Shown: positions 1 through 63,410 of the stretch, in pieces
How the letters are laid out: each line of letters starts with the position of its first letter
Numbering within the stretch: the first letter of the stretch is position 1
NCBI GenBank assembly: GCA_029262875.1
Contig: JAJCYO010000112.1
Coordinates: 1 to 63,410 of the forward strand
Length of the DNA: 63,410 nt
Direction: 5' to 3'
From: Flavobacteriales bacterium
GTDB lineage: Bacteria > Bacteroidota > Bacteroidia > Flavobacteriales_E > Vicingaceae
Program-made: the position numbers and the translations under genes
The notes under the pieces: generated by a model
Seen by the model: only the letters and a program-made list of their open reading frames with translations
Told to the model about the DNA's origin: nothing
Database searches by the model: none

Positions 1-1
1 G

Positions 2-265
2 GAGGAAATGGAACAAGCTGTTATAATACCTAATATTATCACACCAAACAATGATGGAAGTAATGATATTTTTCAGCTACACTTTCCATACGAAAGTGTA
101 ATTATTTATAATCGTTGGGGGCAAGAGTTATTTAATAGTAATAATAACGAAGCACATTGGAATGGAAGAACTACAAGTGGTAATGAAGTACCAGACGGAA
201 CATATTATTATTTAATAACAACTAAGGAAGAGACATATAAGGGGTTTGTACAAGTAATAAGGTAA
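2..265 (+). CDS. C-terminal end of a gliding-motility/CHU_C-type T9SS cargo protein (5' truncated by window)
   Basis: The open frame runs in from the left edge, so only the last 87 codons are present. They form a gliding-motility-associated C-terminal domain: an IIPNIITPNNDGSNDIF start, then the IIYNRWGQELF strand, a W-x-G-R turn (HWNGRT) and the closing PDGTYYYLI strand. In this family the domain is the signal recognised by the type IX secretion system, so the protein is probably exported or anchored on the surface. Its function lies upstream and cannot be read here. The stop is 14 nt before the next gene, which suggests co-transcription. It resembles the ends of the proteins at 48016-51597 and 56991-60428. 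Confidence 0.85.
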   Translation, partial: EEMEQAVIIPNIITPNNDGSNDIFQLHFPYESVIIYNRWGQELFNSNNNEAHWNGRTTSGNEVPDGTYYYLITTKEETYKGFVQVIR

Positions 266-279
266 AATACTTTATTACA

Positions 280-3216
280 ATGAAAAAAATAAAAATTTTA
301 GTGGCTTCACTTATCATAGGAAGTATTGCTTATGCACAACAACCACCGACTGGAGGTGCTGGAGGTGGTGCTTTTTGGAGAAAAGGTGGGAATAACATTG
401 GGAACGGTTTTAACATTTTTGGAACGATGTTTAACTCACCAATTTACACTTACACCAATGGTGTGGGAAGAGGAATCAGAAATGGAGACAGAACGCCAAA
501 CATTAACGGGTTTAATGTAAACACCAGTGGCTATATGGGCATAGGCCCAAACAGTGTTGGTTCAGGGCATTCCAATGGTTTCTGGCAAGATGTAGGTCCT
601 TATTCATTATTACACCTTAATGGTGTTACTACTGGTAGTGATTTTGTTTTTCCTGGTGGTTATCGTCCTTGGATGAGAACAGGAATTACTTTTAGCGATC
701 AAATAGATTTGGCTTATGTCGGTTTGCGGTCTGTAGATAGCACTAACAATATCAACGAAATGGTGATCAACTGGAGTAATGACCCCAATGTAGGTACTTT
801 TGGACCTGATGACATGGTATTTCGATTTTCAAGAGGAAGTTTTCCTGTAGCAAACAGCACTAGTGGTAATTTCTCTGCTAATAATGATTTAGATGGCTTA
901 CACATCGCTCGTTTTACTGGAACAGGAGAAATGGGTTTAGGCCCTACATTTGGTGTTCCTCAATCTCATCCAAATTATGTTAGACCACAATCAATTCTAC
1001 ACATTAGTGAAGATGATAATTTAGAGACTTGGATTCAAATCACCAATGAACTTAGGACTAACCAAACAGCTAATGACGGTTTGCGCTTGGGAATAAGAGC
1101 AGGAGCAGATAATAATGGGTATTTACGTTGGCAAGAAATTACCCCATTTATCATACAGACAGACTGGAATATTATTCCAGGTGGGATTGGTGCAGGAGAA
1201 CGAATGCGTATAAGTAGCATTAATGCTCCTGGTGTTCCTAACCCATCAGGGCTGCCTAACAATACGACTCGAGTAGCCATAAGCCATCAAGGAGGTAATC
1301 CCATTACTGAACCTCGCAGTTTATTGCATTTAGGATACAATACAGGAGCTGTAGGTCCACCTGCAGCAGTAGATGGTTGGCGGCCTTGGATGGACATTGG
1401 CACATTTACCAACAATGGTACGGACAACATGTACGTAGGACTAATAGCAGAAACTGGAGCTTTTCCAGCAAGTGACAGACATGATGCTGTTATCAATTGG
1501 GGTGATAATGGAACAGTTAATCCATTAAATGGTCCTGATAATTTACGTTTTATTTTTACTGAAACTGCTACAGGAATTGGAAGTACACCACCAGCCAATA
1601 CACTTAATGGTTTAGAAGTAGCTCGAATGACCCCTGGAATAGCCACAACATTGCCAGCTCCTAATTTTGGCATGATGGGGATTGGTGATTTTACAATTGC
1701 AGCTCCAATAAATGCCAAATTGGACATTGATGGCGATTTGCGAATTAGGGAAGTAACGAACGACAGTATGCTTACTATGGTGTTGGTTATTGACTCTACT
1801 GATTTAAACCGAGTACATTGGAGAGATGCTGCCACATTGGGTGGTGGAAATGTTACTGCTGACAATGGAACAAGTATTGACCCATTAAACCTAAACAATG
1901 TACAATTAGGGCAAATATATGTTCCTGGAGCGTTAAATTTTACAGGTATAGGGGAATTGATTCATCATACGGAGGTTCCTCTTAATGGATTTAATTTAGT
2001 TTTTAGTGGAATTGGAAATGCAGGAACAGAAACTGTTGCGATTGGACAGGAACCTATACAAAGTGCTAAATTTTCGGTATTTAATGATACAGAGCAACAT
2101 GGTATTTTATCACAAATGGATGCCAATAGTATACCATTAACTGTTTTGATTAGTGGCTTTAGGGTAAAACCTGCAATACGAGGTGTCTCATTAATAAATA
2201 ATGCAACAACTGCAGGTGCCGCTGTTGGTGTAGTTGGAGAAGCTGTAAGTAATGCTTCTTGGGGAGCTACGGGTATTGTTGGATATGCCTCAGGAATTGG
2301 TATAGATAATGAGGGTGGTCGTTTTGATGCAGTTGGTGCTTCTCAGTTTAATAATTATGGTGTTAAGGCTTCTGCAAACGGTAGCACTGGAAATAATTAT
2401 GGCGTATGGGCAGGATCTCCAATTGTAACAGGAGTAAATTATGCCGCTTGGTTTGAAGGAGATGTAGCTGTTAACGGAACCCCTTTTATTTTAAATCCAG
2501 CTCTGCCTCTTTCAGATGGGAATCTTAAAACCAGTATTAACAATATAAATAATGCTCAGGGTATAATTAATCAATTAATTCCTAAAACATTTTTTATGGA
2601 TACAGCTAATGGTTATGGCTTAAATTTTCCATCTCAAAAACAATATGGTTTTATAGCACAAGATGTAGAACTTATTTTACCTGAACTTGTAAATGAATAC
2701 AATAAACCTGCTGTATATGACTCTACTGGAAATATTATTACACCTTCTGGTACTTTTAAGAACCTAAATTACAATGCTTTTATAGCTATTTTGACGAAAG
2801 GTATGCAAGAACAACAAACTGTAATTGACAGCTTAATGGCTACTGTGCAAACATTATCTGATTGCATGGAAAATGCTAACATTTGCAGCGGTCATGCCCG
2901 TTTAATTAATAATGAAGAGGAAGAAGGTAAAGTGATTCAATTGGACAATTTAAACGCCATTATTTTGGATCAAAATTTACCGAATCCTTTCAAGGAAAAA
3001 ACTTCGATTAACTATAGCATTCCTGAAGAAGTGATGGAAGCTCAATTGTTGTTTTATGACATGAGCGGCCGTATCATAAAGCAAGTTGACATTAGTGAAA
3101 GAGGTGAAGGAAAATTAACTGTTTATGGTGAAAACCTTAAAAATGGTATTTATACTTATAGCCTTATCGCTGATGGTGAGCTAATTGCAACCAAGCGTAT
3201 GGTGAAATCCAAATAG
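280..3216 (+). CDS. Secreted tail-fibre-like protein with peptidase S74 domain and T9SS type A sorting domain
   Basis: 978 residues. A signal peptide (KKIKILVASLIIGSIAYAQ) leads into a Gly/Asn-rich body. The body holds three related modules starting at S109, S238 and S347 (SLLHL, SILHI, SLLHL); the first and third also share RPWM, YVGL and VINW. A C-terminal intramolecular chaperone/S74 domain follows: S745-D746 begins SDGNLKTSI, with YGFIAQDVE near residue 789. A T9SS type A signal occupies about residues 895-978 (LDQNLPNPF, GRIIKQVDI, GIYTYSLI). S74 domains trimerise fibres and then cut themselves off at the Ser, so finding the sorting signal beyond the cut site is odd. Probable role: a secreted trimeric surface fibre. 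Confidence 0.8.
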   Translation: MKKIKILVASLIIGSIAYAQQPPTGGAGGGAFWRKGGNNIGNGFNIFGTMFNSPIYTYTNGVGRGIRNGDRTPNINGFNVNTSGYMGIGPNSVGSGHSNGFWQDVGPYSLLHLNGVTTGSDFVFPGGYRPWMRTGITFSDQIDLAYVGLRSVDSTNNINEMVINWSNDPNVGTFGPDDMVFRFSRGSFPVANSTSGNFSANNDLDGLHIARFTGTGEMGLGPTFGVPQSHPNYVRPQSILHISEDDNLETWIQITNELRTNQTANDGLRLGIRAGADNNGYLRWQEITPFIIQTDWNIIPGGIGAGERMRISSINAPGVPNPSGLPNNTTRVAISHQGGNPITEPRSLLHLGYNTGAVGPPAAVDGWRPWMDIGTFTNNGTDNMYVGLIAETGAFPASDRHDAVINWGDNGTVNPLNGPDNLRFIFTETATGIGSTPPANTLNGLEVARMTPGIATTLPAPNFGMMGIGDFTIAAPINAKLDIDGDLRIREVTNDSMLTMVLVIDSTDLNRVHWRDAATLGGGNVTADNGTSIDPLNLNNVQLGQIYVPGALNFTGIGELIHHTEVPLNGFNLVFSGIGNAGTETVAIGQEPIQSAKFSVFNDTEQHGILSQMDANSIPLTVLISGFRVKPAIRGVSLINNATTAGAAVGVVGEAVSNASWGATGIVGYASGIGIDNEGGRFDAVGASQFNNYGVKASANGSTGNNYGVWAGSPIVTGVNYAAWFEGDVAVNGTPFILNPALPLSDGNLKTSINNINNAQGIINQLIPKTFFMDTANGYGLNFPSQKQYGFIAQDVELILPELVNEYNKPAVYDSTGNIITPSGTFKNLNYNAFIAILTKGMQEQQTVIDSLMATVQTLSDCMENANICSGHARLINNEEEEGKVIQLDNLNAIILDQNLPNPFKEKTSINYSIPEEVMEAQLLFYDMSGRIIKQVDISERGEGKLTVYGENLKNGIYTYSLIADGELIATKRMVKSK

Positions 3217-3231
3217 AGTAGCAACAAATAT

Positions 3232-3266
3232 AGAGGTTGGAGGGTTTCTCCAGCCTCTTTTTATTT
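3232..3266. terminator. Bidirectional rho-independent terminator between convergent genes
   Basis: An 11-bp stem (3232-3242 with 3248-3258, one G-T pair) encloses a 5-nt loop and is followed on the plus strand by a T-rich run. It ends the 280-3216 transcript and overlaps the stop codon of the minus-strand gene. Confidence 0.85.
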
Positions 3267-3794
3267 TTTCATCAAACTTCTAATGTCGTTTAAAATCTGA
3301 TTTGCTTCCTTCTTGTCAATATCTATGGCAAAAGGCACCATTGTTTTTTCGAGCTGTATCATTAATTGGTACTTATTAATGTTCCAATAAGAAGTATTCA
3401 TAGACTTAATGAAATCGCCATTGGCATCTGTATAGAAATCAACTTTTTTAATCTCATTTAAATCAAAACGTTGGGTCACTCCCCTTTTCCCGATAGATTT
3501 GATCAAAAACAACTCATTATTTTCTATAATAATTTTTTCTTCTCCATACTTTCTCCAACGATAGGCATAAATAACTTTAAACTCAAAAAACAACCAAAAT
3601 GCCACATAAACCCCAAAGAAAACCTTTGTTCCAGCATCATAGTCTTCAAAAAATTGCGTGAGAATAGCAATACCACAGCAGGAAAACAGGATAATCCATA
3701 GTAAGAGCATTTTTTGTTTCTTGTCAATTAAATACGCTTTAATCACAATCTCCAACTTATCTCCTTCTTTATTTCTTTGAATCCTGTTCTCCAT
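3261..3794 (-). CDS. Hypothetical two-TM protein with PH-like cytoplasmic region
   Basis: 177 residues, family not recognised with certainty. Two hydrophobic segments sit at about residues 29-46 and 56-75 (LLLWIILFSCCGIAILTQF, then VFFGVYVAFWLFFEFKVIYAY). A soluble tail of about 100 residues follows, with alternating beta-type patterns (EEKIIIENNELFLIKSI, RFDLNEIKKVDFY) that resemble bacterial PH or YdbT-like domains. The ATG codes MENRIQRNKEGDKLEI with no signal peptide. It is divergent from the 3897 gene and convergent with the S74 gene. Function unknown. Confidence 0.7.
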   Translation of the reverse strand: MENRIQRNKEGDKLEIVIKAYLIDKKQKMLLLWIILFSCCGIAILTQFFEDYDAGTKVFFGVYVAFWLFFEFKVIYAYRWRKYGEEKIIIENNELFLIKSIGKRGVTQRFDLNEIKKVDFYTDANGDFIKSMNTSYWNINKYQLMIQLEKTMVPFAIDIDKKEANQILNDIRSLMKK

Positions 3795-3841
3795 GTTTCG
3801 TAATTTTTAACAAAATTAGAATAGTTTGATTAATTAGGCAT

Positions 3842-3849
3842 TATCTTTG
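3842..3849 (+). promoter_or_regulatory. Candidate -7 promoter element (TATCTTTG)
   Basis: Exact match to the Bacteroidota TAnnTTTG box, 47 nt before the ATG at 3897. A TTTG at 3825-3828 lies closer (13 nt) than a usual -33 element, so only the -7 box is convincing. Confidence 0.4.
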
Positions 3850-3896
3850 TAACTAATCTGGTAAATTTTTACTTTTAAAATCTAAAATTGAATAGG

Positions 3897-4862
3897 ATGA
3901 GAAATTTAATGATGGTTTGTGCTCTTTTAGCAGTGGTTGCTTCTAAATCATATGCCCAAAAAGCAGGAAAGAAAATAGATGATTTAACTTTTCTATATGT
4001 CGATGAGAAATACGACAAAGTAGTGTACAAAGGCGAGGGTTTAATGCAAAGTGATTCTTACAAAAAACACCCGTTAGTATACATCTATACCTCTATGAGC
4101 TACTATGAAATGTCTAGAAGACCAGGTAAATTTAGTGTTGGAGACAGAGATGCAGAATTTCCTAAGCCACTAAAAATGGCCCAAAAGCACTTGTACAAGT
4201 TTGTTAAAGTAGATAAAAAAGCGCCTAAGTACTATGATAATAGCTGGTATGAGGACTTTAAAGAGTATTACATACAACTTGCGGATACTTCTAACAAATT
4301 AGCTCAAATGTTGTTTTTAAATGAAAAATACAGAAAATCAGCATCCTCTTATAAAGCGGCATACAGAGCAATTCCAAGTGACCCTGTTTTATTGTTATGG
4401 CAAGGTATAGGCGAAATGAAATCTAAGAATGCTGTTGAAGGTAAAAAATCACTTGCTAAGGCAATGAAAGAAATTAATAAAGACTTTGTTCCTTCTAAAG
4501 CAACATCTCCTGTTTTAGCTCATGGTATGTTATTGGCTGAAGAAATTCTAAGAGGCATAGGTGATTATGCAAATGCAGATAAAGCAAAAGAATTGATTGA
4601 GGTCTTCAAAAAATACGATCCAGACGAGTTGGACAAAAAGAAATTAGAAGAGCGGAAAGCAAAAGCAAAAGAAGATGCTGAAAAGGATAAGGTGATGAGG
4701 AAGTTTATGAGTGATGAGGAGGACGAAGACAACAAGAACAAGCAAAAAGGGAAGGTTATTATCGAAGATGGTGATGGATCTGAAGGAAACGGAAAAAGTA
4801 GTGACGATAAATTAGACCAATTAGAGAAAGACGAGAAAGAAGATAATGGTGGCGGAAAATAA
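3897..4862 (+). CDS. Secreted alpha-helical (TPR-like) protein with highly charged C-terminus
   Basis: The ATG at 3897 gives 321 residues; a TTG three codons upstream is also in frame but less likely. The signal peptide is MRNLMMVCALLAVVASKSYAQ. The body has TPR-like helix pairs, for example YIYTSMSYYEMS and the block around SSYKAAYRAIPSDPVLLLW. The last 90 residues are almost all Lys, Glu, Asp and Gly. No catalytic motif or T9SS signal is seen, so the protein is probably periplasmic and scaffold-like. Its stop codon abuts the stop of the convergent M20 gene with no spacer and no terminator hairpin between them. Confidence 0.75.
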   Translation: MRNLMMVCALLAVVASKSYAQKAGKKIDDLTFLYVDEKYDKVVYKGEGLMQSDSYKKHPLVYIYTSMSYYEMSRRPGKFSVGDRDAEFPKPLKMAQKHLYKFVKVDKKAPKYYDNSWYEDFKEYYIQLADTSNKLAQMLFLNEKYRKSASSYKAAYRAIPSDPVLLLWQGIGEMKSKNAVEGKKSLAKAMKEINKDFVPSKATSPVLAHGMLLAEEILRGIGDYANADKAKELIEVFKKYDPDELDKKKLEERKAKAKEDAEKDKVMRKFMSDEEDEDNKNKQKGKVIIEDGDGSEGNGKSSDDKLDQLEKDEKEDNGGGK

Positions 4863-6056
4863 TTAGCTTTTTAATTCTTTCAACGCAATCCAAGACATTA
4901 ACCCTATTGAGGTTTCTATCGCATTTTCATCTACATTAAATGTTGAGGTATGTAAGCCAGAAGTGATGTTTTCTGCTTCATTCTTAGTACCTAATCGATA
5001 AAAGCAAGCTGGTTTTACTTGTGTGAAGTAAGAAAAATCTTCGGCTGTCATTCTAAGGTCTAAATCAATTACATTTTCTTTTCCTAAAAATTCTATCGCT
5101 GCCGCTTTAGCGTTATTCGTCACTGCTTCATCATTGACTAAAAAAGGGTATCCCTTTAAGATTTTAAATTCACACTCTCCTCCCATGCTTTCAGCAATAG
5201 ATTCTGCCATTTTTTTCATTTTAACATGAGCTTCGGCTCTCCATTCCTCATCCATTGCCCTAAAGGTTCCTTCTAACTCCACTTTATCCGGAATAATGTT
5301 TGTTGCTCCATTGCCTACAATCTTACCAAAAGACAACACGGTAGGTGCTGTAGGATGGCTCATTCTACTCACCACTTGTTGTAAAGAGGTTAAAATATGA
5401 GCCGTAATTAAAACCGGATCAACATTTAAATGTGGCAATGCTGCATGTCCTCCTTTTCCTTTAACAGTCATAAATAGTTCATCTGTAGAGGCCATGTACA
5501 TACCGCTTCTAAATCCAACTTTTCCTGCTTCTAATTGTGGGTAAACGTGCTGACCAATAATTGAATGAGGTACTGGGTTCTCTAATACCCCTTCTTTTAT
5601 CATTAGCGATGCTCCTCCAGGTAAGCGTTCTTCTCCTGGTTGAAAGATTAACTTAACCGTTCCTTCAAATTGATCCTTTAATTCATTTAAAATTTTTGCA
5701 ACTCCCAATAATGATGAAGTATGTACATCATGGCCACAAGCATGCATGACACCTTCATTGACCGACTTGTAAGAAACATCGTTCTCCTCGATAATTGGCA
5801 AGGCATCTAAATCCGCTCTTAATGCCACTACCTTGCTTTCCGGGTGATTTCCTTTTATCAACCCTACAATACCCGTTTTAACAATTCCGGATTCGTACTC
5901 AATTCCATATTCGCTGAGTTTTGAACAAACATACTCGGATGTATTATGCTCTTCAAATGAAAGTTCAGGATGCTGGTGCAAATGCCTTCTTATAGCGATC
6001 ACCTCTTCCTTGTATTCAGTTGCCTTTTCTTTTATAAGGGTTAATAATCCTTCCAT
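4863..6056 (-). CDS. M20 family (M20D-type) amidohydrolase/carboxypeptidase
   Basis: 397 residues, full length for the family that includes hippurate and IAA-amino-acid hydrolases. Metal-ligand motifs are present: MHACGHDVHTS (Cys and His), QPGEER (the catalytic/ligand Glu pair), GQHVYPQ, and a C-terminal GLHTSTF His. A lid/dimerisation region (GKGGHAALPH) lies mid-protein. It probably removes an acyl or amino-acid group from N-acyl amino acids in the cytoplasm; no signal peptide is seen. It is the last gene of a minus-strand operon, 1 nt after the TauE-like gene. The exact substrate cannot be told. Confidence 0.92.
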   Translation of the reverse strand: MEGLLTLIKEKATEYKEEVIAIRRHLHQHPELSFEEHNTSEYVCSKLSEYGIEYESGIVKTGIVGLIKGNHPESKVVALRADLDALPIIEENDVSYKSVNEGVMHACGHDVHTSSLLGVAKILNELKDQFEGTVKLIFQPGEERLPGGASLMIKEGVLENPVPHSIIGQHVYPQLEAGKVGFRSGMYMASTDELFMTVKGKGGHAALPHLNVDPVLITAHILTSLQQVVSRMSHPTAPTVLSFGKIVGNGATNIIPDKVELEGTFRAMDEEWRAEAHVKMKKMAESIAESMGGECEFKILKGYPFLVNDEAVTNNAKAAAIEFLGKENVIDLDLRMTAEDFSYFTQVKPACFYRLGTKNEAENITSGLHTSTFNVDENAIETSIGLMSWIALKELKS

Positions 6057-6057
6057 A

Positions 6058-6432
6058 TTATTTTGAGAAAAAAATCATTTTTACTGCCCCTATTAACATC
6101 AATACTCCAAAGATTTTTTTCAAAGTAGATTCACTGATAAAACTCAATGTTAGTTTAGAGCCTATATACCCTCCTATAATGAATGTAACTGCAATAATTA
6201 ACGCAAATTTCCAATTGATGGCATCTGCTCTATGGTAATTATACGCTGCTAATATTCCAATTGGAGGTAGCATCGCTGCAATACTTGTTCCTTGTGCTCC
6301 AAACTGATTTAGACTTAATGCATAAACCAATGAAGGCACAATAATTAGGCCTCCTCCAATTCCAATCATTCCACTAACTATACCAGCAAAAAGGCCAATA
6401 CAAACCAATATTAACAATGTTGAAATACTCAT
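6058..6432 (-). CDS. TauE/SafE-family membrane protein (single-repeat, half-length)
   Basis: 124 residues with four hydrophobic segments. The N-terminal GxxSGxIGIGGGLIIVPSL signature is that of the TauE/SafE (DUF81) transporter family. Classical members have two such repeats (about 250 residues); this one has a single repeat and must dimerise if it forms a transporter. Members usually export sulfite, sulfoacetate or related anions, but the substrate here is unknown. It is spaced 2 nt from the upstream and 1 nt from the downstream gene, so it is clearly in one operon with them. Confidence 0.85.
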   Translation of the reverse strand: MSISTLLILVCIGLFAGIVSGMIGIGGGLIIVPSLVYALSLNQFGAQGTSIAAMLPPIGILAAYNYHRADAINWKFALIIAVTFIIGGYIGSKLTLSFISESTLKKIFGVLMLIGAVKMIFFSK

Positions 6433-6434
6433 AA

Positions 6435-9400
6435 TTATATATCTAAGCTTAATGATAAATAAAATATAGGCTTATCCTTGGAGACTCCATCTTCAACCCC
6501 CCAAGCCCAATCTAATCTTAAAAAGTAACCTAACAAGGTGGTACGAACTCCAAAACCATAACCAGCAACAATAGGATCAATATTTTTAAATACCGTTACG
6601 GTAATAGGTCCATCCGTAATTACATCTTTATTTAACCTATTCTCTTTGCTCCAAGGGTTAACTCCGTTCCATGCTGAACCAACATCAGTAAATCCTATAA
6701 TTTGGAAGTTTCTGATGAATTTTGATCGAATTGGCCTTCTTATAAAGTACTTGAATACAGGAATTCTTAGCTCACTGTTAATTACAGCAAAATTAGTTCC
6801 TCTTCTAATGTTTTGTGGGAAACCTCTCAAATTAGCTGCTAATGCATGGTAACGATAGTTTACTGAGAAGTCAATGTCATCTTGATTAATGAATTGTTCT
6901 TGTCCTATTGGTATCCAATCGTCTAAACTTCCCAAGTAATAAATTAATTTTTCAAATCCAAAAGATGAACTTCCTGCCAACCTATTCACCCATACAATTT
7001 CTCTGCTAATTTTTTGAGAATGTCTAAGGTCCAGACCTACCACCTGCATGTTCCCATTTAATCCATCTCCTCTACCTTTAATATCTCCATTGTCATGAAA
7101 TTGGTTATTTGTAGAAACAAAAGAACCATCACCAAACTCTTGGTAATATTCTCCAAAAATTTTAAACTTCGTTCCATAATAGATGTTCGTCATTTTATTT
7201 CTTGAATTATCAAACACAAAAGCAATCTTCCCTATACCTCTATATTCTCTCTCATTACCTGTCTTTAGCGTGTTGATGTCTATTGATTTAAATATGGTAT
7301 TATCGTTTCTTGCAGTTATGGTGAATCTTACACTTGTCACTTCACTAAATGGATATTTAATAGAGTATTTCAGTGAATTTGTTGACAATCCCTTTGCGAC
7401 AAACCCATTGTCTGTATTTGATGTTGTTCGGGAGAATGTGTACTCCTTATCAGTTCTTTTCAATAGATTTTGAAAGGTCATAAAATACTCTCTCGTTGAG
7501 GATGAAATTCTTACTCCTCCATATATTTTTTTATCCTCAAATAAATCTATCGTAGCAAATTTAATTAGCGCCCCTATTCCTGGACTCGTATAAGGACCAC
7601 CAGTAAATTGTTGGTATTCACCATTAACAAACGAATTACTAAGCTTAATCGCAGAATTGTCATTAAAAAATGAAATGTTATAATTTCGTTGATTCGGAAT
7701 TATAAATTCTTCCCATACACTGTCTGTTTCAGCTTTCGGTTCATCTCCAATTACAATAGTATTTCGTTGCACTTCATCCTTTTCATTTTCAAAAACATAG
7801 TGATTAATATCAATGGCATTATTGGCTGCTGTATCCTTAGGAATTATCGTAGACTTTAATAAAATGGGGGCATTACTCTTGGGGACTGCCGGTTCGGCAT
7901 TATTTTCTGAAGAATCTTTACTCCCCTCTATTGTTTCATTTACTAAACTTATTTCTTCGGGCTTCTCATTCAAATCTCTCATTAACAAATGATACCTGTA
8001 ATTATCTTTTAAAATCTCCGTGTACTTACCCGATGTTATAATATTGTGCTCATTTAACCCCCTATTATAAAGGTTAACTGCGGGTTTTGCATCATAAAAA
8101 TGATAAAAATGAATTGAGGTATCAATGTGCGTAATAAAACTATCTTTTACTGCACTATATCTTGCTAAAACATTATCATCCTCACCTAAGTAATATAACA
8201 CAGAATCTATTCCTACAGGCTGTTTTTCCGAAAAACCAGATGTCTTAGTAACTCTTGTTAGCTGATCTTTTTCTGCATTATAATTTAACACCCAAACATC
8301 TTTTTGATTGGCAAATAATTCTGAATCAGTAGGTTGATACCCCAAAGAGTCTGTTAATCTATTGGACGTGAAAACAATCTTTGTTGAATTCTCAATAAAC
8401 CTTGGTTCTAGATCATCATAAACGTCATTGGTTAATTTTTTATGAGAATTAGATCCAGTATAATACATGTACAAATCGGATTGGCCCTTATAAACTCCAG
8501 AGAAAACCATCTCTTTTCCACTATCCGAATAATCCATAGCGGTAACCTTTTCCATATTAAAAATCGCTTTAACTTGAATTCCCCCAGAATTAATATCAAA
8601 GAAATGCATTAACAAGATTCCCTTTTCCTCAGTAACAAATGCCAATATTTCGCTTGATGGATTCCACTCTAAAATAGGATACGACTTATCGTTTATCCTG
8701 TCAAGCTTAAATTCTTTCTTGTAAATTTTATACTTTTTGTCGTTGTCCCGGTAATAAATATAAATCTTGTACTGCCCTAATTGGTTGGTAACATAGGCAA
8801 AATTATTCCCATCAGGACTCATTTTAAACTCAGAATAATCTCTTCTTTTTCTAATTTTAAAGATCTCTTTCTCCAAATAATCCTCTTCTTCCGTTTTAGA
8901 AAAATCTTTGTATTCCTTAGCATAATATTTATGCCATTCCTTGGTAAGACTCTTCATTGAAACACCTAAAACGTATAGAAACCCTTTTTCTATACTCTGC
9001 GTTACACGAGTCATGTATAGGATATTTGGAATTACAGCTTCACCATAAGTATCAATGACATAAGCCCACAGGGAATGTCCTGCTATGACCGCATCTCTAT
9101 CTGATAGTCGGTTAAATTTCTTGTATTTACCAGAAGTAACACCATCTCTTACACTGTTTTCTATTTCTGGACTCCATTTTTTAGAAATGTATGAAGTGAG
9201 TCCTTTTTGGTACCACTCTGGAACGGACATCAAACTGGAATTTTTAAGAACTTGCCTCCAATTAGAACCATAAACTTGTTGGTTAACCAACACTTGAGCT
9301 ATTCCTTCTTTAATTTGTCTATTAAAATCATCATGGTCACCATTAAAGTAAATATAAACTTTAGACCCCATTATATTCGTGATTCCACCAAGCTCACCAT

Positions 9401-9746
9401 TTTCAAGGCTTAGACCTACATTACTTTGTTTAAAATGAGATTGTTTATTGTAAATAATGAATTGGATTTTATCTCTTAAATCATATTCAAAGAATGCTTC
9501 TTGATCTTTTAAATGTTTCCGTGCAACTTTAGCCGTATAGACTGCCAATTCTTTACCTCCTGTATAAAAATAAGTCTCGTATTGAGAGTAGCGGTAATAT
9601 TTCCATTCAAAATAGTCATACTGAACCCTATTCTTCCCAAAACCTACATGGGTCCCATTATAAAATTGTGCGTATGAACTCTTTGTCACAAGAAGAGCAC
9701 CAAATACAAATGCTAAAAGGAGGCTATATTTTAAAAAGTTTTTAAT
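6435..9746 (-). CDS. Outer-membrane protein: pseudo-peptidase, TolB-like propeller and C-terminal beta-barrel; probable ATT start
   Basis: The first conventional start in frame is a GTG at 9689, but that cuts off a signal peptide. Translating upstream in the same frame gives KNFLKYSLLLAFVFGALL joined to VTKSSYAQ, and the only suitable codon is ATT at 9746-9744 (1103 residues). Domains, numbered from the GTG: about 40-260 resembles an MA-clan peptidase but has KEGIA where HExxH is expected and WYQKGLTSY where WFxEGxAE is usual, so it is likely inactive. About 285-520 carries WD40/PD40-type repeats (MSPDGNNFAYVT and others). About 700-1084 is a surface-antigen-type beta-barrel (IIGFTDVGSAWNG). 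First gene of an operon with TauE and M20. Function unknown. Confidence 0.8.
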   Translation of the reverse strand: MKNFLKYSLLLAFVFGALLVTKSSYAQFYNGTHVGFGKNRVQYDYFEWKYYRYSQYETYFYTGGKELAVYTAKVARKHLKDQEAFFEYDLRDKIQFIIYNKQSHFKQSNVGLSLENGELGGITNIMGSKVYIYFNGDHDDFNRQIKEGIAQVLVNQQVYGSNWRQVLKNSSLMSVPEWYQKGLTSYISKKWSPEIENSVRDGVTSGKYKKFNRLSDRDAVIAGHSLWAYVIDTYGEAVIPNILYMTRVTQSIEKGFLYVLGVSMKSLTKEWHKYYAKEYKDFSKTEEEDYLEKEIFKIRKRRDYSEFKMSPDGNNFAYVTNQLGQYKIYIYYRDNDKKYKIYKKEFKLDRINDKSYPILEWNPSSEILAFVTEEKGILLMHFFDINSGGIQVKAIFNMEKVTAMDYSDSGKEMVFSGVYKGQSDLYMYYTGSNSHKKLTNDVYDDLEPRFIENSTKIVFTSNRLTDSLGYQPTDSELFANQKDVWVLNYNAEKDQLTRVTKTSGFSEKQPVGIDSVLYYLGEDDNVLARYSAVKDSFITHIDTSIHFYHFYDAKPAVNLYNRGLNEHNIITSGKYTEILKDNYRYHLLMRDLNEKPEEISLVNETIEGSKDSSENNAEPAVPKSNAPILLKSTIIPKDTAANNAIDINHYVFENEKDEVQRNTIVIGDEPKAETDSVWEEFIIPNQRNYNISFFNDNSAIKLSNSFVNGEYQQFTGGPYTSPGIGALIKFATIDLFEDKKIYGGVRISSSTREYFMTFQNLLKRTDKEYTFSRTTSNTDNGFVAKGLSTNSLKYSIKYPFSEVTSVRFTITARNDNTIFKSIDINTLKTGNEREYRGIGKIAFVFDNSRNKMTNIYYGTKFKIFGEYYQEFGDGSFVSTNNQFHDNGDIKGRGDGLNGNMQVVGLDLRHSQKISREIVWVNRLAGSSSFGFEKLIYYLGSLDDWIPIGQEQFINQDDIDFSVNYRYHALAANLRGFPQNIRRGTNFAVINSELRIPVFKYFIRRPIRSKFIRNFQIIGFTDVGSAWNGVNPWSKENRLNKDVITDGPITVTVFKNIDPIVAGYGFGVRTTLLGYFLRLDWAWGVEDGVSKDKPIFYLSLSLDI

Positions 9747-9834
9747 CTTTTTTGAAGTAAAGTTTATCTGTAAAAATAGTGATTTTATAAGGATTGTAAA
9801 TACTTTTACGTTTATAAAACAATATTTAAAAACG

Positions 9835-10476
9835 ATGATTAACGTACATTATTTCACATTTAACGGTTTTCAAGAAAACACATTTATTTTATTTGACGAA
9901 ACGAAGCAATGTGTTATTATTGATCCAGGTTGTTACAGCAATGAAGAACAGCAGGAGCTTGTGAACTACATCTCCGAAAACGATTTAACCCCGGTTAAGC
10001 TTTTAAATACCCATTGTCATATCGACCATGTATTAGGAAACAACTTTGTTGCATCTAAGTACAATATTGGGTTAGAAATGCACAAAAACGATATTCCTAC
10101 CTTGCATGCGACTCCCGAGTATGGTCATACTTTTGGGTTCAATATAGATCCATCACCAGACCCAACAACATTATTAGAGGATGGTGACACGGTGAAATTT
10201 GGAAACTCAACATTGAGTGTTTTGTTTACACCAGGTCATAGTGCTGGGCATGTTGTGTTTGTAGCGCATGAAGAAAAATTTGTGATTAATGGAGATGTTT
10301 TGTTTCAAGGAAGTATTGGAAGAACTGATTTACCTGGAGGCGATTACCACACATTGATAGAAAGTATTAAAACAAAATTATTAACTTTAGATGATGATTT
10401 TGAAGTCTATGCAGGTCATGGGCCAAGTACAAGTATAGGATACGAGAGAAATCACAACCCTTTTCTAAACCAATAA
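9835..10476 (+). CDS. MBL-fold metallo-hydrolase, glyoxalase II-like (YcbL type)
   Basis: 213 residues, the usual length of the short glyoxalase II-like family. The zinc motif THCHIDH places H60, H62, D64 and H65. TPGHSAGH and GDVLFQGSIGRTDLPGG supply the further His and the bridging Asp, and AGHGPSTS gives the last His. It probably hydrolyses a thioester or similar small substrate in the cytoplasm. It is divergent from the outer-membrane protein gene and is followed 4 nt later by a membrane protein gene. Confidence 0.92.
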   Translation: MINVHYFTFNGFQENTFILFDETKQCVIIDPGCYSNEEQQELVNYISENDLTPVKLLNTHCHIDHVLGNNFVASKYNIGLEMHKNDIPTLHATPEYGHTFGFNIDPSPDPTTLLEDGDTVKFGNSTLSVLFTPGHSAGHVVFVAHEEKFVINGDVLFQGSIGRTDLPGGDYHTLIESIKTKLLTLDDDFEVYAGHGPSTSIGYERNHNPFLNQ

Positions 10477-10480
10477 CTAT

Positions 10481-11044
10481 TTGAGAAACCACAGTGTAAA
10501 TACACATTCCGGAGAAGCTGTTAATGATTATAAACCAAATCAAGACAGAAGCTTCAAAGTTATTTTGCTTACGGTGTTAGGTTTTTTTCTTGGCTTTGGC
10601 TTGTGTGTTGCCTATTATTCTTATACGCTAATTGACATACTTGATCTTTCCAAATTTGTTGCCTTGTTTGCCGTTCTTGGTTTTCTAATCCCATTAAAGT
10701 TTTATAGAAAATGGTTTCATTTTGTAAAATATGAAATGATCATCTTCAACATTTTAGGGGTTGCTCCATTTTTAACAGGAATGTTTTTACTGCTCAACTT
10801 TACGTTTATTACTTCCTCGTTTACACATCAGTATAAAATTGAAAAAATATACTTTGAAGGAGAGCAAGATTACAAATCTGTTGGGGTAGTTTTAGAAGAC
10901 AACTTCTTTTCTGGAGAACGAAAAATAGTAGAATTAACTGACATCCCTCCTAATGAAATTATGGGAAAACAGTTTTTAAAGGTCACCATTTCTAAAGGTA
11001 TTTTTGGCTTTGAGGTGATTAAAGAAAAAATGTTGATTAGGTAG
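10481..11044 (+). CDS. Hypothetical three-TM membrane protein, TTG start
   Basis: 187 residues. No ATG or GTG exists in frame until after the second membrane segment, so the TTG at 10481, 4 nt behind the previous stop, must be the start. Hydrophobic segments lie near residues 28-48, 55-73 and 87-110 (VILLTVLGFFLGFGLCVAYY and following). The C-terminal 75 residues are soluble, with beta-type patterns (GVVLEDNFFSGERKIVEL). No known family recognised. Its last 8 nt overlap the end of convergent recX. Confidence 0.65.
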   Translation: MRNHSVNTHSGEAVNDYKPNQDRSFKVILLTVLGFFLGFGLCVAYYSYTLIDILDLSKFVALFAVLGFLIPLKFYRKWFHFVKYEMIIFNILGVAPFLTGMFLLLNFTFITSSFTHQYKIEKIYFEGEQDYKSVGVVLEDNFFSGERKIVELTDIPPNEIMGKQFLKVTISKGIFGFEVIKEKMLIR

Positions 11045-11513
11045 TTGGAAGTTCTTTCACGATCAGCTCTGACTCATACCCCTTACTCAACATGTAACGG
11101 TACAATTTATCTCGTTTTTTAAATGCGTCTTCTTCACCTATTAGTAATGTCTTTTTATCTATTAAATCCCTGATGGTATTAAGGTAATCCTTCTCTTTTA
11201 TTTCAGATTGAAAAACAGAACTCACTAATTCTTCATTAAAAACATGCTTAGCCATTAAGCCCATTTTAATTTTATTCTTGCCCCACTTCTTAATCCTAAA
11301 TTTCCCTCTTACAAACGCTTCAACATAACGGTTCTCGTTTAAAAAGTCTTCCTTAACCAAGTAATCCAACAGTTTTTCCCAATCCTTTTTTTGAACATTC
11401 CAAGCAGTAAAACGATTGGTTAAATCCAGCTGGCATCGCTCCTGGAATGAGCAATAACGCATTGCCTTTTCCAATGCCCTATCATAAGGCATATTTTTAT
11501 AAAACTTGGCCAT
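11037..11513 (-). CDS. recX: Regulatory protein RecX
   Basis: 158 residues, typical length. The diagnostic RecX core is present: LLDYLVKEDFLNENRYVEAFVRGK followed by a basic, Gly-containing G-x-N-K-I-K-M-G-L helix, within three-helix repeats. RecX binds RecA filaments in the nucleoid and modulates recombination and the SOS response. recA is not in the window. The start MAKFYKNMPYDRALEKAM fits family N-termini, and a candidate promoter lies just upstream. Confidence 0.88.
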   Translation of the reverse strand: MAKFYKNMPYDRALEKAMRYCSFQERCQLDLTNRFTAWNVQKKDWEKLLDYLVKEDFLNENRYVEAFVRGKFRIKKWGKNKIKMGLMAKHVFNEELVSSVFQSEIKEKDYLNTIRDLIDKKTLLIGEEDAFKKRDKLYRYMLSKGYESELIVKELPTT

Positions 11514-11535
11514 TAAAAAACTACTTTTATCGCTT

Positions 11536-11543
11536 CAAAAATA
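11536..11543 (-). promoter_or_regulatory. Candidate -7 promoter element for recX (TATTTTTG)
   Basis: Exact TAnnTTTG match on the minus strand, 22 nt before the recX ATG. It lies only a few nt upstream of the plus-strand MFS start, so the two divergent transcripts share a very short region. Confidence 0.45.
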
Positions 11544-11547
11544 ATCA

Positions 11548-12825
11548 ATGCAAAACAAAAGTGCTTTATATTTATTAATTGCTGCAAATGCCGTTTCTGG
11601 GTTTGCACAAGGAATAAGTATGCTGGCTATTCCTTGGTATTTTTCTGATATTCTTGATGCCAGTTCTACTTTTGGTATCATCTATGGAACAGCAACATTT
11701 TTAACGTTGTTTTGGGGGTTGTATGTAGGAACTTTAGTGGATCGTTACCCTAGAAAAAACATCTTCTTATTGATAACATTAACTGGTGCAACAATTATTG
11801 GTTCCGTTGCCCTTTCAGGGTTCTATTTTGGAGAAGTTCCTATGCCGCTCATTGGGCTGGTCTTTTGTACTACGATGTTTATTTACAATGTCCATTACCC
11901 TACACTATATGCTTTTGGTCAAGAGATTACCGAAAAGAAAAACTATGGAAAAATCAATGCCATGATTGAAGTGCAAGGACAAGCAACAAGTGTTTTATCT
12001 GGTGCCTTTGCTGCCATTTTAATTACTGGAGTCAACCAAGAATTCTTAAATAATTTAGGTTTAGGAAACTTATTTCATTTTAGCATAGAACCCTGGGGAT
12101 TACACGAAATATTTTTAATGGATGCATGTACATATTTCTTGGCATTTTTACTGATTTTAATGATTAAGTACACAGCCGTTAAGAAAAAGATCATTGACAC
12201 CGGGTCAATATTCCAGCGACTAAAACAGGGTGCTGCATTTTTAAAGAAGACTCCGTTAATTTTTCATTTTGGAGTAGGCTCTTATGCTATTTTTGCAATG
12301 CTTTTGGTTCACATTCATCAGTTAATGCCTATTTATGTCCACAATCATTTAGAAGCAGATTCTGCTGTTTATGCTGGTGCTGAAATGCTATATGCCATAG
12401 GGGCATTGCTTTCAGGCATAGGAATACGATGGGTTTTTAAAAATACAAACACAGTTAAGGCCATTGTTATTATGATGGTTATGAGCCTTATTGTTTTTGA
12501 ATTAACTGCCTTTACCCAAAGTTCCATCATATTAATGTTTGTCTGTTTTGTATTAGGCTTAACCAATGCAGGAACAAGGGTATTACGAATTACTTATTTA
12601 TTCAATCATATTCCAAATCATATTATTGGTAGGACTGGTAGTGTTTTTCAAACAATAAACGTTATGATCCGATTTGCTTTTATTACATTGTTCTCCCTTA
12701 CCTTTTTTGCTAAAGGAACCAACATAACTTGGGCTTACTTTATTAGTGGATTGTTTATTTTTATTTCTATATTTCCATTATTGATTTACTATAAAAAATT
12801 GATCAACCTAAAATCTGATGAGTAA
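11548..12825 (+). CDS. MFS transporter
   Basis: 425 residues with about 12 hydrophobic segments. The loop 2-3 signature (GTLVDRYPRKN) is that of the major facilitator superfamily, and the layout resembles MFS_3/DHA3-type efflux proteins. The substrate is unknown. The last 8 nt overlap the start of the SLC13 gene, so the two are translationally coupled. No ligand-specific motif was seen. Confidence 0.88.
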   Translation: MQNKSALYLLIAANAVSGFAQGISMLAIPWYFSDILDASSTFGIIYGTATFLTLFWGLYVGTLVDRYPRKNIFLLITLTGATIIGSVALSGFYFGEVPMPLIGLVFCTTMFIYNVHYPTLYAFGQEITEKKNYGKINAMIEVQGQATSVLSGAFAAILITGVNQEFLNNLGLGNLFHFSIEPWGLHEIFLMDACTYFLAFLLILMIKYTAVKKKIIDTGSIFQRLKQGAAFLKKTPLIFHFGVGSYAIFAMLLVHIHQLMPIYVHNHLEADSAVYAGAEMLYAIGALLSGIGIRWVFKNTNTVKAIVIMMVMSLIVFELTAFTQSSIILMFVCFVLGLTNAGTRVLRITYLFNHIPNHIIGRTGSVFQTINVMIRFAFITLFSLTFFAKGTNITWAYFISGLFIFISIFPLLIYYKKLINLKSDE

Positions 12826-14314
12826 GTACAGGTTATTTAAAAACAAATGGGCTTATGGTGTATTGGCTATATTATTAGCCTGTCTGTGTTATTTCTTTGT
12901 TCCTTCAGATGTTTACCCTCAAGCTCCAATAATGGCAGCAATTGTTGTAATAATGGCCGTTTTCTGGATTTTTGAAGTTGTTCCGATTGCCATTACCTCT
13001 CTGTTCCCCATATTTCTTTTCCCGTTATTTGGAATATTAGATACCAAAACAACCGCTTTGTTTTTTGGTAAAGAGATTATATTCTTGTTTTTAGGAGGTT
13101 TAATGTTAGCCCAAGGTATACAGAATTCCAACCTTCATAAACGCATCGCATTACACATTGTAAACATTATTGGAAGCAAACCTGCCAATTTAGTGCTTGG
13201 CTTTATGATTGCCACTGCTGGTTTAAGCATGTGGATTTCCAACACAGCCTCTGTAATGGTAATGATGCCTATCGGGTTATCGATTATTGAAGAAATAAAA
13301 GAAGCGAAAGACTCAAAGAAGTTTTTATCAAAATTTGCCGTAGCTTTAATGTTGGGCATTGCTTACGCGGCAGACATTGGAGGTATGGCCACATTAATTG
13401 GCACCCCTCCTAACTTAGTCTTCATGGAAATGTATCACGACTTATTTCCTGAACTGCCAAAAATTGGATTTGCACAATGGATGATGATGGGACTGCCTAT
13501 TTCCATTACTTTTTTATTTACTGGTTGGCTACTAATGACTAAAGTGATTTTTAGAATGCCTAAACTCAACATATTTACCAGCACACATGTTATTAAAGAT
13601 TTACTCAAAGGATTAGGAAAATTAAGAAGAGACGAAATATTTTCTGGACTGGTATTCTTAACTGCTGCTATATTATGGGTAACAGGTTCTGACATTAGAC
13701 TGAGTGATTCTTTTACGATACATGGTTGGAGAAGTGCTTTTGGGTTAGAAATGGTTAGTGATGCTTCTATTGCTGTTGCAACCTCCCTCCTATTATTTAT
13801 GATTCCATCTAAAGACAGGCCTAAAGAAATGCTATTAACATGGAGCAAAGTACGCCAATTACCTTGGGGAATCTTACTTCTTTTCGGTGGTGGATTTGCC
13901 ATTGCTGGGGGATTTAATAGCAGTGGGCTATCAAACTTAATAGGCAATCTATTTGCGCATTTAGACATTGATTCTCCTATCATTATTATTGGTGTTGTTT
14001 GTTTAGTACTTACTTTTTTAACTGAGATAACTTCAAATACTGCAACAACTAACCTTGTTTTACCAATACTCGCAAAGGCAAGTGCTGTATTGGGGTTAGA
14101 TCCACGGCTTTTGATGATACCTGCCACGCTTTCTGCCAGTTGTGCTTTTATGATGCCTATTGCTTCTCCTACTCAAGCCATCGTTTTTGGCTCAGGTCAT
14201 GTTAAAATAAAGCAAATGATTAGAGCAGGAATTCTGTTTAACCTATTAGGCATATTTATTGTTACATCCGTATTTTATTTATTGGCAAAATTTGTTTTTG
14301 GTATACCAATTTGA
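12818..14314 (+). CDS. SLC13/DASS-family sodium-coupled anion or dicarboxylate transporter
   Basis: 498 residues, family-typical. The two inverted-repeat signature motifs are intact: S141-N142-T143 in SNTASVMVMMPIG and S406-N407-T408 in SNTATTNLVLPI. In VcINDY-type transporters these bind the carboxylate substrate and sodium. IGTPPN and ASPTQAIVFGSG are further family blocks. It probably imports di- or tricarboxylates across the inner membrane. The start overlaps the MFS stop, so the two transporters form a unit. Confidence 0.92.
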   Translation: MSKYRLFKNKWAYGVLAILLACLCYFFVPSDVYPQAPIMAAIVVIMAVFWIFEVVPIAITSLFPIFLFPLFGILDTKTTALFFGKEIIFLFLGGLMLAQGIQNSNLHKRIALHIVNIIGSKPANLVLGFMIATAGLSMWISNTASVMVMMPIGLSIIEEIKEAKDSKKFLSKFAVALMLGIAYAADIGGMATLIGTPPNLVFMEMYHDLFPELPKIGFAQWMMMGLPISITFLFTGWLLMTKVIFRMPKLNIFTSTHVIKDLLKGLGKLRRDEIFSGLVFLTAAILWVTGSDIRLSDSFTIHGWRSAFGLEMVSDASIAVATSLLLFMIPSKDRPKEMLLTWSKVRQLPWGILLLFGGGFAIAGGFNSSGLSNLIGNLFAHLDIDSPIIIIGVVCLVLTFLTEITSNTATTNLVLPILAKASAVLGLDPRLLMIPATLSASCAFMMPIASPTQAIVFGSGHVKIKQMIRAGILFNLLGIFIVTSVFYLLAKFVFGIPI

Positions 14315-14393
14315 TAAAAGTAAATTTAGCACTAAGGCAATATTGTAACTTTTTTAACTTTATTTATTATACAAACAAGAACCCCGCATTAAC

Positions 14394-16592
14394 ATGAAAT
14401 CTGTTTTATTCAGTTTAAGTTGTCTTGTATCACTTTTAACTTTTTGTCAAACAAAAGGTGATGTTCGTTATTTAGATATTGAAAAAGCAGAAGCTTCACC
14501 TGATTCTATTGAATACCTCTTTTTGGATTGTAATACTGATAATTGTGATAAAGTCTTTTCAGAATTTAATTTATACTCGAATCTAAAAGGTGTTTACATT
14601 TCCAATTACGACAAGAAAACCATCGGAAAAAACATCAAAACCCTTTCAAAACTAGAGTCTTTAACCATTGAAAAATCACCTCAAATTAATTTGGGTAGGC
14701 TTTTTTCTGACATCGATGACAACGAAAACCTAAAGAGCATCTCTTTAAAAGACAACGACCTCACCAAGCTTCCCGCTAACATTAAAAATCTAAACAATTT
14801 AAAGTCCATCAACATCTCGAATAACAATAACTTAAATCTTGAAAAAACGATAGACCAAATTGCGGAACTTGAAAACTTAGAAGACATTTATTTGCCGGTA
14901 AACAGTATTACAGACTTACCAGACAACATTGCTTCGCTTAGTAACTTAAAGACACTTGACATTAGCAACAACTACTTGGAGGACTTGCCTGATGGGATTG
15001 GTGAATTAAGAAGTTTGGAAGAGCTTTACATTGAAGGAAATTTAATTCAGGATGCCGCTTCAAGTTTAGAAAAAGTTCAGAACATTAACCTAAAATACAT
15101 TGCTTTAGATGACGGCTTATCAGATAAGGAAAAAGAGCGGTTGAAAGAGCTTTTCCCAAATGCAGCAATAAAAGAAGTAGATGTTGACGAATCATTAGAT
15201 GAACAAATAGAAAATAACATTGATGAAAATGAAAACACTACAAATGACATCAGTACAAACGAAGTAATTCAATCTGAACCTGTAGAACCAGTACCACTTT
15301 TAACTGAAAAAGAAACCAACAACATCACTTATGGAGAGCTTAAAGTCTCAGAAAATAAACTGAAATTGTATTCTCAAGCTTACATTCATTATCCAGATGT
15401 ATTTAAGTTAAGGAGATTCTCCGTATATGACTCTACAATGTTTGAAGAACGTTTTATCGATACGACCTATGCCAACGTTACAAAAATTCAATATGCGAAC
15501 GTAAATCGAGGAGGAAACATAAACACCAGCATTTATGAAAAATTTAGGTTGTCAGAAAACAGGAACAATGTTAAAGGTGAGAATTGGTTTATATTTAGAG
15601 GTCATACTGCATCTCATTTAACGAGTAACAACCCTGAGTTAAATGCTTTTATTGGTATGTCGTGGGTACATGTTGGCAATCTTACAACTAAAGAGTTTAA
15701 GAATAAATACTTAAGAAGAAAGGGGTATAAATGGTACAAGCCAAGTTATTGGGGATATTTTAATAAATGGAAATTCTGGACAGATGTCCGAATTACCTAC
15801 AACAGTGAAGAACAGAATTTTACCCTTAAGCTAAAGGATCTTGATGGGTTTACTGAAATAACTGCTTATCCAAGGTACAATTCATTAAACAGGTCCATTG
15901 ATGATGCCCAAAATACTTATGTAAAAAGGTATGCTCGGTATTCAAAATCGTTAGATAGGCGAAAAAGAAGGTTTGAGAGACGTCATCAAAGGGATAAATC
16001 ATTGTTTGAAAGAAGCAATAAAGCCGCTGAAAACAAAAGGTGGAAGTCTTTTCAAAAGAATTACATGAGTGAGGAAGAAAGAAAATTAAGTAAAGAAGAA
16101 TGGCTAAAATATTATGACAAGGTAATTGCAAATGAAAGAAAAGCCATGGGTAATGCTACTGGAAGCATCAACAACATTACACGAAGTTTAGATTTAGACG
16201 GTTATAATAAAGGTTATTTATGGAATGCTCCAGGTCAACGTGATGTTAGTAACAGAACAGATACCTCTTTCATCCAACCCATTAGAACGTTGTATCAGGA
16301 CAAAGACAGTAACATGATAGCAGTTAAAAGAATTTTAATCATAGACAAAGACACCAAGAGTTACCAAACCTTTGAAGGTTCTTTAGGCATTAAAATGTTA
16401 CGTTTAAATTTAATAGAAGGGGCCAATGCCGTTTTTGTGGTTCAGTTGAGGAACGATGACATTGGATACGTTAAAAGCAATGTCTATCAGAACATTAAAT
16501 TTCCTAAGAGTAAAAAATATAAATTCACCTTAAGCACTATAAACATTAAGTTTGGGTCAGTTCAAATGATCCGAGAAGAACTTAATTTTTAA
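14394..16592 (+). CDS. Exported leucine-rich-repeat protein with a C-terminal region resembling the sigma-linked membrane protein
   Basis: 732 residues. The signal peptide is MKSVLFSLSCLVSLLTFCQ. Residues about 60-255 are LRRs (NLKSISLKDNDLTKLPANI, NLEDIYLPVNSITDLPDNI, NLKTLDISNNYLEDLPDGI), then an acidic linker to about 310. The last 320 residues belong to no family I recognise, but they align by eye with the protein at 17241-18833: PELNAFIGMSWVHVGN with PELEKYEGTIFEINES, and NFTLKLKDLDGFTEITAYP (475-493) with NYTLKLTREDSSIYLTVYP. A basic coiled stretch (about 505-590, many RR and KK) is inserted. No T9SS signal is seen. It precedes the ECF sigma gene by 59 nt and is probably a sensor or ligand of that system. 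Confidence 0.8.
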   Translation: MKSVLFSLSCLVSLLTFCQTKGDVRYLDIEKAEASPDSIEYLFLDCNTDNCDKVFSEFNLYSNLKGVYISNYDKKTIGKNIKTLSKLESLTIEKSPQINLGRLFSDIDDNENLKSISLKDNDLTKLPANIKNLNNLKSINISNNNNLNLEKTIDQIAELENLEDIYLPVNSITDLPDNIASLSNLKTLDISNNYLEDLPDGIGELRSLEELYIEGNLIQDAASSLEKVQNINLKYIALDDGLSDKEKERLKELFPNAAIKEVDVDESLDEQIENNIDENENTTNDISTNEVIQSEPVEPVPLLTEKETNNITYGELKVSENKLKLYSQAYIHYPDVFKLRRFSVYDSTMFEERFIDTTYANVTKIQYANVNRGGNINTSIYEKFRLSENRNNVKGENWFIFRGHTASHLTSNNPELNAFIGMSWVHVGNLTTKEFKNKYLRRKGYKWYKPSYWGYFNKWKFWTDVRITYNSEEQNFTLKLKDLDGFTEITAYPRYNSLNRSIDDAQNTYVKRYARYSKSLDRRKRRFERRHQRDKSLFERSNKAAENKRWKSFQKNYMSEEERKLSKEEWLKYYDKVIANERKAMGNATGSINNITRSLDLDGYNKGYLWNAPGQRDVSNRTDTSFIQPIRTLYQDKDSNMIAVKRILIIDKDTKSYQTFEGSLGIKMLRLNLIEGANAVFVVQLRNDDIGYVKSNVYQNIKFPKSKKYKFTLSTINIKFGSVQMIREELNF

Positions 16593-16651
16593 GTTTTTTT
16601 ATTTTTTCTGTAACTTTTTATTGGATTGAACTTATAGTTTAAACAGCAAAC

Positions 16652-17218
16652 ATGAACCCTCAAACATCAGAACATCATTTTAGCGCAAAGCAGCTCTCTT
16701 CGGAAGAAGGAGACATCAAACGTGCTAAAAAGGATCTCAAGCATTTTAACGTGCTTTATGACAGGTATTATGTGCGTATTTTTCAATACATCTACCAAAG
16801 GGTACAAACAGAAAGCCAGGCCGCAGACATTACATCGGATACATTTATAAAAGCAATGGAGAATTTACAATCCTATAAATTTATGGGAGTTCCTTTTGCT
16901 TCTTGGTTGTTTAGGATTGCTCGAAATGAAGTTTACCTACAACATAAGAAGAATTCAAAGATTAGACAAGTCAACTTCTCAACTGATGACATTAGCCATA
17001 TTGCAGAAGAGATTGAAGAAGTAACTAAAAATAGAACAATGCTTGTTGTGGATGCCATTAAAGACTTAAATAGTGAGGAAACCGAACTAATCGAAATGAA
17101 ATATTTTGAAAAACGCTCCTATGCTGAAATAGCAAGTATCCTTAACATAAATGAAAACAATGCAAAAGTGAAAACTTTTAGAGTAGTTCAGAAACTAAAA
17201 GCCATCATCAACCCCTAA
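16652..17218 (+). CDS. ECF-type RNA polymerase sigma factor
   Basis: 188 residues. Region 2 covers about residues 35-105 (LYDRYYVRIFQYIYQR, SDTFIKAMENL, FASWLFRIARNEV). Region 4 covers about 131-188 (EETELIEMKYFEKRSYAEIA, then a helix-turn-helix with INENNAKVKTFR). There is no region 1 or 3, as in ECF sigmas, which redirect polymerase in response to an envelope signal. The next gene, 22 nt downstream, encodes a single-pass membrane protein in the usual anti-sigma position. Confidence 0.93.
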   Translation: MNPQTSEHHFSAKQLSSEEGDIKRAKKDLKHFNVLYDRYYVRIFQYIYQRVQTESQAADITSDTFIKAMENLQSYKFMGVPFASWLFRIARNEVYLQHKKNSKIRQVNFSTDDISHIAEEIEEVTKNRTMLVVDAIKDLNSEETELIEMKYFEKRSYAEIASILNINENNAKVKTFRVVQKLKAIINP

Positions 17219-17240
17219 TAACAACTGAAAATAGAAAGCT

Positions 17241-18833
17241 ATGGAAAATACATCATATAAGAAGGATAGACCTCAATTGTCAGAAAACGAAATTCTAAAA
17301 AACAAAGACTTTAATGCGGCATTAAAAAATGCAGCACCAAAAGGAAATGCGTTTCTTAAGTCGATAAAATATTGGGGAACGGGCGGAGTAGCAACAATTG
17401 CAATCATTGCGTCTATCTACTTGTTTAACAACAAGACTAACATCCAAAATGATAGCCCAAATGAAAATTTTACTTACCAACCTACGGATGGGTTAAGCCA
17501 ATTAACAGCCATTAAACCTCCTTTTTTAGAGCATGACATTGCTTATGAGGTTTTTGAAATAGACTGTTCTAAAGATGCCCAGATTATTACTAAAAGTGGG
17601 ACAATATTTAGCGTTGCTAAAAACAGCTTAACTGATATTGAAGGGAATCCTATTACTGGGATTGCAGAAATACATTATAGAGAATTAAGAGACCCTGTAG
17701 ATTTCTTTTTGAGTGGAATTCCTATGGAATATGATTCTGCTGGAACTACTTATACTTTTGAATCAGCAGGAATGCTTGACATTAAAGCCTTTCAAAATGA
17801 AGCTCCACTCCTATTGGCAGAAAACAAAACCATCGATTTTGAATTTAACTCTACTACGAGTGATGATGGGTTTAATTTTTATAGCTTAAATGAAGAGACA
17901 GGTGTTTGGAGTATGGAAGATCAGTGTATTAATGTAGAAAATGAAGAAGCTCCCCAAACTCAAAATAAAACTACAGCTCCTTCTATTGCTACGCAGCAAC
18001 CAATAACACCAATAAAACAGAACAAAGTGAAATACAGTTTAAATTTAGCAGTTAACAAAACTGATTACCCAGAATTGGAAAAATATGAAGGGACCATTTT
18101 CGAAATCAATGAATCTGCAGAAAAATTTAACCCCGTAGTTTATAAAATACAATGGGAAAATGCTGTGCTGTCTGATTCTAAAATTAAAGACAACTACACC
18201 TTAAAACTGACAAGAGAAGACTCCAGCATTTATTTAACAGTATACCCAGTAGTAAAAGATGCTTATTACAAAAAAGCAATTGCGCAATACCATAAAGAAA
18301 TGGTTGCCTATAAAAAGAATTCAAACAATAATCATGATGATTTTGATGCTTATGAAGATGATAGTGACTTATCGGTATCGGCTGAAATAAACAATGAAAT
18401 AACAGGAGTCTTTTATAGCAATAGTAAAAGACGTGTTACCTTAGCTTCTGTAGGGTTTGGAGCTGTTAGAAGAACATTTAGACTCGCCAGCCTTGGTGTA
18501 GCGAACTGTGACATGATTCAGCCTCCTATGAGACTACCTAACCTTATTGCAAAGAAGAAAACGGTGGATAAGAATGGAAAAGACTTGAAAGTAAAGAATT
18601 ATTATGTGGCTAACTTGCAACGTAATGCCATTCAATCACTTACCAATACAGGTGGAATAAAGTATTACCGAAGAGGTGAAAGTGTAGCGTGGTTTGTTGG
18701 TGAAGATGGTTTTATCTCCATTGCACACCCAAAACAATTTGAGAACATTAAAAACGCTGATGCACTTCAATTTCACATTTACCCAACCCGACAAGGAATT
18801 GATGTACTTAGAGATTTGATGGCCTCAAAATAA
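17241..18833 (+). CDS. Single-pass membrane protein, putative anti-sigma factor/sensor with novel extracytoplasmic domain
   Basis: 530 residues. About 43 N-terminal residues are probably cytoplasmic (QLSENEILKNKDFNAALKNA), followed by one TM helix (about 44-62) and some 465 residues outside the inner membrane. This layout and the gene position fit an anti-sigma factor, although no ASD or FecR motif was recognised. Residues about 85-215 look like a beta-domain (KSGTIFSVAKNSLTDIEGNPITG). Residues about 277-530 align by eye with the C-terminus of the LRR protein at 14394: N318-P336 block, and RRGESVAWFVGEDGFI with IEGANAVFVVQLRNDDI. Not a recognised family; its role is inferred from layout. Confidence 0.7.
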   Translation: MENTSYKKDRPQLSENEILKNKDFNAALKNAAPKGNAFLKSIKYWGTGGVATIAIIASIYLFNNKTNIQNDSPNENFTYQPTDGLSQLTAIKPPFLEHDIAYEVFEIDCSKDAQIITKSGTIFSVAKNSLTDIEGNPITGIAEIHYRELRDPVDFFLSGIPMEYDSAGTTYTFESAGMLDIKAFQNEAPLLLAENKTIDFEFNSTTSDDGFNFYSLNEETGVWSMEDQCINVENEEAPQTQNKTTAPSIATQQPITPIKQNKVKYSLNLAVNKTDYPELEKYEGTIFEINESAEKFNPVVYKIQWENAVLSDSKIKDNYTLKLTREDSSIYLTVYPVVKDAYYKKAIAQYHKEMVAYKKNSNNNHDDFDAYEDDSDLSVSAEINNEITGVFYSNSKRRVTLASVGFGAVRRTFRLASLGVANCDMIQPPMRLPNLIAKKKTVDKNGKDLKVKNYYVANLQRNAIQSLTNTGGIKYYRRGESVAWFVGEDGFISIAHPKQFENIKNADALQFHIYPTRQGIDVLRDLMASK

Positions 18834-18854
18834 GGTCCTGTTAATTTTAATTAG

Positions 18855-19772
18855 TTAGATTAATAGCAAAGATGTTGAGAAAACAAATCCAATAAACAAC
18901 AAAGCCAAGATTAAATATCCAAAAACCAAAAGGAAATACTTGTATATGGCTATCCACCATTTTCGATCATAGAAGACCATTACTGCTTTAATCAGGTAAA
19001 ATTGTCCAAATAAAGCAATAAGTAATATCCATGCATACTCAATCAATTCATTGGTTATCAGCAAATCAACAAGCAGAAAAATCATTAATGAGAATATAAT
19101 AAAAGAATTAAGGTGGAGGTTAAACATTAAATGGCCAACAAATCCTTTTTTGCTGCCACTAAAGACTGTAGCATAAAGCAATGAAAAGAAGGGTAGAAAC
19201 AACAACAAAAAGAGAGAGAAGGTTTCATTAAACATATCCCAATATTGTTCATCGTTTATCTTCATCATGGCCACCTTCTTAGATACATAAGCAGCGAATT
19301 CTGGCATTTCAGCCGTTAATGAATCTAAGCCTTCATCTAAGTTACCTTCATAATCCATTCGTTTCAAATCGGAAGTAGGTATAACTATATTTACACTATC
19401 CAGCGTAAAAGTAACTCCATCTATTTTGGCTTGTTCTTCAGGTACATTACTAAAAGAAAAACTGGATTCAGAAGCATCTCCAAATTCAATTACAGAAATT
19501 AAAAAGAAAAAGAGAACACTAATGACAATGTAAAGTCTAATTGGAGGGACATAGTGTACTCTTTTCCCATCAATGTATTCCTTAGTTAAAAAACCAGGCT
19601 TAAGTGAAAGGTATTTAATGGTTCTAAATACTTTAGAGTCTACATTGAAAATGTCTTCAACAAATTGGCTAAAAATGTACTTTAAATTAAGCCTATCAAT
19701 GTTCTTTTGTCCACAATTGGAACAAAATTTCTCTTGTCCGTTTAACGCTTCATTGCAATTTTTACAGTTCAT
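18855..19772 (-). CDS. DUF3667 zinc-ribbon membrane protein
   Basis: The ATG at 19772 gives 305 residues; the longer frame starts at a TTG. An N-terminal zinc ribbon has two pairs, CKNC and CSNC. The DUF3667 hallmark follows (KYLSLKPGFLTKEYIDGKR, then VHYVPPIRLYIVISVLFFF). About five hydrophobic segments make up the rest. The family is common in Bacteroidota and has no assigned function. It converges on the putative anti-sigma gene with no clear terminator hairpin in the 21-nt gap. Confidence 0.85.
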   Translation of the reverse strand: MNCKNCNEALNGQEKFCSNCGQKNIDRLNLKYIFSQFVEDIFNVDSKVFRTIKYLSLKPGFLTKEYIDGKRVHYVPPIRLYIVISVLFFFLISVIEFGDASESSFSFSNVPEEQAKIDGVTFTLDSVNIVIPTSDLKRMDYEGNLDEGLDSLTAEMPEFAAYVSKKVAMMKINDEQYWDMFNETFSLFLLLFLPFFSLLYATVFSGSKKGFVGHLMFNLHLNSFIIFSLMIFLLVDLLITNELIEYAWILLIALFGQFYLIKAVMVFYDRKWWIAIYKYFLLVFGYLILALLFIGFVFSTSLLLI

Positions 19773-19860
19773 CCTACACAATAATATTGAATATTAACCT
19801 CATAAGCAATTTTGTTAATAAATTATGAAATCAATAATGGCTTAAAACATCACTAATAAT

Positions 19861-19868
19861 TAGATTTG
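19861..19868 (+). promoter_or_regulatory. Candidate -7 promoter element (TAGATTTG)
   Basis: Exact TAnnTTTG match 23 nt before the DUF3127 ATG; no clear -33 TTTG was found at the usual spacing. Confidence 0.45.
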
Positions 19869-19891
19869 TTCTCCAAATTAAAAAGAAAATT

Positions 19892-20254
19892 ATGAGTTTA
19901 GCAGTTAAAGGAAGAATTACCAAGGTATTAGAGATGGAAAGCGGCACAAGTAAAGCCGGAAAAGAATGGAAAAAACAAGGTTTTGTTGTAGACACAGGAG
20001 CACAATACAATCCTGAAGTTTGTTTTAGCTTGTTTGGTGATGACAAAATTGCAATGTTAAGAGATTTTGGTGCTGGTCAAGAAGTTGAAGTAGCATTTAA
20101 CATTTCTTCAAGAGATTTTAATGGTAAATGGTACCATAACATTGATGCATGGAAAATTACTGCTGTTGGTGCAGCTGCTCCTGCAGGTGGTGGTGCAGCG
20201 CCAGCTCCGGCAATTGATGATGCTCCTGCCGAAGATGATGATTTGCCTTTCTAA
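19892..20254 (+). CDS. DUF3127 OB-fold-like protein with SSB-type acidic tail
   Basis: 120 residues. The N-terminal 90 residues match the DUF3127 family of Bacteroidota (AVKGRITKVLEMESGTSKAGKEW, then FGDDKIAMLRDFGAGQEVEVAFNI). A Gly/Ala/Pro linker leads to a tail of Asp and Glu ending DDDLPF. That end is the same kind of peptide as the C-terminal tip of single-stranded-DNA-binding proteins, through which SSB recruits repair and replication partners. A role in DNA or RNA metabolism is therefore likely. It has its own promoter box. Confidence 0.85.
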   Translation: MSLAVKGRITKVLEMESGTSKAGKEWKKQGFVVDTGAQYNPEVCFSLFGDDKIAMLRDFGAGQEVEVAFNISSRDFNGKWYHNIDAWKITAVGAAAPAGGGAAPAPAIDDAPAEDDDLPF

Positions 20255-20298
20255 AAACACTTCGTTTTTATTGGCTTAATAATTGATTGAAATACTAT

Positions 20299-20805
20299 AT
20301 GAGGTATTACTTTGTTTTATTCATATTGGTTTTGAATTTGATTGGATTAAAATCAAATGCTGCTGAGATAATAATGCCCGGTGATACCATCATTCCTTCT
20401 AAACATAAGTTTGCTAGCGATAAGATTTATGTTCCCAAGACGCTAAACACGGTAATATTGATTACTCAGTTTATGGACCATTTAAAAGCTGGTAAACGTA
20501 CCATGGGTTTTTTACATAAAGATGAATTGGCCATGATAGAGGAAAAAAAACTCGTTGAGAAGCGATTATTTTTTGACTCTTACAAAGTGGTCTCCGTTGG
20601 TAAACGAATGGCCATCATTAAGACCTATACCGTAAGGGGTGCTTCCATTACATGTAAACAACTGATGCTGCGTTATTACCCCAACATGCATGGTCACTAT
20701 TTGTTAGTACCTGGAAAAGTAGAAACTTTTGAAAAAAAGATGGGTGACATTACGCTCAAAACGGTCTACCTCAACACCTGGTCTTCAGAAAGCAGGTGTA
20801 ATTAA
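20299..20805 (+). CDS. Hypothetical secreted protein
   Basis: The ATG at 20299 is preferred over the TTG at 20287 and gives 168 residues starting with a signal peptide (MRYYFVLFILVLNLIGLKSNA). The mature part has no motif I recognise; it is basic and beta-rich (KRLFFDSYKVVSVGKRMAIIKTY) with two Cys near its end or middle. A weak AU hairpin (about 20254-20271) separates it from the DUF3127 gene. Its end overlaps the convergent helicase gene by 4 nt. Confidence 0.6.
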   Translation: MRYYFVLFILVLNLIGLKSNAAEIIMPGDTIIPSKHKFASDKIYVPKTLNTVILITQFMDHLKAGKRTMGFLHKDELAMIEEKKLVEKRLFFDSYKVVSVGKRMAIIKTYTVRGASITCKQLMLRYYPNMHGHYLLVPGKVETFEKKMGDITLKTVYLNTWSSESRCN

Positions 20806-23800
20806 ACCTCCACCAACTCACCATCTTTAATGTACAATAAGTAAGAACTAATGTTCTCGTAACCCATTTGGGTTAGTAAACTCTTGTAATTGTTGATCTG
20901 TTTTTCGTGTTCAGGCTGTTGCTCGCCTGTTTTGTAATCAATAATAGATGTTTTACTGTCCTTTACCACTACTCTATCTGGTTGATAGGTTTCTCCATTC
21001 GTTAACAAAATAGATCGTTCGTTCTTCAATTCATCAAAATCAGCAAACAAACCACTCACTCCTTCTATCCTAAAGAGGTCTTGAATCTCCGTTTTAATGG
21101 CTGGAAGTTCAGGTTCCGTAATAATTCCTTTGCGAACAGCGGCAAGCAATACTTCATCCACCTCATCTTTTGTGTTAATTTTTGACAAGATGTTATGAAT
21201 CAATGTCCCGTACTCTCCTATGGTTTCTGGATTTTCAACATCCCAAACTTTAGGTGCTTGATAGCTCACCTGTATTTTGTTTCGCCAGTTGTTGTAGCTT
21301 ACTGATTCAAATTGAACATCATTGTTTAACTTAACCTGCTTCGTTGTATTCTTATCAAATAATCCAAATCGATAATGGTTTTCTTCAACTTTACTTTCAG
21401 CTTGTCCCTCACAAAAACGATACAGGTAATCGCTTATTGAACCATTTTCTGTTGGTTTCTTGTTTAGCCTCGAAATAACATAGAGCCTATCTTTTGGCCT
21501 CGTTAACGCAACATAAAGCACATTAACAAGATCTAACCTCGATTTATCCATTTCATCCTCATAAACGCTGGCAAAACGCGTTTCTGTTAATTCTTTACGG
21601 ATAGGCATTATCGCTGAACTTAACCCATCAATGTTGGTATCATTGGTCCAAAAGAAATCTTCACTTGTTTTAACTGGAGCAGTTGCAAAAGGGAAAATCA
21701 CTACAGGGAACTCTAATCCTTTTGATTTATGAATGCTCATTACACGCACGGCATCAATCCCTTCAGGAATTACAATGGAAAATTTAGCTGCTTTGGCTTC
21801 CCACCATTCAATAAAGTTGATCACCGAATTGTCATTGCGAGAAGCATATTCATGTATCTTATCTAAGAAAAACTGTATGTAAACATCTACTCTTTCCTCA
21901 AAACCAAAGGTTACCACAAGGTATTCTGCCAATTCATACAAGGAGTAATTCCTAATCTGTTTAAAGTTAAACTGAATGTTTTTGCTATTCATATAGCTAC
22001 TTACCGTACTTTCTTCGTGCGACTCATACACTTCAAACAAGTCGTCATTAAATAAATTGGCAAGATAATTCAATACTTGAATCTGATGATGCTTGTCGTT
22101 TGGATAAGACAAGTACTTAAAAAGGTTCAGTAAAAAATTAACCTCAGCGGAGTTATTAATCAACAAACTTTCTGAAGAAATAACATTAATGTCATGCTCC
22201 AATAAATAAGTGGCAACTTCAGAGCCATCATTATTGTTTCTTGTTAGAATAGCAACATCGGTTAGCGAAAACCCATCATCTAAAGCTTGATCAATAATAT
22301 TAAATGTATTATTTAATACAGATTCCCTATATATCTCACTGTCAGCTTCTTCTAAAAACTCAAGACTAACTCCCCCGCCTGTATTTTTAGCGTCATATTC
22401 CTGCGATAAATCTGTATATAGTTTTTGGTATTTTTCTGATAAATTCTCTGATACAGATTGGAAAAAATCGTTGTTAAACTGAACTACCTCAGCCTTGGAT
22501 CGGTAGTTCTTATTTAGGGTTTCATTCTTATGATTTCTATCCAATGCCGCTTCTCGCTCCAATAACAATGGATTATCCTTGTGCTTATATATTTGGGGTA
22601 AATTAATTATTTGTTCTACCTCTCCTCCTCTAAAGCGGTAAATGGCCTGCTTCGCATCTCCAACCACCATATTAAACCTGCCTGTTCCCAATGAATTGTC
22701 AATAAGCGGAATAAGGTTGTGCCACTGTATGATGGAAGTATCTTGGAATTCATCAATTAAATAATGGTTGTACTTCTCTCCCAATCGCTCATAAATAAAA
22801 GGAATAGGCTCAGACTCTACAATGGTCGCAATACGCTTATTAAAGTCAGAAATACTCAACACATTGTTGTCCTTTTTAAATTCAAGTACCGTCTTCTCTA
22901 TTTCATTTAACACTGCTAAATTGTAGAGGTTCTTGATGATTAATTTATTTACACGGTAATTGCTCTCAAACTCAGTAATGTATTCCCTGGATTGATTAAA
23001 CCGTTCGATCAACTCGTTTTGATAGGTATCTATTAGTTGTTTTTGATCGTCATCTACTTTGGCTGCGTACCAATTTTGTTCACCATTGATGATTTTAGTG
23101 GTTGTAGCAGTTGGTTCAAACTTCTTTAAGGTGGCTAAGTCCTTCCAGTAATTAGGATAAAAGCTTCTGGAAAAACTCGCAGGAAAAATCCCTTTACCCT
23201 CAATAAAATCAAGCCCATCTCTTCCTAACTGCTTCACGGTGTTTTCAAACTCCTTTGTTTGTTGGTAAAGCTGTGTTTTAATGGTGTCAAAATCTTTAAT
23301 GCTAAGCTTCCTTATTTTCTCTAAGTACAGCTCTCCATCTTCTTTCAATAGATTCCTTGAGAACTCATACAGGTCTTTCTCGATGTGCCAACTTTCCTCA
23401 GCTTCTGCTTTTTTACTGGTATATTCCAACAAAAGCTTGGTTAACTTTTCATTATTTCCTACTTCGGCAATTAACACATCGATAGCGGCACCAAGCACTT
23501 CCCTATCATCCAGTTCAATGTCAAAATTTAAAGGAAGCTGCAGGTCGTGTGCAAATGTTCTAATAATCTTGTGGGTAAACTTATCTATGGTGCTTACTCC
23601 AAAATCGTTGTAACTATGTAATATAGACTTCAATACCTTTTTACTTCTATCTCCCACTTCGTTTCCATCTATACCCAACCCTCCTTCTGCAGTTGGTTTT
23701 ATTAAATCTTCGAACAAAAATTTAGGCGTACCAACAAGTTCCTCATCAGACGACAACGCTTTTAACGCTTCAATGATTCTTTCTTTCATTTCAGCTGCTG

Positions 23801-23942
23801 CCTTATTGGTAAAGGTTACTGCTAAAATATGCTTGTATTGATTAGGGTTCTTGGTTTCTAATGCAATTTTCAGGTATTCTTTTACCAAGGTATAGGTCTT
23901 ACCCGACCCAGCAGAAGAATTGTATGTAACAAAATTACTCAC
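20802..23942 (-). CDS. UvrD/AddA-like helicase-nuclease
   Basis: 1046 residues. Superfamily 1 helicase motifs in order: Walker A SSAGSGKTYTL at residues 9-19, motif Ia AVTFTNKAAAEMKER, DEFQDTSIIQW (motif II), GDAKQAIYRFRGGE (III), MSIHKSKGLEFPVVIFP (V) and ALTRPKDRLYV (VI). The C-terminus has a PD-(D/E)XK nuclease core: PDRVVV, then IIDYKTG, then Q-x6-Y. This is the AddA arrangement, used to resect double-strand breaks for recombination. The usual partner nuclease AddB is not adjacent; instead the start overlaps miaA by 8 nt. Confidence 0.92.
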   Translation of the reverse strand: MSNFVTYNSSAGSGKTYTLVKEYLKIALETKNPNQYKHILAVTFTNKAAAEMKERIIEALKALSSDEELVGTPKFLFEDLIKPTAEGGLGIDGNEVGDRSKKVLKSILHSYNDFGVSTIDKFTHKIIRTFAHDLQLPLNFDIELDDREVLGAAIDVLIAEVGNNEKLTKLLLEYTSKKAEAEESWHIEKDLYEFSRNLLKEDGELYLEKIRKLSIKDFDTIKTQLYQQTKEFENTVKQLGRDGLDFIEGKGIFPASFSRSFYPNYWKDLATLKKFEPTATTTKIINGEQNWYAAKVDDDQKQLIDTYQNELIERFNQSREYITEFESNYRVNKLIIKNLYNLAVLNEIEKTVLEFKKDNNVLSISDFNKRIATIVESEPIPFIYERLGEKYNHYLIDEFQDTSIIQWHNLIPLIDNSLGTGRFNMVVGDAKQAIYRFRGGEVEQIINLPQIYKHKDNPLLLEREAALDRNHKNETLNKNYRSKAEVVQFNNDFFQSVSENLSEKYQKLYTDLSQEYDAKNTGGGVSLEFLEEADSEIYRESVLNNTFNIIDQALDDGFSLTDVAILTRNNNDGSEVATYLLEHDINVISSESLLINNSAEVNFLLNLFKYLSYPNDKHHQIQVLNYLANLFNDDLFEVYESHEESTVSSYMNSKNIQFNFKQIRNYSLYELAEYLVVTFGFEERVDVYIQFFLDKIHEYASRNDNSVINFIEWWEAKAAKFSIVIPEGIDAVRVMSIHKSKGLEFPVVIFPFATAPVKTSEDFFWTNDTNIDGLSSAIMPIRKELTETRFASVYEDEMDKSRLDLVNVLYVALTRPKDRLYVISRLNKKPTENGSISDYLYRFCEGQAESKVEENHYRFGLFDKNTTKQVKLNNDVQFESVSYNNWRNKIQVSYQAPKVWDVENPETIGEYGTLIHNILSKINTKDEVDEVLLAAVRKGIITEPELPAIKTEIQDLFRIEGVSGLFADFDELKNERSILLTNGETYQPDRVVVKDSKTSIIDYKTGEQQPEHEKQINNYKSLLTQMGYENISSYLLYIKDGELVEV

Positions 23943-24855
23943 CTATTTTATCAAGTATAACATTCACTTTTTCATTTAATGGCAAATTACCATCAATCCA
24001 GTTAATTTCAAAGCCATTTCTTTCCATTTTTCTGAACCAAGTTGCTTGTCGTTTGGAAAATTGGTGTATCGCTATATTTAGTTTATCAAACAGCTCTTTC
24101 CTATCTATCTCTCCTAAAATAAACTGCGTTATTAACTTATACTCTAAGCCATAGAACTTAAGCTTTTCAGAAGCTATTCCTGACTGAAGCAATCCTTCCA
24201 CCTCTTTTATCATTCCTTCATGTTTAAAGCGATGTTTTAAACGTTCAGTAATCCTGTTCTTTAAAATTGCTCTCTCGTAATTTATACCAAATAGCGTTGA
24301 TTTAATTTTAGGGAAATCATTAATTAAATCTTGGTTCTCTTGTTCAAACTGAGCAATTTCTATAGCCCTGAGCATCCTATCCCTTTCTACTGAATCAGTA
24401 GTATTGTGAAGGGTTTTATGCGATTTCAAAATCGATAATAGTTCTTTATCAGACTTATTTTCCAAGCTTTTTCTTAAGGTATCATTTTGGGGTATTTCGA
24501 TTAATCGGTATCCTTTTAAGACAGCTTCCAAATACATTCCCGTTCCACCACAAAGAATAGGCTGATGTTGTCGCTGCTCAATGTCTTCATAAGCCCCTAA
24601 AAAATCCTTTTGAAACTGAAACACATTGTACTCTTCCCCAGCATCTACAATATCAATTAAATGGTAAGGAATAGCTTCTCCATCAACTGTAAATTCCGAC
24701 AAGTCTTTTCCCGTTCCCACATCCATTCCTCTGTACACCTGTCGAGAGTCTGCGCTAATTATTTCTCCATTACATTGAGACGCAAGGCGAGTTGCTACAC
24801 TGGTTTTTCCAGTAGCTGTACATCCTAAAACTACTATTAAATCGGACTGATTCAT
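23935..24855 (-). CDS. miaA: tRNA dimethylallyltransferase MiaA
   Basis: 306 residues, normal length. P-loop GCTATGKT near residue 11, then ISADSRQVYRGMDVGTGK (substrate site), HLIDIVDAGEEYNVFQF, GGTGMYLEAVLKGY, and a C-terminal RQATWFRKM motif. It transfers a dimethylallyl group to A37 of tRNAs reading UNN codons. Its last 8 nt overlap the AddA-like gene, so it is probably the first gene of a two-gene transcript. Confidence 0.96.
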   Translation of the reverse strand: MNQSDLIVVLGCTATGKTSVATRLASQCNGEIISADSRQVYRGMDVGTGKDLSEFTVDGEAIPYHLIDIVDAGEEYNVFQFQKDFLGAYEDIEQRQHQPILCGGTGMYLEAVLKGYRLIEIPQNDTLRKSLENKSDKELLSILKSHKTLHNTTDSVERDRMLRAIEIAQFEQENQDLINDFPKIKSTLFGINYERAILKNRITERLKHRFKHEGMIKEVEGLLQSGIASEKLKFYGLEYKLITQFILGEIDRKELFDKLNIAIHQFSKRQATWFRKMERNGFEINWIDGNLPLNEKVNVILDKIGE

Positions 24856-24996
24856 TTATTGTTTAATAAAAAACTATGGTCCAAATATCATCAATATGTA
24901 CCGTTTCTTGAATAAGAAATTAAATATTATTTATAAACGACAACTTTTACTTAATTTTATGCGTCTATTCACCATAAACCAAAGAAATTAAATAAC

Positions 24997-25845
24997 ATGA
25001 AATTAATTACTAAAAGCTTACTCGGAATATTTTTATTAGGAACACTCTTCACTTCTTGTTCTAAAGATGAAGGATGTACGGATCCTGCAGCCAACAACTT
25101 TGATGTTGAAGCGTTAAAAGATGACGGTTCTTGTACCTACGACAAACTCCCAGAAGAAGTACACGAAGAGTCACATATCACTTTCAACTTTATGCACCAT
25201 TTTGATGGAATTCCAGTTACTGCTGCAAATTTCAATCAGTTTAATTTTGTTACCGCTAATGGAGATACCATAAGCATTACCAAATTAAGATATTTAGTGT
25301 CTGATATGCGTTTGTACACTACTTCTGGAGACAGCGTTATGATGAATGGATACAATTTAGTTGATCTAACAAACGGAACAGGATTAAGTTATGAAGCAGG
25401 TGAATCTGATTTAGGAGCGTTTGCTGGAATTGGTTTTAATTTTGGTTTTGACACTACTGATAATGCTGGAAACTATCTTGATTTAAATTCTGCTAACTGG
25501 AACTGGCCTGTAATGATTGGTGCTGGGTACCATAACATGCAATTTGAAGGAAAATATAAGTTTAACGGTGCAGATTCTTTATATGCTTACCACAATGGTA
25601 CTGCTAGTAATATGGGAGCTCACGAACAAAACCATATTTCTGTTAGATTACCTGGAATTGCTTTAAATGAGCACAATGTTGTGGTTACAATCGAAATGAA
25701 CATCGCAGAATGGTTTAGAAACCCTAATACATGGGATTTAAATGCTAATCACAGTAACCTAATGATGAACTATGGAGCTCAAAAGATGATGCAGGCTAAC
25801 GGATACAATGTATTTAGCTTAGGGGCTGTTTCTCAAAGAAAGTAA
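24997..25845 (+). CDS. MbnP-family lipoprotein (likely copper-binding)
   Basis: 282 residues. Lipobox LFTSC puts the lipidated Cys at 21. A GCTDPAANNF ... DDGSCTY motif, common in surface proteins of the phylum, comes next. The MbnP domain follows: HITFNFMHHFDG, KLRYLVSDMRLYT, and a tryptophan block W168-N-W170-PVMIGAGYHNM. In methanotrophs the partner MbnH oxidises an MbnP tryptophan to kynurenine, creating a Cu(I) site. The partner gene follows here, so the same chemistry on the cell surface or in the periplasm is plausible but inferred. Confidence 0.85.
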   Translation: MKLITKSLLGIFLLGTLFTSCSKDEGCTDPAANNFDVEALKDDGSCTYDKLPEEVHEESHITFNFMHHFDGIPVTAANFNQFNFVTANGDTISITKLRYLVSDMRLYTTSGDSVMMNGYNLVDLTNGTGLSYEAGESDLGAFAGIGFNFGFDTTDNAGNYLDLNSANWNWPVMIGAGYHNMQFEGKYKFNGADSLYAYHNGTASNMGAHEQNHISVRLPGIALNEHNVVVTIEMNIAEWFRNPNTWDLNANHSNLMMNYGAQKMMQANGYNVFSLGAVSQRK

Positions 25846-25863
25846 AAAGTAATAACTATAACG

Positions 25864-25901
25864 CAATACTCAAGCAACTTAAGCTTGAGTATTGTCGTTT
25901 T
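25864..25901 (+). terminator. 12-bp perfect inverted repeat between mbnP-like and mbnH-like genes
   Basis: 25864-25875 pairs perfectly with 25883-25894 around a 7-nt loop, followed by TCGTTTT. It is a terminator or attenuator that would lower mbnH-like transcription relative to mbnP-like. Confidence 0.65.
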
Positions 25902-25908
25902 AACTATA

Positions 25909-27027
25909 ATGGTTAGAAAAAGCTTAAATATTTTATTGGTTATTGGGATGGTTATCTCGTTTTATTCTTGTTCAAAGAATAAGATTGAACCTATCCCTCC
26001 ACCAGAACCTGTTCCTCAACCTACAGGGGTAGGAACCCCTGCAGTTTTATTTGTTCCTCAGGTTTTTTTACAAAGCATTAACCCTCCTATTATTCCTGCC
26101 AACAACCCTCAAACTGTTGAAGGCATCGCATTAGGAAGAAAGTTGTTTTATGACCCTATTTTATCTGGAGATGGAACACAAGCCTGCGCAGATTGCCATG
26201 CACCAGAGTTTTCTTTTACTGACTCCAACCAGTTTAGCACGGGAATTACCATGCTACAAGGCAATAGAAATTCTATGGCCATCTTTAATGCCGCATGGAA
26301 CTGGAATGGTCAATTCTTTTGGGATGGAAGAGCCAATAGTTTAGAAGAACAGGCATTAGGTCCAGTTGTTAACCCTATTGAAATGAACAATACCTGGCCT
26401 GCAGCTATGGCAAGCTTACAAGCAGACGGTCTTTATCCATCTATGTTTAATGATGCTTTTGGAACAACGGTTATTGATTCTAATTTAGTAGCAATGGCTA
26501 TTGCTCAATTTGAAAGAACCTTAGTTTCTGCCAACTCAAGGTTTGATCGATTCTTATTGGGACAATTGGCATTAACACCACAAGAATTAAGTGGTTTTAA
26601 TATTTTTAATGATGGAAATCTGGGAGGTGGTGATTGTTTCCATTGCCATGGAAGTGCAGCCAACCCTTTATGGACTGACAATGATTTTCACAACAACGGA
26701 TTGGATGCTACATTTACCGATAATGGTTTAGGAGCTATTACAGGTAATCCGAATGATAATGGAAAATTCAAAACACCATCTTTAAGAAACTTAGCATATA
26801 CTGCACCCTATATGCATGACGGGCGATTCGCAACGTTGGATGAAGTTCTTGACCACTATAGTCAAGGAGTTGTCATGTCTCCTACCATAGATGCATTAAT
26901 GCAGCATGCAGGGACTGGAGGAACGCAAATGAGCCCTTCTACCAAAGCTGATTTAAAAGCTTTTCTTTTATCTTTAAGTGATCCAGATTTTATTACCAAT
27001 CCAGCGTTTCAAGATCCAAATCCTTAG
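25909..27027 (+). CDS. MbnH-like di-heme cytochrome c peroxidase/MauG-family lipoprotein
   Basis: The ATG at 25909 gives 372 residues; the longer frame starts at a TTG inside the upstream hairpin. Lipobox FYSC with Cys21 is followed by a Pro-rich linker. Two heme-binding CxxCH sites are present: C93-C96-H97 (CADCH) and C243-C246-H247 (CFHCH). GRKLFYDPILSGDG, QFFWDGRANSLEEQA and FKTPSLRNLAYTAPYMHDGR are bacterial di-heme peroxidase/MauG blocks. Paired with MbnP it probably oxidises a tryptophan there rather than detoxifying peroxide. No typical c-type electron donor gene is nearby. Confidence 0.9.
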   Translation: MVRKSLNILLVIGMVISFYSCSKNKIEPIPPPEPVPQPTGVGTPAVLFVPQVFLQSINPPIIPANNPQTVEGIALGRKLFYDPILSGDGTQACADCHAPEFSFTDSNQFSTGITMLQGNRNSMAIFNAAWNWNGQFFWDGRANSLEEQALGPVVNPIEMNNTWPAAMASLQADGLYPSMFNDAFGTTVIDSNLVAMAIAQFERTLVSANSRFDRFLLGQLALTPQELSGFNIFNDGNLGGGDCFHCHGSAANPLWTDNDFHNNGLDATFTDNGLGAITGNPNDNGKFKTPSLRNLAYTAPYMHDGRFATLDEVLDHYSQGVVMSPTIDALMQHAGTGGTQMSPSTKADLKAFLLSLSDPDFITNPAFQDPNP

Positions 27028-27036
27028 GAATAGTTC

Positions 27037-27369
27037 ATGGATAAAAAGAAACAGAAATTTTTTAAGGAAAAAATTGTTGCTGAAATTGAAGTCCTTCAAG
27101 TAAAAATTGTAGAACTCAAGGAAGTAACTAAACCCATTCCACCCGAGAATGCCATAGGAAGAATTAGCAGAATGGATGCCATTAACAATAAGAGTGTTAA
27201 TGAAGCTGCATTAAGAACAGCTGAAAACAAACTGACTAAATTAGAAATGGCGCTTGAAAAAATTGATGATCCAACTTTTGGCAACTGTATTCGTTGTGGC
27301 CAAGAAATACCAGAAGGAAGGTTAATGATTATGCCTGAAAGCATTAAATGTGTGAGGTGCGCACAATGA
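27037..27369 (+). CDS. DksA/TraR-type zinc-finger protein
   Basis: 110 residues. An N-terminal coiled-coil helix pair is followed by a C4 zinc finger (CIRCGQEIPEGRLMIMPES, then CVRC), the DksA/TraR layout. DksA proteins enter the RNA polymerase secondary channel and adjust initiation with ppGpp. It begins 9 nt after the MbnH-like stop, and its stop overlaps the next start in an ATGA. Confidence 0.88.
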   Translation: MDKKKQKFFKEKIVAEIEVLQVKIVELKEVTKPIPPENAIGRISRMDAINNKSVNEAALRTAENKLTKLEMALEKIDDPTFGNCIRCGQEIPEGRLMIMPESIKCVRCAQ

Positions 27370-27602
27370 GCCGGGTAATTAAACTAATATGGGATTTTAA
27401 AGGAGATGATGCCAAGCAAACTGCCGAGCATCACATTATCCATCTTGAAGAATTCATTCAAAAAGAAAATTTACGGCTAAATGAAGTTGGCATAGAAAAC
27501 ATCAGTTCCATGCATTGCATTGCATTTATGCATGTTCCAGAAAGTGATGTTTTTTCAGTTAGGGATGCATTAATTCCACATCGAGCAGAAATAGTTGAAT
27601 AG
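27366..27602 (+). CDS. Small conserved-looking hypothetical protein coupled to the DksA-like gene
   Basis: The ATG at 27366 overlaps the previous TGA (ATGA) and gives 78 residues; the longer frame starts upstream inside the zinc finger coding region. The sequence MSRVIKLIWDFKGDDAKQTA and its single-domain alpha/beta pattern (SMHCIAFMHVPESDVFSVRD) are not a family I can name. There are no membrane segments. Tight coupling suggests it acts with the DksA-like protein. Confidence 0.7.
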   Translation: MSRVIKLIWDFKGDDAKQTAEHHIIHLEEFIQKENLRLNEVGIENISSMHCIAFMHVPESDVFSVRDALIPHRAEIVE

Positions 27603-27606
27603 CAAT

Positions 27607-27630
27607 AAAGCCCACCTTTCAGTGGGCTTT
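27607..27630. terminator. Shared hairpin terminator for the 27366 gene and rnpB
   Basis: A 9-bp perfect stem (27607-27615 with 27622-27630) with a 6-nt loop sits between two convergent transcripts. It has AAA and TTT at its base on either strand. Confidence 0.75.
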
Positions 27631-27636
27631 ATAAAA

Positions 27637-27981
27637 CAAATCTATAAGCCAGATTCTGTCGAGTTCTATCATTTATCTAGGAATAAGGTTGCCCTCACCC
27701 TCTAACAATCTACCCTCCAAGATTGGGCGAGAAACCCTCAATTCTTGGTTTATTTGATTTTTCAGCTCCGAAGGTTTACTTAGCTTACAAAATTGCTTTT
27801 GTAACTGGTGAGCTCTTACCTCACCTTTTCAGCTTTTCCACATAAATGCGGTAGTCTATTTCTGTTGCACTAGCTGTTACCCATCAATTTCTCTCAAAGC
27901 ACCCTAACTTTCATTAGGTCGGATTCTCTGTGCTGCCCGGACTTTCCTCTTTATTAAAAATAAAGCGATAGAACGATTTGC
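27637..27981 (-). ncRNA. rnpB: RNase P RNA (bacterial type A)
   Basis: On the minus strand the conserved P4 5' strand GAGGAAAGTCCGGGC is followed by CAGCACAGAGAATCC. Further on come GGTAACAGCTAGTGCAAC-type J elements, GAGGGTAGATTG, and the 3' P4 strand GACAGAATCTGGCTTA. About 345 nt, normal for the phylum. Both ends are estimated: the 5' end from the promoter and the 3' end from the P1/terminator boundary. It is the catalytic RNA for tRNA 5' maturation; the protein subunit gene is not in the window. Confidence 0.93.
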
Positions 27982-27985
27982 ACTG

Positions 27986-27993
27986 CAAAACTA
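27986..27993 (-). promoter_or_regulatory. rnpB -7 promoter element overlapping the stop codon of the Smr gene
   Basis: TAGTTTTG matches TAnnTTTG exactly and places transcription start at about 27981, the expected rnpB 5' end. Its first three bases are the TAG stop codon of the upstream gene. Confidence 0.6.
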
Positions 27994-28554
27994 TGAATTC
28001 TTAATGAAAACTTCGGTGGCACCAACCCCATATTCATGGAAATCAGCATCTTTAACCATAAGGTCGTCAAAATTGGCCAAGTAATTATGAAGCTCTGTCT
28101 TTAGTACACCTGTACCAACGCCATGAATGAATACTATTTTTTTGAGGTGCTTATCCCTTGCCGCACTTAAACAATTCTTCACATGCTGCATTTGAGTATG
28201 TAGCCTCAAGCTGTCATCTAATTTTTCAGGAAATTCAACCAATTTCTCTAAATGTAAATCAACTTCTACCACTCCTTCATACCTATATTTATTAGTGTCA
28301 AGGTATTTACCCAGCATTCCTTTCTTTCCTTTACTCTTTTTATCAGAAATTATTTTACTCGTAAACTCCTCTTGATCTACCGTATAGTTATGCTCATTAT
28401 CTTCACCAATAATTAGTATTTCATTCGTTGATACCTTATAGTCAAACCCATCTAAACAAGTTACTACCACCCTTTTCTCAGATAAAATGGTCTTAATTTC
28501 ACCTTCCAGGTTTTCATTGATAAATTTCACGCTATGTCCAACTCTTATTTCCAT
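27991..28554 (-). CDS. DUF2027/Smr-domain protein
   Basis: The ATG at 28554 gives 187 residues (MEIRVGHSVKF); the longer frame starts at TTG and would include the promoter. An N-terminal KOW-like beta-domain (VKFINENLEGEIKTIL) is followed by a linker. The C-terminal Smr domain carries DLHLEKL and FIHGVGTGVLK. Smr domains are nucleic-acid nicking or ribosome-rescue endonuclease modules, here without the MutS part. The gene has a full -33/-7 promoter and probably a leaderless transcript. Confidence 0.88.
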   Translation of the reverse strand: MEIRVGHSVKFINENLEGEIKTILSEKRVVVTCLDGFDYKVSTNEILIIGEDNEHNYTVDQEEFTSKIISDKKSKGKKGMLGKYLDTNKYRYEGVVEVDLHLEKLVEFPEKLDDSLRLHTQMQHVKNCLSAARDKHLKKIVFIHGVGTGVLKTELHNYLANFDDLMVKDADFHEYGVGATEVFIKNS

Positions 28555-28560
28555 GAGCTG

Positions 28561-28592
28561 CAAAAGTAGCACATTGGCCTTTAGCAATCAAA
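28561..28592 (-). promoter_or_regulatory. Complete Bacteroidota promoter for the Smr gene (TTTG-N20-TACTTTTG)
   Basis: TTTG at 28592-28589, a 20-nt spacer and TACTTTTG at 28568-28561. Only 6 nt separate the box from the ATG, so transcription should begin at or next to the start codon. Confidence 0.7.
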
Positions 28593-28709
28593 CAATTTAG
28601 AATGCTAAGAATAGTGAGAATAACTAAATTCATGAATAACGCTTTTAAAGAGTTATTTTGTATATTTAACAACCGTTTAAAATATAGAACTTACAAACTA
28701 AAACTTATT

Positions 28710-29975
28710 ATGAAAAAAATCTACATTCTTGCAATTGCTTTAATAGGCACTATTCATTTATCCGCTCAATGTAATGGGAGGTATCAAACAGATTTATTTT
28801 CAACAATTGATGTGACTACTGTTCAGTATGGTAGCAATGTTAACTTAGTTGGAACAAACATTAACTTAATGATGGACATCTATACACCGCAAGGAGATGT
28901 AGAAACCAATAGACCTGTGGTCATTTTAGCACATGGTGGATCTTTTATTGGTGGATCGAAAACTGATGCAGATGTAGTTTACATGGCTACTGAATTAGCG
29001 AAAAAAGGATATGTGTGTGCTTCAATTGACTATAGATTATCTACAAATGCTTTTGATTTAATTGTTGAGCAAACCACCGTTAAAATTGTATTTAATGCCA
29101 TCCAAGATGGAAAAGCAGCGGTAAGGTTTTTCAAAAAAGATGCTGCAACAACGGATACTTATAAAATTAATCCTGAACAAATATTCTTTGGTGGATCTTC
29201 TGCTGGAGGTATATTGGCAATGAACTTGACTTATGTAGATTCTATTTCTGATCTTCCTGAATCTGGCGCATCACTATGGCAAACATGGTTAACACAACTT
29301 GGTGGATTGGAAGGTAACAGTGGTAACCCTGGATATTGCTCAAGAACAAATGGAACGTTTGGGTTTGCTGGAGGAATTGCTGACTCTAACTATATCGATG
29401 TTGATGATGTACCTTGGTATGGTTGTCATACTCCTGGTGATCAAACTGTTTTATACAATTGCGGATTCCCGTTAAATGGGAACACTCCTGTAAATTTATG
29501 TGGTAGTAACATTGTAAATACCAGAATGAATAACCTTGGAACCTACCATCATTTTGACTCATTTCCTGGGGCCGACCACCCTCCTTATGCTAGTTCAGCT
29601 CCAATCATGCAAGAGAACAAGGATAGCTTAGCAGTCTTTCTATATAACATTTTAGATTGTAACCCTAGTAACTTGCAGTCTCCAACTCAAAAGAATTGTA
29701 CGAACAGTCCTAATGTTAGCGTTGAGGAACTTGCAGCTAATCCATTTAATGCTACGTTTTACCCAAACCCATTTAACGATGAATTAACGGTTGAACTTAA
29801 TGCTTACAAGAACACTTCTATCGCTGTTATTAATTCAGTAGGACAAGTTGTTTCTAAGCAAAACGCTCAATCTTATATCAATAAGATTAGTTTAAGTGAT
29901 TTGCCAATGGGACTTTATTTTGTAAGAATAACTTCAGCAGAAGTTACCTATTCTCATAAAGTAATCAAGAAATAA
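28710..29975 (+). CDS. Secreted alpha/beta-hydrolase (esterase) with T9SS type A signal
   Basis: The ATG at 28710 begins a signal peptide (MKKIYILAIALIGTIHLSAQ) and gives 421 residues; 36 codons of upstream open frame are ignored. The oxyanion-hole HGGSF motif and the nucleophile elbow FGGSSAGG mark the carboxylesterase/HSL-like fold. FPGADHPPY supplies the likely catalytic His. The last 80 residues are a T9SS type A signal (FYPNPFNDELTVEL, GLYFVRI). It is an extracellular esterase or lipase; substrate unknown. Confidence 0.87.
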   Translation: MKKIYILAIALIGTIHLSAQCNGRYQTDLFSTIDVTTVQYGSNVNLVGTNINLMMDIYTPQGDVETNRPVVILAHGGSFIGGSKTDADVVYMATELAKKGYVCASIDYRLSTNAFDLIVEQTTVKIVFNAIQDGKAAVRFFKKDAATTDTYKINPEQIFFGGSSAGGILAMNLTYVDSISDLPESGASLWQTWLTQLGGLEGNSGNPGYCSRTNGTFGFAGGIADSNYIDVDDVPWYGCHTPGDQTVLYNCGFPLNGNTPVNLCGSNIVNTRMNNLGTYHHFDSFPGADHPPYASSAPIMQENKDSLAVFLYNILDCNPSNLQSPTQKNCTNSPNVSVEELAANPFNATFYPNPFNDELTVELNAYKNTSIAVINSVGQVVSKQNAQSYINKISLSDLPMGLYFVRITSAEVTYSHKVIKK

Positions 29976-30001
29976 TAGCTAAAGATAAACGCTTATTTTA
30001 G

Positions 30002-30036
30002 AATCCGTCTTTGTTAAAACAGAGACGGATTTTTTA
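30002..30036. terminator. Bidirectional terminator
   Basis: A 9-bp stem (30002-30010 with 30023-30031) with T tract lies between the convergent esterase and SGNH genes. Confidence 0.85.
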
Positions 30037-31353
30037 TTAAGGGAAAGTTATTCCTCTGTAACTTCCAACGCTTACTGGTTGTAAGTTTGAACCAAAGTTT
30101 GCATTGATGGCACTCATAAATTCATTTGCAATCATTGCATAACCTTTAGAGTTAGGGTGAAGACCGTCCAAAGAATAAGCTCCTCCCTCAATGTAATTAG
30201 TGTTTAAGGCTATCCCATCAAAGTTCATTCCTGAGCTCAATGAATTCATAAAAGAATACATATCTACAACAGCATATCCATGGCTCGCAGCTGAAGCTCT
30301 TATCTGAACATTTATATCATTAATATAGGCCTTAGTTATGGCGACTTCATCTTTATCCAAAACAACAGTATGAGACAAAGGGTTTGCTTGAGTTACCCCC
30401 ATACCATCACCAAGTTCATCTTTTGCTGTTAACAATATCAAATCTTCTTCTACTGCCTTACGAATAATATTTGTGTCGGCACCTTCTTTAATCCAAATGT
30501 CTTTGTTTAACACTTCCAACGTAATGGTAGTGAAATATGGTGTCTGAGTTATATCATGAACTGTTGCACAAATTCCTTGGGCTCCCATTGCCTTTAATTC
30601 AGTCAATACCGTATCGTACTTTGCTCTAAACTCTAATGGATCTGTCAATAGAGATGAACCACTAACTTCATCACCACCTTCTTTAGACCAGCTCATCGCA
30701 TCATTAATCCCTAACCAATTGGTAAAGAAAGTAGCATTACTTTTGGTCACGTGATCAATATACTCTACACGGTTATTAATGTCTCCAAAATTGAGAAATC
30801 TTCCATAAGGGCTAATAGGCTCGCCCAAAACGCCATTCCATGCTAATGCAGCGGGAGCAGTACTTCCCAAATAAACGTGGTAAGTTAACTCTTCAGTAAT
30901 GTTTTGTCCGTAAACATTTCTAACATTCATTCCCCCTACTCCTAAATTATTGTATTTTACGGTGGTATCTGCCCAATTGACAAATGTTGGATCCCACTTA
31001 ATAGCAAGTGGATCATTATTTGCAATATCAACATCAAAGGACTTAATAACCTCTATTTCCCCGTCAATGTACTCCAAATGGAAGTAACCTGAACCCGTAC
31101 CAGAAACGGTAGGTTGAACAAAACTGGTTCCCATCTGTCTTGCTATGATTGCAGGGTATGAATTGTCCTGCTGACCAAATTCATTGTGTAATCCTCCATC
31201 CTGTAATCCTTGAGTAAATGAATTACCTAAAGAAATATAGTTGGAAAAATCGGCTGTTCCATTGGAAGTTTCATACTCCTCAAATTGTGTTTTAGTACAC
31301 GCTGAAAGAATAAGTGCAACAAAAACGACCAAGTATATGTTTAGTTTTTTCAT
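30037..31353 (-). CDS. SGNH/GDSL-family lipoprotein (paralogue of 33522-34808)
   Basis: 438 residues. Lipobox LSAC precedes a conserved CTKTQFEEYE mature start. Block I is SLGNSFTQG, block III is GINDAMSW and block V is LDGLHPNSKG, giving the Ser/Asp/His set of SGNH hydrolases; G-N-S for G-D-S is normal in this Bacteroidota subgroup. Probably an outer-membrane-anchored lipase or esterase. It is last in an operon behind FadL, a T9SS protein and its own paralogue; both paralogues end SNYRGITFP or SYRGITFP. Confidence 0.85.
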   Translation of the reverse strand: MKKLNIYLVVFVALILSACTKTQFEEYETSNGTADFSNYISLGNSFTQGLQDGGLHNEFGQQDNSYPAIIARQMGTSFVQPTVSGTGSGYFHLEYIDGEIEVIKSFDVDIANNDPLAIKWDPTFVNWADTTVKYNNLGVGGMNVRNVYGQNITEELTYHVYLGSTAPAALAWNGVLGEPISPYGRFLNFGDINNRVEYIDHVTKSNATFFTNWLGINDAMSWSKEGGDEVSGSSLLTDPLEFRAKYDTVLTELKAMGAQGICATVHDITQTPYFTTITLEVLNKDIWIKEGADTNIIRKAVEEDLILLTAKDELGDGMGVTQANPLSHTVVLDKDEVAITKAYINDINVQIRASAASHGYAVVDMYSFMNSLSSGMNFDGIALNTNYIEGGAYSLDGLHPNSKGYAMIANEFMSAINANFGSNLQPVSVGSYRGITFP

Positions 31354-31356
31354 CTT

Positions 31357-32697
31357 TTATTCTATTGCAGCTGCTGCTTCTTTTTTAGGTCCACCTATAT
31401 TAATGTTTACCGCCAAACCATAAACATTTACCTTACGATTGAACTTGTAGTTAAAATCTCCTGTTTGAACTTTCTCTCCATTTTGTTGGACATAGTTTCC
31501 TTCTTCAACTTTATATTGCGCCAAACTAACATCATCTCTACTTGCGCTTTGTCGGATGTATGCGAAATCGATTGATATTTTTTCATTGACCTTGTACCCT
31601 AACCCAGCTGTATAAGCTACTTGTGTTACTCCTGGTAAATGAGGACTAACCAAATTGTCTTTCATAGGGGTGTTATCTTGATACAATCCCACCCTGATGC
31701 TGTATTTCTCTTGATATATAAAATCGAATCCTAAACGATGAGTCAGTACATTGTCCCAATCCTGTATCTGTTTGGAATCCGGTGTATCATTGTTTTTAAA
31801 GTCAAACGCCAAGGTATCATAGGAAGACCAACCCGTCATGTTTAAATCATAAGCAAATGCCAATGACCATTTCTCAGCAACAGTGTGTTTTATACTCATA
31901 CCAACTGTAAATACAGATGGCAATGTTATTTTAGAAACAAACCCCGTTTCTTCTGGGAATTTATCTCTTAAGGAAACCGGAATGTTAGTAAACGTAGCTT
32001 CTCCATTCCCTAAATCAACAGCTATAGAAGAACGGTAATCTAATCCAATAGCAAATTTTGTGTTTTTTGCATCATCGCCTAAGGTTAGGAATTGAGAATA
32101 AACACCAATATTGTATCCAACACCATCTCCACTACCTTCTAAATGTGCTTTTCCTTCTTCCGTTGTATTTGAGGCAAGAGGAACAGCTTTTTCGGTTGAA
32201 AAGCTACCCATACCGTAAACAAAACCAGCACCAATGCTAATTTTATCATGAATTTTGTAAGCCATTGTTGGCTGGAACATAAATGTTTTTAAAGATATGT
32301 TTTGAATGATATACCTTCCTTGCCAATCATCATCAAAAGAAGATGCAGAACCAAATTGGTTGTTTACTAAAAACCCTAAACTCAGCTTCTCATTTATTTT
32401 CCCGGAATAGTAAAAATGAATAGGCGTTCCTTTTCCAGAGGTTTGATCTGTATTGGCAACTTCAGGAGTTTGTATTGACACATGTGCATCAACAATGTTA
32501 ATTCCTGCCGTAAAATTATGATGATCCAAATTTGACATTCCTGCAGGATTAAAAAACACGGTAGTTGCATCAGAGGCGACACCAGAAAATGCGCCACCCA
32601 TGGCAACGGCCTTTAAACCTTGAAGGTTTAATTGAAAGCCACCTGCAATAGTTATTGCAGGTGCTCCCAATAATAATGACAATAATATTCTTCTCAT
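31357..32697 (-). CDS. OmpP1/FadL/TodX-family outer-membrane transporter
   Basis: 446 residues. After a signal peptide the diagnostic FadL start GGFQLNLQGLKAVAMGGAFS appears, with the N-terminal FFNPAGMS hatch motif and a beta-barrel rest. The family takes up long-chain fatty acids or other hydrophobics. It is placed between lipolytic lipoproteins, so uptake of freed lipids is a reasonable guess. 3 nt separate it from the downstream SGNH gene. Confidence 0.92.
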   Translation of the reverse strand: MRRILLSLLLGAPAITIAGGFQLNLQGLKAVAMGGAFSGVASDATTVFFNPAGMSNLDHHNFTAGINIVDAHVSIQTPEVANTDQTSGKGTPIHFYYSGKINEKLSLGFLVNNQFGSASSFDDDWQGRYIIQNISLKTFMFQPTMAYKIHDKISIGAGFVYGMGSFSTEKAVPLASNTTEEGKAHLEGSGDGVGYNIGVYSQFLTLGDDAKNTKFAIGLDYRSSIAVDLGNGEATFTNIPVSLRDKFPEETGFVSKITLPSVFTVGMSIKHTVAEKWSLAFAYDLNMTGWSSYDTLAFDFKNNDTPDSKQIQDWDNVLTHRLGFDFIYQEKYSIRVGLYQDNTPMKDNLVSPHLPGVTQVAYTAGLGYKVNEKISIDFAYIRQSASRDDVSLAQYKVEEGNYVQQNGEKVQTGDFNYKFNRKVNVYGLAVNINIGGPKKEAAAAIE

Positions 32698-32711
32698 TCT
32701 TATGATTTCAA

Positions 32712-33476
32712 TTATTTATTTACTACAAACCTTTTTGTTATTGTTTGGTTTGAATAGGTTAAGTTGTAAAAATATACTCCATTAGAAAAGTCAGTAGCAT
32801 TTAACGAATAGTTATTCGTTCCTTTTGCAGCTTGAATTTCTTCAGTTTTAACTGTTTTTCCTAACACATTGTAAATGCTAATGCTAACATTATTGGCATT
32901 AGGCAAATAAAACTCTATGTTAGAGGTATTGTTAAACGGATTAGGAATATTTTGTCTTACTTGAAAATTATCACCAGTAAGCGCTCTTACGCCCGTAGCA
33001 GAAACAACTTCTATTTGATACCAATCTACTACAAATGGTTGAGATGTAGGGACACCCAACAATGTAGCCCATGATAAACCGGTAACATTTAATGGATAAA
33101 TACCTTCGTCTCCTGGCGCTGCAGTTCCAGTAATTAACATACAACTAGAAGAACCACCTAAAAATTTAAAAGGTAGGCTTGATTCATTTTCAGAAACCAC
33201 TGTGAACCCAGGAGGTAAACCTGTAACAACATCAACAATAACACTGTCTATTGGCACCGTAGTACATGGTGGTAATATTATTACGATACATGTATCTACT
33301 GGAGTAACCGTAGTTATTGTTTCCGAATAAGGCACTCCAACCGTAGCTATTGCTAACCCAGTTGCGCTATCTGGATAAACACCTGGAAGTGTGTACTGTC
33401 CATCTGGTGTACAATTTTGAGCAATTGCAAAACTCATTGTAAATACTGCAATTAAAGAAAGTAAAAGTTTTTTCAT
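32712..33476 (-). CDS. Small secreted protein with T9SS type A signal
   Basis: 254 residues. Signal peptide (MKKLLLSLIAVFTMSFAIAQ), then about 145 residues rich in Pro, Thr and Val with several Cys (TCIVIILPPCTTVP) that look like an Ig-like domain. A T9SS type A domain closes it (QVRQNIPNPFNNTSNIEFYL, GVYFYNLTY). No enzyme motif. It lies within the FadL/SGNH operon and may be a cell-surface partner of these. Confidence 0.85.
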   Translation of the reverse strand: MKKLLLSLIAVFTMSFAIAQNCTPDGQYTLPGVYPDSATGLAIATVGVPYSETITTVTPVDTCIVIILPPCTTVPIDSVIVDVVTGLPPGFTVVSENESSLPFKFLGGSSSCMLITGTAAPGDEGIYPLNVTGLSWATLLGVPTSQPFVVDWYQIEVVSATGVRALTGDNFQVRQNIPNPFNNTSNIEFYLPNANNVSISIYNVLGKTVKTEEIQAAKGTNNYSLNATDFSNGVYFYNLTYSNQTITKRFVVNK

Positions 33477-33521
33477 AGTTCTATTTTTTAAGTTTATTAA
33501 ATATTAAAATTCATTTATGTA

Positions 33522-34808
33522 TTAAGGAAAAGTTATTCCCCTGTAATTACTTACTATCGTGGTGGGTATGTTTGACCCATAAAACTCATTGGTAACACGT
33601 ATAAATTCATTTGCTATAATTGCATACCCTCTTCCATTAGGATGAACACCATCTAAAGAAAATACTCCTCCCTCAATGTATTTAGGGGTAAAATCAACAC
33701 CATCAAAACTCAAACCTGTATTGGTTAATGTTTTCATAAATTGATTCATATCTGCCAATGCAAAGCCATGTTGAGCAGCCAATGATTTTATGGCATTGTT
33801 AATTTCATTTGTTCTTGTTTGGACAATCGTTATTTCATCTTTATCTAACACCACTGTATGAGGTAAAGGTTTTGATTGAATTTTCCCTAACCCATCAGCC
33901 AATTCATCAGAAGCAGTAAGCAATAATAAATCATCTTCAGTGGCTAAACGAATAATGTTCGTATCTGCTCCTTCTCTTATCCAAACATCATCATCAATCG
34001 CTTCTAAGGTAACCGTATTGAAATAAGGAATAGAAGTTACGTCTGGTAAAGTAGCACAAACTCCTTTTGACCCCATAGCAGCAAAAGCCGTTAAAACAGA
34101 ATCATACTTATCTCTAAACTCAATCAAATCAGACAGCTCCGTCAATTTCAAACCAGGTGTAGATGCAACTGAATCATTATCTCCTCCCTCTGTTGACCAT
34201 CCTAACACATCATTATTCCCTAACCAGCAAGTAAAGAAAGTAGCATTACTCCTTTTGATATGATCTAAGTATGTAACTGGATTTACTGCATCTCCAAAAT
34301 TTAAAAATCGGCCATTTTCATTTAACGCAGTTTGCAATAAATTAAAGTTAATGGTCGTATTCTTACCTCCAGAAAGACAATTCACTAATTTAATTCCTGA
34401 AACACCAAGGTTGTTGTATTTAACTGTTGTGTCTCCCCATGAAATCCAAGCGGGGTCATCATCTATTGCAGTTGGATCATTAGTTGTTATATCGGCATCG
34501 TACGCTTTAATAACTTCTATTTCTCCATCTCTATATTCTAAATGCATATAACCCTGTCCGAGTGGAGGAACAGTTGGTTGAATAAAATTGACCCCCATTT
34601 GCCTTGCAATAATTGCTGGGTAAGAATTATCTTGTTGTCCGTATTCATTATGCATACCACCATCCTGATAACCTTGAGTTAGTGAATTACCAACGGCCAC
34701 ATAATTTGAAAAATCAGCTTCTCCAGAAGTCACTTCATATTCATCGTACTGTGTCTTAGTACAAGAAAGAACAGCAAAAACGGCTACTAAGATTCCAACT
34801 TTTTTCAT
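33522..34808 (-). CDS. SGNH/GDSL-family lipoprotein (paralogue of 30037-31353)
   Basis: 428 residues. Short lipoprotein signal (VFAVLSC), then CTKTQYDEYE. Block I is AVGNSLTQG, block III is GNNDVLGW and block V is LDGVHPNGRG. Very similar along its whole length to the gene three places downstream, with an insertion near residue 230 (SVASTPGLKLTELSDL). First gene of the operon; the two copies probably arose by duplication around the FadL gene and may have different substrates. Confidence 0.85.
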   Translation of the reverse strand: MKKVGILVAVFAVLSCTKTQYDEYEVTSGEADFSNYVAVGNSLTQGYQDGGMHNEYGQQDNSYPAIIARQMGVNFIQPTVPPLGQGYMHLEYRDGEIEVIKAYDADITTNDPTAIDDDPAWISWGDTTVKYNNLGVSGIKLVNCLSGGKNTTINFNLLQTALNENGRFLNFGDAVNPVTYLDHIKRSNATFFTCWLGNNDVLGWSTEGGDNDSVASTPGLKLTELSDLIEFRDKYDSVLTAFAAMGSKGVCATLPDVTSIPYFNTVTLEAIDDDVWIREGADTNIIRLATEDDLLLLTASDELADGLGKIQSKPLPHTVVLDKDEITIVQTRTNEINNAIKSLAAQHGFALADMNQFMKTLTNTGLSFDGVDFTPKYIEGGVFSLDGVHPNGRGYAIIANEFIRVTNEFYGSNIPTTIVSNYRGITFP

Positions 34809-34907
34809 TAATCAATTTTATAATTGACCGTGAAGTTAATGAATTTTTTGATTCTGAAAAGATTATAATAAATTGCTTTAGAAATAATTAGCTTTCTAAA
34901 TTTCCAT

Positions 34908-34915
34908 TACATTTG
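34908..34915 (+). promoter_or_regulatory. Candidate -7 promoter element (TACATTTG)
   Basis: Exact TAnnTTTG box 18 nt before the ATG at 34934. It overlaps an in-frame TTG (34913), which rules that TTG out as a start if the box is used. Confidence 0.5.
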
Positions 34916-34933
34916 AATCATCAAAAATTGCTT

Positions 34934-35806
34934 ATGAATAAATTTGCCGCTTCCGAATTAGTACTAAATGACGACAACAGTGTTTATCATTTAAACCTTC
35001 ATCCTCACCAAATTGCTAAGGATATAATCGTGGTTGGTGACCCCGGTAGAGTGGAAATTATTTCGAACTATTTTGACACCATAGCGCATAAGGTTTCCAA
35101 TAGAGAAATTGTAACACATACCGGAACATTAAATGGTAAACATTTAACCGTAATGTCAACTGGAATGGGAACTGACAATATTGATATTGTATTCAATGAA
35201 TTAGATGCCTTGGTAAACATTGATTTGGAAAACAGGGTAACAAAAACAGAACACACCTCCTTAAACGTTATCAGATTAGGAACTTCTGGGGCACTACAAA
35301 AGGACATTCCTGTTGATTCTTTCGTTGTTTCTGAGTTTGGATTAGGGTTAGATGGCTTAATGAACTATTACGATTTTAAACAAACATCTGAGGAGCATAA
35401 ATTATTAGAAGAATTCTATACCCAAACCAATTATAGTAGAACATTTGCCCAGCCTTACTTTGTAAAAGCTTCACCTGAATTGTTTGATAAGCTTAAAGAT
35501 GGCTGTATTTCAGGAATTACTGCAACCGCGGGTGGATTTTATGGCCCTCAAGGAAGAATTTTGAGAATTCCTTTAAAGGAAGCTCAAATAAATGAAAAGC
35601 TTAGGGATTTTAAATTCGACCAGTATCGCATCACTAATTTTGAAATGGAAACCTCTGCCTTATATGGGTTAGCAAGAGCTTTAGGCCATAATGCGTGTAC
35701 CGTTTGTGCGATTATCGCGAATCGTTTTTCTGGAACAGGAAGTGACAATTACAAGCTTGCCGTACAAAAACTAATTGAGCAAACACTACACAAATTAACA
35801 AAATAG
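34934..35806 (+). CDS. Nucleoside phosphorylase (uridine phosphorylase-like)
   Basis: The ATG at 34934 gives 290 residues. PNP/UDP family motifs: IIVVGDPGRVEI (phosphate site), STGMGTDNIDI, RLGTSGALQKDI, and FEMETSALYGLA near the C-terminus. It splits a nucleoside with phosphate for base salvage in the cytoplasm; base specificity cannot be assigned from motifs alone. Confidence 0.9.
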   Translation: MNKFAASELVLNDDNSVYHLNLHPHQIAKDIIVVGDPGRVEIISNYFDTIAHKVSNREIVTHTGTLNGKHLTVMSTGMGTDNIDIVFNELDALVNIDLENRVTKTEHTSLNVIRLGTSGALQKDIPVDSFVVSEFGLGLDGLMNYYDFKQTSEEHKLLEEFYTQTNYSRTFAQPYFVKASPELFDKLKDGCISGITATAGGFYGPQGRILRIPLKEAQINEKLRDFKFDQYRITNFEMETSALYGLARALGHNACTVCAIIANRFSGTGSDNYKLAVQKLIEQTLHKLTK

Positions 35807-35853
35807 CGTTAATAAGTCATCTTTAGGGAATAACCTTTGGGTCGTTTCTGACG

Positions 35854-35861
35854 TATATTTG
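35854..35861 (+). promoter_or_regulatory. Candidate -7 promoter element giving a leaderless start (TATATTTG)
   Basis: Exact TAnnTTTG match with only 4 nt before the ATG at 35866, so transcription should start at the initiation codon. Confidence 0.55.
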
Positions 35862-35865
35862 GTAT

Positions 35866-36699
35866 ATGTCGAACACAGAACTGCAAGCACTAATAAGTCT
35901 TTTAGACGATCCGGACGATAAAATATTTAATGAAATCAGAGGTAAATTAATCTCTTTTGGAGACAATGTTATTCCCCATTTAGAAAGTGCATGGGAAAAC
36001 TCTTTTGACCACTTACTCCAAAGCAGAATAGAAAATATTATACACTATCTTCAGTTTGATTCCATTAAAAATGACCTTGCTAAATGGAGGGGCTCCGAAA
36101 AAGATTTGATTGATGGTGCCATTATTATTGCTAAATACCAATACCCAGACTTAGAGGAAGAAAAAATTAGAGATTACATCAAACAGGTTACTCAAGACGT
36201 TTGGTTAGAGATGAATGATAACTTAACCGCTTTAGAAAAAGTTAAGGTATTGAATAGAATTATTTTTGACGTACACGGTTTTTACGGCAATACCAAGAAC
36301 ATCAACTCTCCAAAAAATTCATACATCAATAACGTAATAGAAAGAAAAAAAGGAAACCCCATTACCTTAGGAATTGTTTATTTAGCAATTTGCAATAAAC
36401 TAAACATCCCCATGTACGGTGTGGATGTTCCTGCTCATTTTATTTTATCTTACGCAGAGGACTCAGAAAATGTATTGTTTTACCTAAATGTATTCAATAG
36501 AGGAGCTGTTTTTGGCAACAATGATATTGATAAGTTTTTAGAACAACTTAAAATAGAGCCAAAGGATGAGTATTATATGCCTTGTTCTAACTTAACCATT
36601 ATTAGAAGGTTGGTACAGCACTTAATTTATACTTATGATAATTTAGGTTATGTAGATAAGAAAGAAGAGTTGGAAGAACTGTATAGGCTACTGAATTAA
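35866..36699 (+). CDS. SirB1/transglutaminase-like (Transglut_core2) protein
   Basis: 277 residues. An N-terminal helical region (LLDDPDDKIFNEIRGKLISFG) is followed by the SirB1 core: DVHGFYGNTKNINSPKNSYI, RKKGNPITLGIVYLAI and YGVDVPAHFILSY. The NSPKNSYI block occupies the place of the usual catalytic Cys region, so peptidase activity is uncertain. Function in the cytoplasm unknown. It converges on aroK with a 12-nt overlap and probably has a leaderless mRNA. Confidence 0.87.
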   Translation: MSNTELQALISLLDDPDDKIFNEIRGKLISFGDNVIPHLESAWENSFDHLLQSRIENIIHYLQFDSIKNDLAKWRGSEKDLIDGAIIIAKYQYPDLEEEKIRDYIKQVTQDVWLEMNDNLTALEKVKVLNRIIFDVHGFYGNTKNINSPKNSYINNVIERKKGNPITLGIVYLAICNKLNIPMYGVDVPAHFILSYAEDSENVLFYLNVFNRGAVFGNNDIDKFLEQLKIEPKDEYYMPCSNLTIIRRLVQHLIYTYDNLGYVDKKEELEELYRLLN

Positions 36700-37200
36700 A
36701 TCTAACAAGTCGTCCACTTTTAAGTTCGTTCCTTCTACTACGACTTTACTCTTATCATAATAGCGTTCACGTTCACTCAATTTCTTTATCACAAATGCTG
36801 ATAGTTCCTGTTCACTTAAATCTTTAATTAAGGGACGCTCCGTTTTGGCATTAGTTAATCGTGAGGTGAGTATTCCTGCATTGTATTTAAGGTAAATTGA
36901 AATTCCTGACTGATTAATTAATTCCATATTATCATAAAAACAAGGGGTTCCCCCTCCTAACGACAACACAAAATTTTCATTATTATTAATGACCTTATTT
37001 AGCGTTTTACTTTCTATTATTCTAAAACCGTCCTCTCCGTGATCAGAAAATAATTCATTGATACTCTTATGCTCAACTTTTTCTATTTCTTCATCTAAAT
37101 CGAAGAAAGCTATCCCAAGTTTAGTTGCAAATTTCTTACCTAAGGTAGTTTTGCCACTTCCCATAAAACCAATAAGAAATATTTTGTTTGAGTTTTCCAA
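36688..37200 (-). CDS. aroK: Shikimate kinase
   Basis: The TTG at 37200, one nt after the SDR stop (TAA-A-TTG), gives 170 residues, the family length; the longer frame would overlap the SDR gene by 59 nt. Walker A GFMGSGKTT, the DLDEEIE shikimate/Mg motif, GEDGFRIIE, LSLGGGTP and a lid RPLIKD are all present. It phosphorylates shikimate in aromatic amino-acid synthesis. Translation is probably coupled to the SDR gene. Confidence 0.9.
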   Translation of the reverse strand: MENSNKIFLIGFMGSGKTTLGKKFATKLGIAFFDLDEEIEKVEHKSINELFSDHGEDGFRIIESKTLNKVINNNENFVLSLGGGTPCFYDNMELINQSGISIYLKYNAGILTSRLTNAKTERPLIKDLSEQELSAFVIKKLSERERYYDKSKVVVEGTNLKVDDLLDLIQ

Positions 37201-37201
37201 T

Positions 37202-38008
37202 TTATTTAATCGGACTATCTGGTTCTTGAGCCATATGGTTGAAAACTTGTTTTTCAACAAATTTTGGAAAGAACTTACTTAAAAACACTACTAATTTTCC
37301 TTGTGAGGTTAACACCAATGTTCGTTTCTTTCTTTCAACGCCACTAACAATGTAATCTGCTACTTGTTCTGCAGACATCATTTTTCCTTCATCTCTTGGT
37401 GTTTCTCCTTGAGCAGAGCCATCAGAAGACAATGCCGTATTTCTAATGTTAGAAGCGGTAAATCCTGGGCAAGCCACCATTACATGTAATCCTGTTTTTA
37501 AATTCTCTGTACGCAAGGCATCTAAAAATCCTTGCATGGCAAACTTAGAGGCAGAGTAGCCAGTTCTAGCAGGTAAGCCTACATAACCTGCAATTGATGA
37601 AACACCAACTACAGATCCTTTTCTTTTTAATAGATGTGGTAAAGCGTATTTGGTACAGTAAACTGTTCCATAAAAATTAATGTCCATTACTTTTTCCAAC
37701 ACGTTTAATTCCATGTCATTAAAAATGGCTCGCATGGATATTCCTGCATTATTAATCAACACATCTACTTGACCAAACTTTGCAATGGTTTCTTCTACTA
37801 ATTTTTTGCAATCGTCTTTGATTGAAACATCACACTTCACCGCCAATACTTCTGTTCCTTTATTTTGGATTTTTTCTGCTACTCCATTTAGCTTATCAAT
37901 GTTACGAGCAGCAAGAACAACTTTTGCCCCTTTAGCTGCAAAGGCCAATGCACAAGCTTCTCCAATTCCTGATGAAGCCCCTGTAATGATGACAATTTTA
38001 TTTTTCAT
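37202..38008 (-). CDS. Short-chain dehydrogenase/reductase
   Basis: 268 residues, classical SDR. TGASSGIG nucleotide-binding motif near residue 10, NNAGIS, the catalytic Ser in VGVSSIAGYVG, and YSASK with catalytic Tyr and Lys. An NAD(P)-dependent alcohol/ketone oxidoreductase; substrate unknown. A C-terminal hydrophobic/basic stretch (LVVFLSKFFPKFVEKQVFN) resembles the membrane-associated DHRS7-like subgroup. First gene before aroK. Confidence 0.92.
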   Translation of the reverse strand: MKNKIVIITGASSGIGEACALAFAAKGAKVVLAARNIDKLNGVAEKIQNKGTEVLAVKCDVSIKDDCKKLVEETIAKFGQVDVLINNAGISMRAIFNDMELNVLEKVMDINFYGTVYCTKYALPHLLKRKGSVVGVSSIAGYVGLPARTGYSASKFAMQGFLDALRTENLKTGLHVMVACPGFTASNIRNTALSSDGSAQGETPRDEGKMMSAEQVADYIVSGVERKKRTLVLTSQGKLVVFLSKFFPKFVEKQVFNHMAQEPDSPIK

Positions 38009-38050
38009 ATTAAATGATGGTACTTAATTATTAATGATAAGCTTTGTAAG

Positions 38051-38058
38051 CAAAGATA
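38051..38058 (-). promoter_or_regulatory. Candidate -7 promoter element for the SDR gene (TATCTTTG)
   Basis: Exact minus-strand TAnnTTTG, 42 nt before the SDR ATG. It sits in a CTTTG-taag-CAAAG inverted repeat shared with the divergent 38064 gene. Confidence 0.45.
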
Positions 38059-38063
38059 GTTAA

Positions 38064-39227
38064 ATGCATATAATAGAAGTAAAAGACAATAAAACAAAAA
38101 AAGATTTTATAAATCTTCCATGGGATATTTATAAGAATGATAAAAATTGGATTCCACATCTTATCCAAGATATTGAAAAAGTTTTTGACCCTAAACAAAA
38201 TAAAGCTTTTGCTAATGGCAAATTAGTTAGGTGGGTTTTAAGAGATGAAAACAATATCATTATTGGAAGAATTGCTGCATTTATTGATTATAAAATTGCC
38301 AATACTTTCGAACAACCAACGGGTGGAATAGGCTTCTTTGAATGTATAAACAAAAAGGAGGCTGCGTTCCTATTGTTTAAAACTGCTCAATCATGGCTAA
38401 AAGAAAATGGCATGGAAGCGATGGATGGCTCTATTAATTTTGGAGAAAAGAATATGTTTTGGGGGGTATTGACGGAAAATTTTACTGATCCAAATAGTTA
38501 TGGAATGAATTATAATCCTGAATACTACAAATCATTTTTCGAAGAATATGGTTTTAAGATTTATTACAAACAATTCATGTATAAGCGAGATTTGAATGTT
38601 CCTGCTCAGCCGGTCTTTGTTAATAAAAGTGAAAACATTATGAAGGATAAAAATTACTCCATCACTAACACTAGAGGAATGACAATAGAAGAGTTGGCTG
38701 AGAATTTTAAAATTGTCTACAACAATGCTTGGGCTGGTAGGGATAACTTTAAAACATTAACTAGTAAGAATGCCAGTAAAATAATAAAAGCTTTAAAACC
38801 TGTTTATGATAAAGATATTATCGTTTTCGTGTTCTACAAAGACGCTCCTATAGCTTTCTATGTTAACATTCCAGAATTAAATGAAATCTTTAAATACGTT
38901 AATGGGAATTTGAATTGGGTTGGAAAATTAATTTTCCTCTACCATAAATTGATAAAAACTCCTAACACAATGGTTGGCATTGCGTTTGGCGTTGACAGAG
39001 AATTCCATGGAAAAGGCATTGAAGGGGCAATGATAAAATGGACCGAAGAGAACATTGTCTCTTTAGGAAGATACGATCAGACCGTCTTAACTTGGATTGG
39101 AGATTTTAACCCCAAAATGCTCAAAGTTTGTGAAAATTTAGGAGCAAATGTATATAGGACATATATCACTTATCGCTATTTATTTGATAGAGAAAAAGAG
39201 TTTAAAAGGTGTCCTATTTTAACGTAA
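38064..39227 (+). CDS. GNAT-fold-like protein (YghO-type), function unknown
   Basis: 387 residues without signal peptide. The N-terminal motif FINLPWDIYKNDKNWIPHL and the following GRIAAFIDYKI strand resemble the GNAT-related family seen in Bacteroidota and in YghO-like proteins. The C-terminal half has a second acetyltransferase-like block (VGIAFGVDREFHGKGIEGAM, the GxG acetyl-CoA loop). It could transfer an acyl group; no substrate can be named. Confidence 0.75.
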   Translation: MHIIEVKDNKTKKDFINLPWDIYKNDKNWIPHLIQDIEKVFDPKQNKAFANGKLVRWVLRDENNIIIGRIAAFIDYKIANTFEQPTGGIGFFECINKKEAAFLLFKTAQSWLKENGMEAMDGSINFGEKNMFWGVLTENFTDPNSYGMNYNPEYYKSFFEEYGFKIYYKQFMYKRDLNVPAQPVFVNKSENIMKDKNYSITNTRGMTIEELAENFKIVYNNAWAGRDNFKTLTSKNASKIIKALKPVYDKDIIVFVFYKDAPIAFYVNIPELNEIFKYVNGNLNWVGKLIFLYHKLIKTPNTMVGIAFGVDREFHGKGIEGAMIKWTEENIVSLGRYDQTVLTWIGDFNPKMLKVCENLGANVYRTYITYRYLFDREKEFKRCPILT

Positions 39228-39281
39228 AACTTAATATTTTCAATAGAAAAAAATTAGTCCTAAAAAAAGGTTTAAAAAGTT

Positions 39282-39311
39282 TTTGCTATTAAAAAAACAC
39301 TACTATATTTG
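39282..39311 (+). promoter_or_regulatory. Complete Bacteroidota promoter for tRNA-Lys (TTTG-N18-TATATTTG)
   Basis: TTTG at 39282-39285, 18-nt spacer, TATATTTG at 39304-39311. Start would be near 39316, giving a leader of about 13 nt before the tRNA. Confidence 0.75.
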
Positions 39312-39328
39312 CACTCCTTAAAACGGAA

Positions 39329-39401
39329 GACCTGGTAGCTCAGTTGGTAGAGCATCTCCCTTTTAAGGAGAGGGTCCTGGGTTCGAGCCCCAGCCAGGTC
39401 A
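39329..39401 (+). tRNA. tRNA-Lys (anticodon TTT)
   Basis: A 73-nt cloverleaf: GACCTGG/CCAGGTC acceptor, D-arm GCTC/GAGC, anticodon arm TCTCC-CTTTTAA-GGAGA with anticodon TTT, and CTGGG-TTCGAGC-CCCAG T-arm. CCA is not encoded. Confidence 0.98.
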
Positions 39402-39405
39402 CAAG

Positions 39406-39436
39406 AAATCCCGCAGTTTTTGCGGGATTTTTTTTT
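39406..39436 (+). terminator. Terminator between the two tRNA genes
   Basis: 8-bp stem (39408-39415 with 39421-39428), 5-nt loop and a run of nine T's. It separates tRNA-Lys from tRNA-Leu, so the latter needs its own promoter. Confidence 0.9.
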
Positions 39437-39451
39437 ATACTTTTACAAAAT

Positions 39452-39533
39452 ACTCGGGTGGCGGAATTGGTAGACGTGCACGCTTGAGGGGCGTGTGTCG
39501 AAAGACGTGTGGGTTCGACTCCCATCCCGAGTA
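39452..39533 (+). tRNA. tRNA-Leu (anticodon GAG)
   Basis: 82 nt with a long variable arm (GTGTCGAAAGACGT), as in class II tRNAs. Anticodon loop TTGAGGG gives GAG. The acceptor stem ACTCGGG/CCCGAGT starts with an A1-U72 pair, unusual for a tRNA. A near-consensus -7 box TACTTTTA (39438-39445) sits in the tail of the preceding terminator. The following stretch 39534-39714 holds nothing I can identify. Confidence 0.97.
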
Positions 39534-39714
39534 CTTTATTTTATCCTAACGTACTGATAAACAAGATTTAATTATTAATATATGTATTTTTTAGACCGTA
39601 TTTAGTCCATAATTAATATATGGCAACCAACCACCCCACACCCCTATAATCAACATAATCTGATAACTCTCTTCAACACCACCTATATAAATATAGCTTA
39701 AAAAAAATTATTTG

Positions 39715-39722
39715 TATCTTTG
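39715..39722 (+). promoter_or_regulatory. Candidate -7 promoter element giving a leaderless GTG start (TATCTTTG)
   Basis: Exact TAnnTTTG box 5 nt before the GTG at 39728, which is the only possible start of the gene. Confidence 0.5.
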
Positions 39723-39727
39723 GGTAT

Positions 39728-40984
39728 GTGAATAAATACATCTCTATATCATTATTTCTTGTAATTTCAGCATCATTATTTCAATTAGAGGTGTCTGCTC
39801 AATGGGTATTACAAACCACCCCATTATCAACGAATTATGATCTCTATGATGTACATGCAGTAGATGTTAATTACGCTTATGCTGTTGGCACCTATTATAA
39901 TGCTCCTAATTTTGAAGGATATGCAATAAGAACAAACGATGGTGGAGCAAACTGGTATAGCTTAGACATTGGAACAACTCCTGGATTACGCGCTGTTTAC
40001 TTCGTTGACTCACAAAATGGTTATGCAGTTGGATCTAATGGTACGATAATTAAAACAATCGATGGAGGTCTTAATTGGGTGAATTTAGTTTCAGGAATTT
40101 CTAATAACCTTGAAAGTGTTTTCTTTACATCTTCAACTGTTGGTTATGCTTGCGGTGAACAGGTAATTCTTAAAACTGTTGACTCTGGAAATAATTGGGC
40201 TATTCAATCATCATCGGGGATTACCCATTCTTCAATTTATTTCACCAGTGTAGATACAGGTTTTATATCAGGTTTTTTTCCTCTACCACTTTCTCCACCT
40301 TTAAATGCATATATTCTTAAAACTACTGATGCAGGTTCAACCTGGAACATTAAATACTCAAATAGTAATAGTTGGCTTTTTTCAGTAAATTTTCCAAGTG
40401 CCAATGTTGGATATGCCGGAGGTTTTGGTTTACAAATAAAAACGACTGATGGAGGCGAAAATTGGAACACTTTGTCCGTTCCAAGTGGTGGAAGAATAAC
40501 ATCTAACTATTTTATAGATGAAAATACAGGATTCGTTGTAGGTCATGACTATGGAGTTACCCCAACATGGGGCTATATTGTGAAAACAACAGATGGTGGA
40601 GCCAGTTGGACTAAGCTATTTTTATCAACTAATGTTTTTTTAAATGACGTACATTTTTTAGATGTTAATAAGGGTTACGTAGTAGGCGATCGAAATGAAG
40701 TACATAAAACAACTAATGGGGGATTAACCTCTATAAATAACATAAGCTCCAATCCGAAATTTCAAATAATACCGAACCCTACCTCCTCTCACTTTACAAT
40801 AGAAGGGCTAAACAAACCCTATAATCTAACTATTTACAATTCTTTAGGACAATTACTTTACACTGAAAACAACATCTTAGAAACCTCTAAAATAGTTGAT
40901 GTAAGTAAATTTAAAAGTGGATTAATCTTTATTAGAATTGAGTCTGATGGAGAGTTCATTAATCAAAAGATTCTGAAAAAATAA
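39728..40984 (+). CDS. Secreted BNR/Ycf48-like beta-propeller with T9SS type A signal
   Basis: 418 residues from a GTG; no ATG exists in frame nearby. Signal peptide ISLFLVISASLFQLEVSAQ. At least six Asp-box-like repeats (TNDGGANW, TIDGGLNW, TTDAGSTW, TTDGGENW, TTDGGASW) build a Ycf48/sortilin-like propeller. A T9SS type A signal ends it (IIPNPTSSHFTIEGL, SLGQLLYTEN). It is probably a surface-exposed binding protein without enzymatic residues. Confidence 0.87.
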   Translation: MNKYISISLFLVISASLFQLEVSAQWVLQTTPLSTNYDLYDVHAVDVNYAYAVGTYYNAPNFEGYAIRTNDGGANWYSLDIGTTPGLRAVYFVDSQNGYAVGSNGTIIKTIDGGLNWVNLVSGISNNLESVFFTSSTVGYACGEQVILKTVDSGNNWAIQSSSGITHSSIYFTSVDTGFISGFFPLPLSPPLNAYILKTTDAGSTWNIKYSNSNSWLFSVNFPSANVGYAGGFGLQIKTTDGGENWNTLSVPSGGRITSNYFIDENTGFVVGHDYGVTPTWGYIVKTTDGGASWTKLFLSTNVFLNDVHFLDVNKGYVVGDRNEVHKTTNGGLTSINNISSNPKFQIIPNPTSSHFTIEGLNKPYNLTIYNSLGQLLYTENNILETSKIVDVSKFKSGLIFIRIESDGEFINQKILKK

Positions 40985-41073
40985 TTTTTTCTAAAATTTT
41001 AAAGTGTGCTTTCCACCTTACAAAACACCCCGACTATGCACAACAAGATACCTTTACCCTACTGCTAAAATCA

Positions 41074-41110
41074 AAAAAAAGAGCAAGCTAACAAGACTTG
41101 CTCTTTTTTT
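41074..41110. terminator. Strong bidirectional terminator
   Basis: 14-bp perfect stem (41074-41087 with 41097-41110), A7 on one side and T7 on the other, 9-nt loop. It lies 90 nt after the propeller gene. The stretch 40985-41073 holds nothing else I can identify. Confidence 0.9.
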
Positions 41111-41149
41111 ATAATAATCTATTATCACTGACTTCTCGCCTCAATCTAA

Positions 41150-41169
41150 AGTATGATTTAAATCATACT
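41150..41169. promoter_or_regulatory. Perfect 20-bp palindrome, probable operator
   Basis: AGTATGATTTAAATCATACT is its own reverse complement. It lies 74 nt before the microprotein ATG, flanked by the outer inverted pair CACTGA (41126-41131) and TCAGTG (41205-41210). It is most simply a binding site for a dimeric regulator. Confidence 0.6.
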
Positions 41170-41243
41170 ACCTTCCATTTCACATCATAGTATAACCTGA
41201 TTCATCAGTGTATTTTTACTATTAAATTCTAAAACTATACATT

Positions 41244-41342
41244 ATGTCTGCAATTGAATTAGTATTTATGGCGATTACTGTTTTCTCGTTTTTATTTTCT
41301 GTTGGTTTCTGTGCAATGAAAATTATTTCTGCGGTAGAATAA
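41244..41342 (+). CDS. 32-residue single-TM microprotein
   Basis: Too short for usual ORF cut-offs. ATG at 41244, stop at 41340-41342. It codes an N-terminal MSAIE, a membrane helix of about 22 residues (LVFMAITVFSFLFSVGFCAM) and a short KIISAVE tail. It sits alone between a strong terminator/palindrome and the DUF493 gene, 41 nt ahead of the latter. I do not recognise it; small membrane proteins of this size often tune a larger membrane complex. Whether it is real rests on the composition and placement. Confidence 0.6.
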   Translation: MSAIELVFMAITVFSFLFSVGFCAMKIISAVE

Positions 41343-41352
41343 AATAATCTCT

Positions 41353-41360
41353 TAAATTTG
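41353..41360 (+). promoter_or_regulatory. Candidate -7 promoter element for the DUF493 gene (TAAATTTG)
   Basis: Exact TAnnTTTG box, 23 nt before the ATG. It overlaps a 9-bp hairpin (41355-41363 with 41371-41379). Confidence 0.45.
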
Positions 41361-41383
41361 CTTTTTTACGAAGCAAATTAGAG

Positions 41384-41656
41384 ATGGAAGAAGATTTTTA
41401 CGCTAAGCTCAAACTTAAACTTGAGGACCAATTTGATTGGCCCCAGCCTTATTTATTCAAGTTTATAGTTCCTTCGGACAATCAAAAACTGGCCTTAGTC
41501 GAAGCCCTATTTGGTGAGGATGCTCAAGTAACAACTCGTCAGTCAAAAAACAATAAATTCACCAGTGTTTCAGCCAAAGAAGTAATGATATCTCCTGATG
41601 AGGTGATAGCAGTTTATAAAAAAGCCGCTCACATAGAAGGCATCATTTCTTTATAA
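41384..41656 (+). CDS. DUF493/YbeD-like protein
   Basis: 90 residues, family length. DWPQPYLFKFIVPS and SKNNKFTSVSAKEVMISPDEV are the DUF493 pattern; the fold resembles the ACT-like regulatory domain. In E. coli YbeD lies beside lipoate genes, which are absent here. Soluble and cytoplasmic. Confidence 0.88.
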   Translation: MEEDFYAKLKLKLEDQFDWPQPYLFKFIVPSDNQKLALVEALFGEDAQVTTRQSKNNKFTSVSAKEVMISPDEVIAVYKKAAHIEGIISL

Positions 41657-41660
41657 GAAA

Positions 41661-41676
41661 AGGGGCTTACGCCCCT
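41661..41676 (-). terminator. Terminator of the minus-strand lipoprotein gene
   Basis: AGGGGC-ttac-GCCCCT stem; on the minus strand it is followed by TTTTCTT. Short but GC-rich. Confidence 0.6.
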
Positions 41677-41711
41677 AATCACTCACCTAACTTTACACTA
41701 AAAAACTGTCC

Positions 41712-42227
41712 TTAATTATTTAAATATTTCGGTTGGTGTGCCTTACGTGTTAAAGCACTCCCTTTTTGTATCGTTATTTTGTAGTTGTATTCTCCTGTTT
41801 TCTTTTCTATTACAATAGGTTCTGATTCATTAACCCTATATCCGTCTGCATGCTCATGAAAACCATTGGGATCAGCAATTAGCATTAGGTAAGTATCCAT
41901 CCCATCATAACCAGGTTCTCCATGCGAACCACCAGGCCCTCCTCTATTTATCCAAACTTCGTAGGTTCCATAAAAATAATCATGTGGATTGATAAAATAT
42001 TCGAATTCATATATCCCTGGGCGGGTGTGGTAATATTCACCTAATATTGGATTGAACGGAATAGCGTTATTATTGTCCCAATAACTATATGGTGCTCTAT
42101 GTTCGTAATCTACACCATAATAAGCTTGTCCGTCTCTACCACGTGGTCCAGGTGTATTATCCACCACTATACAGCTTGTAAAAAACAATGGTGCTATTAG
42201 TATGATTATTATTTTTAACTTTTTCAT
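41712..42227 (-). CDS. Lipoprotein with collagen-like Gly-rich stretches
   Basis: The ATG at 42227 gives 171 residues (MKKLKIIIILIAPLFFTSC); the longer frame adds 13 unlikely residues. Lipobox FTSC, then GPRGRDGQ directly after the anchor, a Tyr-rich region (YHTRPGIYEFEYFINPHDYF) and GGPGGSHGEPGYDG, which resembles a short collagen-type turn. No enzyme motif. Its function cannot be read from the sequence. Confidence 0.75.
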   Translation of the reverse strand: MKKLKIIIILIAPLFFTSCIVVDNTPGPRGRDGQAYYGVDYEHRAPYSYWDNNNAIPFNPILGEYYHTRPGIYEFEYFINPHDYFYGTYEVWINRGGPGGSHGEPGYDGMDTYLMLIADPNGFHEHADGYRVNESEPIVIEKKTGEYNYKITIQKGSALTRKAHQPKYLNN

Positions 42228-42337
42228 GATTATAATTTCCATGTCAATATTCAAAAGCTGTGCCAAAAAAAATAATAAGCAATTATAGCTTGTTGAGAAT
42301 CAATGATTAAGTAATCCTATAGTACGTCATTATTAAT

Positions 42338-42345
42338 TAACTTTG
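42338..42345 (+). promoter_or_regulatory. Candidate -7 promoter element for the subtilase operon (TAACTTTG)
   Basis: Exact TAnnTTTG box 19 nt before the ATG of the subtilase. Confidence 0.5.
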
Positions 42346-42364
42346 GTACTTAAAATTTTTAATT

Positions 42365-44962
42365 ATGAAGAACTTAATCCTATCCATCACGCTACTATTG
42401 GCTTTCCCTTATGTAAATGGGCAATCGGCTGTGCTTACCACAGAATTGAGCCAACAATTAAACAAGCTAAAATCAACTGAGTTGATTAAGGTGAATGTAG
42501 TATTTGCGAACCAAGTTCATCATGCAACACTAAATGCTCAATTTAAGCAACAAAATACACCCATCAGCGAAAGGGCTAAAACTGTCATTCGAAAATCCAT
42601 GCAGTTAGCCGAAATCGATCAAACACCTGTTGTTAAACTATTGGATGACAATTCGAGTAAAGTGGTATCGTACAAACAATTTTGGATTATTAACATGATG
42701 ACCATTGAGGCTAACAAAAGCATTATAGCACAATTGGCTAACCTTCCATCTGTTGATTATATAGAAGAGTATGATCATTTTAAAAGTATTCCTATAAATG
42801 TAGTTGAAAACAAAGCCAATGCTGATAAATCTATAGGTGGCAATGAGCCCGGTTTAGCGGCAATAAATGCCCCAGCATTATGGGCTATGGGTTATACTGG
42901 CAAAGGAAGAAGGTATTTTAGTATTGATACTGGGGTTTGGCCTCAACATCCTTCTATTTCTGATAACTGGTTAGGCAATTACCAACCCATTGATCAGGCT
43001 TGGTACGGGATTGATTCTCCTACTCCAGTTGACAAAGGGAACTCTCATGGAACACATACAGCTGGAACTGTACTTGGTCTGGATCCTGCAAACAATGACA
43101 CCATTGGTGTTGCTTTTAATGCCTATTTAATGGCATCTGACCCAATTGTTACAACCGTTGCAGCCATCAAGCCATTACCAGAATACATAGATGTATTCCA
43201 GTTTGCCATGAATCCTGATGGAGATACTGCAACCACTGATGATATTGCTGATGCCATTAACAACTCTTGGGGTATTAGCGGAAGTAGTTTAGATACCTCA
43301 ATCTGTTCTGGATACGTTACCCAAATGTTTGATGCATTAGAAGCTGCAGGCATAGCCAATGTTTTTTCTGCGGGGAACAGTGGACCATCTGATACTACTA
43401 TTGGTCAACCACAGTACGTAAGCACAGGATTAGTGAACACCTTTACTGTTGGTGCTGTCAATGGGGCTAACCCTTTGTTCCCAATTGCAGGCTTTTCTAG
43501 TCATGGTCCAACAGCTTGCCCATTAACTGGGCCTTTACAAATTAAACCTGAAGTCGTAGCTCCTGGGATGAATGTTAGGTCAGCGGTTGGTCAAAGTAAT
43601 TATGCCCTTTATGATGGAACCTCCATGGCTGGTCCACACGCAACGGGAGCGGTTCTTTTGTTGAAGGAAGCTTACCCCAATGTAAGTGGTGAAGAAATTT
43701 TATTGGCATTATACAACACTGCAATAGATTTAGGTGTTGCAGGAGAAGACAATACTTATGGAAGGGGAATGATAGATGTGCTTGCGGCTTTTAATGATTT
43801 GGCATTAACTTATACACCTACTCCTCCAAATCAATTTGGCTATGACATTACGGTAAGTGAAATAGTAAATCCAATAATTGATTTACGTTGTACTCAAACC
43901 ATTTCTCCAAAAATAATTATTGAAAACAAAGGAGATAGTACAATTACGAATGCTCAAATTATTTATCAATTAAACAATGAACCTCCAAGTAATTTTAACT
44001 GGATTGGAACATTGCTACCTAATGATACCGCTTCCATTAACCTTCCTTCTATTACTGCATTAGGTTTTGGAGAATATGAGCTTAAAATTAAAGCAACAAT
44101 AGACACCAACAATGTAGAATGTGATTACATCAATAATCAAAGGGTACAGCGATTTAACATTAGAACAACTATTGCTACAATACCATATTCTGAAGATTTT
44201 GAAAACATGAAATTAGATAGCTCCGAATGGTTGGTTAGAAATCCTGATGGAATAACTACCTGGGACACTACAGCTACCTTTGGGTTAAATAATAACACCT
44301 ACTCCGCTACCATGCAAATGTTTGATTATACGGGCTCTAAACAACGTGATGAATTAATATCTGCTAACATTACCTTACCAAATCAAGATTCAATTTTCTT
44401 AAGGTTCGATTTAGCCTACCAACTGATACACTTTATCATTGCCGATACCTTGAGGATATACATATCGGATGATTGTGGTGTTTCATTTACAGAAATTTAC
44501 AATAAGTATGATACACTATTGGAGACTCACGATACAATTACTGCTCCTTTTTCTCCATTGTATCCTCATCACTGGAGAACGGATTATGTAGACATTACTG
44601 CTTATGCGAATAGTGATGTTATCTTAAAGTTTGTTACCACCAACAGAAGTGGAAACAACTTGTTTCTTGATAACATATGGGTGTATGAAGGTGCTGAACC
44701 TGTTGGTATTGAAGAGCCATTGCTTGATGAAATTACCATCTACCCCAATCCAGCAGAAAATGATGTTACCATAGATTTAGGTACAAATGATCTCAAAAAT
44801 GCAGTTATTGAAATAGTAGATCTATTAGGGAAAAGTGTATATAAAGAAACAATTGTTCAAAAAACAACTCAGCTAAACATAAGCGACTTTAGTAATGGTA
44901 TTTACCTCATAAAGTTCTCTAATGACAATGGGACTGTTACCAATAAAATTATAAAACAATGA
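42365..44962 (+). CDS. Secreted subtilisin-like (S8) serine protease with T9SS type A signal
   Basis: 865 residues. Signal peptide, then an inhibitor-I9-like propeptide (about 25-140; SVDYIEEYD). The catalytic triad is present: D188 in SIDTGVW, H228 in NSHGTHTAG and S420 in DGTSMAGPHATG, with the oxyanion Asn in SAGNSGPS. Next come a CARDB-like Ig domain (about 495-600), a jelly-roll/MAM-like domain (about 610-775) and a T9SS type A signal (about 785-865). An extracellular protease and the first gene of a three-gene operon. Confidence 0.95.
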   Translation: MKNLILSITLLLAFPYVNGQSAVLTTELSQQLNKLKSTELIKVNVVFANQVHHATLNAQFKQQNTPISERAKTVIRKSMQLAEIDQTPVVKLLDDNSSKVVSYKQFWIINMMTIEANKSIIAQLANLPSVDYIEEYDHFKSIPINVVENKANADKSIGGNEPGLAAINAPALWAMGYTGKGRRYFSIDTGVWPQHPSISDNWLGNYQPIDQAWYGIDSPTPVDKGNSHGTHTAGTVLGLDPANNDTIGVAFNAYLMASDPIVTTVAAIKPLPEYIDVFQFAMNPDGDTATTDDIADAINNSWGISGSSLDTSICSGYVTQMFDALEAAGIANVFSAGNSGPSDTTIGQPQYVSTGLVNTFTVGAVNGANPLFPIAGFSSHGPTACPLTGPLQIKPEVVAPGMNVRSAVGQSNYALYDGTSMAGPHATGAVLLLKEAYPNVSGEEILLALYNTAIDLGVAGEDNTYGRGMIDVLAAFNDLALTYTPTPPNQFGYDITVSEIVNPIIDLRCTQTISPKIIIENKGDSTITNAQIIYQLNNEPPSNFNWIGTLLPNDTASINLPSITALGFGEYELKIKATIDTNNVECDYINNQRVQRFNIRTTIATIPYSEDFENMKLDSSEWLVRNPDGITTWDTTATFGLNNNTYSATMQMFDYTGSKQRDELISANITLPNQDSIFLRFDLAYQLIHFIIADTLRIYISDDCGVSFTEIYNKYDTLLETHDTITAPFSPLYPHHWRTDYVDITAYANSDVILKFVTTNRSGNNLFLDNIWVYEGAEPVGIEEPLLDEITIYPNPAENDVTIDLGTNDLKNAVIEIVDLLGKSVYKETIVQKTTQLNISDFSNGIYLIKFSNDNGTVTNKIIKQ

Positions 44963-46539
44963 TAAAGAAAATACTATTCATCCTATTGCTTACATCATCT
45001 ATCCTGGGGTATGCCCAAAACCAAAACCTCTCTAACGGAGTTGTTTTTGATGGAGAACCCTATTTAACCCTTAATCCAAATAACTCGCAACATATAGTCG
45101 TTGCCTGGATGGGCTGGAAACTTGGAAATATTATCGTTATAAAAACACGAACAAGTTTTAATGCTGGGCAAACGTGGAGCCCAACAACAGACATACCACA
45201 TACTGTAAGTGGTTACCAATCAGCTGACCCATCGTTAAAGTTTAATAATAATGGAGACTTGTTTTTATGTTTCATTGATTACATTCCTTTCCCTGCTGCT
45301 GGAGCTGTTTTTGTTACCAAATCAACTGATGGTGGTTTAAATTGGGGAACTCCTGTTGAAGTGATCAATGTCAATTCTGATCCTACTAAACAGCCAGTGG
45401 ATAGACCTTGGATGGACATCGATAATTCTGGTGGTCCTAATGATGGAAACATATACGTTACCACAATGAACCCTGCTGTTTTTGGGCCAGTTCCTGCACC
45501 ATTTAATCCTTACTTCATTCGATCTACAGATGGAGGAGCATCTTTTGATCCATGGAGGTATTTAGATACTACTAATTGGCTGGCGGGAAGTTTAATTCCT
45601 CAACCTATGCCTACTCCATGTGTTACGGCTAACGGGACTATTCATGCCATCTACCCAAGTTTAGTTTTTACGCAAGTTCCACCAGCACAGTATGTTCATA
45701 CCGTATCAAATGATGCTGGAAATTCCTTTAGTCACAATACCGCATTACAAATCACCACCACAGACAGTGACACTTTGCCAAAAAAGGGCTACTTGCTTAT
45801 TTCTAATCCTGCGGATGCCAACCACTTACTATTTGCTTACCCTAATTTCGATAATGGAGAAATAGATGTATACATCATGGAAAGCTTAAATGCCGGAGCG
45901 AACTGGAACACCCCTATTAGAGTAAATGATGACCCTATAGGAAATGATAGAATGCAAGATTTAATTTGGGCTGACTTTGATGATGACGGTGATGTTGTTG
46001 TTACATGGCGAGACCGAAGAAACGCAGCTGACTCTACCTACAAAGTAAGTTCGGAAATATATGGAGCAGTACGCTGGAAGGATTCGACTAACTTTTCTGC
46101 AAATTTCATGATAACGGATTCGAGCATTTCATACAATACTGTGTTAGAGAATAGTGGTAATGACTTTATGTGTGTAAATATGGTAAATGATTCCATTTGT
46201 GCCGTATGGGGAGATACCAGAAATGGTTTCTTAAACATATGGTTCCAGAAAATTGACTTATCAACGGGAGCTTCCTCTGTAAGAGATTTAGCAAATGATG
46301 TTGATGGTATAACCGCTTACCCGAATCCATCATCTTCTAATGTTTACATCGATTTTGGAAGCAATGACTTAAAGGATTCTTATTACGAAATATTTGACCT
46401 TACAGGTAAATTGATTGTTAAAGAAAGGGTTATTTCAAAACAGCAACAAATTGGATTGTCCAATTTTGTAGCAGGAAATTACTTATTAAAATTTACCAAT
46501 GCCAATGGAAGTGCTGCCATTAAACTTATTAAAGAGTAA
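44959..46539 (+). CDS. Secreted BNR-repeat (sialidase-fold) protein with T9SS type A signal
   Basis: 526 residues starting in the ATGA overlap with the subtilase stop. Signal peptide (LFILLLTSSILGYAQ). Asp-boxes STDGGLNWG and STDGGASFD indicate a six-bladed sialidase-like propeller, but no sialidase Arg triad was identified. The T9SS domain (YPNPSSSNVYIDFGSNDL) is closely related to those of its two neighbours. Probably a carbohydrate- or protein-binding surface protein. Confidence 0.87.
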   Translation: MIKKILFILLLTSSILGYAQNQNLSNGVVFDGEPYLTLNPNNSQHIVVAWMGWKLGNIIVIKTRTSFNAGQTWSPTTDIPHTVSGYQSADPSLKFNNNGDLFLCFIDYIPFPAAGAVFVTKSTDGGLNWGTPVEVINVNSDPTKQPVDRPWMDIDNSGGPNDGNIYVTTMNPAVFGPVPAPFNPYFIRSTDGGASFDPWRYLDTTNWLAGSLIPQPMPTPCVTANGTIHAIYPSLVFTQVPPAQYVHTVSNDAGNSFSHNTALQITTTDSDTLPKKGYLLISNPADANHLLFAYPNFDNGEIDVYIMESLNAGANWNTPIRVNDDPIGNDRMQDLIWADFDDDGDVVVTWRDRRNAADSTYKVSSEIYGAVRWKDSTNFSANFMITDSSISYNTVLENSGNDFMCVNMVNDSICAVWGDTRNGFLNIWFQKIDLSTGASSVRDLANDVDGITAYPNPSSSNVYIDFGSNDLKDSYYEIFDLTGKLIVKERVISKQQQIGLSNFVAGNYLLKFTNANGSAAIKLIKE

Positions 46540-46542
46540 ATC

Positions 46543-47958
46543 ATGAAGTACATTAAACCTGTTTTTTTAATCCTACTATTGTCTCATTTTAGTCTTGGGT
46601 TTTCACAAACCAATAGTACATTAAACATTCAGCATGTTGTTGATGTTCCTATGGCTTGTGCAAGCTTGCCTATGACTATGATTCATGACCAATTAGGAAG
46701 GCCCTACATGTATGTCGCTCAAAAAGAGGGAGGGCTAACTATTTATGACATCTCTAACATTAGCACACCTCTTTTAGTTCTTACGGTCCCAACGACTGAT
46801 TTTGATACATTAGATGTTACAAGCCTAACCCAGGAAGGTAACTTCATCTATTTGTCTTTAGGAAATTTCTTTGCTGGAGGCAATCAGTATTCTGGAATGG
46901 CCGTAGTCGATGTTACCAATCCTCTTACTTCATTTGTTACAGATTTTTGGAAACATTCTGTTCCTGGTCAGGGTGCTGGATTTGTTGCTATAGAAGGGAA
47001 CTATGCCTACTTAGCAGCAATGGGAAATGGTCTTATTACTTTTGATGTTACGAATAAAAGCAACATTATTTTTCTATCTCAATTTGTTCCCAACATTAAT
47101 TTTCCTGACCCAAGCCCAGATCCAAACAAGTACAATGCGAGAGGAATGGAAGTAAGAAACGACACTATCTATTTGGTTTATGATGCTGGTGGCTTAAGAA
47201 TAATCGATGTAACGAATAAACTAAGTCCTTCTCAGATTGGGCAATATTCCATTCCCGACTTAAATGGCTTACCAAGAGCATACAACAACATTATTTTAGA
47301 CGATTCTTTGGTTTACATCACTATTGATTATTGTGGGTTAGAGGTGTTAAATATCTCTAATCCATCAAACATTACTCAAGTAGGTTGGTGGAACCCTTGG
47401 GGTTGTCCAGGAAACAATTGGTTTACAAGTACTGGGCATACTAATGAAATAGCTTATGATGCTAATTGTGAAGTATTGTTCTTGTCATCAGGAAAAAGTG
47501 AAATGTATGTTATTGATATCTCCGATCCGTCTCAACCTGATTCTATGGATGTTTATGGAAATACGACTAATAATTTAGGGACTTGGGGAGTTTCTCAATA
47601 CGATGACAAAATTTTCCTATCCTACATTTGTACTTTCATTCCTTTTCCTGGAAATTGGCCTGGTGTTAAAATATTGAGTTACGATAACTCTTGTTCAACA
47701 AGTATTGAAGAATCTAACGAGAATGATATTAGTATCTACCCCAACCCTACTTCAAGTATGATTACCATTGATTTTGGAACAGCTGACTTGACCAATGCTC
47801 AATATGAAATCACTACTATTTTGGGGGAAGTTGTTACCAGTAAATCGATTAGCCACCAAGAAGAACAAATCAATATAGCGCACTATCCTAATGGCATTTA
47901 TTTGCTGCTATTTAAAAACAAGAACAAGCACAGAACTATTAAGATCATTAAAGAGTAA
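46543..47958 (+). CDS. Secreted LVIVD-repeat beta-propeller with T9SS type A signal
   Basis: 471 residues, 3 nt after the previous stop. Signal peptide ending GFSQ. LVIVD-type repeats recur (GLTIYDISNISTPLLV, GMAVVDVTNPLTS, GLRIIDVTNKLSP, GLEVLNISNPSN, MYVIDISDPSQPD), six in all. T9SS type A end (YPNPTSSMITIDFGTADL). Surface-exposed propeller of unknown ligand; its operon partners are a protease and a BNR protein. Confidence 0.87.
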   Translation: MKYIKPVFLILLLSHFSLGFSQTNSTLNIQHVVDVPMACASLPMTMIHDQLGRPYMYVAQKEGGLTIYDISNISTPLLVLTVPTTDFDTLDVTSLTQEGNFIYLSLGNFFAGGNQYSGMAVVDVTNPLTSFVTDFWKHSVPGQGAGFVAIEGNYAYLAAMGNGLITFDVTNKSNIIFLSQFVPNINFPDPSPDPNKYNARGMEVRNDTIYLVYDAGGLRIIDVTNKLSPSQIGQYSIPDLNGLPRAYNNIILDDSLVYITIDYCGLEVLNISNPSNITQVGWWNPWGCPGNNWFTSTGHTNEIAYDANCEVLFLSSGKSEMYVIDISDPSQPDSMDVYGNTTNNLGTWGVSQYDDKIFLSYICTFIPFPGNWPGVKILSYDNSCSTSIEESNENDISIYPNPTSSMITIDFGTADLTNAQYEITTILGEVVTSKSISHQEEQINIAHYPNGIYLLLFKNKNKHRTIKIIKE

Positions 47959-47959
47959 T

Positions 47960-48000
47960 AATTAAAAAGCCGAAGAGAAATTCTCTTCGGCTTTTTAATT
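47960..48000. terminator. Strong bidirectional terminator
   Basis: 18-bp perfect stem (47960-47977 with 47983-48000), 5-nt loop, A- and T-rich flanks. It ends the three-gene operon and the convergent gene at 48016. Confidence 0.95.
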
Positions 48001-48015
48001 ATTTATAGATTCTCT

Positions 48016-51000
48016 TTACTTCAGCAAGGTTACCGTACCTTTCTCCATCTTCTCTTCACTACTACACACATCCGTATATTTTAAAATGTAAAAGTAAGTA
48101 CCATCATCATGTCCTGTTCCATCCCAATGTGCTAAAGCATCTGTTCCTTCATAAACTTTATTTCCCCAACGGTTAAATATCTGGATGCTGTATTCTGCTG
48201 TTTGATCTATCCCTACAAATTGAAGTTCATCATTCATTCCATCTCCATTAGGTGTAAAGACATTAGGAATGATACTCTCCGTTCCTTTAAAATCAATAAA
48301 GGTTACTTCATTTTGTATGGTTTCCACAAAATTACAGAGGAAGTTATATGCGGTCATGGTAACGGTATAGGTTCCAGAATTGCTGTATAAGTAAGTTAAA
48401 GAGTCTATGTTTGTGATTTGCGTTCCATCTCCTAAATCCCAAACTAACGAATCGGCTCCTGAACCAGTAAACAATAAATCTACCGTAAACGAATCTAAAC
48501 TACTACATGGTAGTGGTGGATCAAAATCTAAGGTTGCTGAAAACGGTGGAGCAACGGTTAAGACCACTGGGAAATAAACCGTATCCGCTATGTTACATGT
48601 AGATGAATCAATCGCTACATACATTACCGTATAGTTACCTGCAGCTCCATAAGTGTAGGTTGGATTTGCGGTGGTATCCGTACCAACAAAATCTCCAAAG
48701 TCCCAATAACTGTTTGGTGATGACGGTGTGTTTCCTGTGAAGTTAACAATATAAGGGGTTGAACATAATAAAATAGGTGGAGGTGGAACCGCATTTACGG
48801 TTGAAAAGACAGGGTTGAAAAATACTGTATCAATTAATGTTAACGAATTATTACACAAGGTATCATAGGCCTCAAAGGTCAATATATAAGTTCCTGGTGT
48901 CGTATAATAATAGGTTATAGAAGTATCATTTATAAATGTTGTTCCATTTCCCATATCCCAAAACAATGAATCTGCTCCTGATCCAGTAAAGTCTAACTGT
49001 ACCAACATACTATCCGCACAAGGGTCCGGTACTGGAAAACTAAATTGTGCATCCAATGAATCATTTAATAAAACAGTTACATTAAAATAAGCCGTATCTA
49101 CTATGTTACACGTTGCCGAATCAATTGCCACATACATTACCGTATAACTTCCTGTATCTGCATAGGTATAGGCTGGATTGTTATCATCTACGGCAGTCCC
49201 TAAACCATCTCCGAAATCCCAGTAATTATTCGGTGGTGCTGGAGTTCCTGCTGAAAAATTCAAATTATATGGTGCTCCACATTGTATTTGATTTGGAGGA
49301 GGAATAGCATTTGCTATAACCCCTTGAAAATCCATATCAATTTTTATACCTCCATAATTACAGTTAGTTGCTCCATTTACGGTAGAATACGCTCCAGGGG
49401 TGGTTGGAAAATTATTACCTCCACATGCTGCGCAAACAGCTTGATATATTGTTCCGTTTTTATCAAATCGACTCGTTCCTCCATCAACATGTTCTAAAGC
49501 TGTAGGGCTTCCATAATATGTTGCATACAACAAATTTTGAGCATCCCTATCCAATACAATGAAATAAAAATCACTGCCATCGGTAGTCGACTGGATAGCA
49601 TTAGCCGTAGTTGGCAACCCAAGAGTATTTCCCTCTTGAGCAGGGCTCACATTCCCCCCCCAGCCACCAACATATATATTGTCACAATTATCTACTAAAA
49701 ATGCAGTAATAGAAATATCTATTGTCAGATTCGAGCCATCACCAAAAACTGTACTAAAATCGGTAACCGTTAAATCATTATTTACTTTATGAATAAACTG
49801 GGCTGAACCAGGGTTATTGTATATAGTTGGAGAGACGGGATAAGCTCCTTTTGTTTGTCCCACCACATAAACATCTTGATATTGATCCACTTCTATAATA
49901 TAGGATTGATCATATGCATTTGTGCCAATATAGCTTAATGCATCCAACGAACCATTGGTGTTATCAAACTTGGCAATATATCCATCAACAGCTCCAGAAT
50001 ATGTTGGTCCAATAACACCAGCTGTGGCTCCAATATTATTACTTACAGTCCCTCCACAAATAAAGGTCTTACTATTCACAGTATCAATTCTAACAGAAAA
50101 TGCTGCATCACCCTGACTTCCACCTATATATGTACTCCATGTTAAGTTTGATAAAGTTGGATTTAGTTTGCAGACTACACCATCATAACCTCCTGATAAT
50201 GATTGACTATGACTTGATGGAGTAGTTGGAAAATTAGCTGAATTTGTACTAGATGCGATATAAACATCATTATTACCATCTAAAATTACTTCTCCACGAG
50301 CATGATCAGCATAATTAAAATTTAATTGACCATCCAATGACAAACCATCGTTACCTGTCCCTCCAAGATAAGTACTTCCAATTAAAGTACTACCTGTTGC
50401 ATCTAACTTAGAAATAAATATATCCGAGCCATTATTCCAATTAATTCCATCCAAATTTGATAAAAAACTCCCTCCTCCAAAAGTGGTTTGGTAGGCATTT
50501 GGATCTACAGGAAAATTAGTAGAAGAAGTTGCTCCCATAATAATCAAATTGTCTTGGTCATCCACGATTAAACTATGAGGCTCTTCCATTTCACTTCCTC
50601 CAATATATGTAGAATAGATTAAAGCACTCCCGTTTGTAGAGAATTTAGAAATAGCAACATCAACGAATCCAGCAAAAGTTGTTTGGTATGCTCCTCCAGT
50701 AACAGGATAATTCGCTGTCAACCCGAAATTGGGACCAGTCCCATTTCCTAAAGCGATACCACCTGCATAAAAATTACCAGCGTCATCATAGGTTGCAGTG
50801 AACCCCCAGTTATCTGTTGGCGAACCTGTTAAAGTTGCAAATACTAACGTTGGATCAATAACTAATTTTTTACCAGAATCATAGCCATAAGGAAAATTAT
50901 AACTTAAAATATTATCCTCAATCACAAATTCACAAACAACTTCATGCTGTTTGTCATCAATAATTTGATAAGCATAAGGCTTTAATTCTCTTACTACTCC

Positions 51001-51597
51001 ATTCGATAAAATAATTTCTAATCCACCATTTTCTAATTTCAAATTCTTCACTCCTTCATATTCAACTTTAATATCATCAGTTTCTGCACCAACAGCAACA
51101 ACAAAATCATATTTAAGATGATTATTTGTACTATATATATTGATATCGATTCCATTATATATATTCTGATAGCCAATTTTTTGATAAGACTGTACATTAG
51201 ACGCCCATCTGTCAGGGTTATTTCCTTGGTAATAATTTCTATAATATTTATTCTTTTTAGAAGTAACAATAGTATTGTTTGAATTTGCTCCTAAAAATTT
51301 CATGTTGTAGACATGTTTGTTTAATATTTGAGAATCCTCATGATCTTCAGTATCATTGCCTTTATGATGTTTATGACTATAAAAAACGTCTAATTCCTCA
51401 GCTGAGAATAAATCAAATGAAAATTGATTATCCTTAAAATAAATATCACCAATGTGTAATTTACAATGATATTTCACGACTTTATTGAGTTGGCCTTTAT
51501 TTTCATTAAAATCAAAACTGGCCTTTTGAACTTGTGAAAAAGAAATTATTGAAACAGTAAGAAAAGAAATAACAAGAAGCAGGGATTTAAATTTCAT
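48016..51597 (-). CDS. Secreted SBBP-propeller/PKD protein with gliding-motility (CHU_C) C-terminal domain
   Basis: The ATG at 51597 starts the signal peptide (MKFKSLLLVISFLTVSIISF) and gives 1193 residues; 16 further codons upstream are ignored. After FDFNENKGQLNKVVKYHC (the domain usually preceding SBBP repeats) come SBBP repeats such as STYIGGSEMEEPHSLIVD and STYLGGTGNDG. At least four PKD-like domains follow (YWDFGDGLGTAV, FWDMGNGTTFI, VWDLGDGTQI). The CHU_C sorting domain (IIPNVFTPNGDGMNDEL, FNRWGNKVYEG) ends it. Probable adhesin on the gliding/T9SS surface. Confidence 0.92.
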   Translation of the reverse strand: MKFKSLLLVISFLTVSIISFSQVQKASFDFNENKGQLNKVVKYHCKLHIGDIYFKDNQFSFDLFSAEELDVFYSHKHHKGNDTEDHEDSQILNKHVYNMKFLGANSNNTIVTSKKNKYYRNYYQGNNPDRWASNVQSYQKIGYQNIYNGIDINIYSTNNHLKYDFVVAVGAETDDIKVEYEGVKNLKLENGGLEIILSNGVVRELKPYAYQIIDDKQHEVVCEFVIEDNILSYNFPYGYDSGKKLVIDPTLVFATLTGSPTDNWGFTATYDDAGNFYAGGIALGNGTGPNFGLTANYPVTGGAYQTTFAGFVDVAISKFSTNGSALIYSTYIGGSEMEEPHSLIVDDQDNLIIMGATSSTNFPVDPNAYQTTFGGGSFLSNLDGINWNNGSDIFISKLDATGSTLIGSTYLGGTGNDGLSLDGQLNFNYADHARGEVILDGNNDVYIASSTNSANFPTTPSSHSQSLSGGYDGVVCKLNPTLSNLTWSTYIGGSQGDAAFSVRIDTVNSKTFICGGTVSNNIGATAGVIGPTYSGAVDGYIAKFDNTNGSLDALSYIGTNAYDQSYIIEVDQYQDVYVVGQTKGAYPVSPTIYNNPGSAQFIHKVNNDLTVTDFSTVFGDGSNLTIDISITAFLVDNCDNIYVGGWGGNVSPAQEGNTLGLPTTANAIQSTTDGSDFYFIVLDRDAQNLLYATYYGSPTALEHVDGGTSRFDKNGTIYQAVCAACGGNNFPTTPGAYSTVNGATNCNYGGIKIDMDFQGVIANAIPPPNQIQCGAPYNLNFSAGTPAPPNNYWDFGDGLGTAVDDNNPAYTYADTGSYTVMYVAIDSATCNIVDTAYFNVTVLLNDSLDAQFSFPVPDPCADSMLVQLDFTGSGADSLFWDMGNGTTFINDTSITYYYTTPGTYILTFEAYDTLCNNSLTLIDTVFFNPVFSTVNAVPPPPILLCSTPYIVNFTGNTPSSPNSYWDFGDFVGTDTTANPTYTYGAAGNYTVMYVAIDSSTCNIADTVYFPVVLTVAPPFSATLDFDPPLPCSSLDSFTVDLLFTGSGADSLVWDLGDGTQITNIDSLTYLYSNSGTYTVTMTAYNFLCNFVETIQNEVTFIDFKGTESIIPNVFTPNGDGMNDELQFVGIDQTAEYSIQIFNRWGNKVYEGTDALAHWDGTGHDDGTYFYILKYTDVCSSEEKMEKGTVTLLK

Positions 51598-51786
51598 AGT
51601 TGTAGTTGTTTTAGTAGTAACTCTTTCAAGACGTGCACTTCTCAAAAAAGTTGCATCTATTTATTTTGTCAACAAAATACATTTTCCCATTAAAAACTCA
51701 AAGACTAAAAACTATAATTATTTGCCTTAAAGCGCTTCACGGAAACAAATTAGGTGTTGATTTTCAACAAATTAACAAAATTTAAA

Positions 51787-52431
51787 TTAGATTCCCAACT
51801 CTTTTTTTTTGTAATTGCAAAAGTAAATTATTGGGCATTCTCCGCACTTTGGTTTTCTCGCCTGACAAACATATCTTCCATGTAAAATCAGCCAATGATG
51901 CGAGAGGTTAATCACCTCTTTTGGAATGTGTTTTACCAACTGTTTTTCAGCTTCTAAAGGTGTTTTTGCTTTAGTTGTCAACCCAATTCTGGCTGAGACC
52001 CTAAAAACATGCGTATCTACAGCCATTACCGGAACATTGTAAATCACGCTTGCAATTACATTAGCCGTTTTTCTTCCAACACCTGGCATTCTCTGTAAAT
52101 CGTCTACATCAGAGGGAACTATATTGTTAAAATCTTTGACCAACATTTTCGCCATCCCAACTAAATGTTTGGATTTATTATTTGGGTAGCTAATACTTTT
52201 AATGTATTCAAACACTTCTTCAACATCAGCTTCTGCTAAAGAATCAGCCTCTGGAAATCTTTTAAACAAATCTTTAGTCACAATATTCACTCTTTTATCT
52301 GTGCATTGAGCAGATAAAATGACAGCCACTAACAATTCATAAGGATTCGAATAGTCCAACTCTGTTTCTGCTTCTGGCTGATGTTCACTAAAGTATTCAA
52401 CAAATAACTTATACCGTTCTTTCTTATTCAT
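51787..52431 (-). CDS. nth: Endonuclease III (DNA glycosylase/AP lyase)
   Basis: The ATG at 52431 gives 214 residues and the family-like start MNKKERYKLFVEYF. LLVAVILSAQCTDKRVN, helix-hairpin-helix MPGVGRKTANV (catalytic Lys) and AVDTHVFRVSARIG (catalytic Asp) are present. The 4Fe-4S motif is C-x6-C-x2-C-x5-C (CQARKPKCGECPIIYFC). It removes oxidised pyrimidines in base-excision repair. A -7 box 4 nt before the start suggests a leaderless mRNA. Confidence 0.96.
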   Translation of the reverse strand: MNKKERYKLFVEYFSEHQPEAETELDYSNPYELLVAVILSAQCTDKRVNIVTKDLFKRFPEADSLAEADVEEVFEYIKSISYPNNKSKHLVGMAKMLVKDFNNIVPSDVDDLQRMPGVGRKTANVIASVIYNVPVMAVDTHVFRVSARIGLTTKAKTPLEAEKQLVKHIPKEVINLSHHWLILHGRYVCQARKPKCGECPIIYFCNYKKKELGI

Positions 52432-52435
52432 AAAA

Positions 52436-52443
52436 CAAAAATA
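52436..52443 (-). promoter_or_regulatory. Candidate -7 promoter element giving a leaderless nth start (TATTTTTG)
   Basis: Exact minus-strand TAnnTTTG box with 4 nt before the ATG. It lies inside the longer open frame, so upstream Met codons could not be used if it is active. Confidence 0.5.
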
Positions 52444-52492
52444 CATTTTTAAAGACATCAATTTTAACTACTTTTATTTTCCTCTAATTATT

Positions 52493-53803
52493 ATGATAGA
52501 ATTTTTACTTAGCATATTTTACTTCATCATATTTTGCCTTCTTATTGGCAAAATGTCCTTTTTTAAAGACAATCAAATTCCGAGACATTGGTTTATGGTC
52601 ATTTTCGGAATCAAGGTAATTGTTAGTATATTTTTAACACTTATTTACACCAATTATTATACAAATCGAGATACTGCTGATATTTTCAAGTATTTTGATG
52701 ACAGTATGATAATGTTCGATGCCATAAAGAGCAACCCTATGGATTATTTTAAGATGTTGCTTGGCATTGATTATAACTACGCTTACTTCACCACCAACTA
52801 TTATCAATTTATGAACCATTGGACACGTCCTTATTCTATTGATTTAATTAGTGATAGCCACATTATTATTCGATTCAATGCATTTGTTAGGTTGTTTTCT
52901 TTTGGTCATTTTCAGGTACATAATGTCTTTATTAATTTTATTTCTTTAGTTGGGTTAACCGCACTTTTTAAAGCTTTCAAACCCTTCTTATTGACTAAAG
53001 AAAAGGCATTATTTTATGTTATATTTCTTGTTCCTTCTATTCTTTTTTGGGGTTCAGGACTACTAAAGGAGAGTATCATTTTTTTAGGATTAGGGCTACT
53101 TGTTTACAATCTATTTAAGATTACTACACAATTTAAAATCACCCCAATCCTATTGATGTCCCTTGGTGTTCTTTTAATAATGTATACTAAATTTTATATA
53201 CTCATTGCCTTATCAGTTCCTATTTTAGGCTACCTCATTAATCATTTTTTCAAAACAAAAAGACCTCTATACGGATACGTAATTTCAATTGGGGTTTTTC
53301 TTGTTGCAATAAGTATTGCGCCATTGATTAATGAGCGGTTAGACTTTGTAGCTCAAATTGTGAACAAACAAGCATCTTTTTCACGGTTTGTATTAGAAGT
53401 CCCAACCAACAGTAGCCTTTTAATTCCAGCACTCTCTGATGGGATGTCTTTAATCATAAATATTCCTAATGCGTTATTAAACACATTGATAAGACCATAC
53501 TTATGGGAGTGCAACTCACTATTTGTATGGTTAAGCGCTATTGAAAACATCGTAATTATAATTATCACAATTATTGTAACAGCACTTAGGAAAAAGACAT
53601 CTGCGCAACAAAAAAATATTTTATTTTTTAATGCTCTTTTTGTCTTTTCTTTGTTTTCATTGATTGGATTAACGACTCCCGTTTTTGGAGCAATAATTCG
53701 TTATAAAATTCCTGGGTTAATTTTATTATTGATTTCACTTCTACTATTAGTAGATTTGGAAAAAATTAAAGCAAAGCACCCTTTACTTAAAAAAATATTA
53801 TGA
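52493..53803 (+). CDS. Polytopic membrane protein, EpsG/GT-C glycosyltransferase-like
   Basis: 436 residues with about ten TM helices and a large early loop (DTADIFKYFDDSM, then NYYQFMNHWTRP). The FWGSGLLKESIIFLGLGLL helix is seen in Bacteroidota membrane proteins near polysaccharide or lipid-sugar synthesis genes, but I cannot name the family with certainty. The stop overlaps the next ATG (ATGA), so expression is coupled to the amidohydrolase. Confidence 0.7.
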   Translation: MIEFLLSIFYFIIFCLLIGKMSFFKDNQIPRHWFMVIFGIKVIVSIFLTLIYTNYYTNRDTADIFKYFDDSMIMFDAIKSNPMDYFKMLLGIDYNYAYFTTNYYQFMNHWTRPYSIDLISDSHIIIRFNAFVRLFSFGHFQVHNVFINFISLVGLTALFKAFKPFLLTKEKALFYVIFLVPSILFWGSGLLKESIIFLGLGLLVYNLFKITTQFKITPILLMSLGVLLIMYTKFYILIALSVPILGYLINHFFKTKRPLYGYVISIGVFLVAISIAPLINERLDFVAQIVNKQASFSRFVLEVPTNSSLLIPALSDGMSLIINIPNALLNTLIRPYLWECNSLFVWLSAIENIVIIIITIIVTALRKKTSAQQKNILFFNALFVFSLFSLIGLTTPVFGAIIRYKIPGLILLLISLLLLVDLEKIKAKHPLLKKIL

Positions 53804-55524
53804 GGTATTTAGTTAAATTTTTACTGCCAATTTTTATTTTGTTACTAACGAATTGTTCTCAAACGGAACAAGCTGATTTAATTGTACACAATGCAAAAAT
53901 ATATACCGTAAATGACTTGTTTGATATTGCAGAGGCAATGGTTATTAAAGACGGTAAAATTATAGCCATAGGGCCTGAGCATGAAATTTTAAATAAATAC
54001 GCGGCCAGGGAAGTAATTGACGCAAAAAAGCAACCCATCTACCCTGGTTTTATTGACGCTCATTGCCATTTTATTGGTTATGCACTGAACCTAAAAAAAG
54101 TTGATTTAGTAGGGACAAAATCTTTTGATGAAGTCATTGAAAAGGTTGTTGATTTTGCTTCAAAAAATGATGATGAATGGATCGTTGGAAGGGGCTGGGA
54201 TCAAAATGACTGGGATATTAAAGAGTTTCCGAGCAGAGAAAAGTTAGATAGTTTGTTTCCTAATAGACCCATCTATCTTTCAAGAATTGACGGTCATGCA
54301 GCTTTAGTTAATGGAGAAGCATTAAAAAGGGCAAACGTCTCTTATCAAACAAAAATTGAAGGGGGAGCAATTTTACAATATAATATTGATTCATCCAATG
54401 AAATTGACCTTAATGAGGATTCAGCACTTGAGAATGAAGGAAAAAGCAATCAGAATATTTCTTCTTTAAGTGGAATATTAATAGATAATGCCATGGATTT
54501 ATTTTCAGATGTAATTCCGGAAGCAAAAGCCAAGGAAGTAGAATTGGCGCTTCTTAATGCTCAAGAGAAGCTATTTGCTGTTGGAGTTACAACGGTTGAT
54601 GATGCAGGACTAAAACGATTTGGAATTGAACTAATTGATTCGTTGCAGCAAGCTGATAAGCTAAAAATGAAAGTTTATGCTATGATCTCTGGCAATGAAG
54701 AAATGTTAGAACTATACCTCGAAAAAGGCCCTTATAAAACGGATAAGTTAAACGTATGTTCTTTTAAATTTTATGCTGATGGTGCTTTAGGTTCAAGGGG
54801 TGCTTGTTTAATAGAACCATATTCTGATGTAAAAGGAAACGATCATCACGGGCTGCTCACAACGGAGTTAGATTTTTTTCAAAAATACGCCCCACTACTC
54901 TATGAAAAAGGATTTCAAATGAATGTGCATTGTATTGGAGATTCTGCCAACAGAATGATTTTAGCTGTTTATGGAGATGTACTAAAGGGTGTGAATGATA
55001 AACGATGGAGGATCGAACATGCCCAAGTTATTCATTCAGACGATTTTGAAAAATTTAAAACCTATACTATTATTCCCTCTATTCAATCTACTCATGCCAC
55101 TTCAGATATGTATTGGGCTGAAGACAGGTTAGGTTCTGAAAGAGTTAAAGGAGCCTATGCTTATAAGGATTTACTGAATCAAAATGGGATTGTAGCATTG
55201 GGCACGGATTTCCCTGTTGAAGGAATTAACCCTATGAATACTTTTTATTCAGCTGTTGTAAGAAAAGATAATAAAGGATACCCTGAAAACGGGTATCAAA
55301 TGGAAAACGCATTGAGTAGAAAAGAGGCTTTAAAGGGCATGACCATATGGGCTGCTATTGCCAATTTTGAAGAAAACGAGAAAGGTAGTTTGGAAGTTGG
55401 CAAAGCAGCTGATTTTGTAATCTTAAATAATGATATTATTGAAACGAATGAGGAAAACATTCTAAAAGTAAAAGTAGTTCAAACCTTTATTGATGGAGAA
55501 AACGTTTTTTCACTTAACAAGTAA
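53800..55524 (+). CDS. Lipoprotein amidohydrolase (YtcJ-like, amidohydrolase_3)
   Basis: 574 residues. Lipobox LTNC gives a lipid anchor near residue 19. The metal site begins with GFIDAHCHF; the substrate region includes GRGWDQNDW, FYADGALGSRGA, then HCIGDSANR and ALGTDFPVEGINP with a further Asp. YtcJ-like enzymes cleave cyclic or acyclic amides. Secretion through a lipid anchor suggests scavenging of external compounds. Between a membrane protein and DUF819. Confidence 0.9.
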   Translation: MRYLVKFLLPIFILLLTNCSQTEQADLIVHNAKIYTVNDLFDIAEAMVIKDGKIIAIGPEHEILNKYAAREVIDAKKQPIYPGFIDAHCHFIGYALNLKKVDLVGTKSFDEVIEKVVDFASKNDDEWIVGRGWDQNDWDIKEFPSREKLDSLFPNRPIYLSRIDGHAALVNGEALKRANVSYQTKIEGGAILQYNIDSSNEIDLNEDSALENEGKSNQNISSLSGILIDNAMDLFSDVIPEAKAKEVELALLNAQEKLFAVGVTTVDDAGLKRFGIELIDSLQQADKLKMKVYAMISGNEEMLELYLEKGPYKTDKLNVCSFKFYADGALGSRGACLIEPYSDVKGNDHHGLLTTELDFFQKYAPLLYEKGFQMNVHCIGDSANRMILAVYGDVLKGVNDKRWRIEHAQVIHSDDFEKFKTYTIIPSIQSTHATSDMYWAEDRLGSERVKGAYAYKDLLNQNGIVALGTDFPVEGINPMNTFYSAVVRKDNKGYPENGYQMENALSRKEALKGMTIWAAIANFEENEKGSLEVGKAADFVILNNDIIETNEENILKVKVVQTFIDGENVFSLNK

Positions 55525-55527
55525 ATT

Positions 55528-56781
55528 ATGGATATAGCAGCAGAGATAATTGATAAACCGTTAGTCATAGATGACGCGGTAGTTTTTGGACTTTTAATGT
55601 GTTGCTTGGGGATTGTGTTCTACACCTCCAAGATCAAAAAATTAAGTTGGTTTTATAAAATCATCCCGGCACTATTAATGTGCTACTTACTACCAGCCCT
55701 GCTTAGTACCTTTAATATCATTTCTCCTAAGTATTCAAATTTATGGCCAATTGCTAAAAACTATTTTCTTCCTGCATCACTAATACTTATGACTTTAAGT
55801 ACGGATTTAAAAGGTATTCTTAAGCTTGGTCCAAAAGCATTAATTATGTTTTTTACGGCTACGGTTGGAATTATTTTAGGCGGTCCAATTGCCATCTTAA
55901 TAACCTCTGTAATTTCTCCAGACACATTAGGTGGAGCTGGTTTTGATGCCGTCTGGAGAGGACTGGCAACACTGGCAGGAAGCTGGATTGGTGGTGGTGC
56001 CAATCAGACTGCCATGTTAGAACTATACCAATTTGATGTGGAGAAATATGGTGCAATGTTGGCCGTTGATGTAGTTGTGGCAAACATATGGATGGCTTTT
56101 ATTTTATTGGGAGCTGGAAAATCTGATAAGATTGATAAATGGTTAAAAGCAGATTCCTCCTCCATCGAAAACTTAAAAAACAAAATGGCAAATTATTCGG
56201 CAAGCGTTGAACGTAAAACAACACTTACAGATTTTATCAAAATTTTTGCCCTGGCATTTGCTGGAGTTGGGTTATCTCATTTCTTAGCGAAAATTTTTGG
56301 CACCTGGGCTGAGAATTCAGCTATGGCCGATAGTGTTTTAGCAAGTCAATTTTTCTGGATAGTTGTTATAGCAACAACATTCGGGCTAAGCCTATCTTTT
56401 ACCAAAATGAGAAGCTTAGAAGGTGTAGGTGCGTCTAAAATGGGAAGTGTTTTTATTTACATCTTAGTAGCTATCATTGGAATGAAAATAGACCTATCAG
56501 AATTGGTTAAATATTGGGATTTTATAATCATAGGGCTAATATGGATGATATTTCATGTTGCTCTTTTATTTTTGGTGGCAAAAATTATAAAAGCTCCCTT
56601 TTTCTTTTTAGCCGTTGGTAGTAAAGCTAATGTTGGTGGAGCTGCTTCGGCTCCGGTTGTCGCTTCTGCTTTTCATCCTAGTTTAGCTCCTGTAGGAGTT
56701 CTACTGGCCGTACTGGGTTATGCATTAGGAACTTATGGCGCAATACTCTGTGCAACATTAATGGAAGTCGTTTCTCCCTAA
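55528..56781 (+). CDS. DUF819-family membrane protein
   Basis: 417 residues, 10-12 hydrophobic segments. Conserved Gly-rich loops WIGGGANQTAML and GSKANVGGAASAPVVA, the DUF819/YjcL pattern, are internally repeated like an inverted-topology transporter. Probable uptake of an unknown solute. Third gene of the operon, 3 nt after the amidohydrolase, so it may import the product of that enzyme. The gap to the next gene (56782-56990) holds only the promoter and hairpins described below. Confidence 0.87.
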   Translation: MDIAAEIIDKPLVIDDAVVFGLLMCCLGIVFYTSKIKKLSWFYKIIPALLMCYLLPALLSTFNIISPKYSNLWPIAKNYFLPASLILMTLSTDLKGILKLGPKALIMFFTATVGIILGGPIAILITSVISPDTLGGAGFDAVWRGLATLAGSWIGGGANQTAMLELYQFDVEKYGAMLAVDVVVANIWMAFILLGAGKSDKIDKWLKADSSSIENLKNKMANYSASVERKTTLTDFIKIFALAFAGVGLSHFLAKIFGTWAENSAMADSVLASQFFWIVVIATTFGLSLSFTKMRSLEGVGASKMGSVFIYILVAIIGMKIDLSELVKYWDFIIIGLIWMIFHVALLFLVAKIIKAPFFFLAVGSKANVGGAASAPVVASAFHPSLAPVGVLLAVLGYALGTYGAILCATLMEVVSP

Positions 56782-56922
56782 TTTCCGTGTTTTATCAGAA
56801 ATTTTTAGGAATCATATAATTATAAGCATAACCAACTGGATGTGTGGTGATTAGTGTGATCTGTAAGGCATAAGAATTTAACAATATGTTCTAAATCATT
56901 TATATTATACAACACCTTGTCG

Positions 56923-56930
56923 TATTTTTG
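56923..56930 (+). promoter_or_regulatory. Candidate -7 promoter element (TATTTTTG)
   Basis: Exact TAnnTTTG match; predicts a leader of about 55 nt before the ATG at 56991. Confidence 0.45.
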
Positions 56931-56950
56931 TTAAAATTAAGGCAACCAAC

Positions 56951-56986
56951 CAGACTCGTATACGTCTGTTAAAAAAGCTTTTTAAC
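56951..56986 (+). promoter_or_regulatory. Two abutting inverted repeats in the leader of the CHU_C gene
   Basis: CAGAC-N8-GTCTG (56951-56968) and GTTAAAAA-AGC-TTTTTAAC (56968-56986) share one base and lie 4 nt before the ATG. They could mask the start region. Confidence 0.4.
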
Positions 56987-56990
56987 AATT

Positions 56991-59900
56991 ATGGGAAGAT
57001 TGAGAGTTTATATACTTTTTATTGCAGTGTTATTACCGTTTTTAGGTTTTACTCAATTAACAGTATTAATGTCTGATGGAAATGTTCAAACTTGTAACGG
57101 AGTATTATTTGATACTGGAGGACAAGGTGCTGGAGGATATCAAAACAATGAAAATTTTACATTAACCATATGCCCTGATGTACCAGGAGATGTTGTGACT
57201 GTTGTCTTTAATAATTTTGGACTAAACACAACAAATACAGCTACTCCTCCTGCTAACAATATGGATAATTTAACCATTTATGATGGGAATTCAACTGGAG
57301 CTCCAACTTTAGGGACTTATACTGGCAATCAATTACAAGGAACAATAGTATCTACCACAAGCGGAAATACTTCTGGTTGTTTAACTTTTGTCTTTAATTC
57401 TAATAGCGCTGGAACAGGTGTTTTTTCTGGAACAATAACATGTTCGACCCCATGTCAACCCCCTACTGCTACTTTTGCTGTCCCAACTGTTGCACAAAAT
57501 CCACAAAAAATATGTGATGGTGAAACTATCTTTTTTGATGCTTCAGCTTCATTTGCACAACCTACTTTTAATTTAGTTGATTATATATTCGATTTTGGGG
57601 ATGGAACGGTTGACACTTTGCAAGCACCTACCACATCTCACACTTTTAATAATGGTCCTGGTGAATACTTGGTAACACTAACCGTGTATGATGACAATGG
57701 ATGTGTTAATATGAATTCTGAAATCATTAAAGTATGGGTGAGTACTGTTCCTGAGTTTAATACGGTAGTTTCTGATTCTGTGATTTGTTTAGGTGAATCT
57801 TCTTGTTTAGACGGTTCATTTATTAACCCTGTTATGTATGTACCTGCTCCACAAAGTTCTTTATCTGGAGCGACCTATTTACCAGATGACGTAGGTCAAT
57901 GTTTTACAGCAGACTTAAACTTTGGTTTTTTTACTCCTGGTCAAACACTCACCAACATTAATGATTTATTGGGCATTTGCGTAAACATGGAGCATTCCTA
58001 TATGGGAGATTTAGTGGCTTCGATTATTTGTCCAAATGGAACCAGTGTTATTCTTCACCAGCAAGGAGGTGGAGGTACTAACTTAGGTGATCCGAATCAA
58101 GCTGACGATTCATTGTTAATTGGTACAGGCTGGAATTATTGTTGGAGTCCCACTGCAACAAATGGAACCTGGGTAGATAACGCTCAATTTGGAGCTACCC
58201 CTAACACCATTGCCAACAGTAGCGGATCTCAATCTTTAGTCCCTGGAGTTTATGAAAGTGTAAACCCATTAAACCCTTTAGTAGGCTGTCCGTTAAACGG
58301 AATTTGGCAAATAGAATTTTGCGATTTATGGGGTGCTGATGACGGTTTTGTTTTTGATTTTAGTTTGGATTTAGATACGTCTCTATATCCCTCGCTCACC
58401 ACTTTCACACCGAGTATAGGACCCATGGGTGATTCTACCTGGTGGTCATCAACTGGTATTGCAAGTACATTTATAACCTCTACCTCAAACGATAGTAACG
58501 TAATCTGTATTACGCCAACAGATACTGGGTCATTTAACTATACGTTTAATGCTTATGACGATTTTGGCTGCACTTTTGACACCACTGTTACGGTAACTGT
58601 AGTTCCTGGCCCAAGTGTTAATGCCGGGAATGACACTACAGTATGTATAGGATCAACTGCTCAATTAAATGCCCAACCGATAAATGCAGCACCCGTACCC
58701 TGTGATTACACCATTGATATGTTTGATACGTTTGGAGATGGTTGGAATGGATTTGGAGTTGAAGTTGTTATTAATGGCGTTTCTGTTGGTATATTCAGTT
58801 TTAACACAGGAAGTAATTTTTCAGATGTATTTAGTGTGAACGATGGCGATAATGTTGTTTTTAATACCATTAGTGGTGTTTTTGATTCTGAGGTTTCTTA
58901 CCAAATATTAGACTGTAATGGTAACGTTATTTTTAGCGATGGAGTAAATTTTGGAGCTAACCCTATTATTGGTAACAATGTATTTAATACTGTAGGAGTA
59001 AGTCCTCAAGTAGTCTATAATTATAGTTGGACGCCAGTAACAGGATTGAGTAATCCTGGTATAAATAACCCTATTGCAACAGTTAATGCAGACATCACTT
59101 ATTATGTTGAAATATGGGAAACTGGTCATCAAGCTTGTTCAACATTTGATACCATTACCGTTTTTGTAAACCCTGTTGCCTTTGCAGGAACAGATTCAAT
59201 AGTAACAGTTTGCCCTGGATCTACTCCATTTGACATGCTTACTCATTTAGGAGGAAACCCGGACACTACTGGTGCTTGGTTTGACAATGGAAATCCAGCA
59301 AGTAATGTTTTTGACCCTCAAACAACACCTCCAGGAACGTATACCTACACTTATTTGATAAATAATCCGATATGCCCAGACTCTGCTACTGTGCAAATTA
59401 CAATTCTACCATTAGGAGACATATTGTGTGACTGTCCTTTAAACGGCTTCGTTACAACTGTTGATGTTCTTTGTTTTGCAGACTGTAATGGTGAGCTATT
59501 GGTTACAGATTCTTTAGGTTTTGCTATAGATTATTCTTTAGATGGGTTAACCTGGCAGACTGACAGTACTTTCTTAAACCTATGTGCAGGAAACTCAACT
59601 GTATATACGAGGAATTCGCTGTATGGGCCAAGTTGTATAGATACTTTAAACTATACTATCCAAGGTCCTCTTCCATTCTTGATTACCCAATTAGATAGCA
59701 TTAATGAAACTTGTTTTCAAGATTGTGATGGAGAAATTACAATAACTTCTCCAGGTGCTCTACAATATAGTATTGATAATGGTGCGTCCTTTCAAAATAC
59801 AGGGATTTATACCAATCTATGTGTAGGGAATTATAATGTAGTTACCGTAGACACTTCTGGATGTATTGCCAATGCGAACATAAACGTAACTGGCCCACCA

Positions 59901-60428
59901 GAAGTAATTGCCGCGTTTGATATTTCACCACAACCCACGTTTGTTCCTTTTGTAGAAATTACGTTTACCAATAATTCTTCTGGAGCAACAAACTACTTTT
60001 GGGACATTGCTGGAACTGACACCTTTACTACAAGAGACTTGGTTTACTCATTTCCGGAAAAAGCTGACGAATACGAAGTTTGTTTAGCTGTGACTAATAA
60101 CAACGGATGTCCAAGTCAGGTATGCCAATACGTTATTATTAAAGAAGAATTAGTTGTATTTATTCCTAACGCTTTTACTCCCGATGATGATAATGTAAAT
60201 GAATCGTTTAGACCAAAGTTCAATATAGATATGGTTGTTGAATACGACTTTATGATTTTTGACAGATGGGGTGAACTTATCTTTTCAACTGGTGCTCCTA
60301 TAAATGGATGGGAAGGAACTTATAAAGGAAGACCAGTACAACAAGGCGTGTATGTTTACAAAATAAAAATAAAGGATACCAACAACAAACACCACGATTA
60401 TACAGGTAGTGTTAACCTCATTAGGTAG
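56991..60428 (+). CDS. Large secreted CUB/PKD/P-domain/SprB-repeat protein with CHU_C T9SS domain
   Basis: 1145 residues with signal peptide. Order: CUB domain (about 25-160, NFTLTICPD and LTIYDGNSTGAP), PKD (about 165-260, YIFDFGDGTVD), a proprotein-convertase P-domain-like part (about 325-465, MEHSYMGDLVASIICPNG), further PKD/Ig parts (VNAGNDTTVCIGS), two SprB-type repeats (about 820-985; CFADCNGELLVT, CFQDCDGEITIT), another PKD and the CHU_C signal (FIPNAFTPDDDNVNESF). Likely a cell-surface adhesin of the gliding type. It has an independent promoter. Confidence 0.92.
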   Translation: MGRLRVYILFIAVLLPFLGFTQLTVLMSDGNVQTCNGVLFDTGGQGAGGYQNNENFTLTICPDVPGDVVTVVFNNFGLNTTNTATPPANNMDNLTIYDGNSTGAPTLGTYTGNQLQGTIVSTTSGNTSGCLTFVFNSNSAGTGVFSGTITCSTPCQPPTATFAVPTVAQNPQKICDGETIFFDASASFAQPTFNLVDYIFDFGDGTVDTLQAPTTSHTFNNGPGEYLVTLTVYDDNGCVNMNSEIIKVWVSTVPEFNTVVSDSVICLGESSCLDGSFINPVMYVPAPQSSLSGATYLPDDVGQCFTADLNFGFFTPGQTLTNINDLLGICVNMEHSYMGDLVASIICPNGTSVILHQQGGGGTNLGDPNQADDSLLIGTGWNYCWSPTATNGTWVDNAQFGATPNTIANSSGSQSLVPGVYESVNPLNPLVGCPLNGIWQIEFCDLWGADDGFVFDFSLDLDTSLYPSLTTFTPSIGPMGDSTWWSSTGIASTFITSTSNDSNVICITPTDTGSFNYTFNAYDDFGCTFDTTVTVTVVPGPSVNAGNDTTVCIGSTAQLNAQPINAAPVPCDYTIDMFDTFGDGWNGFGVEVVINGVSVGIFSFNTGSNFSDVFSVNDGDNVVFNTISGVFDSEVSYQILDCNGNVIFSDGVNFGANPIIGNNVFNTVGVSPQVVYNYSWTPVTGLSNPGINNPIATVNADITYYVEIWETGHQACSTFDTITVFVNPVAFAGTDSIVTVCPGSTPFDMLTHLGGNPDTTGAWFDNGNPASNVFDPQTTPPGTYTYTYLINNPICPDSATVQITILPLGDILCDCPLNGFVTTVDVLCFADCNGELLVTDSLGFAIDYSLDGLTWQTDSTFLNLCAGNSTVYTRNSLYGPSCIDTLNYTIQGPLPFLITQLDSINETCFQDCDGEITITSPGALQYSIDNGASFQNTGIYTNLCVGNYNVVTVDTSGCIANANINVTGPPEVIAAFDISPQPTFVPFVEITFTNNSSGATNYFWDIAGTDTFTTRDLVYSFPEKADEYEVCLAVTNNNGCPSQVCQYVIIKEELVVFIPNAFTPDDDNVNESFRPKFNIDMVVEYDFMIFDRWGELIFSTGAPINGWEGTYKGRPVQQGVYVYKIKIKDTNNKHHDYTGSVNLIR

Positions 60429-60450
60429 CCTTATTTTAGGATTCATCTCT

Positions 60451-60475
60451 AAACTATTTTTTTATAGTTTTATTT
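60451..60475 (+). terminator. Weak candidate terminator
   Basis: AAACTAT-N6-ATAGTTT hairpin (60451-60470) followed by TATTTA. AU-rich, so of limited strength. Confidence 0.4.
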
Positions 60476-60508
60476 ACATGAAAAATGTTTTTCTCTCGAT
60501 TAATTCAA

Positions 60509-60516
60509 TAGTTTTG
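60509..60516 (+). promoter_or_regulatory. Candidate -7 promoter element (TAGTTTTG)
   Basis: Exact TAnnTTTG box 23 nt before the TTG start at 60540. Confidence 0.45.
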
Positions 60517-60539
60517 CCGACTAATAATTTAAAGAAACA

Positions 60540-61205
60540 TTGGCAAAACGAATTCAATCTATTGCGGTTTTACTGTTTTTAGTAATCAACTTAAGTGTTT
60601 TTGGCCAAAAGATTACCCCTTTTCATTCATGGAAAACAAAAGACTTAGCAAAAGCTAATAGTGCCAGAAGAATGAAAGATGTTTCTTTTCAAGAAAAGAA
60701 AGTCATCTTCTACATTAACTTAGCAAGAATGAATGGTGGCCTGTTTGTAGATACATATTTAAAAGATTACCGAGAGGATGTTCGTATTCCAAAAAACAAG
60801 TATTACCGATCGTTAGTCAAAACATTAAGAGAGCAAGAACCACTTCCCCCACTCTTACCACAAGAGGATCTTTTTAAGGAGGCCATCAAACATGCTAAAG
60901 AAATGGGGAAAGTAGGAAAAAAGGGGCATCGTTCTGCCAATCATAAAAGCTTCGATGAGCGAATGAAAAAATTAAAAAAGAAATATAAAAAGATGAAAGA
61001 AAGTAATCAATATGGATTCCCTGATGCCTTATCCATTGTTATTGACTTGCTGATTGATGATGACAAAGAAAGTTTGATTCATAGAAAAACATTATTACAT
61101 AAAGATTTAAAATATGTAGGCATTGGTATTCGTTCTCATAAAAAATTCCGAATAAATACTTCCTTATTGTTTGGTGGGGAATTAATAGAAGAGGTTATCG
61201 ATTAA
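60540..61205 (+). CDS. Secreted CAP/SCP-like protein, TTG start
   Basis: 221 residues. The signal peptide (RIQSIAVLLFLVINLSVFGQ) starts only from the TTG at 60540; no ATG is available. CAP-type blocks are GHRSANHKSFDERMKK (conserved His and Glu) and HRKTLLHKDLKYVGIGI. The usual ENI segment between them is replaced by NQYGFPDAL, so the cavity is incomplete. Probably periplasmic or cell-surface; role unknown. Its end overlaps convergent nusB by 4 nt. Confidence 0.75.
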   Translation: MAKRIQSIAVLLFLVINLSVFGQKITPFHSWKTKDLAKANSARRMKDVSFQEKKVIFYINLARMNGGLFVDTYLKDYREDVRIPKNKYYRSLVKTLREQEPLPPLLPQEDLFKEAIKHAKEMGKVGKKGHRSANHKSFDERMKKLKKKYKKMKESNQYGFPDALSIVIDLLIDDDKESLIHRKTLLHKDLKYVGIGIRSHKKFRINTSLLFGGELIEEVID

Positions 61206-62155
61206 CTTTCTAATAAGCCTCTACCCATCTTTTTAAGCTCCCCTTTCTCTTTAAGCTCGATAACCAATTTATCCAGGACACCATTTACAAAGACCTTACT
61301 TTTAGGCGTGCTGTACCATTTCGAAAGCTCAATGTATTCATTAAGGGTTACTTTAACAGGAACCGATTTAAAATGAAGTAATTCGGTTAATGCCATTTTC
61401 ATTAATAAAATGTCAACCATTGCAATACGATCAACATCCCAATTTTTAGTTTTACCAGAAATTAGTTTTCCATTTGCCTTATCATTTGCAACAACCTTTT
61501 TCAAAAGGTCTTTTATAAATTGCTTATCTTCTGTTTCGTCTCTATATAAGGGAAGGATTTTTTCCGTAGCATTTGATTTATTAGAAAAACGTTTAATCGA
61601 TTTTAAGACCATACTCAATACAAAGTCAATTTCATCGTATCCCCAAAATATACTCTTATCTTGTATCTCTGAAAGTAATAAGTCGAACTCAGGAATTACT
61701 TTCTTGTATAGATCTACAACAAATTTTTGATCCTCTTCAAAAGTTGAAGCCTTAGATGACATGTACTCTTTAAAAATCTCATGTTCTCTTAAAAAGGTAT
61801 TAAACTTTACCATCAACTCCTGGTCGTTACTCCAAGAAAGTTTTTGTTCTTTTATTTGTTTGTTAAGGCTGGTATTCTCAGTTAACAAACCAAAAATAGC
61901 ATTGTCTATAAATTTAGTGTTTGGGGAAAGATCTTCCTCTGTAGGAAGGTTTTTCTTCTTCGCTTCTTCTATTTTTAATGCTGAGAGATGTGTTAATTCC
62001 TGTCCTAAAGATAATAGTAGCAAATACAACTCATGCATTCTTTGTAAACTTAGAAAGGTTTCGCTTTCTAAGTTTTTCATATTCTTATCATCAGATTGAA
62101 AATAAGAGTACAACGCCTGAAATACTTTGATCCTTAAAAATCTTCTACTTAACAT
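61202..62155 (-). CDS. nusB: Transcription antitermination factor NusB (long Bacteroidota form)
   Basis: 317 residues, twice the classical NusB, as is usual in this phylum. The start MLSRRFLRIKVFQALYSYF is the NusB first helix, followed by a long helical insertion. The C-terminal NusB core is WDVDRIAMVDILLMKMAL, VTLNEYIELSKWYSTPKSKV and VNGVLDKL. It binds BoxA RNA with NusE and aids rRNA transcription. It follows the dehydrogenase gene by 22 nt on the minus strand. Confidence 0.92.
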   Translation of the reverse strand: MLSRRFLRIKVFQALYSYFQSDDKNMKNLESETFLSLQRMHELYLLLLSLGQELTHLSALKIEEAKKKNLPTEEDLSPNTKFIDNAIFGLLTENTSLNKQIKEQKLSWSNDQELMVKFNTFLREHEIFKEYMSSKASTFEEDQKFVVDLYKKVIPEFDLLLSEIQDKSIFWGYDEIDFVLSMVLKSIKRFSNKSNATEKILPLYRDETEDKQFIKDLLKKVVANDKANGKLISGKTKNWDVDRIAMVDILLMKMALTELLHFKSVPVKVTLNEYIELSKWYSTPKSKVFVNGVLDKLVIELKEKGELKKMGRGLLES

Positions 62156-62177
62156 ACTTCCCTACTTTATCTTAGAT

Positions 62178-63245
62178 TTATTTTGCTTCTTTTATTCTGT
62201 CTTCAGCCATTTTATTTGCAATAGCGTAAGTAGGAATATTATTAGTTCTTGAACCGTTGATAATTTCAGCAGTAGTATCGTAAATTTGAGAGGCTTTTTC
62301 CATTGCCCATTCTGCCGTTCTTCCATCAACCTCCGCAAAACAATTAATTACACCTCCAGCATTTAACATAAAGTCGGGAGCATATATAATTCCTTTTTCC
62401 ATTACCATTTTACCATGTACCGTTTCGTCTTTAAGTTGGTTATTCGCAGCACCAGCAATAATTGAGCATTTCAATCTGCTCAGTGTATCATCATTAACCG
62501 TTGCTCCTAAAGCACATGGAGCGTAGACATCAACATCTAAGTCGTAGATTTCGTCTAAACCTACAATTGAAGCACCATATTTTTCCGATACTTCTTTTAG
62601 AGATGGCTCATGAATGTCTGTTACAAAAACCTCAGCACCTTCTTCATTTAAATGTTTTATTAAATATTGACCTACATGTCCGGCACCTTGAACAGCCACT
62701 TTAAGTCCTGCCAATGAATCTTTTCCAAATTGGGCTTTAGCACATGCTTTCATTCCAACATAAACACCATAAGCAGTTACTGGTGATGGATCTCCACTTT
62801 TCCCTGGCAATCCAGCAACATGATTGGTTTCTTGGTTAACCCAAACCATATCCTGAGGTGAAATACCAACATCTTCTGCAGTGATGTATTTACCACTAAG
62901 AGAATCAACAAACTGACCAAACCTTCTAAACAAGGCTTCGTTTTTTTGAGTATGAGAATCTCCAATAATTACTGCTTTCCCCCCTCCTAAATTCAATCCT
63001 GAAATAGAATTTTTATACGTCATCCCTCTTGATAACCTTAACACATCCGTTAACGCATCAATTTCATTTGTATAGTTCCACATTCTTGTCCCTCCTAAAG
63101 CAGGTCCAAGCACTGTATTATGAACGGCAATAATGGCTTTTAACCCAGTTGCCCTATCTTGACAAAAAAGAACTTGCTCATGATCCATACTAACCATTTG
63201 AGCCAACACATTGTTTTCATCTTTTGATATCTCCTTAACCTCCAA
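62178..63245 (-). CDS. Glu/Leu/Phe/Val dehydrogenase (leucine dehydrogenase type)
   Basis: 355 residues from the TTG at 63245; a CTG at 63257 (LTDIL...) is a possible earlier start, and the first ATG lies only at residue 17. Substrate/dimer block GPALGGTRMWNY, catalytic GGGKAVIIGD, TAEDVG, GDPSPVTAYGV, and the Rossmann GAGHVGQYL motif. It deaminates branched-chain amino acids with NAD, linking them to the keto acid pool. nusB follows. The 63246-63410 region holds only a promoter candidate. Confidence 0.93.
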   Translation of the reverse strand: MEVKEISKDENNVLAQMVSMDHEQVLFCQDRATGLKAIIAVHNTVLGPALGGTRMWNYTNEIDALTDVLRLSRGMTYKNSISGLNLGGGKAVIIGDSHTQKNEALFRRFGQFVDSLSGKYITAEDVGISPQDMVWVNQETNHVAGLPGKSGDPSPVTAYGVYVGMKACAKAQFGKDSLAGLKVAVQGAGHVGQYLIKHLNEEGAEVFVTDIHEPSLKEVSEKYGASIVGLDEIYDLDVDVYAPCALGATVNDDTLSRLKCSIIAGAANNQLKDETVHGKMVMEKGIIYAPDFMLNAGGVINCFAEVDGRTAEWAMEKASQIYDTTAEIINGSRTNNIPTYAIANKMAEDRIKEAK

Positions 63246-63348
63246 TATATCTGTCAGGTGATAGTTTTTTAATTTTTAATCCTTTAAAATATTAAAGATA
63301 ATTACTTTTGACTCTCAAAATTTTAATATCTCTATTTTGAAAGGGAAG

Positions 63349-63356
63349 CAAAGTTA
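63349..63356 (-). promoter_or_regulatory. Candidate -7 promoter element for the dehydrogenase (TAACTTTG)
   Basis: Exact minus-strand TAnnTTTG box, about 100 nt before the start, implying a long leader. Confidence 0.35.
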
Positions 63357-63410
63357 ATATTTTTACTGAATTGTCTTAGAAATTTAAGTAAGAAAATGAC
63401 TCGCCTCTTT

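Follow-up and report, generated by a model that had tools for sequence, protein, structure and literature searches.

An ECF sigma factor gene in a Bacteroidota bacterium lies between genes for a probable membrane anti-sigma factor and an exported leucine-rich-repeat protein that share a C-terminal domain

In an uncultivated Bacteroidota bacterium, the gene of an ECF sigma factor (P2) is located between genes coding for an exported leucine-rich-repeat (LRR) protein (P1) and a membrane protein (P3). All three open reading frames were confirmed at the positions given in a preliminary description of the window, i.e., the whole 63,410-nucleotide stretch of DNA that was analyzed:

14394..16592, + strand: P1, exported leucine-rich-repeat protein, 732 aa (signal peptide, LRR families, AF2 model)
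16652..17218, + strand: P2, ECF sigma factor, regions 2 and 4, 188 aa (Pfam)
17241..18833, + strand: P3, single-pass membrane protein, probable anti-sigma factor, 530 aa (ORF, tail and helix, AF2 model)

We favor, with a probability of roughly 0.55, the reading that these proteins form one cell-envelope signaling unit of ECF sigma factor, membrane anti-sigma factor and exported feedback partner. P2 matched Sigma70_r2 (4.5e-12, 46.0 bits; cut-off 24) and Sigma70_r4_2 (1.4e-9, 37.9 bits; cut-off 25.7), and no region-3 model was among the seven Pfam families listed; P2 thus has the sigma-70 regions 2 and 4 without region 3 that mark an ECF sigma factor. Scores against TIGR02952 (100.7 bits) and TIGR02985 (65.1 bits), the latter of which we take to stand for ECF21, were below the respective cut-offs of 206.45 and 126.4, and P2 was not assigned to the TIGR02985 family.

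Neither Pfam nor NCBIfam matched P3 at E <= 1, and Pfam gave no family even at E <= 10. Its membrane-proximal part comprises two features:

17241..17384, + strand: P3 residues 1-48, the cytosolic tail and a candidate segment for sigma binding (R10, I18, F24, and K40 conserved)
17385..17444, + strand: transmembrane helix of P3, about residues 49-68 (model, hydropathy)

The AF2 model contained a helix at residues 49-62 and, at low confidence, three short helices in the tail. With 48 residues ahead of the helix, P3 does not contain the four-helix domain of class I anti-sigma factors. In class II-like anti-sigma factors of the CnrY type, a short cytosolic segment that binds the sigma factor precedes a single transmembrane helix, and the P3 tail, compared by layout alone, fits them in length and layout. 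Among 62 sequences with a sigma factor, R10 was conserved in 53, I18 in 51, F24 in 60, and K40 in 51.

Scanning contigs with P3 alone retrieved no relative; with the alignment as query, 373 were obtained and 80 of these retained. Members of the P3 family, LRR fusions and sigma-less members included, were present in 171 of 395 sampled Bacteroidia genomes. Named L records and G handles overlap (G026/L037; G143/L056/L154; G233/L091/L153), and their counts were not added. The tails of 90 distinct relatives were surveyed, with identical N termini counted once and the window's P3 and repeats of loci (L001, L003-L010, L018, L019, and L022) skipped. Next to a sigma gene, 68 of 69 relatives passed an automatic tail-and-helix rule, and the 69th (L113) had the tail and a helix just below the hydropathy cut. 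Of 21 relatives without a sigma gene, nine showed a lipoprotein pattern (L093 doubtful; several near-identical), two were LRR fusions (L016, L017), and four began at the membrane anchor (L077, L089, L096, L107). Four more (L082, L087, L090, L101) passed the rule via an over-long ORF start, the tail motif being absent by eye, and two (L054, L071) had too little upstream DNA to be judged. The sigma factor and the P3 tail co-occur, and the judgeable sigma-less members are without the tail. Moreover, sigma factor distances correlated with those of the P3 ectodomain (r = 0.892) and the tail (r = 0.825; n = 62, matched in 0 of 1000 permutations, which, as in the P1 test below, retain common species history), and the median sigma-P3 intergenic gap was 20 nt (n = 61).

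It could be argued that P3 is no anti-sigma factor and is simply co-made with the sigma factor, its tail having another role. The missing Pfam family and the poorly modeled tail helices would agree with this, but tail presence tracks sigma presence, the distances of sigma factor and tail correlate, and gene order and spacing are typical of sigma/anti-sigma pairs, making this reading quite improbable. P3 is probably a membrane anti-sigma factor, as the preliminary description had proposed.

The part of P3 beyond the helix was divided as follows:

17508..17945, + strand: ZU5/GAIN-like core of P3, about residues 90-235 (AF2, VIA)
18024..18830, + strand: shared C-domain of P3, residues 262-530, hairpin embedded (hhalign, AF2)
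18453..18527, + strand: beta hairpin of P3, residues 405-429, with G419 at the GAIN nucleophile position (conservation, GAIN register)

In the predicted model, the ectodomain resembles a ZU5/GAIN-like beta-sandwich. The pLDDT of the core was mostly >90, and VIA matched the model to ankyrin-B (Z 10.3) and CD97 (Z 9.6); ranks 1 to 16 were all ZU5, GAIN, or FIIND (Z 10.3 to 6.2), and the next row scored 3.6. In this method, Z values of 7-8 are common even for models that match nothing clearly. Foldseek returned no significant match (best E 0.25), and the likeness rests on VIA. Searches of PDB sequences by phmmer and with profiles yielded nothing relevant, and ZU5, GPS, GAIN, and FIIND were absent among the matches listed for 76 P3 relatives (25 of 116 Pfam families). 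The hairpin at residues 405-429 appears to close the modeled fold. G419 is present in 76 of 77 P3s (Ala in one), and N422 and D424 are present in all 77. Three GAIN chains end at residue 418 of the P3 model. However, the autoproteolysis motif H-x-S/T was not found in the P3s, since Gly replaces the Ser/Thr nucleophile; two places before G419, Ser, Gly, and Asn were commonest in the 77 P3s, and His was not among the seven residues listed. The hairpin motif occurred in 76 of 77 P3s, in none of 15 P1s or of three LRR - C-domain proteins, and in 12 of 16 fusions with the core; as it was missing in core-bearing fusions L156, L168, L169, and L172, the rule that the hairpin goes with the core is imperfect for the motif as written.

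P3 is comparable to the ZU5/GAIN/FIIND proteins (ankyrin, UNC5, CD97, latrophilin, GPR56, NLRP1) in predicted fold and cleavage-point register, but lacks a sequence-profile match, has a hairpin that follows a 170-residue excursion, and lies outside the cytoplasm in association with a sigma factor. PIDD1-type proteins are cytosolic animal proteins with an LRR-ZU5 layout and a death domain; bacterial LRR - core - C-domain fusions, with an LRR next to a ZU5-like core, resemble them in layout. Autocleavage of ZU5 is reported in PMC3482391. RsgI/SigI (PMC12203970) likewise combines a short cytosolic sigma-binding part, one helix, and outer domains; it is, however, found in Bacilli and Clostridia, and the outer domain of RsgI autocleaves, whereas P3 has no nucleophile at the GAIN-matching point. 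Closer in taxonomy, the Dma/Das systems of Bacteroides pair a dual membrane-spanning anti-sigma factor with an ECF21 sigma factor, Dma2 being encoded in a three-gene operon (PMC13088901). As in the locus studied here, the sigma gene adjoins that of a membrane anti-sigma factor with a large outer part. In contrast to Dma, with its long disordered tether and C-terminal beta-barrel as described there, P3 is modeled as a compact ZU5/GAIN-like module plus the C-domain: its confidently modeled fold starts at about residue 90, ∼25 residues past the helix (AF2), leaving no such tether, and its modeled strands are short (3-11 residues), with matches to ZU5/GAIN folds.

P1 has an N-terminal signal peptide, as judged by eye, and a T9SS sorting domain was absent from its family matches. 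Its features are as follows:

14571..15179, + strand: LRR region of P1, about residues 60-262 (Pfam LRR_8/LRR_4/LRR_14, LRR-fold matches)
15576..16589, + strand: shared C-domain of P1, residues 395-732, basic coil included (hhalign vs P3 C-domain)
15891-16196, + strand: basic coil of P1, about residues 500-601 (coil lengths and charge)

Above the Pfam cut-offs (in parentheses) were LRR_8 at 46.5 bits (27), LRR_4 at 44 (27), and LRR_14 at 49.3 (40); other matches, one SH3DP (Pfam) and LRR-type ones (NCBIfam), were subthreshold. Matches to XopAC, XopL, and XopAE, far below cut-offs, were dismissed as LRR similarity. The AF2 model (mean pLDDT 79.0) matched LRR folds with a best Z of 20.5 in VIA, where LRR chains filled the match list. 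Profile comparison revealed no remnant of the P3 N-domain in P1 (prob 0.2-0.3).

The preliminary description had claimed that the C termini of P1 and P3 align in order over a shared unnamed domain, and had named profile alignment and AlphaFold models as checks. Both confirmed the similarity. By BLASTP it was only suggestive (E 0.031, 27% over 70 columns, partly over the coil), too weak for a claim of homology, and profiles were therefore needed. Eight P1s (one identical row dropped) against 15 P3s gave an hhalign probability of 95.3 (E 2.3e-8, score 62.2, 229 columns), compared with 24.4 and 23.5 for reversed profiles and at most 23.6 in 100 column shuffles; taken separately, the stretch preceding the coil reached 25.0 (shuffles <=17.1) and the one following it 38.7 (shuffles <=21.1). 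With 16 P1s and 77 P3s (L065, L079, L093, and L099 left out), the probability rose to 98.9 (E 3.1e-17, score 127.1; 60 shuffles <=21.9), and the parts flanking the coil scored 48.0 and 58.5. In the AF2 models, helices and strands of both C-domains follow in the same order, and in bridging proteins both profiles match over the same stretch. That the similarity reflects chance or coiled-coil composition, for which the weak BLASTP alignment partly over the coil might speak, is contradicted by the profiles, the shuffles, both parts without the coil, the bridging proteins, and the models; this reading was rejected and retains next to no probability. The C termini of P1 and P3 are a homologous, unnamed domain.

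The coil of P1 had previously been regarded as an insertion. It is indeed longer and basic (net charge +13 over residues 500-557), but a helical excursion is located at the same position in both families, with 86-91 residues in the 15 P1s spanning it and 36-94 (median 65) in the 77 P3s, including 64 in the window's P3. The coil is therefore a longer, basic version of a common element rather than a wholly new insert. In a C-domain tree, the P1 and P3 domains formed separate, well supported groups; they are old paralogs and not products of a recent duplication. Proteins with LRR, ZU5/GAIN-like core, and C-domain also exist without a sigma gene in the P1-P3 arrangement. Taken with the separate groups, this means that a common domain need not imply contact.

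P1 was found by sequence in nine of 46 genomes of the family, always beside P3; a profile search added two weak P1 hits of another kind. The preliminary description had expected the three genes to stay together. This held for P1 and P3 (adjacent in 9/9 P1 genomes), but not for the sigma factor, which was absent in six of the nine, along with the P3 tail and the P1 LRR. P1 and P3 distances correlated with r = 0.954 (n = 15, fragment L038 left out; 0 of 5000 permutations). All 16 P1-partnered P3s fell on one side of one branch in a quick tree (SH-aLRT 96; long-branch warnings), and all 14 grouped together (96/81) in a careful C-domain tree, from which the P1s of L038, L041, and L045 and 48 of 77 P3 rows were left out. 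Two common downstream partner clusters were absent from all 15 P1 loci, and the downstream partner clusters compared by profile had no relation to the C-domain (prob at most 0.5). P1 and P3 are co-inherited, even where sigma factor, tail, and LRR are absent, and the sigma-less duos show that the two have some use independent of the sigma factor.

Upstream of both P1 and the sigma gene, the same promoter-like element was present:

14344..14371, + strand: promoter-like element TGTAAC-N17-TTATA upstream of P1 (0 mismatches)
16609..16636, + strand: promoter-like element TGTAAC-N17-TTATA upstream of the sigma gene (match in window, genome, and relatives)

These were the only two matches in the window with up to 2 mismatches. 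Genome-wide, TGTAACTTTTN{12,14}TTAT gave five hits, two of them at this locus, and a control pattern gave one; none of the other three was clearly before a gene start, as judged from the surrounding ORFs, and no wider regulon is claimed. Similar elements precede P1 in L037/G026, G010, L043, and L044. Counting genes with at least 150 bases upstream (the P1 of L038 falling short), a looser pattern preceded 7 of 10 triad P1 genes (8 after the start of L115 was corrected afterwards), and 39 of 66 sigma genes; it stood before none of five P1 genes from sigma-less loci and before 9 of the 651 other ORFs (triad P1 versus other ORFs, Fisher 1.2e-10). Six loci had strict matches before both genes, in each case of the same variant (TGTAAC in four, TGTATC in two); the strict pattern was missing before P1 in triads L074, L088, and L115 and before the sigma gene in triads L051, L088, and L115. 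Generic sigma-70 and terminator scans stayed below the shuffled mean, TGTAACTTTTT with one mismatch was at chance level in the window (6 versus 6.1 expected), and in one promoter-pattern scan the control was overall as frequent as the true pattern (16 versus 14), hit placement being what counts. When up to 2 mismatches were allowed across its two parts, 23 of 100 shuffles contained the element at least twice; the argument for it is therefore based on the exact matches, the count across the genome, and the relatives. Judged by this element, P1 appears to be transcribed under the control of the sigma factor; P1 and the sigma gene may also be cotranscribed. The preliminary description had not foreseen P1 as a sigma target.

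If so, P1 might be output only, next to an ordinary sigma/P3 pair, with the C-domain a common Bacteroidota envelope module whose copies never meet. We regard this as possible yet doubtful: the sigma-type element before P1, the ancient separation in the C-domain tree, and the occurrence of C-domain plus LRR outside the triad are all in line with it, but six genomes of the family keep P1 and P3 adjacent with a sigma gene neither between the two nor ahead of them, without a P3 tail, and without the promoter element. The grouping of P1-partnered P3s and the lack of both downstream clusters at P1 loci likewise argue for a pair, as first proposed. The preliminary description had gone further, suggesting that the two copies may bind each other or compete for one ligand and so release the sigma factor. 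In this version, P1 would be a ligand-binding coreceptor and activator whose LRR binds an outside molecule or surface and whose C-domain then acts on that of P3, releasing the sigma factor. Homologous domains in both partners are compatible with this, as is the loss of the LRR in genomes without sigma factor, tail, and element, which would be expected if the LRR serves the signal; P1 being a sigma target, however, fits feedback at least equally well, and we consider the coreceptor role unlikely.

In the favored reading of a sigma factor, anti-sigma factor, and feedback partner, the short cytosolic tail of P3 would hold the sigma factor, and its outer part, the ZU5/GAIN-like module interlaced with the C-domain, would sense an envelope cue together with P1, the LRR of which may offer a recognition surface. 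Upon release from P3, the sigma factor would drive transcription of its own gene together with P3 from a single promoter, and of P1 from another copy of this promoter; because the sigma factor would make P1, fresh P1 would feed back on P3, most likely damping or resetting it. Here we infer the binding of the sigma factor by the tail, its use of the element, the binding of P1 to P3, and the sign of the feedback. RpoE-RseA-RseB is likewise composed of a sigma factor, a single-pass membrane anti-sigma factor, and a periplasmic modulator, and the sigma factor controls its own operon. The three-part logic and the exported partner encoded alongside are alike, but P1 combines LRRs with a domain that shares homology with the P3 ectodomain, and its gene lies upstream, preceded by a separate promoter element. 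No protein of the locus matched the RseA or RseB families (Pfam, NCBIfam), and P1 is not of the RseB type. A literature search, covering few subscription papers, found no paper with a sigma factor between these two proteins.

According to PMC7406223, class I anti-sigma factors occur near only 6% of Bacteroidetes ECF factors, compared with 32% when all phyla are considered, and control by other means was suspected. The P3 family is a concrete candidate whose short tail is conserved, whose promoter motif can be recognized, and whose exported partner is defined; it makes the question of Bacteroidetes ECF control directly testable. Tentatively, and with less confidence than in the unit itself, it may represent a widespread undescribed class of Bacteroidota anti-sigma factors, in which a noncleaving ZU5/GAIN-like sensor is interlaced with a second domain and the exported partner is interchangeable: here a sigma-controlled LRR protein with a paralogous domain, elsewhere perhaps GldM-like, ∼210-residue, or FGE-type proteins. 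If true, this would explain part of the Bacteroidota ECF factors without class I anti-sigma factors, and bacteria would have an equivalent of the GAIN module, gated by force or ligand, that adhesion receptors carry. A ZU5/GAIN-like outer domain on a bacterial anti-sigma factor would link bacterial envelope signaling to a fold of animal adhesion receptors and inflammasome proteins.

Three genes on the forward strand of the window, preceded on the same strand by a sodium:sulfate-symporter-type gene, made up the locus, and one promoter-like element stood before two of them:

14344-14371, TGTAAC-N17-TTATA, ending 22 bases upstream of P1
14394-16592 (+), P1, exported LRR protein
16609-16636, TGTAAC-N17-TTATA, ending 15 bases upstream of the sigma gene
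16652-17218 (+), P2, ECF sigma factor
17241-18833 (+), P3, single-pass membrane protein
18855-19781 (-), DUF3667 gene, directly downstream of P3 on the opposite strand

P3 had no match in Pfam even at E <= 10 and none in NCBIfam at E <= 1. Among 80 named loci of relatives, an ECF gene directly preceded the examined P3 gene in 64; L093 has two P3 genes, and there the ECF gene precedes the other one. In a set of 90 distinct relatives, a cytosolic P3 tail preceded the helix in each of the 69 that had a sigma gene next to P3 (68/69 by an automatic rule, L113 falling slightly below the hydropathy cut). The tail was absent in 15 of the 21 without adjacent sigma gene (nine lipoprotein-like by pattern, two LRR fusions and four starting at the anchor), four owed their apparent tail to an over-long ORF start and, by eye, lacked the tail motif, and two had insufficient upstream DNA. 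Central positions of the tail motif were R10 (53/62), I18 (51/62), F24 (60/62) and K40 (51/62). Sigma distances tracked those of the P3 ectodomain (r 0.892) and of the tail plus helix (r 0.825; 0/1000 permutations). Mainly because the tail accompanies the sigma gene and the distances correlate, we regard P3 as a candidate, and probably an actual, anti-sigma factor, on evidence that is genetic, not biochemical. At L024:1276-3405 and L025:1273-3363, an ECF-like gene (by eye) precedes the gene for a large protein whose match to the P3 N-domain is weak; in L024 this protein contains a PPIC rotamase domain.

The preliminary description had proposed that the C-termini of P1 and P3 are homologous, and this was borne out. 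Profile-profile comparison of P1 395-732 with P3 262-530 (8 versus 15 sequences) gave a probability of 95.3, an E value of 2.3e-8 and a score of 62.2, against scores of at most 24.4 for reversed and shuffled controls. Larger profiles (16 versus 77 sequences) raised these values to 98.9, 3.1e-17 and 127.1, with a maximum of 21.9 in 60 shuffles, and the score was still 117.0 after removal of three P1 sequences matched directly by the HMM of P3. In predicted models (mean pLDDT 79.7 for P3 and 79.0 for P1), both proteins showed the same order of elements: a helix at PEL, a strand, a helix, three strands and a long helix, followed by a series of strands closing with strand, helix, strand and helix. 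The P1 model lacked strands corresponding to a P3 hairpin at 405-429. A coil, the basic form of which was previously described as an insertion in the LRR copy, was found in both families and is not specific to P1, but it is indeed longer there (86-91 residues, nearly constant; median of 65 in P3); the segments before and after it each scored above their own shuffles in the profile comparison. This C-terminal domain (C-domain) common to P1 and P3 is thus real.

P1 was present in 9/46 genomes of the window's family, Vicingaceae. Of the co-occurrence of the three genes considered previously, the pairing of P1 with P3 held throughout (adjacent in 9/9; in G010, P1 is divided over two contigs, one carrying sigma and P3), but a sigma gene was there in only three genomes (G000, G026 and G010). 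The other six (G016, G020, G028, G008, G009 and G013) carried a duo, the P1-P3 pair without sigma gene, in which P3 was lipoprotein-like and tailless and P1 lacked the LRR. A profile search of the family added two weak P1 matches, one within an LRR-P3 fusion. Among the named loci, P1 occurred in 15/80, ten with and five without sigma. The sigma-less P3s of L039-L042 and L045 were lipoprotein-like, with acidic residues shortly after the cysteine, as in surface-exposed Bacteroidota lipoproteins. A quick tree, for which long-branch warnings were issued, placed all 16 P1-partnered P3s, including that of the window, on one side of a single branch (SH-aLRT 96), and all 14 included in a more careful C-domain tree clustered (96/81). 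Distances of P1 and P3 were correlated (r 0.954, n=15).

The pattern TGTAACTTTTN{12,14}TTAT, searched genome-wide, had five matches in the 3.94-Mb genome, two of them at the P1-sigma-P3 locus (triad). Matches at P1 and sigma accounted for 2/3 in G026 and 2/2 in G010, where the second overlaps the called sigma start, which is probably over-long. In the six sigma-less genomes, the pattern was absent from the contig bearing the P1-P3 pair. Upstream regions of 65 sigma genes were enriched in GTATCT (36 versus 2.1 expected), TGTAAC (19 versus 2.8) and CGTTAT (27 versus 3.1). A looser fixed pattern preceded 39/66 sigma genes and 7/10 triad P1 genes (window included), compared with 0/5 sigma-less P1 genes, 4/81 P3 genes and 9/651 other ORFs (Fisher test versus other ORFs, 7e-38 for sigma and 1.2e-10 for triad P1; triad versus sigma-less P1, 0.026); the P1 gene of L115 also has it once its start is corrected, post hoc. 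Four of the nine other ORFs adjoin P3 (L073, L099, L103 and L114), and partner genes in other lineages may, judging from these upstream sequences, be sigma targets too. The genes at L073:4318, L099:1476 and L103:4795 belong to a small cluster, TonB-C-like by eye, and that at L114:7803 clusters with an FGE-sulfatase-type protein of L111. For SM6, an ECF motif of Flavobacterium psychrophilum, a CGT box is reported within the -10 region (PMC9723704), and this box is compatible with the element found here.

VIA-align of the predicted P3 model ranked only ZU5, GAIN or FIIND domains from 1 to 16 (next Z, 3.6). Ankyrin-B was the top match (Z 10.3, rmsd 2.6 over 125), and the others included CD97 (9.6), BAI3 (9.0), CELSR1 (8.9), NLRP1 (7.6), GPR56 (7.0), UNC5b (6.7) and latrophilins (6.4 and 6.2). 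Foldseek with the same model gave no E under 0.25, and no ZU5/GAIN profile match was found for P3. From the alignment ends, which are all that the output gives per match, three GAIN chains stop at model residue 418: GPR56 at 382, latrophilin-1 at 837 and latrophilin-3 at 854. In GPR56, 382 is the last residue of the N-terminal fragment and cleavage is blocked by T383A (PMC7948743), and latrophilin-1 has nucleophile T838 and base H836 (PMC13062082). Because the GAIN chains end at 418, G419 would occupy the nucleophile position; this residue is Gly in 76/77 P3 members, and on the model self-cleavage of P3 there should not be expected. ZU5, GPS and Nup98 autoproteolytic domains have been joined in one superfamily, whose bacterial members occur in surface proteins and toxins (PMC3482391).

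P3-type proteins occurred in 16/46 genomes of the family (E <= 1e-3) and in 171 of the 395 class genomes sampled (E <= 1e-10); the P1 C-domain profile matched in 37/395 class genomes (E <= 1e-3), fusions being counted in both class totals. Gene content was retrieved for 20 loci from the latter search. In eight, one protein combines an LRR and the P3 N-domain with a C-domain matched by both profiles, and five more encode a protein of this kind without LRR match. Triads were present in L153, L154 and L155 (L153 and L154 may repeat L091 and L056), and a disturbed one in L156. In an unrooted 59-row C-domain tree, P1 (99/93) and P3 (100/99) C-domains formed separate groups with the fusions between them, L159/L162 lying closest to P1 and the LRR - C-domain proteins taken together. 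The simplest reading of these sequences is that P1 would derive from an LRR - core - C-domain ancestor by loss of the core (the ZU5/GAIN-like part, ~90-235 in P3), rather than being a recent P3 copy. Single exported proteins of LRR, core and C-domain, a layout reminiscent of PIDD1, were seen in L159, L162, L163, L166, L168, L169, L170, L172, L016 and L017. The fusion genes of L159 and L169 adjoin a divergent ECF gene. LRR - C-domain genes are likewise divergent from an ECF gene in L160, L161 and L164, where an ORF of 100-113 residues after the ECF gene may encode a separate anti-sigma factor.

In other loci, an exported partner was often encoded downstream of P3, falling into a cluster of 24 proteins or one of 18 (~210 residues). 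Three downstream proteins checked in Pfam had weak GldM matches: L046, of the 24-protein cluster (GldM_3rd 1.6e-4 and GldM_4th 8.9e-4, both below cut-offs), L018 (weaker) and L012 (GldM_4th 4.1e-5, at cut-off); L049, the one member of the 18-protein cluster examined, had no Pfam match. Since neither cluster was found in any of the 15 P1 loci, there seem to be alternative occupants of the P3 partner slot. The L046 protein (7636-8334) and the 24-protein cluster represent an exported partner of ~235 residues; that of L046 is weakly like domains 3/4 of GldM, of the type IX secretion (T9SS)/gliding motor, which may indicate that certain of these sigma systems monitor the T9SS or the gliding machinery. 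Two P3s of LRR triads, L044:5971-7899 and L088:5755-7602, chosen by eye from their C-termini, end in an apparent T9SS sorting domain (Por_Secre_tail in 2/77 P3 members, best 4.5e-14), an unexpected outer-membrane export signal on a protein with cytosolic tail and membrane helix.

A sigma factor with a membrane anti-sigma factor and an exported modulator is a known kind of system, RpoE-RseA-RseB being one. Dma/Das (PMC13088901) and RsgI (PMC12203970) are further examples. For the sensor architecture, paralogous partner and partner exchange, no report was found in the literature searched, mostly without subscription papers. We propose that the P3 tail would hold the sigma factor until an envelope cue, sensed by the ZU5/GAIN-like module and the C-domain jointly with P1, ends this hold, and that the freed sigma factor would raise its own synthesis and that of P3 and P1. 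P1 would then act as a feedback partner, damping or amplifying the response, and this role would explain at once why the two proteins share a domain, why the promoter element is there and why P1 and P3 are inherited together. In the duos, where LRR, sigma, tail and promoter element are all missing, P1-P3 contact, if real, would have been retained for another use.
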